From positions 42,752,035-42,816,034 of the forward strand of contig NC_134831.1 of NCBI RefSeq assembly GCF_004210375.1: a stretch of 64,000 nt of DNA. Direction: 5' to 3'. A model generated the notes under the pieces. It made no database searches and was not told where the DNA came from. It saw only the letters and a list, made by a program, of their open reading frames with translations. Position numbers and translations under genes: made by a program. Each line of letters starts with the position of its first letter. Positions within the stretch are counted from its first letter, which is position 1. This DNA is from Tachypleus tridentatus (Eukaryota > Arthropoda > Merostomata > Xiphosura > Limulidae). Positions 1 through 64,000 of the stretch are shown here, piece after piece.

Positions 1-634
1 AGATGAAAACACGATGCAAGACAGGAAATTTATTGGAAGAATGGAAATTAACAAAATAGGAAGAAGTATTGTGAGGACTTTGTAACTTTCTGAACAGCAA
101 ACACAAATAAAATACCAGTTAATTTGTAGTGATAACAATATTACCACAAGAAGAGCACCAGAAATAGCACGTAACAGCCTACTAAAGTGCATCAATAAAT
201 CTGGCAGAAAGGAGTTTTTGTTTGTTTCAGGTAATGCTAATAGCTGTCTCAAGAGATATTTCCATTATTAATTGCATTGAGAACTGTTCATAGTTTGATC
301 AAAAAAACAAAGATGACATTACGATATATGATTGAGAAATATGTTGGTATGACGTGGAAAAATTAGAAATGGTGGCGCTGTAATTGCACAACAAAGATAC
401 ACTGAAAAGATAAAGAAACTGAGGGAAATCCAAAATAATGATACTGAATTGGTAGAGCAAATATCAAAGTAATAAAATGGAACAGGAGAGATGGTAATCT
501 ATTTTCGATCTCAAAGACAACTCTACATATAATATATACTTTTTGTTAATGTGAATGTTATGTGTGTGTAACACTCGTAGTTCCCGTACTGGCGTATTAA
601 TTGAAGTTAAATAAAATACATTTTCGTCTGCTAG

Positions 635-3600
635 TTTTTGGATAGCAGCAACATACTGAAGTATACAACACAGCGTCGTAACAACCAAAATCACTAATGG
701 AGTGATTAATACTTTGGGATTGTTTGTTGTTTTGGCCACACAGTGGTTACTGTTGTCGAGGTGAGCACAGTTATTTCGAAATATTTGTTAGAAATATTTA
801 AAAAATAGATAATTTAATATTCCAATCGTTTATGAAATATCATTTAACTATTTTATTTCAATAGCTATAAAGCAACATACATGTAAGTATATACATTTAT
901 ATATCAATATTAACGTATAAAGCTAATCTACAATAGTAATACACGATAAGTTAAGTCTTCGATTTGTTTAATTATTGAGTTCACCATACTTGTATAAACT
1001 CTTATGAGAAGGGTATGGGTAATTACACCACTGGGAATCTAAACTCTGTATGTGTCACTCCACGTCACGATTCATTTCTGAAAATAGGAGATATCATAAA
1101 AGCCAAAATGCATTTATCCAGATACAATAGTTATAATATTGTCTGTTCATTGCGATTTTAATGATGGGGTTGAAAGCAGGCCATGGTGGAGATGCCGTGA
1201 AATTTTATAGGTGTATTAGGGTTATCTTATAAAATAATAAATCAAGAACTATTTTTCCCACTTTTTATGTATATATTTCATTTTGTACTTCAAGTAATAG
1301 ACTAACAACAATATAAGGTTATAATTCTGTTGCTAAGCAACATATTTTAAAAGACATTTTGGATCGTGGTTCTACTAACTTGCTTTATCTACATATTAGT
1401 TGTTAATCTAATTGATGTTTATCTCTTACTGGCAGAACACTATGTCTGCGGACTTACAAGTTAAAAAACAGGTTTCGATACACTATGTTTGCTGAGCACA
1501 AACAGCCAATTGTGTAGACTAGTGCTTAATTCAAAACAACAAAAACAACAAGTTGACTTCTAATAATTATTATTATTTCAATACGTGACGAACACATTTT
1601 ATGAATGACCTTTATTTTGGTTCATTCACAATGGTATTTACTGACATTTGACTGCCTCTGCCTTAATGAAACTTGATTTGGCAAAAAAATTATTTTTGAA
1701 TTTAGACAAGACAATTGAGGTTAGGATGTACAACGGGGTAGCGATAGTAATTAGTGCCCCAACATATTTTGACCTGCGGTACGCTCTTCTTCGTGGAACT
1801 ATCACTATTGTGTAGACGAGGTTTTGTTTTCTTTTCTTATGCACTTCTTAATAATCCCGTAAATCTATAATAAAATGGATGTGTCTGTGGATGCAAATAC
1901 ATATCGTTGCCATTAATAACCAGATAATATATGGTTTACACAATACGTTTCTAAACTTACAAAGTGATATAACATTTAACTTGATTATTTCAAAATACAC
2001 GCCACAAAATAAATTAACATTTTTTTTCACAGTTGTTTCTCAACAAGAAAGGCTTCGTGACAGGGATAGTTGCTTCAGGGTTAGCTGTAACTCCTATCTT
2101 TATGAATAGTGTGCAGACAGTCTTTGTGAACCCTAATAATCTTCAATCTGCTTTTGATGGGTAAGCTACAAATTTCTGTAAACTTTCGTGACGCTTCTAC
2201 AGATTAAACAATGTCAACTAGTTTCAGTTCTCTAATACCTTATTTTATTTTTTTGACAAAATCATAAAATCCTAACTACTTTTTATTTAAACTGTTTTTT
2301 TCACTCTACAAGTCACAAGTATTTAGAACATTTTGGAAGAAAACTATAAAGATTGGAAAAACATGCTAAATGGAATTCTTACTTATATAACACAGAAAAA
2401 CATTACCGCGCGATGTGCAAACCCCAACTTTGAGAATTTTTACTGTGTGTACATGTAGATGTGCTTTAGAAGTCACAATTTTCCCGTTTCGTTTCCGTTT
2501 CTCATAACGTAGAATTTAATCTTTCTTCATTCTCAGGGCACAAATATGACGTCATGAATACACCTCAAGCAGATGTAAAGCGTTGGCACCATCTGCATAA
2601 ATATAATAGTACTGTCTTTTGTATGTCCACGTAAATACTTAGCAGGTTGTGGACATGTGAATATTTTGCTCCGTTTTTGTAACCACTACTTTGCCCATCT
2701 TGATGGACTTTCACAAATTTGGCATGAAGGTTTGTTGGGTACATGAAGAGATATGTGCAAACTTACGGTTTCATATTTTGTTTTTTGCTGTTTTTACGGG
2801 CGTTTTCTTAAAATTATATATAAAAGAAGAATCTTTTCATATTCTAAAACAACCCTTCATTAATCATGAATTTACATAAGTGCCGTCCAGTGTAGGCGAT
2901 ACCCAGCTAGTCGTATACAATATATCAGATCTTGCACATTATTGTTTGAAATAATTACTAATTACGTTTCTTGTAAAATATTTACAATATCTTCAAAGGG
3001 TTATATGTCATACATCGTTCTTTCATTAAATTCATGAAATTTAAAAATAATAAATATTCGTTGTTGAAACAAAATGAATGACATTTTAGATACCAGGCTG
3101 GAGCAAGGTATTCGAAAGACACAAATATTGTATTACATCAGGAATTGAATGTATAATTTACCCATGAGTTTTATTTATTAGTTTTGTGTGGTGATTTCAT
3201 TGTTTGTAGTTAAACATAAAGCTACACCTTGGATTATCTGTATTGTCGAAATCTGGTTTCTAACCTTACAAATAAGTCCGCGTTAAGTGGAGTGATGCTG
3301 TTCAATCTCATCACTGTAGTATTAAATTAATTCTTACGTCAGTTTAGTTTTTTATTAACAAGTAAACTTTCAACGTTCTTTGATATATTTTTACAACGAT
3401 GAAATTATAGAAAGTGTCCTGCTTTGTTTCTGATAACGGCAAGTTTTACTGGTGGCATTCTACTGATTGGTTTACTCGTGTATAAAGAATTACCACAAGA
3501 GTTTAAACAGGTTAGAGGAGTCTGAATGAAATAGTTTATTCAAGAAACTTTAGACTGCAAAGTGAATCTTATTCATATGATTTCGACTTATTTACTAGTG

Positions 3601-6521
3601 GTAGTTTTCGTTAAGCTAGGAATCTTCTAATTCTGAATAGTAAGGTTTGTGTGAACATATGGTATATTCGAACCAAATTATAAAAATAATTCAGTTTCAA
3701 CCAGATGTATTGAACCTCTGGAGATATATCTTCTTAACGCTCTAAAATGCTCCGTTCAACATCTGCTCGTGTTTCATGTTGGTCACATAATTAATACAAA
3801 TCTAGATGATTTATAAACATGAATTGTTGCAAGATAAGTGACTCCCATTAAACCCAAACATGGCAGTAAAAGAACTTTGCTTATTTCCATAACGTATTTA
3901 AACGCTTCATTATTCCTAGCAATACTTTTTGAAAATGAGCGTAAGAGTTTTATAAATTATTGATATGTACCATTACTCTTCGTGTTCCAGATATGTTTCG
4001 TTAATTAAGTGGTACCTGTTTTCTTCTTCCTTCTTCAGTATTTAGGATTCTATTGTTAAAAAAATTAGTATTGGTGTTACTGCGTATTTCTGAGGAAATT
4101 TTGGCATGCTTGAACCGAAGCTGTGAGGACAGGTGTTTAAACTAATATATAGAAACGTTGGTGGAGTTAAATTTTCATCAAAAGAGGCTCAGCCAAGGTT
4201 TAATATTAACGATATGTAGTGTTTTTTAAAGAAACAACCTTTAGTAAAGTGATGGTTTAACCAGCTAATTAAAAAATTAGAAAAGTTGGTACTTCTATTT
4301 TCTATTATATTGTATTGCAGTTTTTACACATATAGAACAACTGTATTCATATTTCTAACCCAGGAAGAAACAGTATCCAGTGAACTAACATATATGTGCC
4401 AAGCGTTTAGGCATTCGTACATTAAAGAATCAAGTACAAAAACTCTGGACTATAGAACAACAATAAATAATGAAAAACTCTCTACATCATTGGAAGAAAC
4501 TCCAGCCAATGTCAACGCTGATGACCAACAACCGTACAGAAATAATGAAGCTGAACTTAATCTGTCACCAACAGAAGCTCTTAAAATGAAAGAATTTTAT
4601 CCTTTGTCAACAGTTTGTCTTAGCTCATATTGCTCATGTAAGTTTGTTAATGTTTTTTATGAGGTAAGTAGTATCTGTAACTTTTAACTACCGTAACTAA
4701 GATTAACCTTCAGAAAATATTAATTATATTGTCATTATAAACCGCCTTGATGTGCGACATGGAACAAACTGTGCAACCATTGAGTGCAGTTTTCTAACCT
4801 TATATAAACTAAGCAGAAGTTATATTTAGAAACTAATTAACAAATCCAGCAGTGTGTTAAAACAATCTAACAGTTTTTTTTTCATTTGAAAATTACTTTC
4901 TCACTGGTTTTCAGACATATGGACAGACGTTTACAGAAGAAGATACATTACTAGCTATTGTAGGTTCTGTAGCTGGAGCTGTTCATGTTCTCAGCCGGGT
5001 GACTGTGGGCTTAACTTAGGACAAAATATCTTACAAGGTAAAAACGTGTAAAAGGAAGTGATTGAACCTATGTTGTTATTAAAATTATTAAAATAATATT
5101 TGTTGTGTTAAATGTATAAAATCTTTGTGGTTAAGCAGTAAGATAGAGAGTTTAGAATTATAAAATTCTGTCTGAGCTCTGCCATTCTACAGCATAGTCC
5201 ATTCTTTGCTTTATGTACAAGTTTTTCTCACCAAAATAAAAGGATAAGAAACATGCACTTAATCGAAACTCTGTACCGAATAATATGTAATTATAATAAG
5301 AACATATCTCTGGATGAAATATAACGATTTTTATCCTTTTTTATAGCTGTTGTTTTATGTTTCCTGTATTTTAAATAGTTTTTTAACTTTAGTCACTTTA
5401 AGTTATAATATATTATATTTTTAGTTAACGATTCTTCTCTTCCTGGGAAATACAGACCGTATTACTGTTCACAATGGAGGCGACATCTCTAGATGGAAAA
5501 GTTATGCTTTTGTCTGTATTCCGGCTGCTGTTGCAGAAGTTATAATTAATTGCACTTCTGAAATTTTCGGAATTGTAACTTTAGATTAGTAAGTGCACAA
5601 CATTGTTTCAATTTTTTATTGCTAAAACAAAACTAAATAAATGTTTCAATAAAGAAATTATTGAACTATATATAGTCAAGTTTATTTAAAGACCAACCCT
5701 CTTTATGAAAGTGTAATTACCTTAAAGCCACGATATCTTCTGGATTTGAAATTATCAGAAATAAAGTTGATATATTTCTACAATACGTTAAGTAAACATA
5801 TCGAGTTTTAACTAATACTTCATGGCTTTTTATTTCAGATGGCTTCATTCTTTTTCTGGTCCTTATTTATACATTGTATTATTTTTCGTCGGGATGGTTT
5901 GCTATAATTTGTGTGACAGCGACTGTTTCTTTCACAGGTCAGAATGATTTCGTTTTAGTTTAGGAACAAGAAGTGTTCTATTTTAGTAAGTTTTAAATAT
6001 CAGCATTTGTTGTTTTTATCATTCGTTTCCTTGGAAAAAATAAAAGTAAATAAATGTCTACTTCACAACGCAAATTTACTACCATGTTTTTATGATGCTT
6101 AAAACAGTTGTACTCTGAGACACTCAAGAGCAAGGAAGCCTTCATATTATTTGTATCCTAACATGTCTAATAAGTTCCGCTTTCACTGATTTCTTGTGAA
6201 CAATGCAATAATGAAAATTATTTTCAGATACTTAATCAAGGGATTAGAGCTATCACCATATATTTGCTATGAGATTGATATACATTTATCAGGTAATATA
6301 AATGACAGTGAAATATTTTATAAATTAATGAATATATATTACGTGATAGCGTAATGATAAATAATTTATAATTTTATTCCCACACACCTGTTTGTTTTTC
6401 TATTTTCACAGGGATACTTGTAACTATATTTTTCCCTAAAACACATCGCACACAACCATTAATATCAAGAAATTTTGACAGGAACAGCCAGGGAACTAGT
6501 TACGGATCTTTTGAACATTAG
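635..6521 (+). pseudogene. MFS transporter pseudogene, copy A (exons 2-9)
   Basis: Unprocessed duplicate of the intact MFS transporter at 56281. Exon equivalents are 635-760, 2033-2160, 3385-3510, 4364-4663, 4915-5037, 5425-5588, 5839-5937 and 6412-6521. Exon 1 would lie left of the window; positions 1-634 match copy C intron 1 from about 57180. Damage seen directly: TGG to TGA at 657-659; 1-bp deletions in exon 2 (near 714-725), exon 4 (AGTGTCCTG for AGTGTTCCTG) and exon 8; the acceptor AG before 3385 is gone; CAG to TAG at 5017-5019; exon 7 has lost about 46 bp. Exons 3 and 5 stay open. The terminal exon ends in TAG at 6519-6521 and shows what the end of copy C should look like (35 codons after the split glycine). 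Clear pseudogene. Confidence 0.9.
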
Positions 6522-6609
6522 AAATGACATTCTTAACACTTGTTAATCTACAGATGTTTTTAAAACTGTAACATCAACACAGTCTTCACTTCCTGTTTAA
6601 TCATTATAT

Positions 6610-6615
6610 AATAAA
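6610..6615 (+). terminator. Inherited poly(A) signal of pseudogene A
   Basis: AATAAA lies about 90 bp after the stop codon of copy A. The matching hexamer is conserved after copy B (35933-35938), so it is probably the ancestral polyadenylation signal of this transporter gene. Copy C's version lies beyond the window. Confidence 0.55.
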
Positions 6616-6689
6616 GTATCGTAATGTTTGTTTATCTGTAGCTGGTTTGAAAATGAGTTCTTTAACCCGTCTAAAAATATACTAACACA

Positions 6690-7425
6690 GTGATGTTTAT
6701 TAGCTGTCTTATGAAAACAAATTGATAAAGTAAAATGCTATATGTTAATGGTTCATTGAATAATTGACATATGCTCTGACGTCTTCAGTAACATAGTAGA
6801 ATAATGTAAACAGAAGTATAGATGTATTTGGTTAATCATGGCTTGTGTTTAGTAAGGTGTTTAAGATTTGATGAGACCCTAAGATAAACATTGAAAAATA
6901 AAATAATTTTCTCTGGATACCAACTGTTTCTCTTTACTAAATATCTACATGTATTATCATTATATATTATATACAAATATTGATATGAATGTATTGAAAG
7001 CTAATGTTTCAAAAGTGTTTATTTAACTGTATTTGTAACATGTCTTTTCGAGAAAGTTGTAGAAAATTCTGGTTTGTCAGAATTTGATAAACTCTAAATC
7101 AAAAGATACCATGCATTATAAACTTATTGATGATTAAACTTGATTTTTAATTTCTTTTGTGATTATTATATCATAGGAAACGACTTTTGTTCTATGATAT
7201 CATTGAAAACAAAATATAATCCGAGAACTCTGTGGGTAAAAAAATATTTATGTAAAGATTTTAGACAAATAGTTGAACATGGTGTTATATAAATTATTAT
7301 ATCTAACGAATCAGTTATGTATTTTGTTTAGTTAATATTTAAGAGTTGATTTTAATTAAGTAATTTAGACACTAAAGCTCGATACAAATTTATATGTATA
7401 TTTTCAAATGTAATTTACTCACACA
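6690..7425. other. AT-rich intergenic stretch, nothing recognised
   Basis: Similarity to the region downstream of copy B stops near 6685. From there to the hAT remnant I see no open reading frame, RNA gene or repeat that I can name. Confidence 0.5.
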
Positions 7426-7539
7426 GTGACGTATATTCGAGAATGTTCTAGAAAGTTTCGCAGAGTATATAAACCCATGCACGATGCTATGGTAGTCAGT
7501 GCCTTGTTGATTCTGTGTTCGTGTAAAAAAAACTTCATT

Positions 7540-9308
7540 ATGTCAAAGAAAAGGAAATGGAATGATGATTACGTGAAGGTTGTTTTCACTTGCATCGGAT
7601 CAACTGAGGATCTGAAAAAAACCCAGTACATGCTTTGTGACGCTGTCCTTTCAAACGCAAATTAAAAGCCATCTAATCTGCAGGAACACTTCAACAACCG
7701 GCATGGTAGAGCAGCTGTTGCAGGCCATAATGTTGAATCGTTGAAAGGTAGAAAGGTCCGCTTTGATTTTCGAGCAACCCATCCAAAATTAGATTTTATA
7801 TCTGTTGTCAAGCCACTGCTGATGGCTTCATACTACGTGGCGTGTAAGGTAGCCAAATGAAAGAAGTCGCATACAATTGCAGAAGAGGTGATAAAACAGT
7901 GTGCATTAGAAATGTCAACAATTGTACTGGGAAAAAAAGACTCAAACAAGCTTAAATTAGTGCCGTTATCAAATAATGTTATTCAAAACCAAATTGGTGA
8001 TTTGAGTTTGGACATTTTGGACCAAGTTATCGCAGATATCAGGGCTAGTCCCTTGAAAATCTCTCTCCAATTCGATGAAACAACTGATGTTGCAAACTGC
8101 AGTCAACTCATCGCACTGGTGAGGTATGTCCATGATGGTGCCATAATGGAAGGTTTTCTGTTCTGTGAAGATCTGAAAACAACCACAAAAGGGAAAGGTG
8201 TCTTCCAGTGTGTGAACGACTTCTTTGCAAAATATGACTTAGATATCCAAATTATTAGTTCTGTGTGTATCGACTGTGCCTCTGCTATGCTAGGAAATAA
8301 ATCAGGATTTTTTGCACTGATGAAACAAGAGATTCCGTATTTGCAAGGTAATCACTGTTTTCTTCATCCACATGCTTTGGCATAAAAAAACATTGCCTCC
8401 AAAGTTGAAAAAGGTCATTGACACTCCTGTGAAGACCCATCAACTGGATTAGGGGTCGCGCTCTGAACCACCGCCTCTACAAATCGCTTTGTGAAGATGT
8501 TGGAAGTGAGCATTCAGTTTTGCTTTTCCACAAAGAAGTCCGCTGGCTGCCACGTGGGAGAGCTTTAACGGGCTTCTTTGAACTGCGAGAAGAAGTCAAA
8601 ACTTTTCTGAAGGAACGTGACTATGATCTGCTCGGAGAAATAGAATCACATGAATTCAACCAAATGTTAGCCTATTTGAGTGATATTTTCACTCGTATGA
8701 ATGACCTGAGTATCTCTTTAAGGGAAAAACATAAACATATTGAAATGCTACGAAAAGTTAAATGCTTTCAAAGAAAAGTTACATCTTTTAAAAGAGGGAA
8801 TCTTTTAAATTTTCCATCACTCGAAGAATTGATAGATGAGGATGAGTCCCTAATTCCATGAATGTGTGAAGAAATTGTGGATCATTTGGAAAAACTATCA
8901 AAGTCATTTGATGGATATTTTGAAGGAGAACTGGAAACTTCTGAAAAATGGGTTATGAATCTATACTCCTTCAATTTGGATAATATGTCAGATGATGAAG
9001 AACTGAAGGAAGATCTTATTGAATTGCGCACAAATCGTGTTCTTGAAATGCAGTTTGAAAGCAAAACTTTGGAAAAATATTGGTGTTTGGCAATGAACAT
9101 GTTTCCAAGACTTTGTGAAAAAGCACTAAATGTGCTCATCCCATTCGTGACGACATACTTATACAAGTTTGGATTTAGTGCCCTTTTATCAATCAAGACA
9201 AAATATAGAAATCGCTTAGGTGTACAGGAAGACTAGCGGATTGCTATCAGCAACAAAGTGCCACGCTTTGAAAAACTCGTAAGAAGTAAACAGGAACAAA
9301 AGAGTTAA
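7540..9308 (+). pseudogene. hAT-family transposase remnant (ZBED5/SCAND3-like)
   Basis: Broken transposase of a hAT DNA transposon, of the group that gave rise to ZBED5, FAM200 and SCAND3-like proteins. It starts at ATG 7540 (MSKKRKWNDDYVK), followed by a degenerate BED-type zinc finger with KPSNLQEHFNNRHG. Next come the RNase H-like catalytic core with LQFDETTDVANCSQL and CIDCASAMLG (about 8060-8300), an insertion domain with EVRWLPRGRAL (about 8535), and the C-terminal dimerisation region (LSIKTKYRNRLGV, then KVPRFEKLVR) ending at TAA 9306-9308. In-frame stops at 7663, 7858, 8383 and 9234 and at least one frameshift near 8400-8500 make it inactive. It is absent downstream of copy B, so it is either a later insertion here or was lost there. 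Confidence 0.85.
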
Positions 9309-9590
9309 ATTTAAATTGGCTTATAAACATTTGAACATTTCAAATTCAAAGTAATTTCATTTCGTACATGAATGAAAATTTATTTTTTTGTAGGCCATGT
9401 AGGGTTTATGCAACTTTGAGTTTGTTGTAATATTTTGTCTTTTCCAAATGTTTCGTTTTTGTTTATATATCATTAAAAATAATTATAAAAAATTGTTTTG
9501 GGCACCTTCACATTTATTCTTAAATAAATAATTACTGTGAGGGGGTGCGAGAACATATTAAAATTTTTTAGGGGTGCGCGGCATATAAAA

Positions 9591-9605
9591 GGTTGAGAAC
9601 AACGG
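9591..9605 (+). repeat. Putative 3' terminal inverted repeat of the hAT element
   Basis: GGTTGAGAACAACGG closely resembles the inverted hAT end CAGTGGTTCTCAACC, 280 bp past the transposase stop. I could not find a convincing 5' partner before 7540, so the left end is probably decayed. Confidence 0.5.
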
Positions 9606-9845
9606 TTCTAGGGCATTAGAGGCTTCTTTTTGGAGTGGGACGTGCTTCTCCGTGGAAGTGGCATTTTGGTTGGTAGTTTGGCTTTGCTGTTTAACTGTTA
9701 AGTTAAAAATAAATATAAATTACATGAATAGAAAGCAAATGCATAAACCTAAATTATTTAATTACAGTTAAAAATTATGTTTTTAAAGTAAACTTACATA
9801 TATATATACTTTTCTTCTTACAAAACACTTTCTCCGTCTATTTGG

Positions 9846-10063
9846 CGGCCCGGCATGGCTAGTTAGTTAGGACAGTCGACGTGTAATCTGAGAGTCGAGG
9901 GTTCGAATCTCTGTCACACCAAACATTCTCGACTTTTAAGCCGTAAAACGTTATACTATGGAGGTCAATCCTACTATAAGTTGGTAGAATAGTAGCCCCA
10001 GAGTTGGCGGTAGGTGGTGGTGACTAGCTGCCTTTCTTCTAGTTCTTACATTGCTAAAATTAT
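9846..10063 (+). repeat. tRNA-derived SINE (family 1), degenerate
   Basis: Begins GGCCCGGCATGGCTAG, has the pol III B-box GGTTCGAATCT, and continues into the family 1 body (AGTTGGCGGTAGGTGG, then CTAGCTGCC). The 3' tail is eroded. The orthologous copy in spacer 2 is at 36828-37030, so insertion came before the spacer duplication. Confidence 0.85.
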
Positions 10064-10647
10064 TGACGAAAAACGTTTACGTAGCTTTTTTGCTAACCTA
10101 ATGATGACCTAAAAAGTACGAAACGTCATTCTGTACTTTATTTTAATACCTATACCAGCCGTCTTCAGGATACAATTTTACTTCAAGAGGATTTCTCGTC
10201 ATCACAAATAACTACATTTTTGTACATTTGTTTCAAATGGATTCCTTGATATCATAAATAACATGTTGCAAATCTTTCATATTATTCATAATATTAACTC
10301 AAGTTTATCATGGTGATGCATTTTAATCGTCATTTCTTTATGCTCCGTATCGGTTTCATATTTACCTGATTTTAAATAATAAAACATTTTTTGCACAACA
10401 AACACGTACAGGTACTGGTCCAATAATTATTCAGTTTATTTTTTGATGGTTTTGAGTTCAACGAAATATTATTTTTGGTTAGTGACATAAAACAAAATAC
10501 ATACACCAGTGTAAAAAAGGTTTCAGTAAACTAGTTTATACAAATTCAGAAGAAGTTAGTACCAAAATGTCCAATTTGGAAATGAGCATGTTCTTTACTT
10601 TTATTATATTTCCATAACTTACATTGTAGTTAGTTAGGTCCATTAAA

Positions 10648-10760
10648 TGAGACCCCCAGTAACACAGTGGTATGTATGCGGACTCGCACCGCTAAAATGC
10701 AGGTTTAAATACTCTTGGTGGGCAGAGAACAAATTACCCACTGTGTAGCTGTGTACTTGA
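10648..10760 (+). repeat. Short SINE family 2 copy
   Basis: A head reading CCCCAGTAACACAGTGGTAT is followed by a degenerate B-box region and GTGGGCAGAG. It lies directly against a family 1 SINE. The same two-SINE composite is at 37613-37985. Confidence 0.7.
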
Positions 10761-10785
10761 GGCCTGGCATGGTCAGGTAGGTTAA

Positions 10786-11002
10786 CACTCCTACGAAAAG
10801 TCTGGCCTAATAGGCCCCAGAGCAACTTGAAAGGTTATTAATATTAGGCTAATAATTTTGTATTTAAATGAAATTGCCATTTAAATCCATTAATGAATGG
10901 ATTAACGAGATTCCCACTGTCCCTATCTAATATCTAGCGAAACCACAGCCAGGGGAACGGGCATGGAGAAATCAGGACTAGAAACGTCTTTTCGTAGGAG
11001 TG
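10786..11002 (+). mobile_element. 217-bp TTAA-flanked MITE-like element
   Basis: Perfect 15-bp terminal inverted repeats, CACTCCTACGAAAAG at 10786-10800 and its complement at 10988-11002, are flanked on both sides by TTAA. The paralogous SINE in spacer 2 has a single TTAA at 37740-37743, a clean empty site. A TTAA target is the hallmark of piggyBac-type transposases, which makes this a non-autonomous piggyBac-like candidate. The terminal bases are not the commonest piggyBac ends, so the superfamily is inferred from the target site. It carries no ORF. Its right half is a fragment of 28S rRNA gene. Confidence 0.8.
10893..10975 (+). pseudogene. 28S rRNA gene fragment inside the TTAA element
   Basis: About 80 bp match the highly conserved 28S segment containing ATGAATGGATTAACGAGATT, CTAGCGAAACCACAGCC and GGGAACGGGC, with a few substitutions. 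This part of 28S is where the R1 retrotransposon target lies. Only this piece is present, so it is not a functional rRNA gene. The match is from memory of the conserved 28S sequence, but its length makes chance very unlikely. Confidence 0.85.
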
Positions 11003-11266
11003 TTAAGGCGTTCGACTCGTAATCTGAGGGTCACGGATTCGAATCATCTGGGCACAAAAATGATCGCCCTTTCAGTCGTGGGGGCGTTATAATGTTACGG
11101 TCACTCGAAGTATTCGTAGGTAAAAGAGTAACTCAAGAGTTGGCGGTGGGTAGTGATTATCAGCTACCTTCCCTCTAGTCTAACACTACTAAATTAGGAA
11201 CTAGAACAGATAGCCCTCTTGTACGTTTTCGCGAAATTCAAAAAACAAACAAACAAAAATATTTTG

Positions 11267-12058
11267 CTCTTAATTCAAAACAAACTACACAATTAAATGA
11301 TATTTATTTTTGCGTTATTTGTCATAATCCTAAATATTATATAATTTTACACATTATTAATAATGAAGTGCATTTGCTCCAAACAATGCAAGTGACCTCA
11401 TAGTGGCTTGTACCTGATAACGGGTCTAATAATGTGTTTATATTAACCTCCATGTAAAAAACAATGTTTGCTTGTCTTAGAGCAAAGCCATATTAAGCTC
11501 TTTGCTCTCTACACTGCAGGAACTAGAAATCATTATTTTATATAAGAAGTCTGTAAACTTGGTGCTGTCCTAAAGAGGACCAACCGTTTATGTGACTCTT
11601 GCACCTAATTCGGCGCCAGGAATTATCTTATAGTATTCAAAACGTCTTCATCTCTGAATATCACAGCTATTGTGTGGCTGACATATTATTATACGTTCTT
11701 ATCTACTTTCTTTGATAACTTACTAATGATGTTGACATTATTGTATTAAACTTTAAGGACAATTTATGAGATTGTGTAACTATTGGAACAATATATATCA
11801 CTTTTTTCCAACTCGAAACACGGACTGTAAATTAAGTGTTCTGCCTGTTATGTCAGTGCAATAAATTCGCCAAAAAATTCAATGAGACATTCCCTTCTTT
11901 AGAGAAACGAGTGTAATGCAACGTATATCCATTATCTTATCATTGTGTAGGAAGACTTAGAAACTTACAACTTATTAGCTAGATCTAGAACGTCTGGAAA
12001 GATAGATAGTAAAACAATTCTGCTAGTGTTTGAAAACAGTCTGGTATTTAATGAATGG
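11267..12058. other. Spacer with a family 2 SINE remnant, no gene
   Basis: AT-rich. A short minus-strand family 2 SINE remnant (AGAGCAAAGCCATATTAAGC) lies at about 11475-11530. Alignment with spacer 2 stops near 11455. Nothing coding is seen. Confidence 0.45.
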
Positions 12059-12332
12059 GCCTGGCATGGCCAAGCGGGTAAGGCGTGCGACTCGTAATCC
12101 AAGGGTCGCGGGTTCGCGCTCGCGTCGCGCCAAACATGCTCGCCCTTTCAGCCGTGGAAGCGTTATAATGTGACGATCAATCCCACTATTCGTTGGTAAA
12201 ATAGTAGCCTAAGAGTTGGCGGTGGGTGGTGATGACTAGCTGCCTTCCCTCTAGTCTTACACTGCTAAATTAGGGACGGCTAGCACAGATAGCCCTCGAG
12301 TAGCTTTGTGCGAAATTCCAAAACAAACAAAC
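12059..12332 (+). repeat. SINE family 1, near full length
   Basis: Full structure: A-box TGGCCAAGCGG, B-box GGGTTCGCGCTC, the conserved body through CTAGTCTTACACTGCTAAA, and the tail CCAAAACAAACAAACAA. A short repeated ATTTAAT on both sides may be the target duplication. It lies in a piece missing from spacer 2. Confidence 0.9.
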
Positions 12333-12335
12333 AAT

Positions 12336-14144
12336 TTAATAAATTTTAGTCTTAGCTCCCAACTACCGTTTGTTACCAGCGCTGATACACTCAGGGTAAA
12401 TTGTACGTCGTTGAATCTTTTAAAAGTTTAAAGAATCCTATTAGGTAAATCATTAATATTATAATGTCTTATCTATCTTTCCTCAACATTTTTGAAGCAC
12501 CTAGAAGGATGTATATTCGTGTCAGTCCCATGTTGATTGTTTACTTATGTGAATCGCTTCAATCGCTACATGAGCCTGTGTCTATAGACAACCTTACTGT
12601 TTCCAACAGTACCGTAGCTCCCAGAAGAGAAATTACAAATACCAAACGTGTGGAAAAAAAAAGGTGTGTTCATTGAAGATTATTCAATATGACTCGTTGG
12701 TACAATCTTTTATGTTCCAATAGGGTCGTATCGCAGACACTTATCAGGTAAGTAAAACTGACACCATTACCATTAGAATTTGTCGAGGTGTAAAAGGAAT
12801 CTTAAGTTTCTCAGGCTATATTCCTTACGGAGAGTTAGTAGTAGAGTAGACATCTTGGCAGCGACTTTGATGTACAGAAAGGTTTAATTAATCCCTTAAG
12901 ACAATTAGGTACTACGAAGTAACCAATCTCAGTGACCTCGGAAGATTTTACTACACGAAAAGAAGGAATCAACCATCGAAACACAAGTATTGGCAAGAGA
13001 AAAACCTGTAAATATATTCTCTTTAGAGCAAACATGGGGTATTCGGTATTGATAATTATATACTGTGGTAGGGAAAATTAAAGTAATCGCAATTGAAATG
13101 CAATGACATAGTATTTCTTTTCACTGAATGATTTCGTGAAAACGTAATACTGTAAAGGTACACCGAAACGTACATTTTGTGACCTAACTATTCTTGCAGA
13201 TATGGTGACAATACCGACACATTTTGAAGAGGTAACAGGTTTCAGCCAGGGCCAGAACATTGTTACCTCCAGTTATATAGTGCCATGTGTTTATGGGCTG
13301 ACGACTCAGATTGATTACATGCACTTCAGATATAATTTCAATATTGTTTTTCCGTTGAAGATATCTGTTTACGCCTGACTGACTCAGTAAGAGCTACATT
13401 CCACTTGACTGGAACAATGGATCCCAATTTTAAGCATGACTGGTGTTTCACTAGAACGTCGGTCAATTAATTCAATGGAATGCTTTGGCAGCAAGACGTC
13501 AATAAATTTTCTCTAACACCTAGTTCTAGAACCATAGAACAAAAACAGGACTGTTTCCCTCTTGAAAGTAAAGAAAGCTATTTAGTGTATTTGTTTTCTC
13601 CAAGACACTAACGGACTCATTTTCAGAAGATAGAGATGAACACCTACCTCTACAGTACTTACATTCTTGACGAAAGCAACTATCTCTAGATGATTGGAAG
13701 ATCCATGAGAAAAAACCTTTTCTACCCTATCTTTACAAGCCAGACAAGCCTTAGCGTTCCAGTATCTTCTGTTTCTGTTGAGTGTATTTAGCAAAGCCCT
13801 CATATCTGATTGTTACCGCTTCACTAACTAGACATTTGAGAGGCTGATGTTCATAATCAGGAATACATCCATGTGTGTTCGTTTCCATAACAACAAAAAT
13901 ATGAAGTATTCGTATTTGTGTTCGATAACAGATGAATTTCAGTTCGAGTTGTTCGAAAACAATCAACATGAGTTTGTTCGACAGGAAAGAGGAGCACGAA
14001 ACTATATAATTTTGTTACCTACATTTAGTCTAAAATTTTTGCGAATTTCATAAATAACTGTTGGTTGTATAATATTAAACTCCGATCGGATAAAATAACC
14101 TACATTTAGGTCAAAAATGAAAAGTCATTTCGGCCAAAAATAAA
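12336..14144. other. Spacer DNA, no recognised gene
   Basis: Only short ORFs of 60-73 codons occur on either strand, interrupted and without a recognisable domain. Positions 13340-13720 are conserved in spacer 2 (38215-38575), but with indels that break any shared frame, so I do not call a gene. The minus-strand frames could be an old transposon that I cannot identify. Confidence 0.45.
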
Positions 14145-14156
14145 TATAGTATTATT

Positions 14157-14432
14157 GTTTGTTTGTTTTGGTATCTCGCACAAAGCTACTCAAGGGCTAT
14201 CTGTGCTAGCTGTCCCTAATTTAGCAGTGTAAGACTAGAGGGAAGGCAGCTAGTCATCACCACCCACCGCCAATTCTTAGGCTACTATTTTACCAACGAA
14301 TAGTGGGATTGACCGTCACTTTATAACGCCGCCACGGCTGAAAGGGGGAGCATGTTTGGCGCGACCGGGATGCGAACCCGCGACCCTCAGATTACGAGTC
14401 GCACGCCTTAACACGCTTGGGCATGCCGGGCC
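14157..14432 (-). repeat. SINE family 1 with 12-bp target duplication
   Basis: Reverse-oriented, reading from a TTTGTTTG tail to GCATGCCGGGCC. TATAGTATTATT at 14145-14156 and 14433-14444 is an exact target-site duplication, so this copy is relatively young. The region has no partner in spacer 2. Confidence 0.92.
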
Positions 14433-15096
14433 TATAGTATTATTACTTATAAATATACGAACATGTTGCATTGTCATTTATGTTCCTTAACAAGGAACGA
14501 TATTTTCGTGCTTCAGCAGACTAATTGATATTAAAAATTTTAGTGTGAATGTCTTTTGTATTCACTATGAGAGAAACCTGAAGACTAAACACAGACTTCT
14601 GGCTTAAAGAATTTTCAGAATGGTAAGTATATTTTTAACACAAATATAGCAAGAGATAGCTGTGACAGTTAGTTTAGAATAAATTTTTCTTCCTCGTAAA
14701 CAATGAAAAGTATTTGAAATGTATTGTATAAGTTCACATGATATGTATATGTTTATACTACAAAGAAATATATTGAATACATTGTTTTAAGTCAATGTAC
14801 CAACCAAACGTGTTTAATTTAAATACATATCAAAGTTCTTAAGTAGCAAAAATACAAAAATGAGTAAATATTTGTGGATGTGGGTTGAAAATCATGTGGC
14901 GCCCTCTTTTCTGAGATTGTATCTTTAAATAAATATCAAATATAAAATTAATATGAGGGATATAACATTAAGTTGAGGAAACACCTTCATATTAAAATTA
15001 AAAGTGAGTAACATTGTTATTCAGTTTATTACACGTTAATATGCTGTCATAAAGTTCACTGTTTTAGTTTCCCTTCGGTAGAAATATATTTGAGTG

Positions 15097-15730
15097 TTAC
15101 AGTTTACGTAATCTGTATACTTTCGTTTTCAGGAATACTTGAGTTGTACCATGAAGGCTGCTGATGTATATCATTGGACTTGAATAACATTTAACTTACG
15201 TATATTACATTACACGTGATTGTAAACAAAATTTTATATTATAGAGGACCCAAGAAAAGTTTTCTTTGAAAACTGTCTCAAAAAGACCAATTTGATTTCA
15301 AGTATTTTAGACAATGAAACGTGAAAACACAATCATCAAGGGGTATTATGGATGCAACATAAAGCAGTGGATGATTCCAACGAATAGAAGTATCTGCCTT
15401 TTCCTTTAAACAGGGCACACAGAAACCACAACATTTAAGATGCTGAAATCATTTGTTGTTCCAGTTAGGGATGAAGAAATGTGAGAAAAAACAAACCTTG
15501 GTTTCATGATATTAAAATTAGTAAATAAAACATGTTTTCTTGCTTTACTTTCTTCATTTAAAACAAAACGAATTTAATAGCAATAGTGAAACTAGACCTT
15601 TTTGTTTTCTGGAATAAGGACGATGCTATTCATTCCAACAACCTAATCAGACGCCAATCAATGATAGTTTAATTTAAGTTAAATATTTTAGAATTTTTAT
15701 ATGTGAACGTGAAAATTTTAATGTTTTATT
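15097..15730 (+). repeat. Tandem duplication, unit 1 (634 bp)
   Basis: Starts TTACAGTTTACGTAATCTG and is repeated head to tail immediately downstream with only a handful of substitutions by eye. Spacer 2 has a single copy (about 39498-40135). No coding function is recognised in the unit. Confidence 0.93.
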
Positions 15731-16364
15731 TTACAGTTTACGTAATCTGTATACTTTCGTTTTCAGGAATACTTGAGTTGTACTATGAAGGCTGCTGATG
15801 TATATCATTGGACTTGAATAACATTTAACTTACGTATATTACATTACACGTGATTGTAAACAAAATTTTATATTATAGAGGACCCAAGAAAAGTTTTCTT
15901 TGAAAACTGTCTCAAAAAGACCAATTTGATTTCAAGTATTTTAGACAATGAAACGTGAGAACACAATCATCAAGGGGTATTATGGATGCAACATAAAGCA
16001 GTGGATGATTCCAACGAATAGAAGTATCTGCCCTTTCCTTTAAACAGGGCACACAGAAACCACAACATTTAAGATGCTGAAATCATTTGTTGTTCCAGTT
16101 AGGGATGAAGAAATGTGAGAAAAAACAAACCTCGGTTTCATGATATTAAAATTAGTAAATAAAACATGTTTTCTTGCTTTACTTTCTTCATTTAAAACAA
16201 AACGAATTTAATAGCAATAGTGAAACTAGACCTTTTTGTTTTCTGGAATAAGGACGATGCTATTCATTCCAACAACCTAATCAGACGCCAATCAATGATA
16301 GTTTAATTTAAGTTAAATATTTTAGAATTTTTATATGTGAACGTGAAAATTTTAATGTTTTATT
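15731..16364 (+). repeat. Tandem duplication, unit 2 (634 bp)
   Basis: Second copy of the unit at 15097-15730. Differences include C/T at the start of the TACYATGAAGG stretch and GTGAAAACAC versus GTGAGAACAC. The junction TTATTTTACAG suggests a short T-rich microhomology. Confidence 0.93.
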
Positions 16365-16514
16365 TTAAAAAAGTTCCGAGATGTTTCTTAACCATAGAAT
16401 AAAACAATATAATTATAGCACCTGAATTATAGAATAAATTTTTTTACCATAAATCTTCAAGCCAGAGTTCAAAATCAAACGCTTTGTACTTCAAATGAAA
16501 GACATGACATAATG

Positions 16515-16800
16515 TTTCTTTGTTGTTGTTTTTTTTTTTATTTCGCGTTCAGCTACACGAGGGTTATCTGTGTTTGCCGTCCGAAATTTAGTAGTGAAAG
16601 AGTAGAGGGAAGACAGCGTGTCATTACCACCGACTACAATCTCGTGGGTTACTTCTTTACGAACAAATAGTGGAATTGATCGTACTATATAATTCCCCCA
16701 CCACTGAAAGAGTGAGCATGCTTGGTGTGACAAGTATTAGGGCCCTCGGATTCTCATATTACGAGTCGACCACCCAAACCACCTGATCATACCAAGCCTG
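16515..16800 (-). repeat. SINE family 1, diverged
   Basis: Reverse copy from a poly-T tail to ACCAAGCCTG. The body is recognisable (CTACACGAGGGTTATCTGTG, TTACGAGTCGACC) but diverged. Its counterpart in spacer 2 is at 40289-40568. Confidence 0.8.
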
Positions 16801-17387
16801 CAAAATAGGGTTAAATTGTTTTAATAAAGCAAATTAAATTAACTGTAGAAAGAAAAACCAAAATTAGGATACGTTCTTCTACAAATTACACGTTCTTTGT
16901 TATGACAAATGTGTAAATTTTGTACAAAACAATAACGAGTGTATACGTTTTTATATTTCTATGCGTCAGATTAAATTAGTGTAGAAATAACACTATAAAA
17001 AAAAACGATATAAAATATATATAATATAATTTGTTATAAAATAGTACAAATAAATTTAAAGATTAGATAATTATATTTTCCAGTATATAAAACATAACAA
17101 ATGTTCAATTTTTCGATACAAAACTTTAATAAGTAACCTACTGAGAAACTTCTCCTTTAATAATGTATTCACTTAGAATGGCTTTCCCACATTTTATTCG
17201 TAATATTTTCAGTTTATAGGACATCCTTATTTACCTCGATAGAAAATTACTTTTTATAATCAAATAAATGATATCACTTCGAGTTTAACCTTACCACTTA
17301 CACATATATCAACTATTTTTATATTTAGCTGTAAAGAGAGAGTCTTAAGTAACTGTTACATATTGTGATGAGGTGCTCCGCTGATTT

Positions 17388-17642
17388 TCTTTTTATCGTA
17401 GCAATTCAGAGAGTATCTGTGTTATCCGTCTCTAATTTTGAAGTAACAGTCTAAAGGGAAGACAGCTACTAAACACCACCTACTGCCAAAGCTTGGACTG
17501 CTCTTTACCAACGAGTTGTGTGATTAACCGTCACCACATAATGAAGACACATTTGAAAAAGCGACAATATTTGATAAGAGGTTTCGCTCCCGTGACTCGC
17601 AGATCGTAAGTCGACCTCTCTTTTTCCAAACTATGTCAGGCC
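17388..17642 (-). repeat. SINE family 1, old copy at a deletion breakpoint
   Basis: Strongly diverged reverse copy (GAGAGTATCTGTGTTATCCG through CCAAACTATGTCAGGCC). In spacer 2 only its first ~50 bp survive, fused at 40896 to sequence matching 24098. Confidence 0.7.
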
Positions 17643-18458
17643 CATCAAAAAGAAAATATCTTAGATAACATTTTTATGTTAAACCCCATGAGAATAGAAG
17701 ATATTAATTATTGTGTTGTAGAATCATGAAGAGAATATTTCCTCCACATTGCGATACCCAAGAGATGTTGACAACGTTTTAAAATAGAAACGGAGAATGT
17801 TCTTTCATATGTTTTACTTCTAATCATATAAATCATTAGTGGAATACTGTACTTACACGCTTAATATTTCAATGGCGGATAAAAGGTTAAAATGGGGATT
17901 TATCTTAAACCTTTAACTTTTTTGCCTTTTTACTACAATTAATTGGTTTACGCCAAAAATTTAAGATGCAAAAATTTTTATGGTATTATTTACTATGCCA
18001 ATTAAATTAATTTTCACAATCATTTCTACAAGGAGATTAGATGTTGATAAACACAGGTTAGAAGTCATTATTATAAAATATTAAGCAAAAACTATTACCA
18101 ACCCTTTAATATTCTAGAACATGAGTATCGAAGAAAACAGATTCAACCTTTGCATCCCAATTTATTAAAACTAATCATCAAGTTAATCTTAAAAAACTGC
18201 AAGGAAAATATTGATTTTTTCTCAATAGCCAAAACTTTTGCTAAAGAGGTCGGATGGAAGGATTTTAATCTGTACCTGATGGTACCTTAAATAGTGTAAC
18301 CATGGTTGGTGAAAAATGAAGTATTTGTGAAACGAACTCTTTTACTGGTTTTTTTACTCGATTATGTAACCATGTTCCGACGATTTCAGCTATCAGTTAG
18401 AGAAAGATATAACGTTTTAAACTTCTATTTCAGGTCTAAAAATATCATATATATAAAC
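17643..18458 (+). repeat. Dispersed direct repeat, copy 1
   Basis: About 0.8 kb starting AAGAAAATATCTTAGATAAC is repeated in the same direction at about 22420-23230. Both copies end at a TATATATA run next to a Tc1/mariner-type element. No coding content recognised. Confidence 0.85.
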
Positions 18459-19958
18459 AATCTTAAGGCCAATGAACATAAAAAATATGCATTTTGAGTT
18501 GTTGGACTCAACCACTTATTTGAGTAGAGCTTCGAAAGATGAAAATAAGAAAAAGGAAAATGAAAATAAAAGCCTTTTTTAGCATTTAATAGGAAAAATG
18601 TAAATACAATGAAATTAGCCTAGATACTAGTTGGTAAAAAGTTTCAGACCACACCAAAAAGAAGTCCTAAACAGGGTAGGAAATGTCCAGCAAGAGGTCT
18701 TAGTAGTGAGTTGCACGGCCGTCATTGCGAATAACTTCAAACATTTGCTTTGGCATGGTAAATATAAGCGTTTGCAGAAGGCTGGCGAGAATGTTTTTTC
18801 AAGTGGTGATAATGGCTTCACGAAGATCATTCACTGTTTGAAATTGACATCCATTTCTATAGACTTCACTTGCCATCTACCCCCAAATATTTTCAGTGGG
18901 GTTCAGTTCGGGCGATCACGCTGGATGGTCTAAAAGAATCACATTATTCGCTATGAAAAAGTCCTTTATTCTGCGGTCATTGTCGATTGCAGCGTTGTCC
19001 TGCTGAGAAATCCAGTCATTTCCACACAAGCGAGGGCTATCAGTCAATAAGGAAACTCCATTGTTTCATGGAAGAAGAAATCACCCAAGATGATGATGGA
19101 ACCTCCTCCACTGTGTCGTTTACAAAATGTCTCCGGTGGGATATGCTTATCGTGCCAGTAACGTAGAAAACCATTTGGACCATCCAGGTTAAATTTTTTC
19201 TCATCACAGAACAAAACCTTCTTCCATTTTTCTATGTCCCATGTTTGGTGCTTCTCAGCAAAGTTACACCTAGCTGTTTCATGGTATGAAAGGAGGCGAG
19301 GTCTTTGAAGACATTTACGGTTTTTAAAACCTTTCTCTCGTAGATGCAGTCTTATTGTTCTTGAGCTGCATTCTGCGTCTGTAAAGGGCCTTATTCTTGC
19401 TGGACGATTAGCTGGTGTCTTGCCGGACAAACCGCCGAATCCTCCTGCTCAACGCTGGCGAAATTTTCTTTGGCTGGCGACTTAAAATTCTTTCTCCGTA
19501 TCCCTCAGGGTCTTTTAAAACATTTGCAACAGCAGTTTTACTACGCTCAATCTCACCAGCAATGGCACGTTGAGAGAGACTTTGCTATTGCAGTTCGACA
19601 ATTCTGTGACGTTTAAACTCTGCCAACGTTTTATTTTTTGTCGTGTTTTTACCCAATGTAGCACAGGAGGTGTCAGTGGGAGCTGTTGACACTGCTAAAG
19701 CTTGAACACAAATGACTAAATTTCACTACATATTTACCGATTAACGTTTTATTTCACTATGCTTTTAAACTTTTGATCAGTTACTATTTAAGCTAATTTC
19801 ATAGTTTTCACATTTTCACTCTTAAAGGCTAAAAATATTTTTTTTATTTTCCATTTTCTTATTTTCTTCTTTCGAAGCTCCACTCAAATGAGTGTCAAAC
19901 AACGCAAAATGCAAATTTTTACTTTATGTTCATTGGCCTTAAGACTTTGGCAGGCAGT
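18459..19958 (-). mobile_element. Tc1-like DNA transposon, inactive
   Basis: Inverted ends of about 90 bp match each other (CTTAAGGCCAATGAACATAAA at both ends, then a segment with GAGCTTCGAAAGA). The right end reaches CACTGCCTGCCAAAG next to TA; the left end has lost about 17 bp. The minus strand encodes a decayed transposase. It has a helix-turn-helix part with SLSQRAIAGEIERSKTAVANV (about 19510-19600), the first catalytic Asp in [15 protein letters not shown] (about 19180-19230), QQDNAAIDNDRRIK (about 18970-19010) and SPELNPTENIWG (about 18890-18930). Stops and frameshifts separate these pieces. A related fragment sits upstream of gene C at 54281. Confidence 0.85.
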
Positions 19959-19966
19959 GTATATAT

Positions 19967-21490
19967 TAAAATGGCTGGCATGGATTGAGAAACTTTTATG
20001 TAAACGTTTCGACTTTCTTCGATCATGGTCAGGCTCACAAAGAAAGAAAGCGGTAACTAATTGACAGCTGACCACTTGTTTGAAGGCAGTAATTACAAAC
20101 AAATGTCCTAAGCATGAGCAATCCAGTATCACCAGTTCAAACACATGCAATTAATACAGCTTTACACCCTCCACTATACTGGTACAGATATGTAGACGAC
20201 ACGATTGCGGGATTCAAATCTACATAACATACACTTAATTTTTTCAATCACATTAACTCTATACATCCCAACATTAAGTTCACATGTGAACAGGAAGAAA
20301 GCATCAAATATCATTTCTTAACCTCAAGGGCCCGGCATGGCCAAGTGTGTTAAGGCGTTCGACTCGTAATCCGAGGGTCGCGGATTCGAATCCCGCTCGC
20401 ATCAAACATGATCGCCCTTTCAGCCGTGAAGTCGTTATAATGTGACGGTCAATCCCACTATTCGTTGGTAAAAGAGTAGCTCCAGAGTTGGTGGTGGGTG
20501 GTAATGACTAGCTGCCTTCCCTTTAGTCTTACACTGCTAAATTTGGGTCGGCTAGCACAGAGAACCCTCGAGTAGCTTTGTGCGAAATTCAAAAGAAACA
20601 AACAAATATTAACCTCAAAATTACAAACGAATACACAGTTTGAAACAGGAGTCCACCGAAAAATCACCCATACTGGACTATACATTACTTGGAACTCAAG
20701 ACATAAAAGAAAACAAACACTCAACATACTAAGAAACCAAATAAACACAGCCATGAAACTATGCTCACCAGATAAAATTAACGACCAATTAGACAAAATA
20801 AAACAATACTTCATCAACATCAATAAGTTCTCTTAGAAAACATTATACGCACACACCTAGACAAAAAGCAAAATCAACTAACAAATGTAAATATGCCCCA
20901 CGAATTAAAAAAAATCACGAAACCAAATACTGCTGCATACCATATATTCCCGACATCACCAGAGAAATATCTAACATTTGGCAGAAACTGATAATAAAGT
21001 ATGACATTCCATTTAATACCAAATTTATTCAAAAATCAGGCACAAAACTAAAGACTATACCATGTAACACCTACACTGCCACGACTTATATATTGGAGAA
21101 ACAAGAAGAAAAATTGAAATCAAATTCAAAGAACATATTTTCGAACAATGCAAATCAAATAAACAAAACATAACCATAGAAAACACTCAAATACTAAATA
21201 AAGAAACAAACGCAAAATTAAAGAAGCCTTACGTTTACAACAACTCAAGTCCAAATTAAACAAATACAAAGGAACACCTTCATACCTATATTTATAAATA
21301 TAATCAAACATCTAAGCACACCCTCTACATTCCTACAATCAATTACATAACCCGCATCAAATATGTGGTCAACTATGGGTTAGTTTCTTGTTTCTTTCTT
21401 TGTGAACCTGAAGATGACCGAAGAATATCGAAACGTTGTTCGCTCCTCTACATAGAGCTTTCTCTATCCATACCAGACAATTTTACGTAT
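19967..21490 (+). mobile_element. Penelope-like retroelement fragment with GIY-YIG domain
   Basis: The plus strand holds the end of a reverse transcriptase (YWYRYVDDTIAGF, about 20178-20215, the YVDD catalytic motif). After about 0.9 kb comes a GIY-YIG endonuclease (LYIGETRRKIEIKFKEHI, about 21085-21140). RT followed by GIY-YIG defines Penelope-like elements. A terminal segment of about 130 bp (21360-21490) occurs inverted at 19967-20095, flanking the body. Most of the RT is missing and the remaining frames are broken. A family 1 SINE interrupts it at 20328. Confidence 0.82.
20328..20608 (+). repeat. SINE family 1 inserted in the Penelope-like element
   Basis: Complete copy with A-box TGGCCAAGTGT, B-box GGATTCGAATCCC and a CAAACAAA tail. 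It is bounded by the 10-bp target duplication TTAACCTCAA at 20318-20327 and 20609-20618. Removing it restores a continuous Penelope reading frame across the site, so it is younger than that element. Confidence 0.95.
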
Positions 21491-21494
21491 ATAT

Positions 21495-22363
21495 TTTTCT
21501 CTACAAATGGGTCATAACGGTTATTTCTCGTCATAACGGAAAGTAAATTATTGTTTTGTTCATGATAGAAAAGTTATTTTCCAACAAGTTCAATACATAT
21601 ACAAATTCTTACATCATTCCTGTTTTGTTTGTGTCCATAACTGTAAAATAATAAAAAAAGATTACACTTACACTGATGCTTGAAGCCATCTGTTCCAAAA
21701 CACAAGGTTTTAACTTGTTATACCTATGCATCTATATTTATTGAGTTGTGCGCATGCATACATATAGAACAGTTGTCATACAAGAATAAAAATAATTTCA
21801 TAAAAGTTATTTCTTTCTATGTGAAGTCACAGCGTTTCTCAGTTTTCATGTATCATATTTTCTATGACGGTTAAAATAACTATTACTTTTTGTCCAAAAT
21901 ATTTTTTTTAAAAAAAGAAAGAAACAATATTGGACTCTGTAAGTAACTATTTTTGTTATATTTATAGCGGTAGTAGAAAGTAATTCAGAACAGTTACAAT
22001 ATAAACATTACAAATTTTACTCTTTAATCTCGTTTCAAAGTGACTTTTACATTACGGATGGAAGTCACGAGGTTAAAAATATCTACTGTTTACAATAGCT
22101 TAATATATTCCAGATTTACTCTTGTTATATACCACTTTCCTAATTTCAGTTTTATATATGCTGGTTTTCTATTTATTGTAAACCTTTGATTCACTAAATA
22201 GTTACATATATTAAAATAAGCCAGGTATATCATGTATTGTACGGTAGTTATTATTCGATATTGTGTTAGGATCACGCAATTTTTCTTCGATATCAACTGC
22301 AGTTCTAAAAAAATTATGTGAAGCAAATGAGGTAAACATTACACAACTTATTTAAACAAAAAT
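21495..22363 (+). repeat. Paralogue of gene C's 5' flank
   Basis: Matches 55200-56020, directly upstream of gene C exon 1, in the same direction, including GAAGYMAATGARGTAAACMTTAC near the end. Similarity stops near 22363, about 260 bp before exon 1 would be expected. No exon 1 copy follows. Confidence 0.85.
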
Positions 22364-22419
22364 ATTCTCCGATCCTTCTTGATGTGTCGAGCTTTCTACC
22401 AAACTGTGTCATTCACATA

Positions 22420-23230
22420 AAAAGAAAATATCTTAGATAACATTTTTATGTTAAACTCCATAAGAATAGAATATATTATTTATTGTGTTGTACAATCATG
22501 AAGAGAATATTTCCTCCACATAGCGATACCCAAGAGATGTTGAGAACGTTTTTGAATTCAAACGGAGAATGTCCCTTCATATGTTTTCCTTCTAATAATG
22601 TAAATCATTAGTGGAATACTGTACTTACACGCTTAATATTTCAACAGCGGATAGAAGGTTAAAATGGGGATTTATCTTAAACCTTAAACTTTTTTGGCTT
22701 TTGCTACAATTAATTGTTTTATACCAAAAATTTAGATGGAAAACTTTTTATCGTATAATTTACTATCCCAATTAAATTAATTTTCTCAATCATTACTACA
22801 AAGAGATTATATGTTGATAAAGACAGATTAGAAGTCATTATTATAAAATTATTACCAACCCTCAAATATTCTAGAACATGAGTATCGAGGAAAACAGATT
22901 CAACCTTTGCATCCCAATTTATTAAAACTAATCATCAAGTTAATCTTAAAAACTGCAAGGAAAATATTGATTTTTTTTTCTTAATAGCCAAAAGTTTTGC
23001 TAAGGAGGTCGGATTGAAGGATGTTAATCTGTACCTGATGGTACCTTAAATAGTGTAACCATGGTTGGTGATAAATGAAGTATTTGTGAAACGAACTGTT
23101 GTATTGGTTTTTTTCCTCGATTATGCAACCAAGTTCCAACGGTTTCAAGTATCAGTTATAAAATTATATAACGTTTTACACGCCAATTTCAGGTCTATGG
23201 AGTCGAAAAATATTATATATATATATACAT
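22420..23230 (+). repeat. Dispersed direct repeat, copy 2
   Basis: Second copy of the 0.8-kb repeat at 17643-18458. It ends in a TATATATATA run abutting the mariner-like element at 23232. Confidence 0.85.
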
Positions 23231-23231
23231 A

Positions 23232-24379
23232 CAGGCAGTGGCCATTTTATTAGGTAAACCTACCAAGTAACGGTGCTGGAAATATCTCTCAGGAATTTTG
23301 GTCCATGCTGATTCGATAACATTACGCAGTTTCTGCAGATTTGCCGGCCACACATTCATGCTGCGAACCTTTCGTTCTACCTCATCCGAAAAGTACTATA
23401 TTTAATTAAGATATGATGACTGGCCAGGCCATTGGGGTACACTGAAGTTACTGTCATGATCGTGGAACCAGCATCAAATGATGCGTGTTTTGTGATATGG
23501 TGCATTATCCTGCTGGAAGTAGCCATTGGAAAATAGGTAGAAAATAACCATAATGGGATGCACATTTTCAGCAACAATATTGAGGTAGGCTTTGGCGTTC
23601 ACATTATTCTTAAATGGTATTAAGGGGCCTAATGTATGCCCATAAAACGTATCCCACACTATTACACTAACACCATTAACGTTTACCGTCGATACAATGC
23701 AGAATGATTCCATGGATTCATGTGTTTACGCCAATTTCCAATACTACCAAATGCATTCCGCAGCAGAAACTGAAATTTGTCAGACCAAGAGACGTTTTTC
23801 TGATCTTCATTTGTCCTGTTTTGGTGATTCTGTGCCCACTGTAGCCTCATACTCCTGTTGTTAGCTGACATGAATGGAAACCTGCGTAGTCTTCTGCTGC
23901 TGTAGGCCATCCGCTAAAAAATTCGATGTTTTGTACGTCAAAGTTACCCTTCTGCACACCACAGTTCTAAAGAGTGGTTATTAGAGTGTTTGTGGTCTTC
24001 TTATCAGTTTGAACGAGTCTGGCCATTCTCCTCTGACCTTTTTCTTTAACAAGATATTTTCGTCCATATAATTGTATCTTACATAATGTTTTTTTCGCCA
24101 TTATCTTTCAACTGTAGAGACTGTAATGCGTGAAAATTCCAGTCGATCATCAATGTCAGAGATGCTGGAATCATCACGTCTTGCACTAACAATCATTCCA
24201 CAATCAAAGTCACTTAAATCACGCACGTTCCACATTGTGATGTTTGAATGAACAACAACTTAACGTCTTAAATCTTGACCATGTCTGTATGCTTTATGTA
24301 TTGAGTTGCAGGCACACGATTCTCTGTTTGACTATTTGCCTTAAAGACCAGGTGTACCTATTAAATTGACCACTTAGTG
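23232..24379 (-). mobile_element. Second Tc1/mariner-type transposon, inactive
   Basis: Ends CAGGCAGTGGCCATTTTATT and the complement of TTAAATTGACCACTTAGTG form imperfect inverted repeats (shared TTATTAGGTAMACCT) and are flanked by TA at 23230-23231 and 24380-24381. The minus strand carries transposase pieces: a DNA-binding part (RLRRFPFMSANNRSMRLQWA, about 23820-23900), the first Asp block (VSWSDKFQFLLRN, about 23760-23800), QQDNAPYHKTRII (about 23475-23515), then a frameshifted C-terminus. Different family from the element at 18459. Only its right end survives in spacer 2. Confidence 0.88.
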
Positions 24380-24381
24380 TA

Positions 24382-26744
24382 TACATGTATTATTTAATAA
24401 ACAAAATGTAACTGTCTAAAATAATCATCCTATCGACATCCTTTCTCAGAAAATAGAATAAAAATATCAATTTTTCTTGCTAAATGAATGAAATACTGTT
24501 TGAAAAGTTACTATAATATACATTTTTATCACTATTTTTGCCATTTTTCCTTATAAATTAACAGCTGAATAGTGAAAATAACGTGTTTTAACGTTAGAAT
24601 ATTTAATAACGAAACTGATTCATTTGAAGAACACTAGATTCCATTTAATGAAATTCTGGTTAGATATTGATAACATTTTTAGCAAGTTATCATCTAAACA
24701 GGTAAATTTACTTGGGTGAACGTGGTATAGAAACACTTTAAAGTAACGTGTAAAAATCTTCATATTGGTTAAAAGTGGAATATCTCCTTATTGAAACTGA
24801 TGATTAATAGTCTGGAAGCCATGTTGTAATTTTAATTTTGTTTATTAAATATTATCATATTTAATATGATAATATTAAATTGATAATAATATTTTGTCAT
24901 CTATGGAATAGAATAAAGACTTGGGTTGATGACTCGATGATATGTGAATTTAATATTATCATATCTTCACAACTATATGTAGCATAATAAAAATTAAAAC
25001 ACATACCACATCATGCTCTACGCACTTATGAAAATGAAATAAAAAAACAAAAATGGTTAGATTTGTTTTAAAAATATATTGATGTCTTTTATTTTAAGCG
25101 CTCAGAAAAATATTACATCATTTGTTATGTTGACACAGTGTATGTAGTTTCAAACTATTATAAAAATAATATTATTACATGTCTACTTATATCGATAGAT
25201 AGTTTCAGATTAACGTCAACAACAAGATAATCATTGTACGACCTTCGCATGTAAACCTCTGCCCAACATTTATCTGAAACTATAGTTCTCAATCAGTGGC
25301 GACACAACTTGTGTTAACAACATTTTCATTTATATACTTTCGTTTCACAAGCTAACAAACATTTATCTATCAAATTGCGCCACTATAAGCACTTTATACT
25401 GATACAAATTATGTCCGAAAACACAGTACTATTGTATTATTGTTATCGTTTCGACAATGCTTCGACAAACATTGACTCGTAATGTAAATATTTATTTGGA
25501 TTCTGGTAACGAAGTGGTTTTTCGATTTTATCCATAAATTCTATATCGAATAAATTCGAAGCGGTCTGGTTCTAACGTAGTTCTATTTCATTTCACAGAT
25601 GCACAAACAAAAATAAACAGTGTCAAAAACAACCACATGATGACTTATTTATTATAGTTATTGTAATGTAAGAGATATTAGAAAAAGACGTGTAAACATA
25701 TTAAAATATGTAGTATTTAATATATTGCAGGATAAATAAATAAATATTGTATAATTTGATGAAACAGTTAATTATTCAAATATATTAACACAAGATAATA
25801 ATATAAATAAAATTGTTTAATATTAATTGTTTCTTGATGTGTTTCTCTTTTTTAGTGTTAAAATTAATAAGAAATGCAAAAATGAGACGTTTATAAAACA
25901 ATAATACTCAATGATTAATCACTTGGAGTAAGAACACACCAGTTCTACTACAGCAGTAACATTGAAGTGTTGCTATGGTAACTAAAATATGATATAGTAC
26001 AATTATTATAATCACATGCATGTTACAGTACAAAGTTACTACAGAGAAGTTGTAGTATTAATATAGTGCACATATGCTTGTTGCAGTACCACTAAAGTTA
26101 CAGTAGAAATGTTTCAGAATCAGCACAGAGTTGCTGCGGTATTAACACATGCATATTGTATTACCAGTATAATCACTACCGAAACATCACAATACCTGTA
26201 TGATTACTGTATACAAGTAACAGTACGTTATAACTGTGATAAATGTTGTAATTCCAGTAAACTCTACATTAATTCATTCTCCAGTTAGAAACCTTATGGA
26301 AATAATGAAGTAACTCCAAATCTGGTACAAGATCTGTAAGTAGTTATATAATAGTTATTATAGATCTGTTTAAATTATAATAATGACCTGATATATGTTA
26401 CCTTAACATTATAATCATAACAAATCCAATACCTCATACGTACCCAATAACATATCCATATCTAACACATACTCTATCCAGTATTATTCACTACCAAAAG
26501 TTTAATATCACTTTATCCACCTTGTATACGTCTGACACATCATATGTCCATCCTCTGAATGTGTTTAATGCATCACAATACTCACCCCATACCTATGTAA
26601 CATATCACAAAAATAACTAACTAGGAATAATCTCAGTTACTGTACATAATAACATTCACCATCATGAGTTTTTTAATATGACAATTTTCACCTTATACAC
26701 GTATTATACACGTATCTAATACACCACAATACTCATTTCCTACA
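24382..26744. other. AT-rich spacer, no gene
   Basis: Conserved in spacer 2 (41184-43734) with small indels that hit every short ORF. At 24845-24880 there is a strong palindrome (TATTATCATATTTAATATGATAATA). At 25960-26280 a loosely repeated TTACAGTA/GTTGTAGTA pattern suggests an old, decayed tandem repeat. Confidence 0.5.
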
Positions 26745-26995
26745 CCTGCGACTTGCTGTTTAGGGGTTCATGGCTCGCAATCTCTAGATTGTAGGTTCGA
26801 ATCCTTGTCACACCAAACATGCTTGCCCTTCCAGCTGTGGGACCATTATAGTGTAATGGTTAATCAAAGTACTCGTTAATAATGGTTGGTGGTAACCATC
26901 TACCTTCCTTCGAGTAAGTCTGGTCTATCACTACTAAATTACGGACGGGTAGGTCAGAGAGCCCTGTTGTAGCCGTGCGCGAAATTCATTCAATT
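26745..26995 (+). repeat. SINE family 1 relative, old copy
   Basis: Diverged head (TTAGGGGTTCATGGCTCGCAAT), good B-box GGTTCGAATCC, ACACCAAACATGCTTGCCCT, and the typical ACTAAATTACGGACGG near the end. Paralogue at 43735-43975. Confidence 0.75.
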
Positions 26996-28584
26996 TCTAC
27001 ACATTTCGAATACAGAAATTATCAACTCGTATTATGTCACTTACTACTGTGTTTAACAAATACAGATATCAATATCATAGATGAGCTGCTCAGAATATAT
27101 TCCTAATACGCCACTCTTGTTTCATGGGCCTAATTCTGATTTGTAACATAGTAAATATTTAATTATATTTGTCGTAAGACATTATTGTACGGCGTATTAC
27201 ATTTTTAAATGCTACACTCTTTATTTTGTCCGACAGGGATTTCCATGAATTAGAACAGTGTATAACAGTTGTATTCCAACCACATTGTATTCGCCATATA
27301 CATTGCCAATCATATCATAACAACTACTATTGTACGAAAGGGTTTGTGAAACTAGTTTTGACCATTGTTGTTTATAATGTATCTCAGTTGACTTGAAAAG
27401 CTCCAAATTGAATGAAACATGTCTTTGATAATGGATGTAGCGCTCACATTGTGGTTGGAGTACTATATTTATACAGTTTTCAAATTCTTGAAAATTACGA
27501 AGGGACTATATAAAAATTTAGTGTTCAAAAATAGAACAGATCTACTAGTAGTATCTCATGGCATTTACAAGTTGTAACATTGCTTCGTCAAGTTGTAAAA
27601 AGCGCTTATACCATGGCGTTTTGAAACTTGCGTGATCTTTGATCTTCACTACGAAATGAATAAGCTTTACCAAACGTCCCCAACTCATGATCTCAGACCT
27701 TGAAGAAAATATTTGTTTCTTGTTCCAACAAAAGAACCATAATTAAAAAAATAATTTGTAAAACAATAAATACAAGAGATTTACATGTTCTTAGTAATAT
27801 TTTCGTTCTCTTCACTTTGATAAAACTATTTGAATAACATTTTCTTAAGAGTATTTTTTACACTTATATTATATAACATTATCGGTTGGCAAACTACCAT
27901 TCTTAATTTCTTATCTTTAAGACAAATTTGTCAACGTTTTCTTTTCTTCATTTTGTTCTGTTTTCATGTTCACCTTTTGTTAACCGAAATCTCACTCTGA
28001 TTAACTTTTTTCTTCTTGTTATTTTCTGTTATGTTAATTAATAACACGTTTATTCAAATACTCATTGGATGTTCATCACGAGAGAACACTGGAAAAATAA
28101 AAGTTTTATCTTGAACTAGGTTCGAAACGTTTATGGTAACAGTTTTAGGTTTGTAATTTTAGCTCAACAATTCGCTTTAGAAATAGGTTCTGTGGTTTAA
28201 AGTTTATTTTATAAATCTTATGTGTGGGTGCTAAAGGCATAAAATGGGCAAAGATAAAATATTGTTTTGGATTTAGATCACTCTAACTCTTCTTGTCATA
28301 TAATGTATGAATACACTGATTTTGTAGTAGCAAACGATCTCTGCTTCATATCATGTCGCAATAATTAGATAGAACTACTGCAACATTTTACTTGAAGTAA
28401 ATAATTTTAATTTTAATACGTTTTTAGAGGTGTCGTAGCAACTAGAAATAACGTTTAATACTGAAACTTAAACCTTTGACAAATAGCTTCTGGCCAGATA
28501 ACACCAGAAGGTGGTTATGTCGGAGTCTAAGTGAATTCATCAGAAGTGTTTTATTAAACTAGCAGTTACTGACAACGAACTGAG
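26996..28584. other. Spacer DNA, no recognised gene
   Basis: Paralogous with 43976-45560. Short ORFs on both strands differ in frame between the two copies, which argues against coding. Confidence 0.5.
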
Positions 28585-29150
28585 AAAACGTTGTGAATAT
28601 TAACAACATAATTGTATATTGTGGAAGTAACGTGGTTTTCATCGGGACTAAATTTGAGTGGAATCATCCATCATGTCTTTGTAGATTAATCATTTGTGAA
28701 AATATTAATTATTAACAACAAGAATTGTAAACCTTGAAGATATCGAGGATAGTAGCAACATTAATGTTCATTTTGAAAACACTGTTGAGATTTACAGCAG
28801 AATGTGTAAAGACTGCGGATTGTAACAACATATCTGTAAATTGTGTAAACACCTTGGACATTAATTAACAACCTGAACTGTTCACTGAACTGTAAACACA
28901 GTGGACATGAACAAGAAATCTGTACACTGTGAAAACATTGTAGATATTTTTTGTTTTTTTGTGATAAAGAACAAAATTACACAATGGAATATCTGTGGTC
29001 TGCCAACCACGGGTATAGAGACTGTGTTTCTAGCGTTGTAAATCCACAGACATACCGCTATGCCACGGGAGGACATTGTGGATATTAACAATAACTGCAT
29101 ACTATGGAATTTAATAACAAGAACTTTAGACTGCGAAAACGTCAAATGGA
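28585..29150 (+). repeat. Degenerate minisatellite, unit about 40-50 bp
   Basis: Repeated variants of a unit resembling GTGGATATTAACAACA followed by ATCTGTAAACTGTGAAAAC, for example near 28592, 28708, 28815, 28850, 28905 and 29075. A family 2 SINE sits inside. The same array is at 45560-46110. Confidence 0.65.
28970..29066 (-). repeat. SINE family 2 copy within the minisatellite
   Basis: Reverse copy: AACCACGGGTATAGAGAC, then CGTTGTAAATCCACAGACAT and ACCGCTATGCCACGGGAGG, which is the complement of the family 2 head. Paralogue at 45950-46045. Confidence 0.65.
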
Positions 29151-30134
29151 AAGCGTGAATATAGATTTAATATCTAGTCAAATATTTTTACGTGAGTTAT
29201 GTATACCATACGTTTTCTGTAAATATAATGAACATTTATTCCTACTATGTTTACAAATCTATCTAATCAACATGTGTTATAAGTTATACACCAAGCATAA
29301 ACCATCAAGAGAACAACAGACAGCTTATTTGTACTTATTAAAATGTAAACTGTGGAACATACGTCAACTAAAAAGAATCTTATTGATTCAATGTAACAAA
29401 GACAACAGATCAGAAATATAAAAGAAACGGGGAGAACTTTGTCTTCGTTCTGTTAGTTTTATGTTCATATTAACGACTGTTGTTTCTCATGTAGTGATGG
29501 TGGAAGAAACAAAAGGAATTTTCACTGTATTGTTTTATTTCTAATACTGTGGACATCATGAACAAATTATTATAACACATGTACAAACAATAATTAACAC
29601 ACGTCACGTTCTATTTGTCACAGCTGTAGTTTTTTGTGTCCATGTTGTTGTGTGTTACGTATCTTGTCAGTGGTGTAGGTTCCTGCCTTTGTATTAATAA
29701 CGACATTGAAAACGAAAACTAACAAAAACATATTTTTATACCTATTGATAATGTGTTTTGGTGTAGAACAAAGGTTTTATTGTTTAGTGAAAATTATCTT
29801 TTCAAGTAAAATATTTTCAACGTGTTTTCCTGTTTTATACTTGAATATAATATCAGTATAGAAACACTGTTTCTCTGTTGAAAAAATATTGTAATAAATA
29901 AAGTTTTACGTTATTAAAGATGTTTCTATGTGAAATACGACACTGAGTATCAACTTACTTTGTACCAATGACATCTTGTTTATCATTAACAATATTGTTT
30001 TCCATCATAGCTATTTGTTATTTTACAGGTTTGCTATGTCATTCAGTTACAGTATTTTATTAACATGTCCTCTTTTACAAAATTTTAATAAAGTTCATTA
30101 GTAATATATCATTTATATGCATTAATAGACTTAG
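29151..30134. other. End of spacer 1 and junction with copy B
   Basis: Conserved with 46111-47075. Similarity to spacer 2 ends near 30110, and similarity to copy A and C intron 1 begins near 30135. An ORF at 29104-29421 is broken in the paralogue and is not called as a gene. Confidence 0.55.
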
Positions 30135-30265
30135 ATTAGATCTCAAAGACAGCTTTACATGTAATATATATTTTTTGTTAATGTGAATGTCATGTGTGTG
30201 TAATTCTCGTAGTTCTCGAACTGTCGTATTTATTCAAGTTAAATAAAAATATTTTTGTCTGTTAG

Positions 30266-33200
30266 TTTTGGGATAGCAGTAACGTACTGGAGATAACAAT
30301 ACAGGCTCGTAACAACCATAATCACTTATTGAGTGATTGATACTTTGGGATTTGTCTGTTGTTTTGGCCACCGCGTGGTCACTGCTGTCGAGATGAGCAC
30401 AGTTGTTTCAAAAATATCTCAATTAGAAATATTAAAAAAACAGATAATTTCATATTTCATTTGTTTAAAAAATACCATTTAACTATTTTGTTTCTGTTGA
30501 TATAAAGCACCATATATATGAGTATATACATTTGTATATCCGTGTTAACGTCTAAAGCTAACCTATAAACTCTTATGAGAAGGGAAGCGGTAATTATTCC
30601 GCTGGGAATGTGTCACTCCACGTCAGGAAGGGGTTGAAAGGGGGCCATGATGGGGATACCTTGAAAGTTTATAAATGTATAAGTGAAATCTTATAAATTA
30701 ATAAATCAAGAAATTTTTTAAATTTTTTTGTATACATTTTATTTTCTACTCTAAGTACATAGACTAACAACAATATAAAGTTATAATTTTGTTGCTAAGC
30801 AATATGTTTTAAAATACATTTGGATCGTGCTGTTACCAACTTGCTTTTTCTACATATCAGTTGTTAATCTAAATTGATGTTTATCTCTCACTGGCATAAC
30901 ACTATGTCTGCGGACTTACAAGCTAAAAAACAGGTTATGATACCTTTTGGCAGCTGAATAAATTTGGCAATTTTATACACCTGTGCTTAATTCAAAACAA
31001 CAAAAACAACCAGTTGATTTCGAAAAATTATTACTATGTGAATACATCACGAATACATTTCATAAATGACCTTTATTTTGGTTGATTCACAATGGAATTT
31101 ACTGACGTTTGACTGCCTTCAGTGCTTGTTTTCTGCCTCTACGTTGGTGAAACTTGATTTCGCAAAAAATGTATTTTTGAAGTTAGATATGACAATTGAG
31201 GTTAAAATATACAACGAGGTGGCGATAGTGGTTAGTGCCCCAACATATTTTGACGTATGGTATGCTCGTCTACTTAGTACCATCACTATTGTGTAGACGT
31301 GGCTTCGCTTTCTTTTCTTATACACTTATGAATAATCCTGTAAATTTATAATAAAATGGATGTGTCTGTGGATGCAAATACATATCGTTGCCATTAATAA
31401 CCAGATAATATATAGTTCATACAATACGTTTCTCAACTTACAAAATGATATAACATTTAACTTGATTATTTCAAAAGACACGCCACAAAATAATTTAACA
31501 TTTTTCTTCACAGTTGTTTCCCAACAAGAAAGGCTTCGTGACAGGGCTAGTTGCTTCAGGATTAGCTGTAACTCCTATCTTTATGAATAGTGTGCAGACA
31601 TTCTTTGTAAACCCTAATAATCTCCAACTTGCTTCTGATGGATAAGATACAAATTTCTGTAAACTTTCGTGACGATTTTAGAGATAAAACACTCTCTACT
31701 AGTTTCAAATTTCTAGTACCTTATTTTACTTTGTCATGAAAATAATGAAAATCCTTACTTATTTTTTATTCTAAATGTTATTTTTTCACCTTACAAGTCA
31801 CAAATATTTAGAACATTTTGGAAGAAAATTATAGAGATTGTAAAATTATGCTATAATGGAACTTTTACTAAAATGACACTGAAAAAAAAATTAGTGCCCG
31901 ATGTGCAAACTTTGCGTAATTTTTATTCTGTCTACATGTAGATTTGCTTTGGAAGTCACAAGTTTCCCGTTTCGTCTTCGTTTCTCATTACGTAGGACTT
32001 TATTTTTCTTCATTCTTGGGCGTTTTTTTAATTATATGTAAAGGAAACAACTTTTCATCTTCTAAGACAACACTTCATTAATCATATATTTACATAACTG
32101 CCGTCCAGTGTAGGCACTCCCCAGCTAGTCGTATACAATATATCAGATTCTGCACATTATTGTTTGAAATAATTATTAATCATTTTTATTCTAAAATATT
32201 TACAATATCTTCAAAGTGTTATATGTCATAGATTGTTGTTTCATTAAATTCATGAAATTTAGAAATATGAAATGTCAGTTGTTGAAAGAAGGTGAATGAC
32301 ATTTTAGATACCAGGCTGGAGCAAGGTTTCAAAAAACACAAATATTGTATTACATCAGGAATTGAAGCTATAATATACTCATTAGTTTTATTTATTAGTT
32401 TTGTGTGGTAATTTCATGGTTTGTAGTTAAGCTACACCTTGGATTATCTGTATTGTTTCTAATGTTATAAATAAGTCCGCGTTAAGTGGAGTGATGCTGT
32501 TCAATCTCATCACTGTAGTATTAAATTAATTCTTACGTCAGATTAGTTTTTTATTAACAAGTAAACGTTCAACATTCTTTGAGATACTTTTACAACGATG
32601 ATATTATAGAAAGTGTTCCTGCTTTGTTTCTGATAACGGCAAGTTTTACCGGTGGCATTCTTCTGATTGGGTTACTCATGTATAAATAATTACCACAAGA
32701 ATTAAAACAGGCTAGAGACTCTGAATGAAATAGTTTATTAAAGAAACTTTAGACCGCGAAGTGAATCTTCATCATATGATATGAAAAGTTCGACTTATTT
32801 ACCAATGCCAGTTTTCAAAAAAGCGAGCTAGGAATCTTCTAATTCTGAATTGTAAGGTTTGTGTGCACGTATGTTAAATTTCAACCAAATTATAAAAATA
32901 ATTCATTTGCAACCAAAGATATTGAATGTTGGTTACATAATTAATACAAATCTAGATGATTTATAAACATGAGTTGTTTGCAAGATAAGTAACTCCTCAT
33001 TAAACCTAAATTTGGCAGTAAGAGAACTTTGCTTATTTCCATCGCGTTTTTAAACACTTCATTATTACTAGCAATTTTATTTGAATATAAGCGTAAGAAA
33101 ATTATAAATGATTGGTACGCAACTCTACGTGTTCTAGATATGTTTGTTTAATTTAATAGTACCTGTTTTCTTCTTCCTTCTTCAGTATTTAAAAATCTTT

Positions 33201-35843
33201 TGTTAAAAATATAGTGTTACTGCGTATTTCTGAAGAAATGTGTAAACCGAAGATGTGAGGACAGGTGTTTAAACTAATATATAGAAACGTTGGTGGAGTT
33301 AAATTTTCATCAAAAGAGGCTCAGCCAAGGTTTAATATTAACCAAATGTAGTGCTTTTTTAAGAAAACAGCCTCTAGTAAAATGATGGCTTAATCACCTA
33401 GTTAAAAAAAATGAGAAAAGTTGACGCTTCTATTTTCCATTATATTGTATTGTCAGTTTATACATACAGAACAACTATATTCAAATTTCTAACCCAGGAA
33501 GAAACCGTATCTAGTAAACTAACACATATGTGCAAAACGTCAAGGCATTCGTGCATTAAAGAACCAAATAGAAAAACTCTGGATTGTAGAACAACAATAA
33601 ATAATGATAAACTATCTACATCATTGGAAGAAACTCCAGGCAAAGCGAACGCTGATGATCAACAACCGTACAGAAATAATGAAGCTGAACTTCGTGTGTC
33701 ACCAACAGAAGCTCTTAAAATGAAATAATTTTATCTTTTGTCAATAGTTTGTATGTGCTCATATTGCTCATATAAGTTTGTTAATGTTCTTTATAAGTAG
33801 TATCTGTAACTTTTAGCTACCGTAACTAAGATTGAACTTTAAAAAATATTAATATTATTGTCATTATATGCTGTCTTCATGTGCGACATGGAGCAAACAA
33901 CCTTTGAGTACAATTTTTTAAACTTATTTAAAATAATCAGAAGTTATATTTAGAAACTAAATAATTTCAGAACTGTCTTAAAACAATCTAACTGGAGTGA
34001 TGAGAGAAAGTTTTGTTTTTTCCATTTGAAAATTACTTTGTTACTCTTTTTCAGACATATGGACAATTCGTTTCTATCTGACGTTGGTTCTGTAGCTGGA
34101 GCTGTTCATGCTCTCAAATAGCTGACTGTGGGTTTAATTCAAGACAAAATATCTTACAAGGTAAAACCGTGTAAAGGGAAGTGATTGAACTTATGTTGTT
34201 ATTAAAAATTATTAAAATAATATTTGTTGTGTTAAATGTATAAAATCTTTATGGTTAAGCAGTAAAATAGAGAGTTTAGAATAATAAAACTTTTGTCTGA
34301 GCTTTGCCGTATAACAACATCGTCCATTCTTTGCTTTGTACATAAGGCGAAAATATATCAGTGTAATAATACTCAAAGATACTGAAATAGTGAAAACAAT
34401 GTTGAAAAAAAACACTGTTTTGAGAAGGTGTTTAAAACAGTTAGGTTTAACGCAAAGAAAATAGTTATACGAACACTTTCAGATTACTCACCACCTCAGT
34501 CGATTTGATAAATAATCAGTTTTTCTCACCGAAATAAAAGGATAAGAAACATGCACTTTAACCAAACTCTGGACCGAATAATGTGTACTTATAATAATAA
34601 CATATCTCTGGATGAAAGAGAATGATTTTTTTTATAGCTGTTGGTTTAAATTCGTTTTTTATCTTTAGTCACCTTAAGTTAGAATACTTTATATCTTCCA
34701 TTAACGAGTCTTCTCTTGCTGGGAAAAGTTATGTACATTACCCGGATTTATAGGCTCTCTGTTATATTTACTCTTGATTTTTGTCTGTATTCCGGCTGCT
34801 GTTGCTGAAGTTTTTGGATCGAAATACACTTCTAAAATTTTCGAAATGGTAATTTTTACATCACTAAGTACACAACATTATATCATTTTTTTATTGCTAA
34901 GAAAAATACAAATAAATGTTTCTGTAAAGTAATTATTGAACTATATATAGTCAAGTTTTTTTTAAAGACCAACCCTCTTTGTGAAAGTGTAATTACCTTA
35001 AAACCACGTTATCTTCTTGATTTGAAATTATCAGAAATAAATTTGATATCTTTCTACAATACATTAAGTAAACATATCGAGTTTTAACTAATAATTTATG
35101 GCTTTTTTATTTCAGACGGCTTCCCTTTTTCTCATCGACTGTTTCTTTCACAGGTCAGAATGATGTCGTTTTAGTTTAGAAACAAGAAGTGTTCTATTTT
35201 ACTGTATTTTGAAGATCACGTTTGTTTTTTTGTCATTCGTTTTCTTGGAAAAAGAAATAAAAATAAATAAATGTCTGAATCACAACGCAAATTAACTACC
35301 GTGATTTTATGATAGTTAAAAATGTCGCAATTTGAGACACTCAAAAGCAAGGAAGCCTTTATATTATTTGTATCCAAACTTGTCCAATAATTTTCGCTAT
35401 TAAGCGAAATGCATTATACGTAATGGATGTATTATTATACACTCGTCCTTTCGGATAAAACGTAAGGAAACAAAAAGGTATTGGTAAAAATTACATTAAT
35501 CGTAGCAGTGTTTTCTTGTGAACAATGCAATTATCAAAATTAATTTCAGTCAATTAAGGGAATAGAGCTATCACCACATATTGGCTATGAGAGTGAATAC
35601 ATTTATCATGTAATAAAAATTACAATGAAATATTTCATAAATTTATGAAGATATATTACGTAATTGCGTAATGATAAATGATTTATAATTTTATTCCCAT
35701 ATACTTTTTGTTTGTTTTTTTTCCTTTTCATAGGGATACTTGTGACGATATTTTTCTCTGAAACACAACGTACACAACCATTTATATCAAGAAATTTTGA
35801 CAGGAACAGCCAGGGAACCAGTTGTGGATCTTTTGAACATTAG
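30266..35843 (+). pseudogene. MFS transporter pseudogene, copy B (exons 2-9, no exon 1)
   Basis: Second unprocessed duplicate. Exon equivalents: 30266-30392, 31514-31641, 32584-32710, 33498-33797, 34055-34160, about 34701-34863, 35116-35153 and 35734-35843. Nonsense codons: TAA 30294-30296, TGA 30330-30332, TAA 32687-32689, TAA 33726-33728, and a TAG from CAAATAG in exon 6. Lost donors: GT to AT after exons 2 and 3, GT to GC after exon 4, donor deleted after exon 5, GT to CT after exon 7. Exon 6 has lost 17 bp, exon 7 a central block, exon 8 about 62 bp. Exon 1 is absent: copy B begins inside intron 1 at about 30135. The terminal exon is open to its TAG. Confidence 0.92.
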
Positions 35844-35932
35844 ATGTGACTTTCTTAATACTTGTTAATCTACAGATGTTTTTTAACTCCGTAACATCAG
35901 CACAGCCTTCACTTCCTGTTTAATCATTATGT

Positions 35933-35938
35933 AATAAA
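35933..35938 (+). terminator. Inherited poly(A) signal of pseudogene B
   Basis: AATAAA about 90 bp past the terminal stop, at the position equivalent to 6610 in copy A. Confidence 0.5.
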
Positions 35939-36010
35939 GTATTGAAATGTTTCTTCATCTGTAGCTGCTTTGATAAAGATTTTTAACCCCTCTCATAGTA
36001 TAGTAACATA

Positions 36011-36744
36011 CACTGTTAAATATATATTGCGAAATTGCCACCTATTTCCCAAAATGTGTAGATTTTCGAGGACAAGAGACAACAATGTATGTTTTACGAA
36101 AGCACTAGCGTTTTATCTTCAGGTATTTTTGTCTTAAATGAAATTTCTAGAACATCTCCCCTCAAGCTTATAAAATATGATCAATGCAACAAAAAGTGAC
36201 AATTTTATATTGTTGGTTTGCTACAGTTAGAATATTACAAATATCGGAAGTTATAACTTAGTAACGTTTATTAGGATAGCTGCACTTGGAAAACCAAGTG
36301 TTTTGAAGTTTCTTTCTAGTTTTCTCTTCAGGATAAAATTACTCATGAGAATATAAATTATAAGCTGTATTTTTAGTACTGCATCGTTTACGTCACTGCC
36401 GCCAATCGAACTCAGATTCTGAATCTGTCAAGTATATGTGACATACAGTTCCCATAATAAAGGCTCTTTATTTGAAATGAACATTTTTTATACATTACAA
36501 AATAATTTTGACAGAAACAGGATCCCCTTAGATTTAGGCATTTCCTGTTAAACAGGTACTCAAACCATTCTATGGCATTTCAATTACAGTTATTTTAAAT
36601 CAAAACTATATGACCCTGAACAATAAAGTCTAGAATATGATGTATATGGTATGGGGTTTCTGGTACATGGCAAAGGGCCTGTTTGAGCGGTTGAGAGGCT
36701 TCTCCTTGGAAGTGACCGGCTTCTTCTGCAGCATGAGAGGCTTT
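36011..36744. other. Copy-specific spacer, no gene
   Basis: Similarity to the 3' side of copy A stops near 36010. The stretch holds a short repeated GAGAGGCTTCTCCTTGGAAG motif (36690-36740), which also occurs near 9618, but no coding sequence. Confidence 0.45.
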
Positions 36745-36827
36745 TCCTAGGAGTGGGACGTTTCTAAAGCAGATGTATATATATATATTTTTTTTCTTAC
36801 CAAACACTCGCTCCGTCAATTTGGCGG

Positions 36828-37030
36828 CCCGGCATAGCTAGTTGGTTATGGATAGTCGACGTGTAATCTGAGGGTCGTGGGATCGAATTGCCGTCAAACC
36901 AAACACCTTCAAGACGTGAACCGTTATAGTATGAAGGTCAATTCCACTATTAGTTGGTACTAGAGTAGCCCCACAGTTCGCGGTAGGTGGCTGTGACTAG
37001 TTGCCTTCCCTCTAGTTTTTATATTGCTAA
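36828..37030 (+). repeat. SINE family 1, paralogue of the copy at 9846
   Basis: Same degenerate copy as in spacer 1, with GGCCCGGCATAGCTAG at the head and the same eroded tail. Confidence 0.82.
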
Positions 37031-37612
37031 ATTGTTATAGCTTATGTAGCTATTTTGTTAACCTAAAGATGATCCAAGAAGGTTAAATCGTCATTCTGTA
37101 CTTTATTTTAATACCTATACCAGCCGTCTTCAGGATACAATTTTACTTCAAGAGGATTTCTCGACATCGCGAATTACTACATTTTTAACAATTATATCAA
37201 CTGTTACTGCTTCAAATAGATTCCTTAATTTTATGAACAATAATGTTGCAACTCTTTCTTATTATTCATAATACTAACTGAAGTTTAACATGGTGATGTA
37301 TTTTAATCGTCATTTCTTTATGCTCAGGATCAGTGCCATATTTACCTGATTTTAAATACCAAAACATTATTTGCTCAACAAACACATATAGGTACTGGTC
37401 CAATAAATATTCAGTTGATTATCCTGAGCGTTTTGAGTTTAACAAAATATTATTTTTGGTTAGTGACATAAAACAAAATACATACACCAGTGTAAAAGAG
37501 GTTTCAGTAAACTAGTCAGAAGACGTTGGTACAAAAATGTCAAATTTAGAAACGAGCATGTTTTTTTTATTATATTTGCATTACTTACATTGTAGTTAGT
37601 TAAGTCCAATAA

Positions 37613-37717
37613 ATGAGCACAGTAATAACACAGCGGTATATATGCGGACTCACAATCGAGGTTTCAATACTCGTGGTGGACAGAGAACAGGTTGCTCACT
37701 GTGTGGCTTTGTACTTG
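37613..37717 (+). repeat. SINE family 2 copy
   Basis: Paralogue of 10648-10760: ACACAGCGGTATATATGCGG head and GTGGTGGACAGAG, directly followed by a family 1 SINE. Confidence 0.7.
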
Positions 37718-37985
37718 GGGCCCGGCATGGCAAGATGGGTTAATGCGTGCACTCGTAATCTGGAAGTCGCGGGCTCCAATCCACGTCGCATCAAAAATGA
37801 TCGCCCTTTCAGTCGTGGGTGTATTATAACGTGACGATCACTCCAAGTATTCGTCGATAAAAGAGTAACCCAAGAGTTGGCTGTGGGTGGTGATGATCAG
37901 CTGCCTTCTCTTTAGTTTCACACTTCTAAATTTTGGATGGCTATCACAGATCGCCCTCTTGTAACTTTGGGCGAAATTCAAAAAA
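37718..37985 (+). repeat. SINE family 1 with empty TTAA site
   Basis: Uninterrupted paralogue of the SINE at 10761-11266. Its single TTAA at 37740-37743 marks where the 217-bp element inserted in spacer 1. Confidence 0.9.
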
Positions 37986-40288
37986 CAAAGTTCTATACAT
38001 AATTGAAAACAAACCAAAATATTAAATTATTTTTATTTTTACTTTATTTGTCGTAATCCTAAACATTACATGATTTTACACATTATTAGTAATTGAATGG
38101 CTTTGCTCCAAACAATGCAAGTGATCTCATAGTGGCATTAGTGGTTACTCACTAATAATGAGTCAATATGAGTCTATATCTTAACCCCATCCAAAAAAAT
38201 TTTAATGTTGTCTCTCCTTTGAAGATATCTGTTTACGCCTGGCTGACTCAGTTTGAGCTACATTCCACTTGGCTGGAACAATGGATCCCGTCTTTAAACA
38301 TGACTGGTTTTTTTCACTAGAACATCTGTCCGTTAATTCAATGGAATGCTTCCGCAGCAAGACGTCGATAAATTTCCTTCAACACCTTATTCTGGAACCA
38401 TAGGACCCAAACAGGACTGTTTTCCCCTTAAAAGGAAGGGAAGCTATTCATAGTTTATTTGTTTCCTCCACCAGCCGCCTCATCTTTAGAAGATAGAGAT
38501 GAACACCAACCTCTACAGTACTTACATTCCTGACGATATCAACTATCTCTAGATTATTAAAAGATACATGACAAAAAATTTATAAAACTCTATTTATACT
38601 AATTAATGTTAAACATTATGTAATGTAGAAGACAACAAATTATACCTTACTTGGAAATACATTGAAACACTGTAAATTACTTTTACAGATATTGCTTTAA
38701 CTAATTGTATAATTTATCGAGATATTACTGGGTTTAATTTAATTCAACAGTCAGAGTGGAACTATACCACAAAGCTGGTGAAATCATGAGGGTGAATAAT
38801 TATAATATAGGCTATCCAGACATTTTTCGAAACTTAAAATAAAATAAACTTTATTCACAAGAAGCTTTTCATGTTAATTTTCAAAATATTTCAATAAAAT
38901 ATGTTCTATTTTTATTTGTTTGCGATAGCTTACAAAATGTTTACTTTTATGTTTTCCATACATTATCTCAACTTATGGTACAACTTATGTATTTTATTTG
39001 ATCATCATGTCAGTGCCTAAGAAACATTTGGAGAAAATAGTGAATCTTTTACGTAAAGCCACAACAGTTAGTTTGGCAGTTAATTGTTCATCATCATAAA
39101 CAGTGAAAAGTATTTGAAATGTATTGAATAAGTTCACATGGTATGTTTATGTTTATACTACAAAGCAATAATTTGAATACCTTGTTTCAAGTCAATATAC
39201 CAACCAAACGTGTTTAATTTAAATACATATCAAAGTTCTTAAGTTGCAAAATTACGCTAATGAAGAAATATTTGTGCAGGTGTGTTAAGAATCCTGTGGC
39301 GCCCTCTTTTCTGAGATGGTATCTGTAAATAAATACCAAATATAAAATTAATATGCATAAATATAACATTATGCTTACGAAACACTTTCATATCAAAATT
39401 AAAAGTGAGCAGCATTGTTATTCAGGTTATTACACGTTAATATCTAGTCATAAAGTTCACTCTTTTAGTTTTCCTTCGGTAGAAATATATTTGACTGTTA
39501 CGGCTTACCTAATCTATGGACTTTCCTTTTCATGAATATTTGACTTGTACTTCGAAGGCTGCTCATGTATACCATTGGACTTGAATAACATTTAACTTAC
39601 GTATATTAGATTACATCTGATTGTAAACAAAGTTTTATATTAAAGAAGAACTCATAAAGAGGTTTCTTTGAGAACTGTCTCATGAATACCAATTTAATTT
39701 TAAGTATTTTAGACAATGAAACGTGAGAACACCACCATCAATGGATATTATGGATGCAACATAAAGCAATGGATGATTCCAACGAATAGAAGTTATCTGC
39801 TCTTTCATTTATACAGGGCACACAGTAACCCACAACATTTGAGATGCTAAAACCATTTGTTGTTAAATTAAGGGATGATAAAAAGTGAGAAAAACACACC
39901 TTGTTTTTATGATATTAAAATTACTAAATAATAATGTTTTCTTGTTTTACTTTCCTCATTTAAAACAAAACGTATTTAAAAGCAATAGGAAAACTGGATC
40001 TTTTTGTTTTCTGGAATAAGGACGATGCTATTCATTCCAACAACCTAATTAGACACCAATCAATGATAGTTTAATTTAAGTTAATTAATTATTTTATAAT
40101 TTTTTATATGTGAACGTGGAAATTTTAATGTTTTATTTTAAAAAGTTTCAGGATATCTCTTAACCACAGAATAAAACAATATAATTATGACACTTGAATT
40201 ATAAAACAAATTTTTTTACCATAAATTTTCAAGCCAGAGTTCAAAATTTAACGTTTTGTTCTTCAAAGAAAAGACATGAGATAATGTT

Positions 40289-40568
40289 TCTTTGTTTTTT
40301 TTTTTTTTTTTCGCTCTCAGCTATACGAGTGTTATCTGTGCTAGCCATCCCTAATTTAGCAGGGTAAGACCAGAGGGAAGACAGCTGTCATTACCACCGA
40401 CTGCAATCTCGTGGGCTACACTTTTACGAACAAATAGCGGAATTGATCTTCACTATATAGCTTCCCCACCGCTGAAAAGGTGAGCATGCTTAGTGTGACA
40501 GGTATTAGAGCCCTCGGATCCTCATATTACGAGTCGACCATTCTAGCCACCTGACCATACCAAGCCTG
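40289..40568 (-). repeat. SINE family 1, diverged
   Basis: Paralogue of 16515-16800, with a long poly-T run at its tail and ACCAAGCCTG at its head. Confidence 0.8.
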
Positions 40569-40898
40569 CAAGATAAGACTTGAAGATTAGACAGTTATAT
40601 TTTCCAGGATATAAAATATAACAAATGTTCAATTCTTTGATAAAACTTTTATAAGAAACCTGCGTAGAAACTTCTTCTTTAATAATGTATTCACTTCGAG
40701 TGGCTTTCCGGCATTTTGTTCGTAAGATTTTCAGTTTATAGGCCATCATTATTTACCTCGATAGAAAATTTCTTTTTATAATCAAATAAATGATATCACT
40801 TGGAGGTTAACCCTTACCATATCACGATGAGGTGATCCGCTGATTTTGTTTATCGAAGCAATTCAGAGAGTGTCTATGTTATCTGTCTCTAATCTTTC

Positions 40899-41181
40899 GC
40901 CATTATATATATACTGTAGAAACTGTAATGCGTGAAAATTCCAGGTGATCAGCAACGTCAGAGATGCTTGAACCATCACGTCTGGTACCAACAATCATTC
41001 CACAATGAAAGTCACTTAAATCACACACGTTCCACATTGTAATGTTTGATCGAACAACAACTTAACGTCTTAACTCTTGACCATGTCTTGACGCTTTATG
41101 CATTGAGTTGCAGGCACACGAATCTCTGTTTGACTATTTGCCTTAAAGACCAGGTGTACCTAATAAATTGACCACTTGGTG
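40899..41181 (-). mobile_element. Truncated Tc1/mariner right end
   Basis: Matches the right 280 bp of the element at 23232-24379, ending CCACTTGGTG next to TA. Its left side is fused to the remnant of the SINE matching 17388-17436, marking a 6.7-kb deletion relative to spacer 1. Confidence 0.85.
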
Positions 41182-43734
41182 TATACATGTATTCTTTAAT
41201 AAACAAAATGTAACTGTCCAAAATATTCATCCTATCGACAACCTTTCTTAGAAAATGGAGTAAAAATATCAATTTTTGTAGCTAATTCAATGAGATATAT
41301 ATTGTTTGAAAAGTTATTTTAATATACATTTTTATCACTATTTTTGCCATTTTTCCTTATAAATTAACAGCTGAATAGTGAAAATAACGTGTTTTAACGT
41401 TAGAATATTTAATAACGAAACTGAATCATTTGAAGATCACTAATTCCATTTAATGAAATTCTGGTTAGATATGGATAACATTTTTAGCACGTTATCATTT
41501 GAACAGGTAAATTTACTTGGATGAACGTGGTATAGAAACACTTTAAAGTAACGTGTAAAAATCTTCATATTGGTTAAAAGTGGAATATCTCCTTATTGAA
41601 ACTGATGATTAATAGTCTGGAAGTCATGTTGTTATTTTAATTTTGTTTATTAAATATTATCATATTTAATATGATAATATTAAATTCATAATAATATTTG
41701 GTCATCTATGGAATAGAATAAAGACTTGGGTTGATGACTCGATGATATGTGAATTTAATATTATAATATCTTCACAACTTTATGTAGCATAATAATAAGT
41801 TAAAACACATACCACATCATGCTCTACACACTTATGAAAATGAAATAAAAAAAAAAAATGGTTAGATTTGTTTTAAAAATATCTCCATGTCTTTTATTTT
41901 AAGCGCTCAGAAAAATATTACATCTCTAGTAGTGTTGATACGGTGTATGTAGTTTCAAACTATTAAAAAAATAATATTATTACATGTCTACTTATATCGA
42001 TAGATAGTTTCAGATTAACGTCAACAACAAGATAATTATTGTACGACCTTTGCATGTAAACCTCTGCCCAACATTTATCTGCAGCTATAGTTCTTAATCA
42101 GTTGCGGCACTAACTGTGTTAACAACATTTTCATTTATATACTTTCGTTTCACAAGCTAACAAACATTTATTTATCAAATTGCGCCACTAGAAGCACTTT
42201 ATACTGATACAAATTATGTCCGAAAACACAGTACTATTGTATTATCTAGAAATCTGAACCATGAAATCGTAACCAAAATTTTAACCATTTAATTCTGTAA
42301 ATATGCCGCGACACAAAGATAGAAACTTTATTGCACTAATGTAACATAATATTTTGTTTTAAAGGTCAAACTGGAAAGTGAGTTACTTCAGGTTTTTTTA
42401 TTAAAATGTACAACAATATTTTTTATTGCACATTTTTTTCAACAATGAGTGAATATTGTCATCACAAACAATAAGCTAACTAAGTATCATTAGAACAATT
42501 ATTTAGGGAATAGAAAGGTTTGAAATTATTTTGAGAAATATACTTGGACAAATTGTTAATGCTTCGACAAACATTGACTCGTAAATATTCTGTTAATTTG
42601 TACCTTTATATTTACTTGGATTCTGGTAACGAAGTGGTTATAGATTTTATTCAGAAATTCTATATCGAATACACTCGATATAAACTCGGTTCTAACGTGG
42701 TTCTATTTCATTTCACTGATGCACAAACAAAAATAAACAATGTCAAAAACGACCATATGATGACTTATTTATTATTGTCATTGCAATGTACGCGTAAGAG
42801 ATATTAGAAAAAGACGTGTAAACATATTAAAATATCTAGTATTTGATATATTGCAGGATAAATAAATAAATATTGTATAATTTGATAAAACAGTTAATTA
42901 TTCAAATATATTAATATAAGATAATAATATAAATACAATTGTTTAATATTAACTGTTTCTTGATGTGTTTCCCTTTTTTAGTGTTAAAATTAATAAGCAA
43001 TGCAAAAGTGAGACGTTTATAAAACAATAATACTCAATGATTAATCACTTGGAGTAAGAACACACCAGTTCTACTACAGCAGTAACATTGAAGTGTTGCT
43101 ATGGTAACTAAAATATGATATAGTACAATTATTATAATCACATGCATGTTACAGTACAAAAATTACTACAGAGAAGTTGTAGTATTAATATAATTCGCAT
43201 ATGCTTGTTGCAGTACTACTAAAGTTACAGTAGAAATGTTTCAGAATCAGCACAGAGTTGCTGCGGTATTAACACATGCATATTGTATTACCAATGTAAT
43301 CACTACATAAACGTCAAAATACCTGTATGATTATTGTACACACGTGACAGTGCGTTATAATTGTGATAAATGTTGTAATTCCAGTAAACTCTACATTAAT
43401 TCATTCTCCAGTTGGAAACCTTATGGAAATAATGAAGTAACTCCAAATTTAGTACATGATCAGTAAGTAGTCGATATGATAGTTATTATAGATCTGTTTA
43501 TATTATAATAATGACCTGATATATGTTACTTTAATATTATAATCATAACAAATCCAATACCTCATACGTACCCAATAACATATCCATATCTATACCTATC
43601 TAACATATAACAAAACTAACTAACTTGGTGATATCTCAGTTACTGTACATAATAACATTCACCATCATGAGTGTTTAAGATGACAATATTCAGCTTATAC
43701 ACGTATCTAATACACCACAATACTCATTTCCTAC

Positions 43735-43975
43735 ACCTGTGACCTGCTGGTTAGGGGTTCATGGCTCGCAATCTCCAGGTTCAAATCCCTGTCACACCGA
43801 ACATGTTTGCCCTTCCAGCCGTGGCACTATTATAATGTGACGATTAATCAAAGTAATCCTTTGTAATAGTTGGTGTTAACCATCTACCTTCCTTCGAGTA
43901 AGGCAAGTCTATCACTGCTAAATTACGGACGGCTAGCCATGGTGTAGCTTTCCGCGAAATTCATTCAAATTCTAC
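43735..43975 (+). repeat. SINE family 1 relative, old copy
   Basis: Paralogue of 26745-26995, with small internal deletions around the anticodon-like region and near the 3' end. Confidence 0.72.
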
Positions 43976-45559
43976 ATATTTTTAGTACTGTAATTATCAA
44001 CTCGCATAATGTCATTTACTACTGTGTTTAACAAATACAGATATCAATATCACAGATGAGCTGCTCAAAATATATTCGTAATACGCCACTCTTGTTTCAT
44101 GGGCTTAATTCTGATCTGAAACATAGTAAATATTTAATTATACATCTCGTAAGACATTATTATACGGCCTATTAAATTTTTAAATGCTACATTCTTTATC
44201 TTGTCCGACAGGGATTTCCATGAATTAGAACAGTGTATAACAATTGTATTCCAACCATATTGTATTTGTCATATCAGTTACTAATTCCACCATAAGAACT
44301 GCTATTTTACCAAAGGGTTTGTTAAAATAGTTTTGACCACTATTGTTTATACTGCATCCCAGGTGACTTGAAAAGCTCTGGATTGAATGAAACATGTCTT
44401 TGATAATGGATGTAGCGATCACAGTGTGGTTGGAGTACTATATTTATACAGTTTTCTAATTTTCTAAAATTCCGAAGGGACTATATAAAACATGTCGTGT
44501 TAAAAAATAGAACAGGTCTAATAATAATATCTCATGACCTTTACAAGTTGTAACACTGCTTCGTCAACTTGTAAAGGTCGTTTATACCATGGTGTATTGA
44601 AACTTGCGTGATCATTGATCCTTACTACGAAATGAATAAGCTTTAATAAACGTCCATACCTCATGATCTCAGACCTAGAAGAATATATTTGTTTTTTTTT
44701 CCAACAAAAGTATCCTAATAAAAAATTAATTTGTAAAACAATAAACAAAGAGATTTACACATTCTTAGTAGTATTTTCGTTCTCTTTCCTTTGAAAAAAA
44801 TAACATTTTTTTACGAATATTTTTTACACTTATCTTTTATAACGTTATCGGTTGGCAAACTACCATTCTTAATTTCTGATCTTTAAAATACATTTTTCAA
44901 ATTTTTCTTTTCTTCATTTTGTTCTGTTTTCATATTCACCTTTGTCAACCGAAATCTCACTCTGATTAACTTTTTTCTTCTTGTTATTTTCTGTTATATT
45001 GATTAATAACACATTTCTTCAAATACACATTGGATGTTCATCACAGAGCACACTGGAAAAATATAGGTTTTCTTGTGAACTAGGTAAGATTAAATATTTA
45101 CGTTCAAAACGTTTATGAAAAGAGTTTATGCTTAGTAATTTGAGCTCAACAATCCGCTTTAGAAAAAGTTTCTGTGGTTTAAAGTTTATCTTATTAATCT
45201 GATGTATGGGTACTAAAGGCATAAAATGGGCAAAGATAAAAATATTATTCTAGTTTTTGATTACTCTATCTGTTCTTGTCACATAATTTAGTAGCAGCAA
45301 ACGATCTTTGTCTCTTGCTTCATATCATATCACAATAATAAGATAGAAATACTGAAGCTTTTTTCTTGAAGAAAATAGTTTTAATTTTGATACGTTAAAG
45401 GTGTCGTATCAACTAGAAATAACGTTTAACACTGAAACCAAAACCTTTGACAAACAGCTTCATGACAGATAACCCGAAGATGTTGGTTATGACGGAGTCT
45501 AAGTGAATTCAATAAATGTGTTTTATTAAACTAGCAATTACTGACAACGAATTGAAAAC

Positions 45560-46110
45560 ACGTTGTGAATATTAACAACGAAACTGTATACTATAGAAGT
45601 AATGTGGTTTTGATCTAGACTAAATTTGAGTGAAATCGTCCATCATGTCTTTGTAGATTAATCTATTGTGAAAATATCAATTATTAACAACAAGAATTGT
45701 AAACCGGGAAACTATCGAGGAAAGTAACAACATAAATGTTCATTTTGAAAGCTATGTTGACATTTACAGCAGAATGTGTGAAGATTGCGGATTGTAACAA
45801 CAGATCTGTAAATTGTGTAAACACCTTGGACATTAATTAACAACATGAACTGTTCACTGTGTAAACACCGTGGACATGAACAAGAGATCTGTACATCGTG
45901 AAAACATTGTAGATATTTATTGTTTTTTTGTAATAAAACACAAACTTACACAATGGGATATCTGTGCTCTGCCTACCACGGGTATAGAAACTTGGTTTCA
46001 AGCGTTGTAAGTTCACAGACATACCGCTATGCCACGAGAGGACATTGTGTTTATTAACAACAACAACTGTATTCCGTTGATTTTAATAACAAGAACATTA
46101 GACTGTGAAA
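45560..46110 (+). repeat. Degenerate minisatellite, paralogue
   Basis: Same array as 28585-29150, with units such as GTGAATATTAACAACG followed by TGTATACTATAGAAG. It includes the family 2 SINE at about 45950-46045 on the minus strand. Confidence 0.65.
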
Positions 46111-47139
46111 ATGTCAAATGGCAAGCGTCAGTATAGATTTAATAAGTAGTCAAATATTCTTTTGCGTGAATTATGTATACCATACATTTTCTGTAAATAT
46201 GATGAATATTTATTTCAACTATGTTTACAAATCTATCTAATCAACATTTCTTATAAGTTTCAGACCAAACATAAACCATCAATAGAACAACAGTTAGCTG
46301 ATTTGTACTTACTAAAATGTAAACTGTTAAATATACGTTAAATAAAAAGAATCTTTTGATTCAATGTAACAAAAACAACAGATCAGAAATATAAAGGAAC
46401 GGGGAGAACTTTGTCGTTCGTTCTGTTAGTTTTATGTTCATATTAACGACTGTCGTTTTTCATGTAGTGATGGTGGAAGAAACAAAAGGAAATTTCTCCG
46501 TATTGACAGATTTCTAATACTGTGGACACTATGAAATAATTATTATAACACATAATAATTAAGATGCGCCACGTTTTATTTCTTACAGCTGTAGTTTTTG
46601 TTTCCGTTTTATAATGTGTCTCGTATAATGTCACTGGTGTTGGTTCGTGTCTATGTATAAATAACGAAATTGAAAACAAAAACCATTGATAATGTGTTTT
46701 GGTATAGAAGAAAGGTCCGTTGTTTAGGGAAATTTATCTTTTCAAGTAAAATGTTTTGAACTGTTTTCATGTTTTGTACTTGAATATAATATCAGGAGAG
46801 AAACACTGTGTTGAAAAATATTGTAATGAATAAGGTATAACGTTATTAAAGATGTTTTTACGTCAAATACGACAATGAGTATTAACTTACTTAATACCAA
46901 TGACATCTAGTTTATCATTAACAATTACTGTTCCCAATCATAGCTATTATTTCAGTTGTATAATAGTTAATTCTTTTTTTACAAGTTGGCTCTGTCACTC
47001 AGTTACAGTATTTTATAAACGTGTCTTCTTTTACAATATTTCAATAAAGTTCATTAATAATATATCTATGTTATGCATTATTTTGTGACGGGGTTATTTT
47101 CTCTTCAATATGATTCCATTGAAATGGGTGTTTTATTAA

Positions 47140-47372
47140 TATAGTTTCTACTCACTGATACCAATAAGTGTTTCTTCAGTCACGCTTACATCCATATTGA
47201 TCTTGCAGAACTCACACTGACATCCATAACAGTCACACATTATTCACACTGACAACCGTATCAGTCTTGTGCCAAACCTTGACACCCATTATACACTAAG
47301 ACTAGTCACAATGATATCCATAAAGACCCACATCGTTCACACTGATATTCACAGGTCTCACACTTGTCATAC
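47140..47372 (+). repeat. Degenerate short tandem repeat
   Basis: Recurring CACACTGACATCCATAACAG-like units of roughly 20-25 bp (for example near 47213, 47240, 47320 and 47338). It begins just after spacer 2 ends and was not seen elsewhere in the window. Confidence 0.55.
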
Positions 47373-47389
47373 AAGTTGTTAGGATGAGT

Positions 47390-49395
47390 CATATTAAGGA
47401 TAAAATAGCGAACTTAATTCTAAAGATCCTATTCTAATAAACAACGGATTTCAGCAATTCACTTATTTAGACGACGAAATATAAGGGGGATTTCCTCCAG
47501 ATGGAATGCACAAGGATATGGATTATGAACTTAAAAATGTTATAATTGTAGGTGAATCTTTGACACAGTACATGGATAGAATACTCTGTGGGGTAAATAG
47601 GGAGAAAAGAGTACCCTAGGGCACAAGTGGAAGACGTTACTGACAGAGGAAAAGATATAATAAAGGAAACTAACAAATATGTAGTTTTGTTGTGTCCGTA
47701 TGAATAACCATACAGGGAAGGGTAAATCACAGGAGCTAATTAATAAGTATAACACGTGAATAAAAACATTTAAAGATAATTACAATAAATTAACTGTGCC
47801 TGGAATACTGACAAGAATTAATTGTGAAGCTAAAATTTGGAGTCTAAATGTTAGGCTGAAATTAATATCTAAGGATAAGCAGGTTAGCTAGTTAGACTTA
47901 TGGATCAATTAAGTGGTGGGAGGGACGTTTTTAGAATGGATGGTTTACACTTAAATAGGAAAAGGTCCGGTATGTTTTAAACGGCTAGTAACTCAGCTGT
48001 AAGGGAAGATTTAAACTAGGACAGCATAATGGTGATTGCAGAGACAAACTGAACGAAACAAAACTGAGATGATAACGTTTAGCATAGAGAATCAGTATAA
48101 AAATAGTTTTAATAATAAGGTTAACTGTTTGTATAGTATTGCTATAAGTATAAGACTAGAGTACAGGAGAAACAGACAACTTTTGTATAATAGGAATAAC
48201 TGAAACGTAGTTAAATGAAAATGATTTTGAGGACAAAAATTTCCTTGAAATACATGGACATAGTTATTGCGTATGCAGATGTGGGTAAGAGTATAGATTT
48301 GGTTTATCTGAAATTTTATAAAGCACTTTATAAAGTGCCACGTAAAAGGTTTATACGAAAACTTATCTTTACAGGCATGGTGTTTCAGTTAACTTATTCG
48401 ATAGAAAAGTGGCCTGATGGAAGAAAACAGAAGAGTTATTATAAACAGAGATCAGTGAAAGTGGATTGAAGTTGCAAGGTTTGTACATCGGGGCTCTTAG
48501 AACCATTGCTTTTTGGATTCACATTAATAACATACATGAAGGAATGGACAATAAATTACTTAAAGTTGCTGATGATATTAAGGTTCTGAGTGCTGCTGGT
48601 TGTGAAGAGGATGCGTCTGCTTTAAAAAAGAATTTAGATTATTTAGTCACTTGGGCAAATAAGTTACAAATCGATTTTAAATGTAATAAATGCAAGATAA
48701 GTGAATAACATGAACAGCGTCATGAGTAAGGGATATTGGTGTTGTAGTTGATCAGTCTCTAAAACCATCAAAAGAGTGTGCTGTTGCTAGAGGTAGGGAA
48801 AAAAAGACATTTTAGATTATATCGACAGAAATATTAAATACAAGTCAAAAGAGGTTTTATTTTCTTCTTATAGGTAACTAGTTGCTCCTCATTTGCAGCA
48901 TTTTGTTCAGGTTTTCGCTCTTTACTCGAGGAAAAATATTGAATTGTTGTAAAGAGTTCAGTGGAGGGTTACTAAACGGGTACCTGGGATGGAGGGGTTG
49001 TCATGTGAGGAGAGATTAAGATGCTTACAATTGTTTTCTCTTGACAAAATAATAGTTGAGGGAGATCGATTTAAATGTAAAAGTAATTGATAATATTGGT
49101 GCATCAACATTCTTCATATTTAACAGTAAGAATTATAGACTAGGTGACACAAATATAGATTTAGGCAAGGTAGAAACTGTCTTCAACTAAGACAATTTCA
49201 TTTTTTACATAGAATGGTAAGCCGTTGGAAAGGAATGCCTTCGGATATCATGGAGGCAGTAAAGTTGACTGAGTTGAAAATAGAACTTGGTAGAGGTATG
49301 AATGACAAGGGCTGGTTTGTAACTCTCTTCCATCATTATTTAATAGTTTTAGTTTGGGTGAGAGGATGGAACAGCCCAGCTGAATGAATCAGTCC
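47390..49395 (+). mobile_element. Degenerate CR1/Jockey-type LINE
   Basis: The plus strand carries remnants of both ORFs of a non-LTR retrotransposon. The ORF1 part resembles an SGNH/GDSL esterase domain: VIIVGESLTQYMDRILCGV (about 47540-47600, a GDS motif changed to GES), a GILTRI block (about 47800), and DGLHLNRKR (47939-47965) with the catalytic Asp-x-x-His. The RT part has VYLKFYKALYKVPRKRFIRK (about 48302-48362), then INNIHEGMDNKLLKVADD (to 48576; the FADD/YADD site reads VADD) and the thumb region (NLDYLVTWANKLQIDFKCNK). Decayed C-terminal motifs run to about 49300. Several stops and frameshifts and a missing endonuclease show it is dead. Confidence 0.82.
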
Positions 49396-49422
49396 CTCAC
49401 TGACTCCAAACATTACGTTATG

Positions 49423-49698
49423 TTTGTTTGTTTGTTTAGAATTTCGCGCAAAGCTATACATGGGTTATCTGTGCTAGCCGTCTATATTTTATCAATGTAA
49501 GACCAGAGAGAAATCGGCTAGTCATCACCATCCACCGTCCACTCTTGGGCTACTCTTTTACCAACAAATAGTAGGATTTACCGTTACACTATAACGACCC
49601 CACGGCTGGGAGGGCGAGCATGTTTGGTGTGACGGGGATCTAACATGCGACCCTCAGATTACGAATTGAGTACCGTAATCACCTGGCTATTTCACACT
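49423..49698 (-). repeat. SINE family 1 with target duplication
   Basis: Reverse copy from a GTTTGTTTGTTTAG tail to a degenerate head. CATTACGTTATG (49411-49422) and CATTATGTTATG (49699-49710) form a 12-bp target duplication with one change. It inserted at the 3' end of the LINE. Confidence 0.88.
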
Positions 49699-49734
49699 CA
49701 TTATGTTATGTTCACATGGTATTACAGCTTGTGT

Positions 49735-49945
49735 GTGTTTTCTTATAGCAAAGCCGCATCGGGGTTTTTGCTCTGTCCACTGAGAAGAATCGAACCTTAA
49801 TTTTATCGTTGTAAATCTGTTGACTTACCGCTGCCACAGAGAGGTACGGTGTTATAGAGGCGGAAGTGTGACACCATATTTATGCATGTTTTCTCATAGC
49901 AAAGCCACACATTGGACTATCTGCTGAGTCCACTGAGGGGAACGT
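49735..49945 (-). repeat. Two SINE family 2 copies in tandem
   Basis: Two partial reverse copies, about 49735-49855 and 49885-49945. Each begins GTTTTCTYATAGCAAAGCC and contains GTCCACTGAG. The first runs to a head-like ACTTACCGCTGCCACAGAG. Confidence 0.7.
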
Positions 49946-52053
49946 ATATGTAAATGTGCAAATACAAATGATATGCTAAATAATAATTAATATCTAATTA
50001 ATCATTTACTAACTGAAGGCTGATTAATAAATTAGATACAAATTGTACGCAACTTATTAATTAATATTTAATTTATTATTACTTAAAGGTTACTTAATTT
50101 AATAATGAGGTATAAATTAAATGCAAATTAATAATTACATATTGATTATTACTTTGTGAATGTAATATTGAATATTCACCTTTTAAATACGATTACGTCA
50201 TCAACACCACTGAGAGCGTTGTTAACACTGATCTCTTTTATACATTTGTATTTAATAAGTACTGATATTTCTAGTTGTGCTTTCATTATTAATCTTGAGT
50301 GGCTCTAATGTATTAAAATATTTATAAGAAATTAACATTTTATTTAGAAAGTTTAATAAGCTTATATATTTTATTTTAAAAATGACAGCGGTTTATCATA
50401 TCTTTCTTAACATAAAATTGGGATTGTTTACAATATTTTAATTTTTTTCAAAATAAAATAGTGTTTTTTTATACTAATTTGTTATGAACAAAAATGAATA
50501 AAAATAATAAAAAAACGCTGCACTGACTGAAATGATCTCAGGGTACAAGCTATAATGTGGGATATAAAATGTACCCTAGGTTTTGGAGGTGACTAGAGAA
50601 GAAAGACTCACATTCCGATGGGAATACACCATCTATCAGTCATCAACCCCTTTCGCCAGTCTCACATAAAGAAAAATAAAGTAAAGAAATAGCAGTAGAA
50701 ATAATAGATATAGAAATATAAATTAGAAGAGCGAGATGTGGGTGCTGAAGCCCGCGACGTTTTTCATCTATGCCATCCTTTACTGCCTGCAGACAGTTGT
50801 GGGAAGGCAACTCCTCTCCGAATTAAAGAAGAAGAAAAAGTGAGTTAAAGTTTATAAGAATAAAGAAAATAAGGTCATTTTGGGAGTAAGTAAGTTAATT
50901 AAATTTACTCTTGAAGTTAGCATTCCAGCTCCATTGAGGTAGAAAGGCACTAATTGGTAGCCAAGTAAACGAAATATATCAGTATGAAGGGTCCCACTCA
51001 GTTATGAAAATTAACTAATGTAACTCCCAACCACCACCCATTAAGTCTATTGTGACTATCGTGTTCTAAAAAAGCCTTTACTTGCGGTAAGGTGTGCATC
51101 TGCATAAAGTTGTGCCACGCTATTAAATTGCGTTATTTATAATTAAAAATAGTTATTATAAATTTTTAGTAAAATTTTTGTTTCTTTATATTTATTTAAA
51201 TTAATTGTTTCAGAACAATTTAATAATTTTATTCAAAGTTTCCTTATCACATCAATTAACTATTAAATTTTGTATCATTGTTTCGACATTACTGATATAT
51301 TATTGTAACTTATGACAAATTTTACAATATCTGAATAATTGAAAAGTTATAATGCCTACAACAGAAGGGTGCGGTATCGTACTCTTAAAATAGGGTAGAC
51401 TGTAAAATATAAAGTGAAATTATTTTCTTTTATAAAAAATGTGTACATTGATATCCTTAGCATTTGTTTTAGTTTATAAATTTAAATAATGTGCTTTGGT
51501 CATAGATGTTGAAAATTTTTCAGTTTCTAATTCTCCTAATAAATAACATTTATTTCGGGATTATTTATACTAATTAAATAATCTATATATCTGTAAGTTA
51601 GGATAAAAATATATGAAATTGTGTAGTTTTAAATAAATCTATTCTCATAACAGTAAAGATATAAATTTGCTATACAAGTAGAACAGGTAGCTCTCATTGA
51701 AACTAATACTTGTTTAAAATAAGCTATTGAAAAATACATAATTATTGTAGATATAGAAACTTAATATATCTTTTATGTTTTTGGGAGCTAAATCTACTTT
51801 CCTGCAGTTTAATAACAGGATAACAGAACTGTTCTATTTATGAATTTAAAACAAAGATTAAATCTTTTAACGGAATTGTGGTGTAGAATGAAGTAAAATC
51901 AAATGTTTCAATATTATTTATTTCTTCAGAATTTCGTAGGTATTTTAAAATGAGTTAATTATTTTTTATTATCTAAAAAGTAGGTTTTTATATTATTAAC
52001 GCTTTTGTTTTTAATTTTAACAAGTAATATATTAAGTAATTTCTTTTATTGAA
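49946..52053. other. Very AT-rich unduplicated DNA
   Basis: No ORF of note. It includes low-complexity AATTAATTA tracts (49980-50150). Positions 50515-50600 are repeated at 52733-52825. A GC-richer island (50730-50830, GAAGCCCGCGACG then AGTTGTGGGAAGGCAACTCC) is probably a repeat tail I cannot classify. Confidence 0.5.
50515..50600 (+). repeat. Unclassified dispersed repeat, copy 1
   Basis: About 90 bp containing GCACTGACTGAAATGATCTC and GTTTTGGAGGTGAC, shared in the same direction with 52733-52825. Confidence 0.65.
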
Positions 52054-52152
52054 CGGCGCTGCATGGCCAAGTGGGTTAAGGTATGCGTCTCGTCGCACCA
52101 AACACGCTCGCCCTTTCATCCTTGATGGCGTTATAACGTGTCGGTAACTTCC
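52054..52152 (+). repeat. SINE family 1 fragment, forward arm
   Basis: Head GCATGGCCAAGTGGGTTAAG is intact, but the anticodon-to-B-box part is deleted (joins GCGTCTCG to TCGCACCAAACAC). It stops within the body at about 52152, against an inverted copy. Confidence 0.8.
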
Positions 52153-52411
52153 AGTAGCACAAAGCTACTCGAGGGCTATCTGCGCTAGCCGTCCCTAATT
52201 TAGCAGTGCAAGACTAGAGGGAAGGCAGCTAGTCATCACCACCCACCGCCAACTCTTGGGCTACTCTTTTACCAACGAATAGTGGGATTGACCGTCACAT
52301 TATAACGCCCCCCACGGCTGGGAGGGCGAGCATGTTTGGCGCGACTGGGGCGCGAACCCGCGACCCTCATATTACGAAGCGCACACCTTAACGTGCTAGG
52401 CCATACCGGGC
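52153..52411 (-). repeat. SINE family 1, inverted arm
   Basis: Well conserved reverse copy (AGCACAAAGCTACTCGAGGG through CATACCGGGC). With the forward fragment at 52054 it forms a foldback arrangement. Its TTTGTTTG tail is missing. Confidence 0.88.
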
Positions 52412-52732
52412 TCAATTTTGTACGAGATAGTTTAATTTTAACTTTTCAAGTGACTTCAACTTCCTTTACATAAATCATCTAGGTGGATAAAATATAATAT
52501 AGTTATGTTTTAAAATATATTCATCAATATTGTTTTCAATAGATTTTAGAATATTATTCTTATTATATTTTGTGACTATTCTAGGTTTGTGTAAAGTATC
52601 AATGAATAAACTAAGCTCACACTCACAAAGTAAGTTATTAACTTCATCTACATTTAAATTAGTTTAAAAAAGTTAAATTATAGTTTTTATAACCAAAAAC
52701 AAGCCGAAACAAAAATAAAATAAAATAAAAAC

Positions 52733-52825
52733 ATTGCACTAACTCAAAGGATCCTAAGGTACCAGCTATAATGTTGGATATAAAAGGTATTCTAGGTTTT
52801 GGAGGTAATTGCGGAAGTTAGAACA
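52733..52825 (+). repeat. Unclassified dispersed repeat, copy 2
   Basis: Second copy of the repeat at 50515-50600 (CATTGCACTAACTCAAAGGA through GGTTTTGGAGGTAATTG). Confidence 0.65.
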
Positions 52826-52829
52826 ACAT

Positions 52830-53980
52830 TGTGGTTGAGGTACATTGGCTATCACTGTACATTATATAGTAGTGGACTACTTGGAACTTCGTATTTATAA
52901 CTGATGGTAGGTTTTAACTTTTTCCAAGAAATTATATTACTGTTTATAGTTTGATCAATAATTTTAGAAATCTGGAACTCACTGAATACTTTGTGTCTAA
53001 AATTAATTACCAAATATAAAGGTTTGATTTGTAGTTTCTCTTTTTCTTAACTTGATAAACCATTGACTTTTAAGAGATATTTTATAATATCTACAAGTCC
53101 GTGTTTTGCATTATCATGTCCAAAATAAAAAAAAACATACAAACTTATTACAGTCATTAATGTTCTTATTTTGGAAAAATTAAGTTCATAAATCATTTTA
53201 CAAATTAATTAAAGTACACTAGTATTGGTATAAAAAGTATTATCCAAATTATTACAAAATTCTGATAAATAAACCCATTTTAATTTATTTCCTTTATCTC
53301 TAGTTTTCTTACATTTATTAAATTTATATCTAGAGAAAATTAGCGATAAAATAATACCCAAACACCAAAAACAAACTACCTGATGGGTTTTTGGTTGGTA
53401 GTAACTCGCCGTCGGTAATTAAAAAAAACAACAAGAAAGAGTACATACAATGCTAAAATTCGGGGTTCATTTGCCTACAATGAACATAGGAGAGAACCAA
53501 TGCGGCTTTGTTATTTGTTATAAAATAAACAAAGACAATCTTTTTAGAGAAATACCATTTGCCATTGCAAGAAGAAACTAAAGATATGTTATATTAAAAT
53601 CGAAGATTTAATGTTTTACGTATAAAACGAAATAGTAAACACAAAGGGTTAAAATAGGTTAAATTATTAATTAAATTGTATTGCTAAAGAGATAAGTTCA
53701 TGTAGCCGTATTATTAAATGTAGAAATATATCTTTCATTAAGGCAAATGATGTCACAAATGTTCTTGTTTTGTTTCTACCTCGAAAAGAAAATCATTATA
53801 TATACGTATATATCGTGTTGATTTAAAGCTAGTTTAAAAGAAACTTTATATTCAATAGGCGTTGTTTTTTAAGCTCAGTAATGCACTTGGGTTTCTTTCG
53901 TTTCCACCACCATCGTTAGCAAGTCCTGAAATTTATAGATTTGCGCACTAAAACTCGCCACTAAGGTACTGGCATACTTT
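52830..53980. other. AT-rich intergenic DNA, nothing recognised
   Basis: No ORF above 60 codons and no repeat I can name. Confidence 0.5.
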
Positions 53981-53992
53981 AACATACAGTTT

Positions 53993-54252
53993 GGTTTGTT
54001 TTGAATTTCGTGCAGAGCTAAACGAGGGTTGTCTGTGCAAGCCGTACCTGGTTTAGCAGTGTAAAACTAGAGGGAAGACAGATCACCCACCGCCAACTGT
54101 TGGGCTACTGTTTCCTAACGAATAGTGGAATTGATCGTGCGTTATAATGCCTCCATGGCTGAAAAGCCGAGTATGTTTGGTGCGACGAGGTTTGGAACCC
54201 GCGACCCTCAGATTATAAGTCGAGCGTCTCAACCACCTGACCATTCAGGAAA
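53993..54252 (-). repeat. SINE family 1 with target duplication
   Basis: Reverse copy, moderately diverged and with a deletion in the middle (CAGATCACCCACCGCC). AACATACAGTTT (53981-53992) and AACATATAGTTT (54253-54264) flank it as a 12-bp target duplication. Confidence 0.85.
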
Positions 54253-54280
54253 AACATATAGTTTATTTGATTTATTTATA

Positions 54281-54967
54281 CACAACTGGACAAAATATTA
54301 AGGCCAATGAAGATAAAGAAAAAGTATGCATTTTGCGTTGTTAGACTCAACTACTTATTTGAGTAGAGCTTCGAAAGATGAAAATAAGAAAAGAGAAAAA
54401 AAAAAAACTTTTTTAGAATTGAATCGGGAAAGCGTGGACATGATGAAATTAGCCTTAATACTAGCTCGACAAAAGTTTAAGACCATACAAAAAAGAAGTC
54501 TCAAACAGGGTAGGAAATGCCCAACAAGTGGTCTTAGTAGAGAGTTTTACGGCCTTAATTGCGAATAACTTCAAACATTCGCTTTGACATGGTCGATATC
54601 ACCAGCAGAAAGCTAGCTGGAATGTTATTCCAAGTGGTGAAGATGACTCCATGAAGATCAAGCACTGTTTGGAATTGACACCCATTTCTATAGACTTCCC
54701 TTACCATCCACCCCCAAACATTTTCAATTGGGTTTAGTTCGGGCGAACACGCTCGATGGTCTGAAAGAGTCACGTTATACGCCATAAAAAAGTCCTTTGT
54801 CCTGCGGACATGGATTGCAGCGTTTTCCTACTAAAAGATACAGTCATTTCCACACAAGCGAAGGCCTTCAGTCAATAAGGATGCTCTCTCCAACACACCA
54901 ATGAGGTCAGCTGCTGTTTGACGCCCCTGTATAACCTGAGCTCAATTGTTCCATGGAAAAAGAAAGC
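54281..54967 (-). mobile_element. Tc1-like transposon fragment
   Basis: Same family as 18459-19958. The left terminal repeat (CACAACTGGACAAAATATTA after TA) is complete. The minus strand keeps the C-terminal transposase block with SPELNPIENVWGWMVREVYR (about 54680-54740) in one open frame. It has an internal segment (about 54880-54950) that the other copy lacks, and is cut at 54967 by a Penelope-like tail. Confidence 0.85.
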
Positions 54968-55200
54968 ACAAAGGAATACCTTTATACCTACATTAATAAG
55001 TAAAATCACACATCTTAGAACATTCTCTACATTTCTACACTGAATTACACAACACCCTTCAAATATGTGGTCAGCTGTGCAACAGTTTCCTCTTTCTTTC
55101 TTTATGAATCTGACGATGACCGAAGACGGTCGAAACGTTATTCGCTCCTCTACATAGAGCTTTCTCTACCGATACCAGCCATTTTTCATATATATTTTTC
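54968..55200 (+). mobile_element. Penelope-like element 3' tail
   Basis: Matches 21265-21490. It contains the terminal segment with CTGACGATGACCGAAGACGG followed by TCGAAACG, where GACCG-AAGA-CGGTC forms a perfect hairpin. No coding part remains. Confidence 0.8.
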
Positions 55201-56280
55201 TCTTAGTGGGTTTTCTCGTCATCTCGGAATATGAATTATTGTTTTGTTTGTGATAGAAAAGTAATTTTCCAACAAGCTCAATACATATACAAATTCTTAC
55301 ATCATTCCAGTCTTGTTTGTGTCCATACAACAATAAAAAAGATTACACTTACATTAATGCTTGAAACCATCTGTTATAAAACACAAGGTGTTACCTTGTT
55401 ATACCTATGCATTTTTTTTATTAAGTTGTGCGCATGCACACAAATAGAACAGTTGTCATACAAGTATAAAAATAGTTTGATAAAAGTTTCCCTCTCTGTG
55501 AAGTCAAAGCGTTTTTCAATTTTCATGTATCATATTTTCTGTGACGGTTAAAATAACTGTTACACTTTGTCCAAAATATTTTTTTTTAAAAGGAAGAAAC
55601 AACACTGGACTCTGTAAGTAGCTATTTTTTTTAGCAGCAGTGGAAAATAATTCAGAACAGTTACAGTATAAAGATTACAAATTTTACTTTTTAATCTCGT
55701 TTCATAATGACTTTTACATTACTAATTACACGAAGTTAAAAATATTATCTGTTTACAAAGACTTGATATATTCCAGATTTACTTTTGTTAAATACCAATT
55801 TCTTAATTTCAGTTTTATACATGCTGGTATTCTGTTTATTCTAAACCTTTGATTCACTAAATAGTTACACGTACTAAAATAAACCAGATGTATCATGTAT
55901 TGCACGTTCCTTATTATTCAATATTATGTTAGGATCACGCAATCTTCGATCTCAACTGTAGTTCTAACAAAATTATCTGAAGAAAATGAAGTAAACCTTA
56001 CTCAACTTGTTTAAACAAAAGTATCTAAACCCGATTCATAGCACTGTGAGTCCTCAGCCATTCCACTGTGCCACTGAAGTGTCTAAAATACTAAAGAATT
56101 GCTATAAGTAATGGTCAAACAATTAAGACCAAATAACCAATACACTTTTTACAGTTGTAGTTGTATGGTGTGATTAATTACATGCTTTATAACACAGATG
56201 TGCATAACTATTAATAACTATTTTCCTAATTTTGTTAAAACTATAAAGTACTGGTTTCATTCGTACAGAAAATTAACAGA
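55201..56280 (+). promoter_or_regulatory. 5' flank of gene C
   Basis: Positions to about 56020 match 21495-22363 in spacer 1; the last 260 bp have no copy elsewhere in the window. A TATAAA at 56242-56247 is too close to the ATG to be a convincing promoter. TTTCATTCGTACAG ending at 56268 is a plausible 3' splice site just before the start codon, so the first coding exon may carry a 5' UTR intron. The promoter is not located. Confidence 0.35.
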
Positions 56281-59200
56281 ATGGAAGTTCGACCCTTGGT
56301 GACAGTTGCTGGATGTTTCCTGATTTATTTGGCACTCGGTACAATACTAACATTTGGAAACATTACTCCTTACATAACTTCTTACCTGAAACAAAGGGTC
56401 AAGAAGGACACAACATATGAAGAAACAAGCTGGATTTTCTGTGCATTTATCTCCACATGTTCATTGTTTTACTTTGGAGGCAAACTAGGTTGTCTCATTG
56501 GACGTCGCTGGAGCATGATTATTGGTTCTTGTATTTTTTGGTAAGATGTATGTTCATATTTGTATGTAATAATAATAATAACGAATAGAAACATTCGAAA
56601 AAGGTCTGTTTAATTCTTTGGATGTCAATAGTTATAATATATCATCACAATACACTTGTAATTAACAAAACTCGGTAAATTTTGTAATAATATAGAGATG
56701 TCATTAGAATTTTCATTTTCTATATGCACGTATTATTAAATTAACACGATTTCTTAATTCATTAAAGTAATTAATAGCACCGATATTATGTTGTATTGGT
56801 AGTAGCAGGACAGGCATTTTTTGTTAATTGAAATTTGGATTATTTATAAATTTTGTATCCCAACTTCATGAAAGTTTTCTGTCCGATTTTTTGTTGTTTT
56901 TGTTTTTCTATTAAGTTACTCGATCAATTAGTACGTTCATAAGTTAATCCTACATTCGTTTTAGACCTTATGTTGAAAATGTAAATTATTTGAAAATAGG
57001 CTTGAAAATGAATGTGAGTATATTAAACGTTTATTTAAGAAACAATAAAGTTGTTATCATTATATAAATTGAAATTAGCATTATCTCTCAAATAATACTA
57101 ATAAACCGACTTAATAACAAAACACGTTACTATATTGGATTGCTGATAATATAATATTTGTTCAACTCTGAAGATGAAAACACGATGCAAGACAGGAATT
57201 TTAATGGGAATATGGAAATAAGCAAAATAGGAAGAAGTTACGTTAGGACTTTGTAACTTTCTGAACAGAAAACACAAATAAAATACCAGTTAATTTGTAG
57301 TGATAACAATTTTACCACAAGAACAGAACCAGAAATAGCCCGTAAACAGCCTAATAAAGTACATAAATAAATCCTGCAGAAAGGAGAGTTTTTTTTTGTT
57401 TCAGGTAATGCTATTAACTGTCTTAAGAGATATTTCCATTATTAACTGTATTGACAACAGTTCATAGTTTGATCAGGAAAGAAAAGTTAATGTTGCGATA
57501 TATGATTACGAAATATGTTGGCATTATGAAGAAAATTTAGAAATGGTGGCGCTGTATGTGGACAACAAAGATATACTGAATATTTAAAGGAACAGAAGGA
57601 AATCATAGAATAATGATACTGCATTGGAAGAGCAAATATGAAAGTGATAAAATGGAATAGGAGAGATGGTAATACTGTTTTTAGATCTGAAAGACATCTC
57701 TACATATAATATATACTTTGTGTTAATGTGAATGTTATGTGTATGTAACTCTCGTTGTTCTCGTACTGTCGTATTTATTCAAGTTAAATAAAAAACATTT
57801 TCGTCTGTTAGTTTTGGGATAGCAGCAACGTACTGGAGTATACAACATAGCCTCGTAACAACGATAATCACTTATGGAGTGATCAGTACTTTGGGACTTG
57901 TCTGTTGTTATAGCCACCCAGTGGTCACGGCTGTCGAGGTGAGCACAGTTGTTTCGAAAACATCTCAATTACAAATATTTAAAAAAAGATAATTTCACAT
58001 TCCATTTGTTCAAATAACATCATTTAACTATTTTATTTCAACAGCTATAAAGCACCATACATGTAAATATATACATTTATATATCCATGTTAACGTCTAA
58101 AGCTAACCTACAATAGTAATACACGATAAGTTAAGTCTTCGATTGTTTGTTTGTTTGTTTGTTTTGGAATTTCGCACAAAGCTACTCGAGGGCTATCTGT
58201 GCTAGCCGTCCCTAATTTAGCAGTGTAAGACTAGAGGGAAGGCAGCTAGTCATCACCACCCACCGCCAACTCTTGGGCTACTCTTTTACAAACGAATAGT
58301 GGGATTGACCGTCACATTATACACCCCCACGGCTGGGAGGGCGAGCATGTTTAGCGCGACGCGGGCGCGAACCCGCGACCCTCGGATTACGAGTCGCACG
58401 CCTTACGCGCTTGGCCATGCCAGGCCTGTTAAGTCTTCGAATTGTATTAATTCTTGAATTCACCACACTTGTATAAACTCTTATGAGAAGGGTATCGGTA
58501 ATTATTCCGTTGGGAATCTGAACTCTGTATGTGTCACTTCACGTCACGATTCATTTCTGAAAATAGGAGATGTCATAAGAGCTAAAATGCATTTATCCAG
58601 ATACAATAGTTATAGTATTGTCTGTCCATTGCGATTTTAGTGACGGGGTTGAAATGGGGCCATGATGGGGATGTCGTGAAACATTATAACTGTATAAGTG
58701 TTATCTTATAAATTAATAAAACAAGAAATATTTTCCCCCTTTTAATGTATATATTTCATATTGTATTTCAAGTTCATAGACTAACAACAATATAAGGTTA
58801 TAATTCTCTTGCTAAGAAACATGTTTAAAATACGTTTTGGATCGTGGTGTTACCAACTTGCTTTTTCAACATATTAGTTGATAATCTATTTGATGTTTAC
58901 CTCTCACTGGAAGAACACTATGTCAGCGAACTTACAAGCTAAAAAACAGGTTTCGATACCCTTTGTTGGCTGAGCAAAAACAACCAATTGTGTAGATTAG
59001 TGTGCTTAGTTCAAAAGAACAACAACAACTAGTTGATTACTAATAATTATTATTATGTGAAAACGTCACGAATATATTTCATGAATGATCTTAATCATTC
59101 ACAATGGAATTTACTTACGTATAACTGCCTTGAACGCTTATTCTTTGCCACTCCGTTGGTGAAACTTGGTTTCGCAAAAAAATTATTTTCGAAGTTAGCT

Positions 59201-62200
59201 ATGACAATTGAGGTTAGGATATACAAGGTTGTGACAGTTAGTGTCCCAACATATTTTGCGTGCGGTATGCGTAGAACTATCACTAATTTGTAAACAAATA
59301 AACTAAATAATCCCGTAAATCTGTAACAAAGTGGTTGTGTCTGTTGATCCAAATACATATAGTTACCACTAATAACCAGATAATATATAGTTCATACAAC
59401 ACGTTTCTTAACTTATGAAGTGATATAACATTTATCTTGACTATTTCAAAAGACACGCCACAAAATGTATTAACATTTGTTTTCACAGTTGTTTCCCAAC
59501 AAGAAAGGCTTCGTTACAGGGCTAGTTGCTTCAGGGCTAGCTGTAACTCCTCTCTTTATGAACAGTGTGCAGACATTCTTTGTAAACCCTAATAATTTAC
59601 AACCTGCTTCTGATGGGTAAGTAACATATTTCTATAAACTTCTGTGACGCTTTGAGAAAGAACACACACAATCTTAGGTTCAGTTTTCTACTACCTTATT
59701 TTACTTTTTATTCAAACTCATCAATATTCTTACATCTTTTTATTTTAACAGTTATTTATTTCACTGTACAAATCCCAAATATTTAGAACATTTTGGAAAA
59801 AAAAAACAAATATTGTAAAATCATACTATAATGGAACTCTTTCTTACATGACACTGAAAAAAAAATTACCGCGCGATGTGCAAACCACAACTTTGTAAAT
59901 ATTTTATTGTGTGTACATGTAGATTCGCTTTAGAAGTCACTATTTTCCCGTCTCGTCTCTGTTTCTAATTGTATAGAACTTTTCGTCATTCTCAGGGTAC
60001 AAATATGACGTCATGAATACATCTAACGCGGATGTAAATCGCTGACACCATCTGCATAAATATGATGGTTCTGTCTGTTGTATGTCCATGTAAATAATTA
60101 GCATGTTGTGGACATATGAATATTTTGCTCCGTTTTTGTAACCACTAATTTGGCTCTGTTGATGGACTTTCACAAAATATGGCAAGAAGGTTTGGTGGAT
60201 TCATGAGGAAATATATGCAAACTTACCGTTTCATATTTTGTTTTTGCTGTTTTTTACGGGCGTTTTCTTAAAATTATGTATAAAGGAAACAACTTTTCAT
60301 ATTCTAAGACAACCTTTCATTAATCACGAATTTACATAATTGACGTCCAGGGTAGGGGTACCCCAGCTAGTCGTATACAACCCATCAGATCCTGCATATT
60401 ATTATTTGAACTCATTACTCACCATTTTTATTTTAAACTATTTACAATATCTTCAAAAGATTATGCGTCATACATGTTAATTGTTGAAACAAGGTGAATG
60501 ACATTTTAGGTTCCAGACTATAGCAAGGTATTCGAAAGACACAAATATTGTATCACCTCAAGGAATTTAAGCTATAATTTACCCATGATTTTTTATTAGT
60601 TTTGGAGATAATTTCATTGTTTTTAGTTAAAAATAAAGCTACACCTTGGATTATCTGTATTGCCGAAGTCTGGTTTCTAACCTTACAAATAAGTCCGCGT
60701 TAAGTGGAGTGATACTGTTCAATCTCATCACTGTAGTATTAAAATAATTCTTACGCCAGTTTAGTTTTTTATTAACAAGTAAACATTCAACATTCTTTCA
60801 GATATTTTTACAACGATGAAATTATAGAAAGTGTTCCTGCTTTGTTTCTGATAATGGCAAGTTTTACCGGTTGCATTCTACTGATTGGGTTACTCATGTA
60901 TAAAGAATTACCACAAGAATTTAAACAGGTTAGAGGAGTCTGAATAAAATAGTTTATAAAAAAAACTTTAGACTGAAAAGTGAATCTTCATCACATGATA
61001 TGAAAAAGTTCGACTTATTTACTGGTGGCTGTTTTCTTTAAGTGAACTATGAATCTTCTAATTCTGAATGGTAAGTTTAATGTGGACGTATGTTAAACTC
61101 CAACCAAATTATAAAAATTATTCAGTTTCAACTACATATACTGAACTTCTATATATGTATATTCTCTTAACGTTCTAAAATGCTCCGTTTAACTTCTGCT
61201 CGTGTTTCACGTTGGACATATAATTTATACAAATTAATAAAAATGAGCATAAGTGTTTTATAAATTATTGATAAGTACCATTACTCTTCGTGTTTCAGAT
61301 GTGTTGCATTAACAGAGAAGTACCTGTATTTTCTTCTTTCTTCAGTATTTGAGATTCTATTGCTAAAAAAAATTATAGCGTTACTACGTATTTCTGAAGA
61401 AATTTTGGCTTACGTGAACCGAAGCTATAAGGACAGGTGTTTATAACAATATATAGAAACGTTGGTGGAATTAAAGTTTCATGTAAAGGGGCTCACCAAG
61501 TGTTTAATATTAATGAAATGTAGTGTTTTTCAAAGTAAACATCCTTTTGTAAAATGATGGCTCAACCAGCTAATTTAAAAAATTAGAAAAGTTTGTACTT
61601 TTATTTTTCATAATATTATATTGTCAGTTTCTATACATATAGAAGAACTTTATTCATATTTCTAATCCAGGAAGAAACAGTATCCACTGAATTAACACAT
61701 ATGTGCAAAACGTCAAGACATTCGTACATTAAAGAGTCAAGTACAAAAACTCTGGACTATAGAACAACAATAAATAATGAAAAACTATCTACATCATTGG
61801 AAGAAACTCCAGCCAATGCGAACGCTGATGAACAAGAACCGTACAGAAATAATGAAGCTGAACTTCATGTGTCACCAACAGAAGCTCTTAAAATGAAAGA
61901 ATTTTATCTTTTGTCTATAGTTTGTATTAGCTCATATTACCCATATATGTTTTTGAATGTTTTTTATAAGGTAAGTGGTATCTGTAACTTTTAAATACCG
62001 TAACTAAAATTAATCACCAAAAAATATTAATTTTATTGTCATTGTAAATCGTCTTGATGTGCGACATGGAACAAACTCTGCAAACAACCATTTAATGCAG
62101 TTTTCTAACTTTATATAAAATAAGCAGAAGTTACATTTAGAAACTAAGTAACAACTCCAGGACTGTGTTAAAACAATCTAATCGGAGTGATGAAAGAATT

Positions 62201-64000
62201 TTTTTTATTTGAAAATTACTTTCTTACTGTTTTTCAGACATATGGACAGACGTTCATAGAAGACGATACATTTCTATCTATCGTTGGTTCTGTAGCTGGA
62301 GCTGTTCATGCTCTCAGCCGGGTGACTGTGGGCTTAATTCAGGACCAAATATCTTACAAGGTAAAAACAAGGTTAAGGGAAGTGATTGAACTTATGTTGT
62401 TATCAAAAATTATTAAAATAATATTTGTTGTGTTAAATGTATAAAATCTCTATGGTTAAGCAGTAAGAGAGAGAGTTTATAATAACAAAATGTGTGTCTG
62501 AGCTATGCCGTATAACAACATAGTTTATTTTTTCCTTTGTACATAAAGAGAAAATATATCAGTGTAATAATACTCAGCGATGCTGAAATAGTGAAAATAA
62601 TGAAAAAAAAAACACTGTTTTGAAAAAGTATTTAAAACAGTTGAGTTTAACGCAAAGAAAATAATAATACAAACACTTTTAGATTACTCACCTAAACAGT
62701 CGATTTGATAAGTAATCAGTTTTTCTCACGAAAATGAAAGTATAAGAAACATGCACTTTATCCAAACTCTGGACCGAATAACGTGTACTTATAATAAGAA
62801 CATACATCTGGATTAAATTTATTATGATTTTTGTCCTTCTTTATAGGTGTTGTTTTATTTATCTCGTATTTTAAATTAGTTTTTTAACTTTAGTCACTTT
62901 AAGTTATAATATATTATATTTTTAGTTTACCAGTCTTCTCTTGCTGGGAATACAGACAGTTTTACTGTTCACTATAGTAGCGACATCTCTTGATGGAAAA
63001 GTAATGTACATGATCTGGATTTGTGGGCTCTCTTTTACATTTTCTCTTGATTTTGTCTGTGTTCCGGCTGCTGTTGTTGAAGTTTTTGGATCGAAATACA
63101 CTTCTGAAATTTTCGGAATGGTAATTTTTACGTCAGTAAGTGCACAACATTATATTATTTTTTATTGCTAAATCAAAACTAAATAAATGTTTCTATAAAG
63201 TAATTATTGAAGTATATATAGTCAAGTTTTTTGAAGACCAACCCTCTTTATGAAATTGCAATTACTTTAAAACCACGTTATCTTCTACATTTGAAATTAT
63301 CAGAAATAAAGCTGATATATTTCTAGAATACATTAAGTAAACATAACGAGTTTTAACTGATAATTCATGGCTTTTTATTTCAGACGGCTTCCTTCTTTCT
63401 CTGGTCCTTAGCTATCCATCGTATTATTTCTTCGTTGGGATGGTTTGCTACATTTTGTGTGTCAGCGACTGTTTCTTTCACAGGTCAGAATGATTTCGTT
63501 TTAGTTGAGGAACAAGAAGTGTTTTATTTTACTGTGTTTTGAAGATCAGCGTTTGTTGTTTCATCATTCGTTTACTTGGAAAAAATAAAAGTAAATTAAT
63601 GTCTAATTCACAACGCAAATTCAATACCATTTTTTTATGATACTTAAAACAGTCGCACTCTGAGACACTCAAGAGCAAGGAAGCCTTCATATTATTTGTG
63701 TCCTTACATGTCTAATAAGTTCCGCTTTCACTGTTTTCTTGTGAACAATGCAATAATGAAAATTATTCTCAGTTACTTAATTAAGGTGTTAGAGCTATCA
63801 CCACAAATTGGCTATGAGATTGATATACATTTATCATGTAGTATAAATGACAATGAAATATTTTATAAATTAATGAACATATATTACGTGATTGCGTAAT
63901 GATAAATAATTTATAATTTTATTCCCATACGCCTGTTTTTCTTTCCATAGGGATACTTGTGACTATATTTTTCCCTGAGACGCAACGTACAGAACCATTA
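56281..64000 (+). CDS. MFS transporter, OFA/monocarboxylate-like (copy C, intact, 3' partial)
   Basis: Predicted 12-helix plasma or organelle membrane carrier of the MFS, closest in feel to oxalate/formate-antiporter or apicoplast-pyruvate-carrier-like proteins; the substrate is not knowable from sequence. Exons: 56281-56540, 57812-57938, 59489-59616, 60802-60928, 61671-61970, 62238-62360, 62926-63135, 63384-63483, 63951-64000+. All have AG/GT boundaries, phases agree (2,0,2,0,0,0,0,1), and the join is open for 475 codons. From copy A's end about 19 codons are missing, giving about 494 residues. Helices: 1 (7-29), 2 (49-69) leading into the MFS loop GGKLGCLIGRRW (about 67-78), 3 (79-93), 4 (100-120), 5 (137-155), 6 (183-205), a hydrophilic loop 206-290 in exon 5, then 7-12. 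Start: ATG 56281 in a good context (ACAGAATGG). Confidence 0.9.
58143..58428 (-). repeat. Young SINE family 1 in intron 2 of gene C
   Basis: Full-length reverse copy with four TTTG tail units, intact A- and B-box regions and low divergence. TTAAGTCTTCGA at 58131-58142 and 58429-58440 is an exact 12-bp target duplication. Copy A has the unoccupied site at 951-962, so the insertion came after the A/C duplication. Confidence 0.96.

Follow-up and report, generated by a model that had tools for sequence, protein, structure and literature searches.

Palindromic (fold-back) MITEs of DNA transposons have arms derived from one transposon end, are non-coding and occur in high copy number, and 28S-derived SINEs (SINE28 type) are mobile, RNA-copied sequences with a 28S part. 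The presence of rDNA-derived sequence in a piggyBac element is already known from Pokey of Daphnia, in which the repeats stem from the IGS and ITS2 and are located in the large element (PMC3849761). For mPok, a length of about 750 bp, 90-110 copies, and an occurrence in 28S genes are reported (PMC3849761).

In this study, we analysed a stretch of 64,000 nt from Tachypleus tridentatus (GCF_004210375.1, NC_134831.1:42,752,035-42,816,034, forward strand), called the window in the following, whose coordinates are used below and whose longest reading frame remains under 170 aa. It harbors a 217-bp element which, judged from its sequence, is a piggyBac MITE with a rearranged piece of 28S (Table 1). 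With Pokey and mPok (PMC3849761) it has in common the piggyBac affiliation, the TTAA duplications, MITEs that share their ends with an autonomous element, and rDNA-derived sequence in the family, but it differs in being a 217-bp MITE with 28S coding sequence and about 2,000 copies. As in palindromic MITEs, the present family has arms from one transposon end, is non-coding, and has many copies, whereas in the subfamily represented here one arm is cut to its 15-bp end and a 28S chimera has been added. It resembles the SINE28 type as a mobile sequence with a 28S part; in contrast, its carrier is a DNA transposon, and its near-constant length of 217 bp, inverted ends, and TTAA duplication set it apart from 28S SINEs.

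Table 1. Features of the 217-bp element and its insertion site (window coordinates; 28S positions in our own reference numbering)
Feature	Position	Strand	Remark
Whole 217-bp MITE	10786..11002	+	one of about 2,000 copies
Left TTAA target-site copy	10782..10785	.	
Right TTAA target-site copy	11003..11006	.	
Left terminal inverted repeat CACTCCTACGAAAAG	10786..10800	+	
Right terminal inverted repeat	10988..11002	-	
piggyBac 5' arm	10786..10881	+	98% over 96 bp against the 5' terminus of the 2.2-kb element coding for the transposase (L079 7539-9770, minus strand)
Possible short antisense 28S stub	10884..10895	-	11/12 bases, E 0.5, weak
28S sense piece, reference 82-164	10893..10975	+	contains GGATTAACGAG
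28S antisense piece, reference 333-318	10972..10987	-	joined to the sense piece via common TCAG
Unfilled TTAA, paralogous site	37740..37743	.	
Rest of target repeat	11000..11294	+	79% to copy at 20347-20640

A preliminary description had regarded the sequence as an inserted TTAA element, which was confirmed by its perfect inverted ends of 15 bp, the duplicated TTAA, and the paralogous empty site, to which the locus can be aligned with no gap at the TTAA after excision in silico of the element and one TTAA. The copy to which the target repeat is about 79% identical has a head (20337-20397) that scores as tRNA, and on this basis the target TTAA appears to lie within the tRNA-like head of a SINE. 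Left of the insertion, a stretch of about 1 kb (9798-10785) is paralogous to 36777-37743 with 81% identity and belongs to a more extensive unit, either duplicated or repeated.

For the characterization of the 28S part, we used a partly typed reference with its own numbering and with its downstream part taken from a diverged rDNA copy (L086), in which we take R2 cleavage to lie between positions 46 and 47. The about 80 bp of 28S reported previously proved to be real, with 83 bp at 96% identity to the typed canonical 28S (bit score of 137, with a maximum of 23.8 among 100 single-base shuffles of the element), but the length has to be corrected to about 105 bp, since a further 16 bp match 28S in antisense. 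Thus, the 28S part is a chimera, in which 83 bp in sense orientation jump at TCAG to 16 bp in antisense located about 155 bp further on, while the possible stub in front of it and the start of the sense piece form a small fold-back. The sense piece passes uninterrupted through GGATTAACGAG, with 9 more 28S bases upstream of its TTAA, and no element end abutting this TTAA was found inside the window element. Most likely, the 28S piece is a passenger.

A genome-wide search (genome size of 2.17 Gb) with the 19-base end plus TTAA and at most one mismatch resulted in 2,669 forward and 2,679 reverse matches (control 0 and 0), where an element with both ends intact contributes one match to each. The first 100 places in the list, all exact and all on contig C1, included 34 facing pairs, 25 of them with the spacing of the 217-bp element, 3 deviating from this spacing by no more than two bases, and 6 spaced otherwise; the remaining 32 places had no exact partner close by. 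The junction between left arm and 28S was matched 2,003 times and that between 28S tail and right end 1,953 times (at most 3 mismatches, control 0 in both cases), and the family of the 217-bp MITE comprises about 2,000 copies. We read 45 loci, namely the window copy, 14 chosen by similarity, and 30 by the exact right junction, of which 43 were full-length. After removal of 4 copies with flanks shared with another copy, 39 full copies were kept, strictly representing 38 insertions, as the flank of L022 is a slightly altered version of that of L015. Their divergence from the consensus averaged 1.49% (range 0 to 4.31), a spread which may in truth be wider because of the choice of 14 loci by similarity and 30 by exact junction. 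A TTAA was present on both sides in 38 of the 39 copies, the remaining one showing TTGA/TTAA. The lack of other copies with these ends or a target other than TTAA had been named as grounds for abandoning the idea of such an element; as the counts demonstrate, neither is the case. Overall, 217 bp without coding capacity, 15-bp inverted ends, and about 2,000 homogeneous copies characterize a MITE. Identical flanks at different places were seen for the copies L015, L016, and L022 and for L009/L010, which are due to larger duplicated segments or nested repeats.

Searching the genome for the piggyBac transposase family revealed 116 matches (from 1,650 candidates, of which 116 were scored), one of which (C12:23330406-23331407) adjoins a half-match of the window element. 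A unit of 2,232 bp including the TTAAs (L079 7539-9770) possesses the same ends as the MITE and an open frame of 536 aa; a second copy (L078 177-2413) is 96% alike, with its frame in pieces, and both units have the same ends and a TTAA on both sides. The deduced L079 protein matched PF13843 (DDE_Tnp_1_7) with an E value of 1.3e-67 and the solved piggyBac transposase 6x67 with 1.5e-72, with the conserved acidic, catalytic blocks (DEQ, DN, and GVDTLDQ) aligned. A protein search resulted in 122 relatives, the best with 65% identity over 65% of the query. It is this match of the first 96 bp and the ends to a transposase-coding unit, together with the TTAA duplication, that assigns the window element to the piggyBac superfamily, and the former suggestion of a non-autonomous piggyBac-family element with captured 28S thereby received its full-length partner. 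Given the shared ends and target, mobilization would be due to a transposase of the L079 type.

Family members with both ends and no 28S were read at 19 loci, chosen by similarity to the window element. Fifteen of them fold back over their entire length, a TTAA is found at both ends in 18, with a mutated TTAA in the other one, and their centres vary when inspected by eye. In two of them, inverted copies of the DNA flanking the insertion are present, 98 bp long and 100% identical in L034 and 116 bp long and 94% identical in L046, while no flank-matching sequence was detected inside the remaining 17. Thus, the interior of such MITEs is able to gain copied DNA, and L034 and L046 possibly represent a snapshot of break repair within the element. 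In a further member of 385 bp (L023), long arms enclose an ordinary 28S fragment of 88 bp (reference 85-172). L023 was discarded as founder of a larger family, as its right junction occurs only once in the genome with up to 3 mismatches.

A search was also made for the precise strand jump of the MITE, extended by an antisense 28S continuation absent from the MITE, and resulted in 26 matches with up to 3 mismatches (control 0). Twenty of these were read, of which 18 lie outside the MITE and two represent MITE copies that have suffered a small deletion. Together with L108 and L136, this amounts to 20 non-MITE chimera loci, 19 of them independent since L157 and L158 share flanks. The loci with the jump from about 164 to 333 are L148-L164, L167, L108, and L136; in L095, the jump is a few bases off. 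In 17 of the 20, the antisense tail is longer than the 12 bases of the MITE, and it reaches 16 or more in 12, long tails being partly selected because the search extended past the MITE sequence; in L108 and L136, found without the continuation, the tails comprise 11 and 8 matched bases, respectively, and are no longer than that of the MITE. Several of the long tails stop near a second TCAG..AAA motif. The sense 28S begins 5' of the start in the MITE at seven loci, six of which combine this with a longer tail, whereas five start at 82-85 like the 28S of the MITE. All 19 readable loci carry an A at the position of a MITE-specific G, and no element ends were found in the fetched stretches of the 20. 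Based on the 17 longer tails and the A in all 19 loci, the MITE probably acquired an already rearranged, dispersed 28S fragment, and as this fragment exists apart from the MITE, it is the likely donor.

Altogether, we consider it probable that a piggyBac MITE gained a dispersed 28S chimera and was then spread by transposase. Initially, the 2.2-kb piggyBac element with the ends CACTCCTACGAAAA would have given rise to palindromic MITEs made of its first 96 bp or so in inverted arrangement; these structures are present, and it is their order that we infer. One such MITE would then have gained, between its arms, a ready-made chimera of sense 28S to 164 and antisense 28S from 333, as indicated by the shared structure, most likely as filler during the repair of a break at or close to the centre of the palindrome, and its right arm would have been reduced to the 15-bp end. 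L034 and L046 display copying of flanks and not of distant DNA, so that a repaired break in the centre of the palindrome is a step that we infer. Finally, because both ends were kept, the transposase could have carried the chimeric MITE to TTAA sites, making it the commonest form of the family with about 2,000 copies and about 1.5% divergence.

With a 28S query, 40 candidates scored out of 1,108 gave 43 matches, which are about 110-175 bp long, 94-100% identical, and distributed over many contigs; some of those on C11 begin at the R2 site. A 36-base motif across this site was matched 277 times (at most 3 mismatches, control 0, any intact rDNA counted in), and the places of the first 100 of these were listed. 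Bare fragments, e.g., L081-L085, L087-L106, and L108-L147, are mostly about 140-150 bp long with recurrent ends, and L090 and L102 are tandem. In L086 (C11:3758163), L103 (C13), and L151 (C7), 28S is joined at the R2 site to an apparent R2 3' end, identified as such from its position and on visual inspection only; of the three, L103 and L151 are not part of the group of such loci on C11. Ends were measured in 71 fragments with matches of at least 80 bp, among which L098/L099 and L133-L135 have flanks in common; the start falls at 24-30 in 39 and the end at 161-176 in 54, and such recurrent starts would fit stops of reverse transcription on 28S RNA. Alternatively, the dispersed fragments may be a retroposon family moved by a LINE, one copy of which was retroposed into a palindromic MITE. 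These clustered ends are in line with this, as are the clear 17-bp target duplications at L083 and L105, duplications of at least 6 bp in 4/71 fragments compared to 1% of mismatched flank pairs, and the joining of an R2-3'-end-like stretch to 28S in L151 (by eye). However, duplications of at least 10 bp were found in 2/71 only, which also distinguishes the bare fragments from 28S SINEs. Furthermore, the end is fixed at neither side, no poly-A or other common tail was seen in the flanks printed, and L085, L098, and L100 seem by eye to substitute for a SINE stretch. Thus, we regard this retroposon scenario as rather unlikely.

The preliminary description had favored a Pokey-like capture of flanking rDNA. 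In such an origin, a MITE at a TTAA of a 28S gene would have captured flanking rDNA and later spread. Such a course is suggested by Pokey and its MITEs, which occupy 28S genes, and by the rDNA spacer repeats borne by Pokey (PMC3849761), and own-flank copying is seen in this very family in L034 and L046. Flank copying within rDNA is possible in principle, and the founder of the MITE might have arisen within rDNA, with the same chimera as its source. Yet, when element ends joined to the GGATTAACGAG site were sought, 5 matches were obtained, all with 3 mismatches (control 1); the element end is intact in a single match, on C6, which turned out to be a usual MITE copy not adjoined by 28S. For the CTCTTAAGG site, 5 matches with 2-3 mismatches were obtained (control 0), none with an intact end. 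Hence, neither the anticipated copies inside 28S nor an insertion into a fixed 28S TTAA as in Pokey was found at the two sites searched, which is weak evidence because the sequence read includes no complete rDNA unit; the end of contig C39, examined for an intact 28S unit, held only another dispersed fragment. Pokey is reported to prefer a C just upstream of the TTAA and AAATG downstream (PMC3849761), and these preferences would suit CTC-TTAA-GGTAGCCAAATG at the R2 site better than GGATTAACGAG. The former is located about 40 bp outside the captured piece, and the TTAA within the captured fragment is apparently not the site of Pokey. Above all, the captured piece runs through its TTAA with no end-TTAA-28S junction inside the window element and has the strand jump common to non-MITE fragments, so that capture of flanking rDNA is very improbable.

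That the chimeras outside the MITE are remnants of it, as their common exact junction and region and the tails of L108, L136, and L167, which do not exceed that of the MITE, might suggest, can practically be dismissed in view of extra antisense 28S in 17/20 and extra sense 28S in 7/20 loci, fetched stretches devoid of element ends, and the MITE-specific G in 0/19 readable loci, and is particularly hard to hold for the 12 loci with tails at least 4 bases beyond that of the MITE.

Going beyond the uptake of a dispersed chimera by a piggyBac MITE, we tentatively propose, with more doubt than confidence, that a defined part of the 28S (about 20 bp before to about 120 bp after the R2 site) is repeatedly copied, sometimes with a strand jump at a single preferred position, and that the copies are inserted into chromosomal breaks at hundreds of sites. 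Two or more of these insertions would have been in palindromic piggyBac MITEs, one becoming the family of about 2,000 copies, and an R2-like reverse transcriptase acting on 28S RNA could be the maker.

Literature searches limited to open-access full texts listed no title or abstract on a 28S-bearing MITE of about 2,000 copies or on a scattered rearranged 28S donor. One genome here displays a likely series from the transposase element via palindromic MITEs and filler uptake to a successful chimeric MITE, with a traceable donor, since the rearranged 28S fragment also occurs independently of the MITE. The recurrent ends of the fragments and their recurrent jump raise the question of what copies 28S into chromosomes and whether R2 drives it. 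For practical work in this species, 28S probes or the mapping of 28S reads would strike about 2,000 non-ribosomal sites. If true, the proposed copying of 28S into breaks and MITEs would amount to a two-step route from repair filler to mobile DNA.
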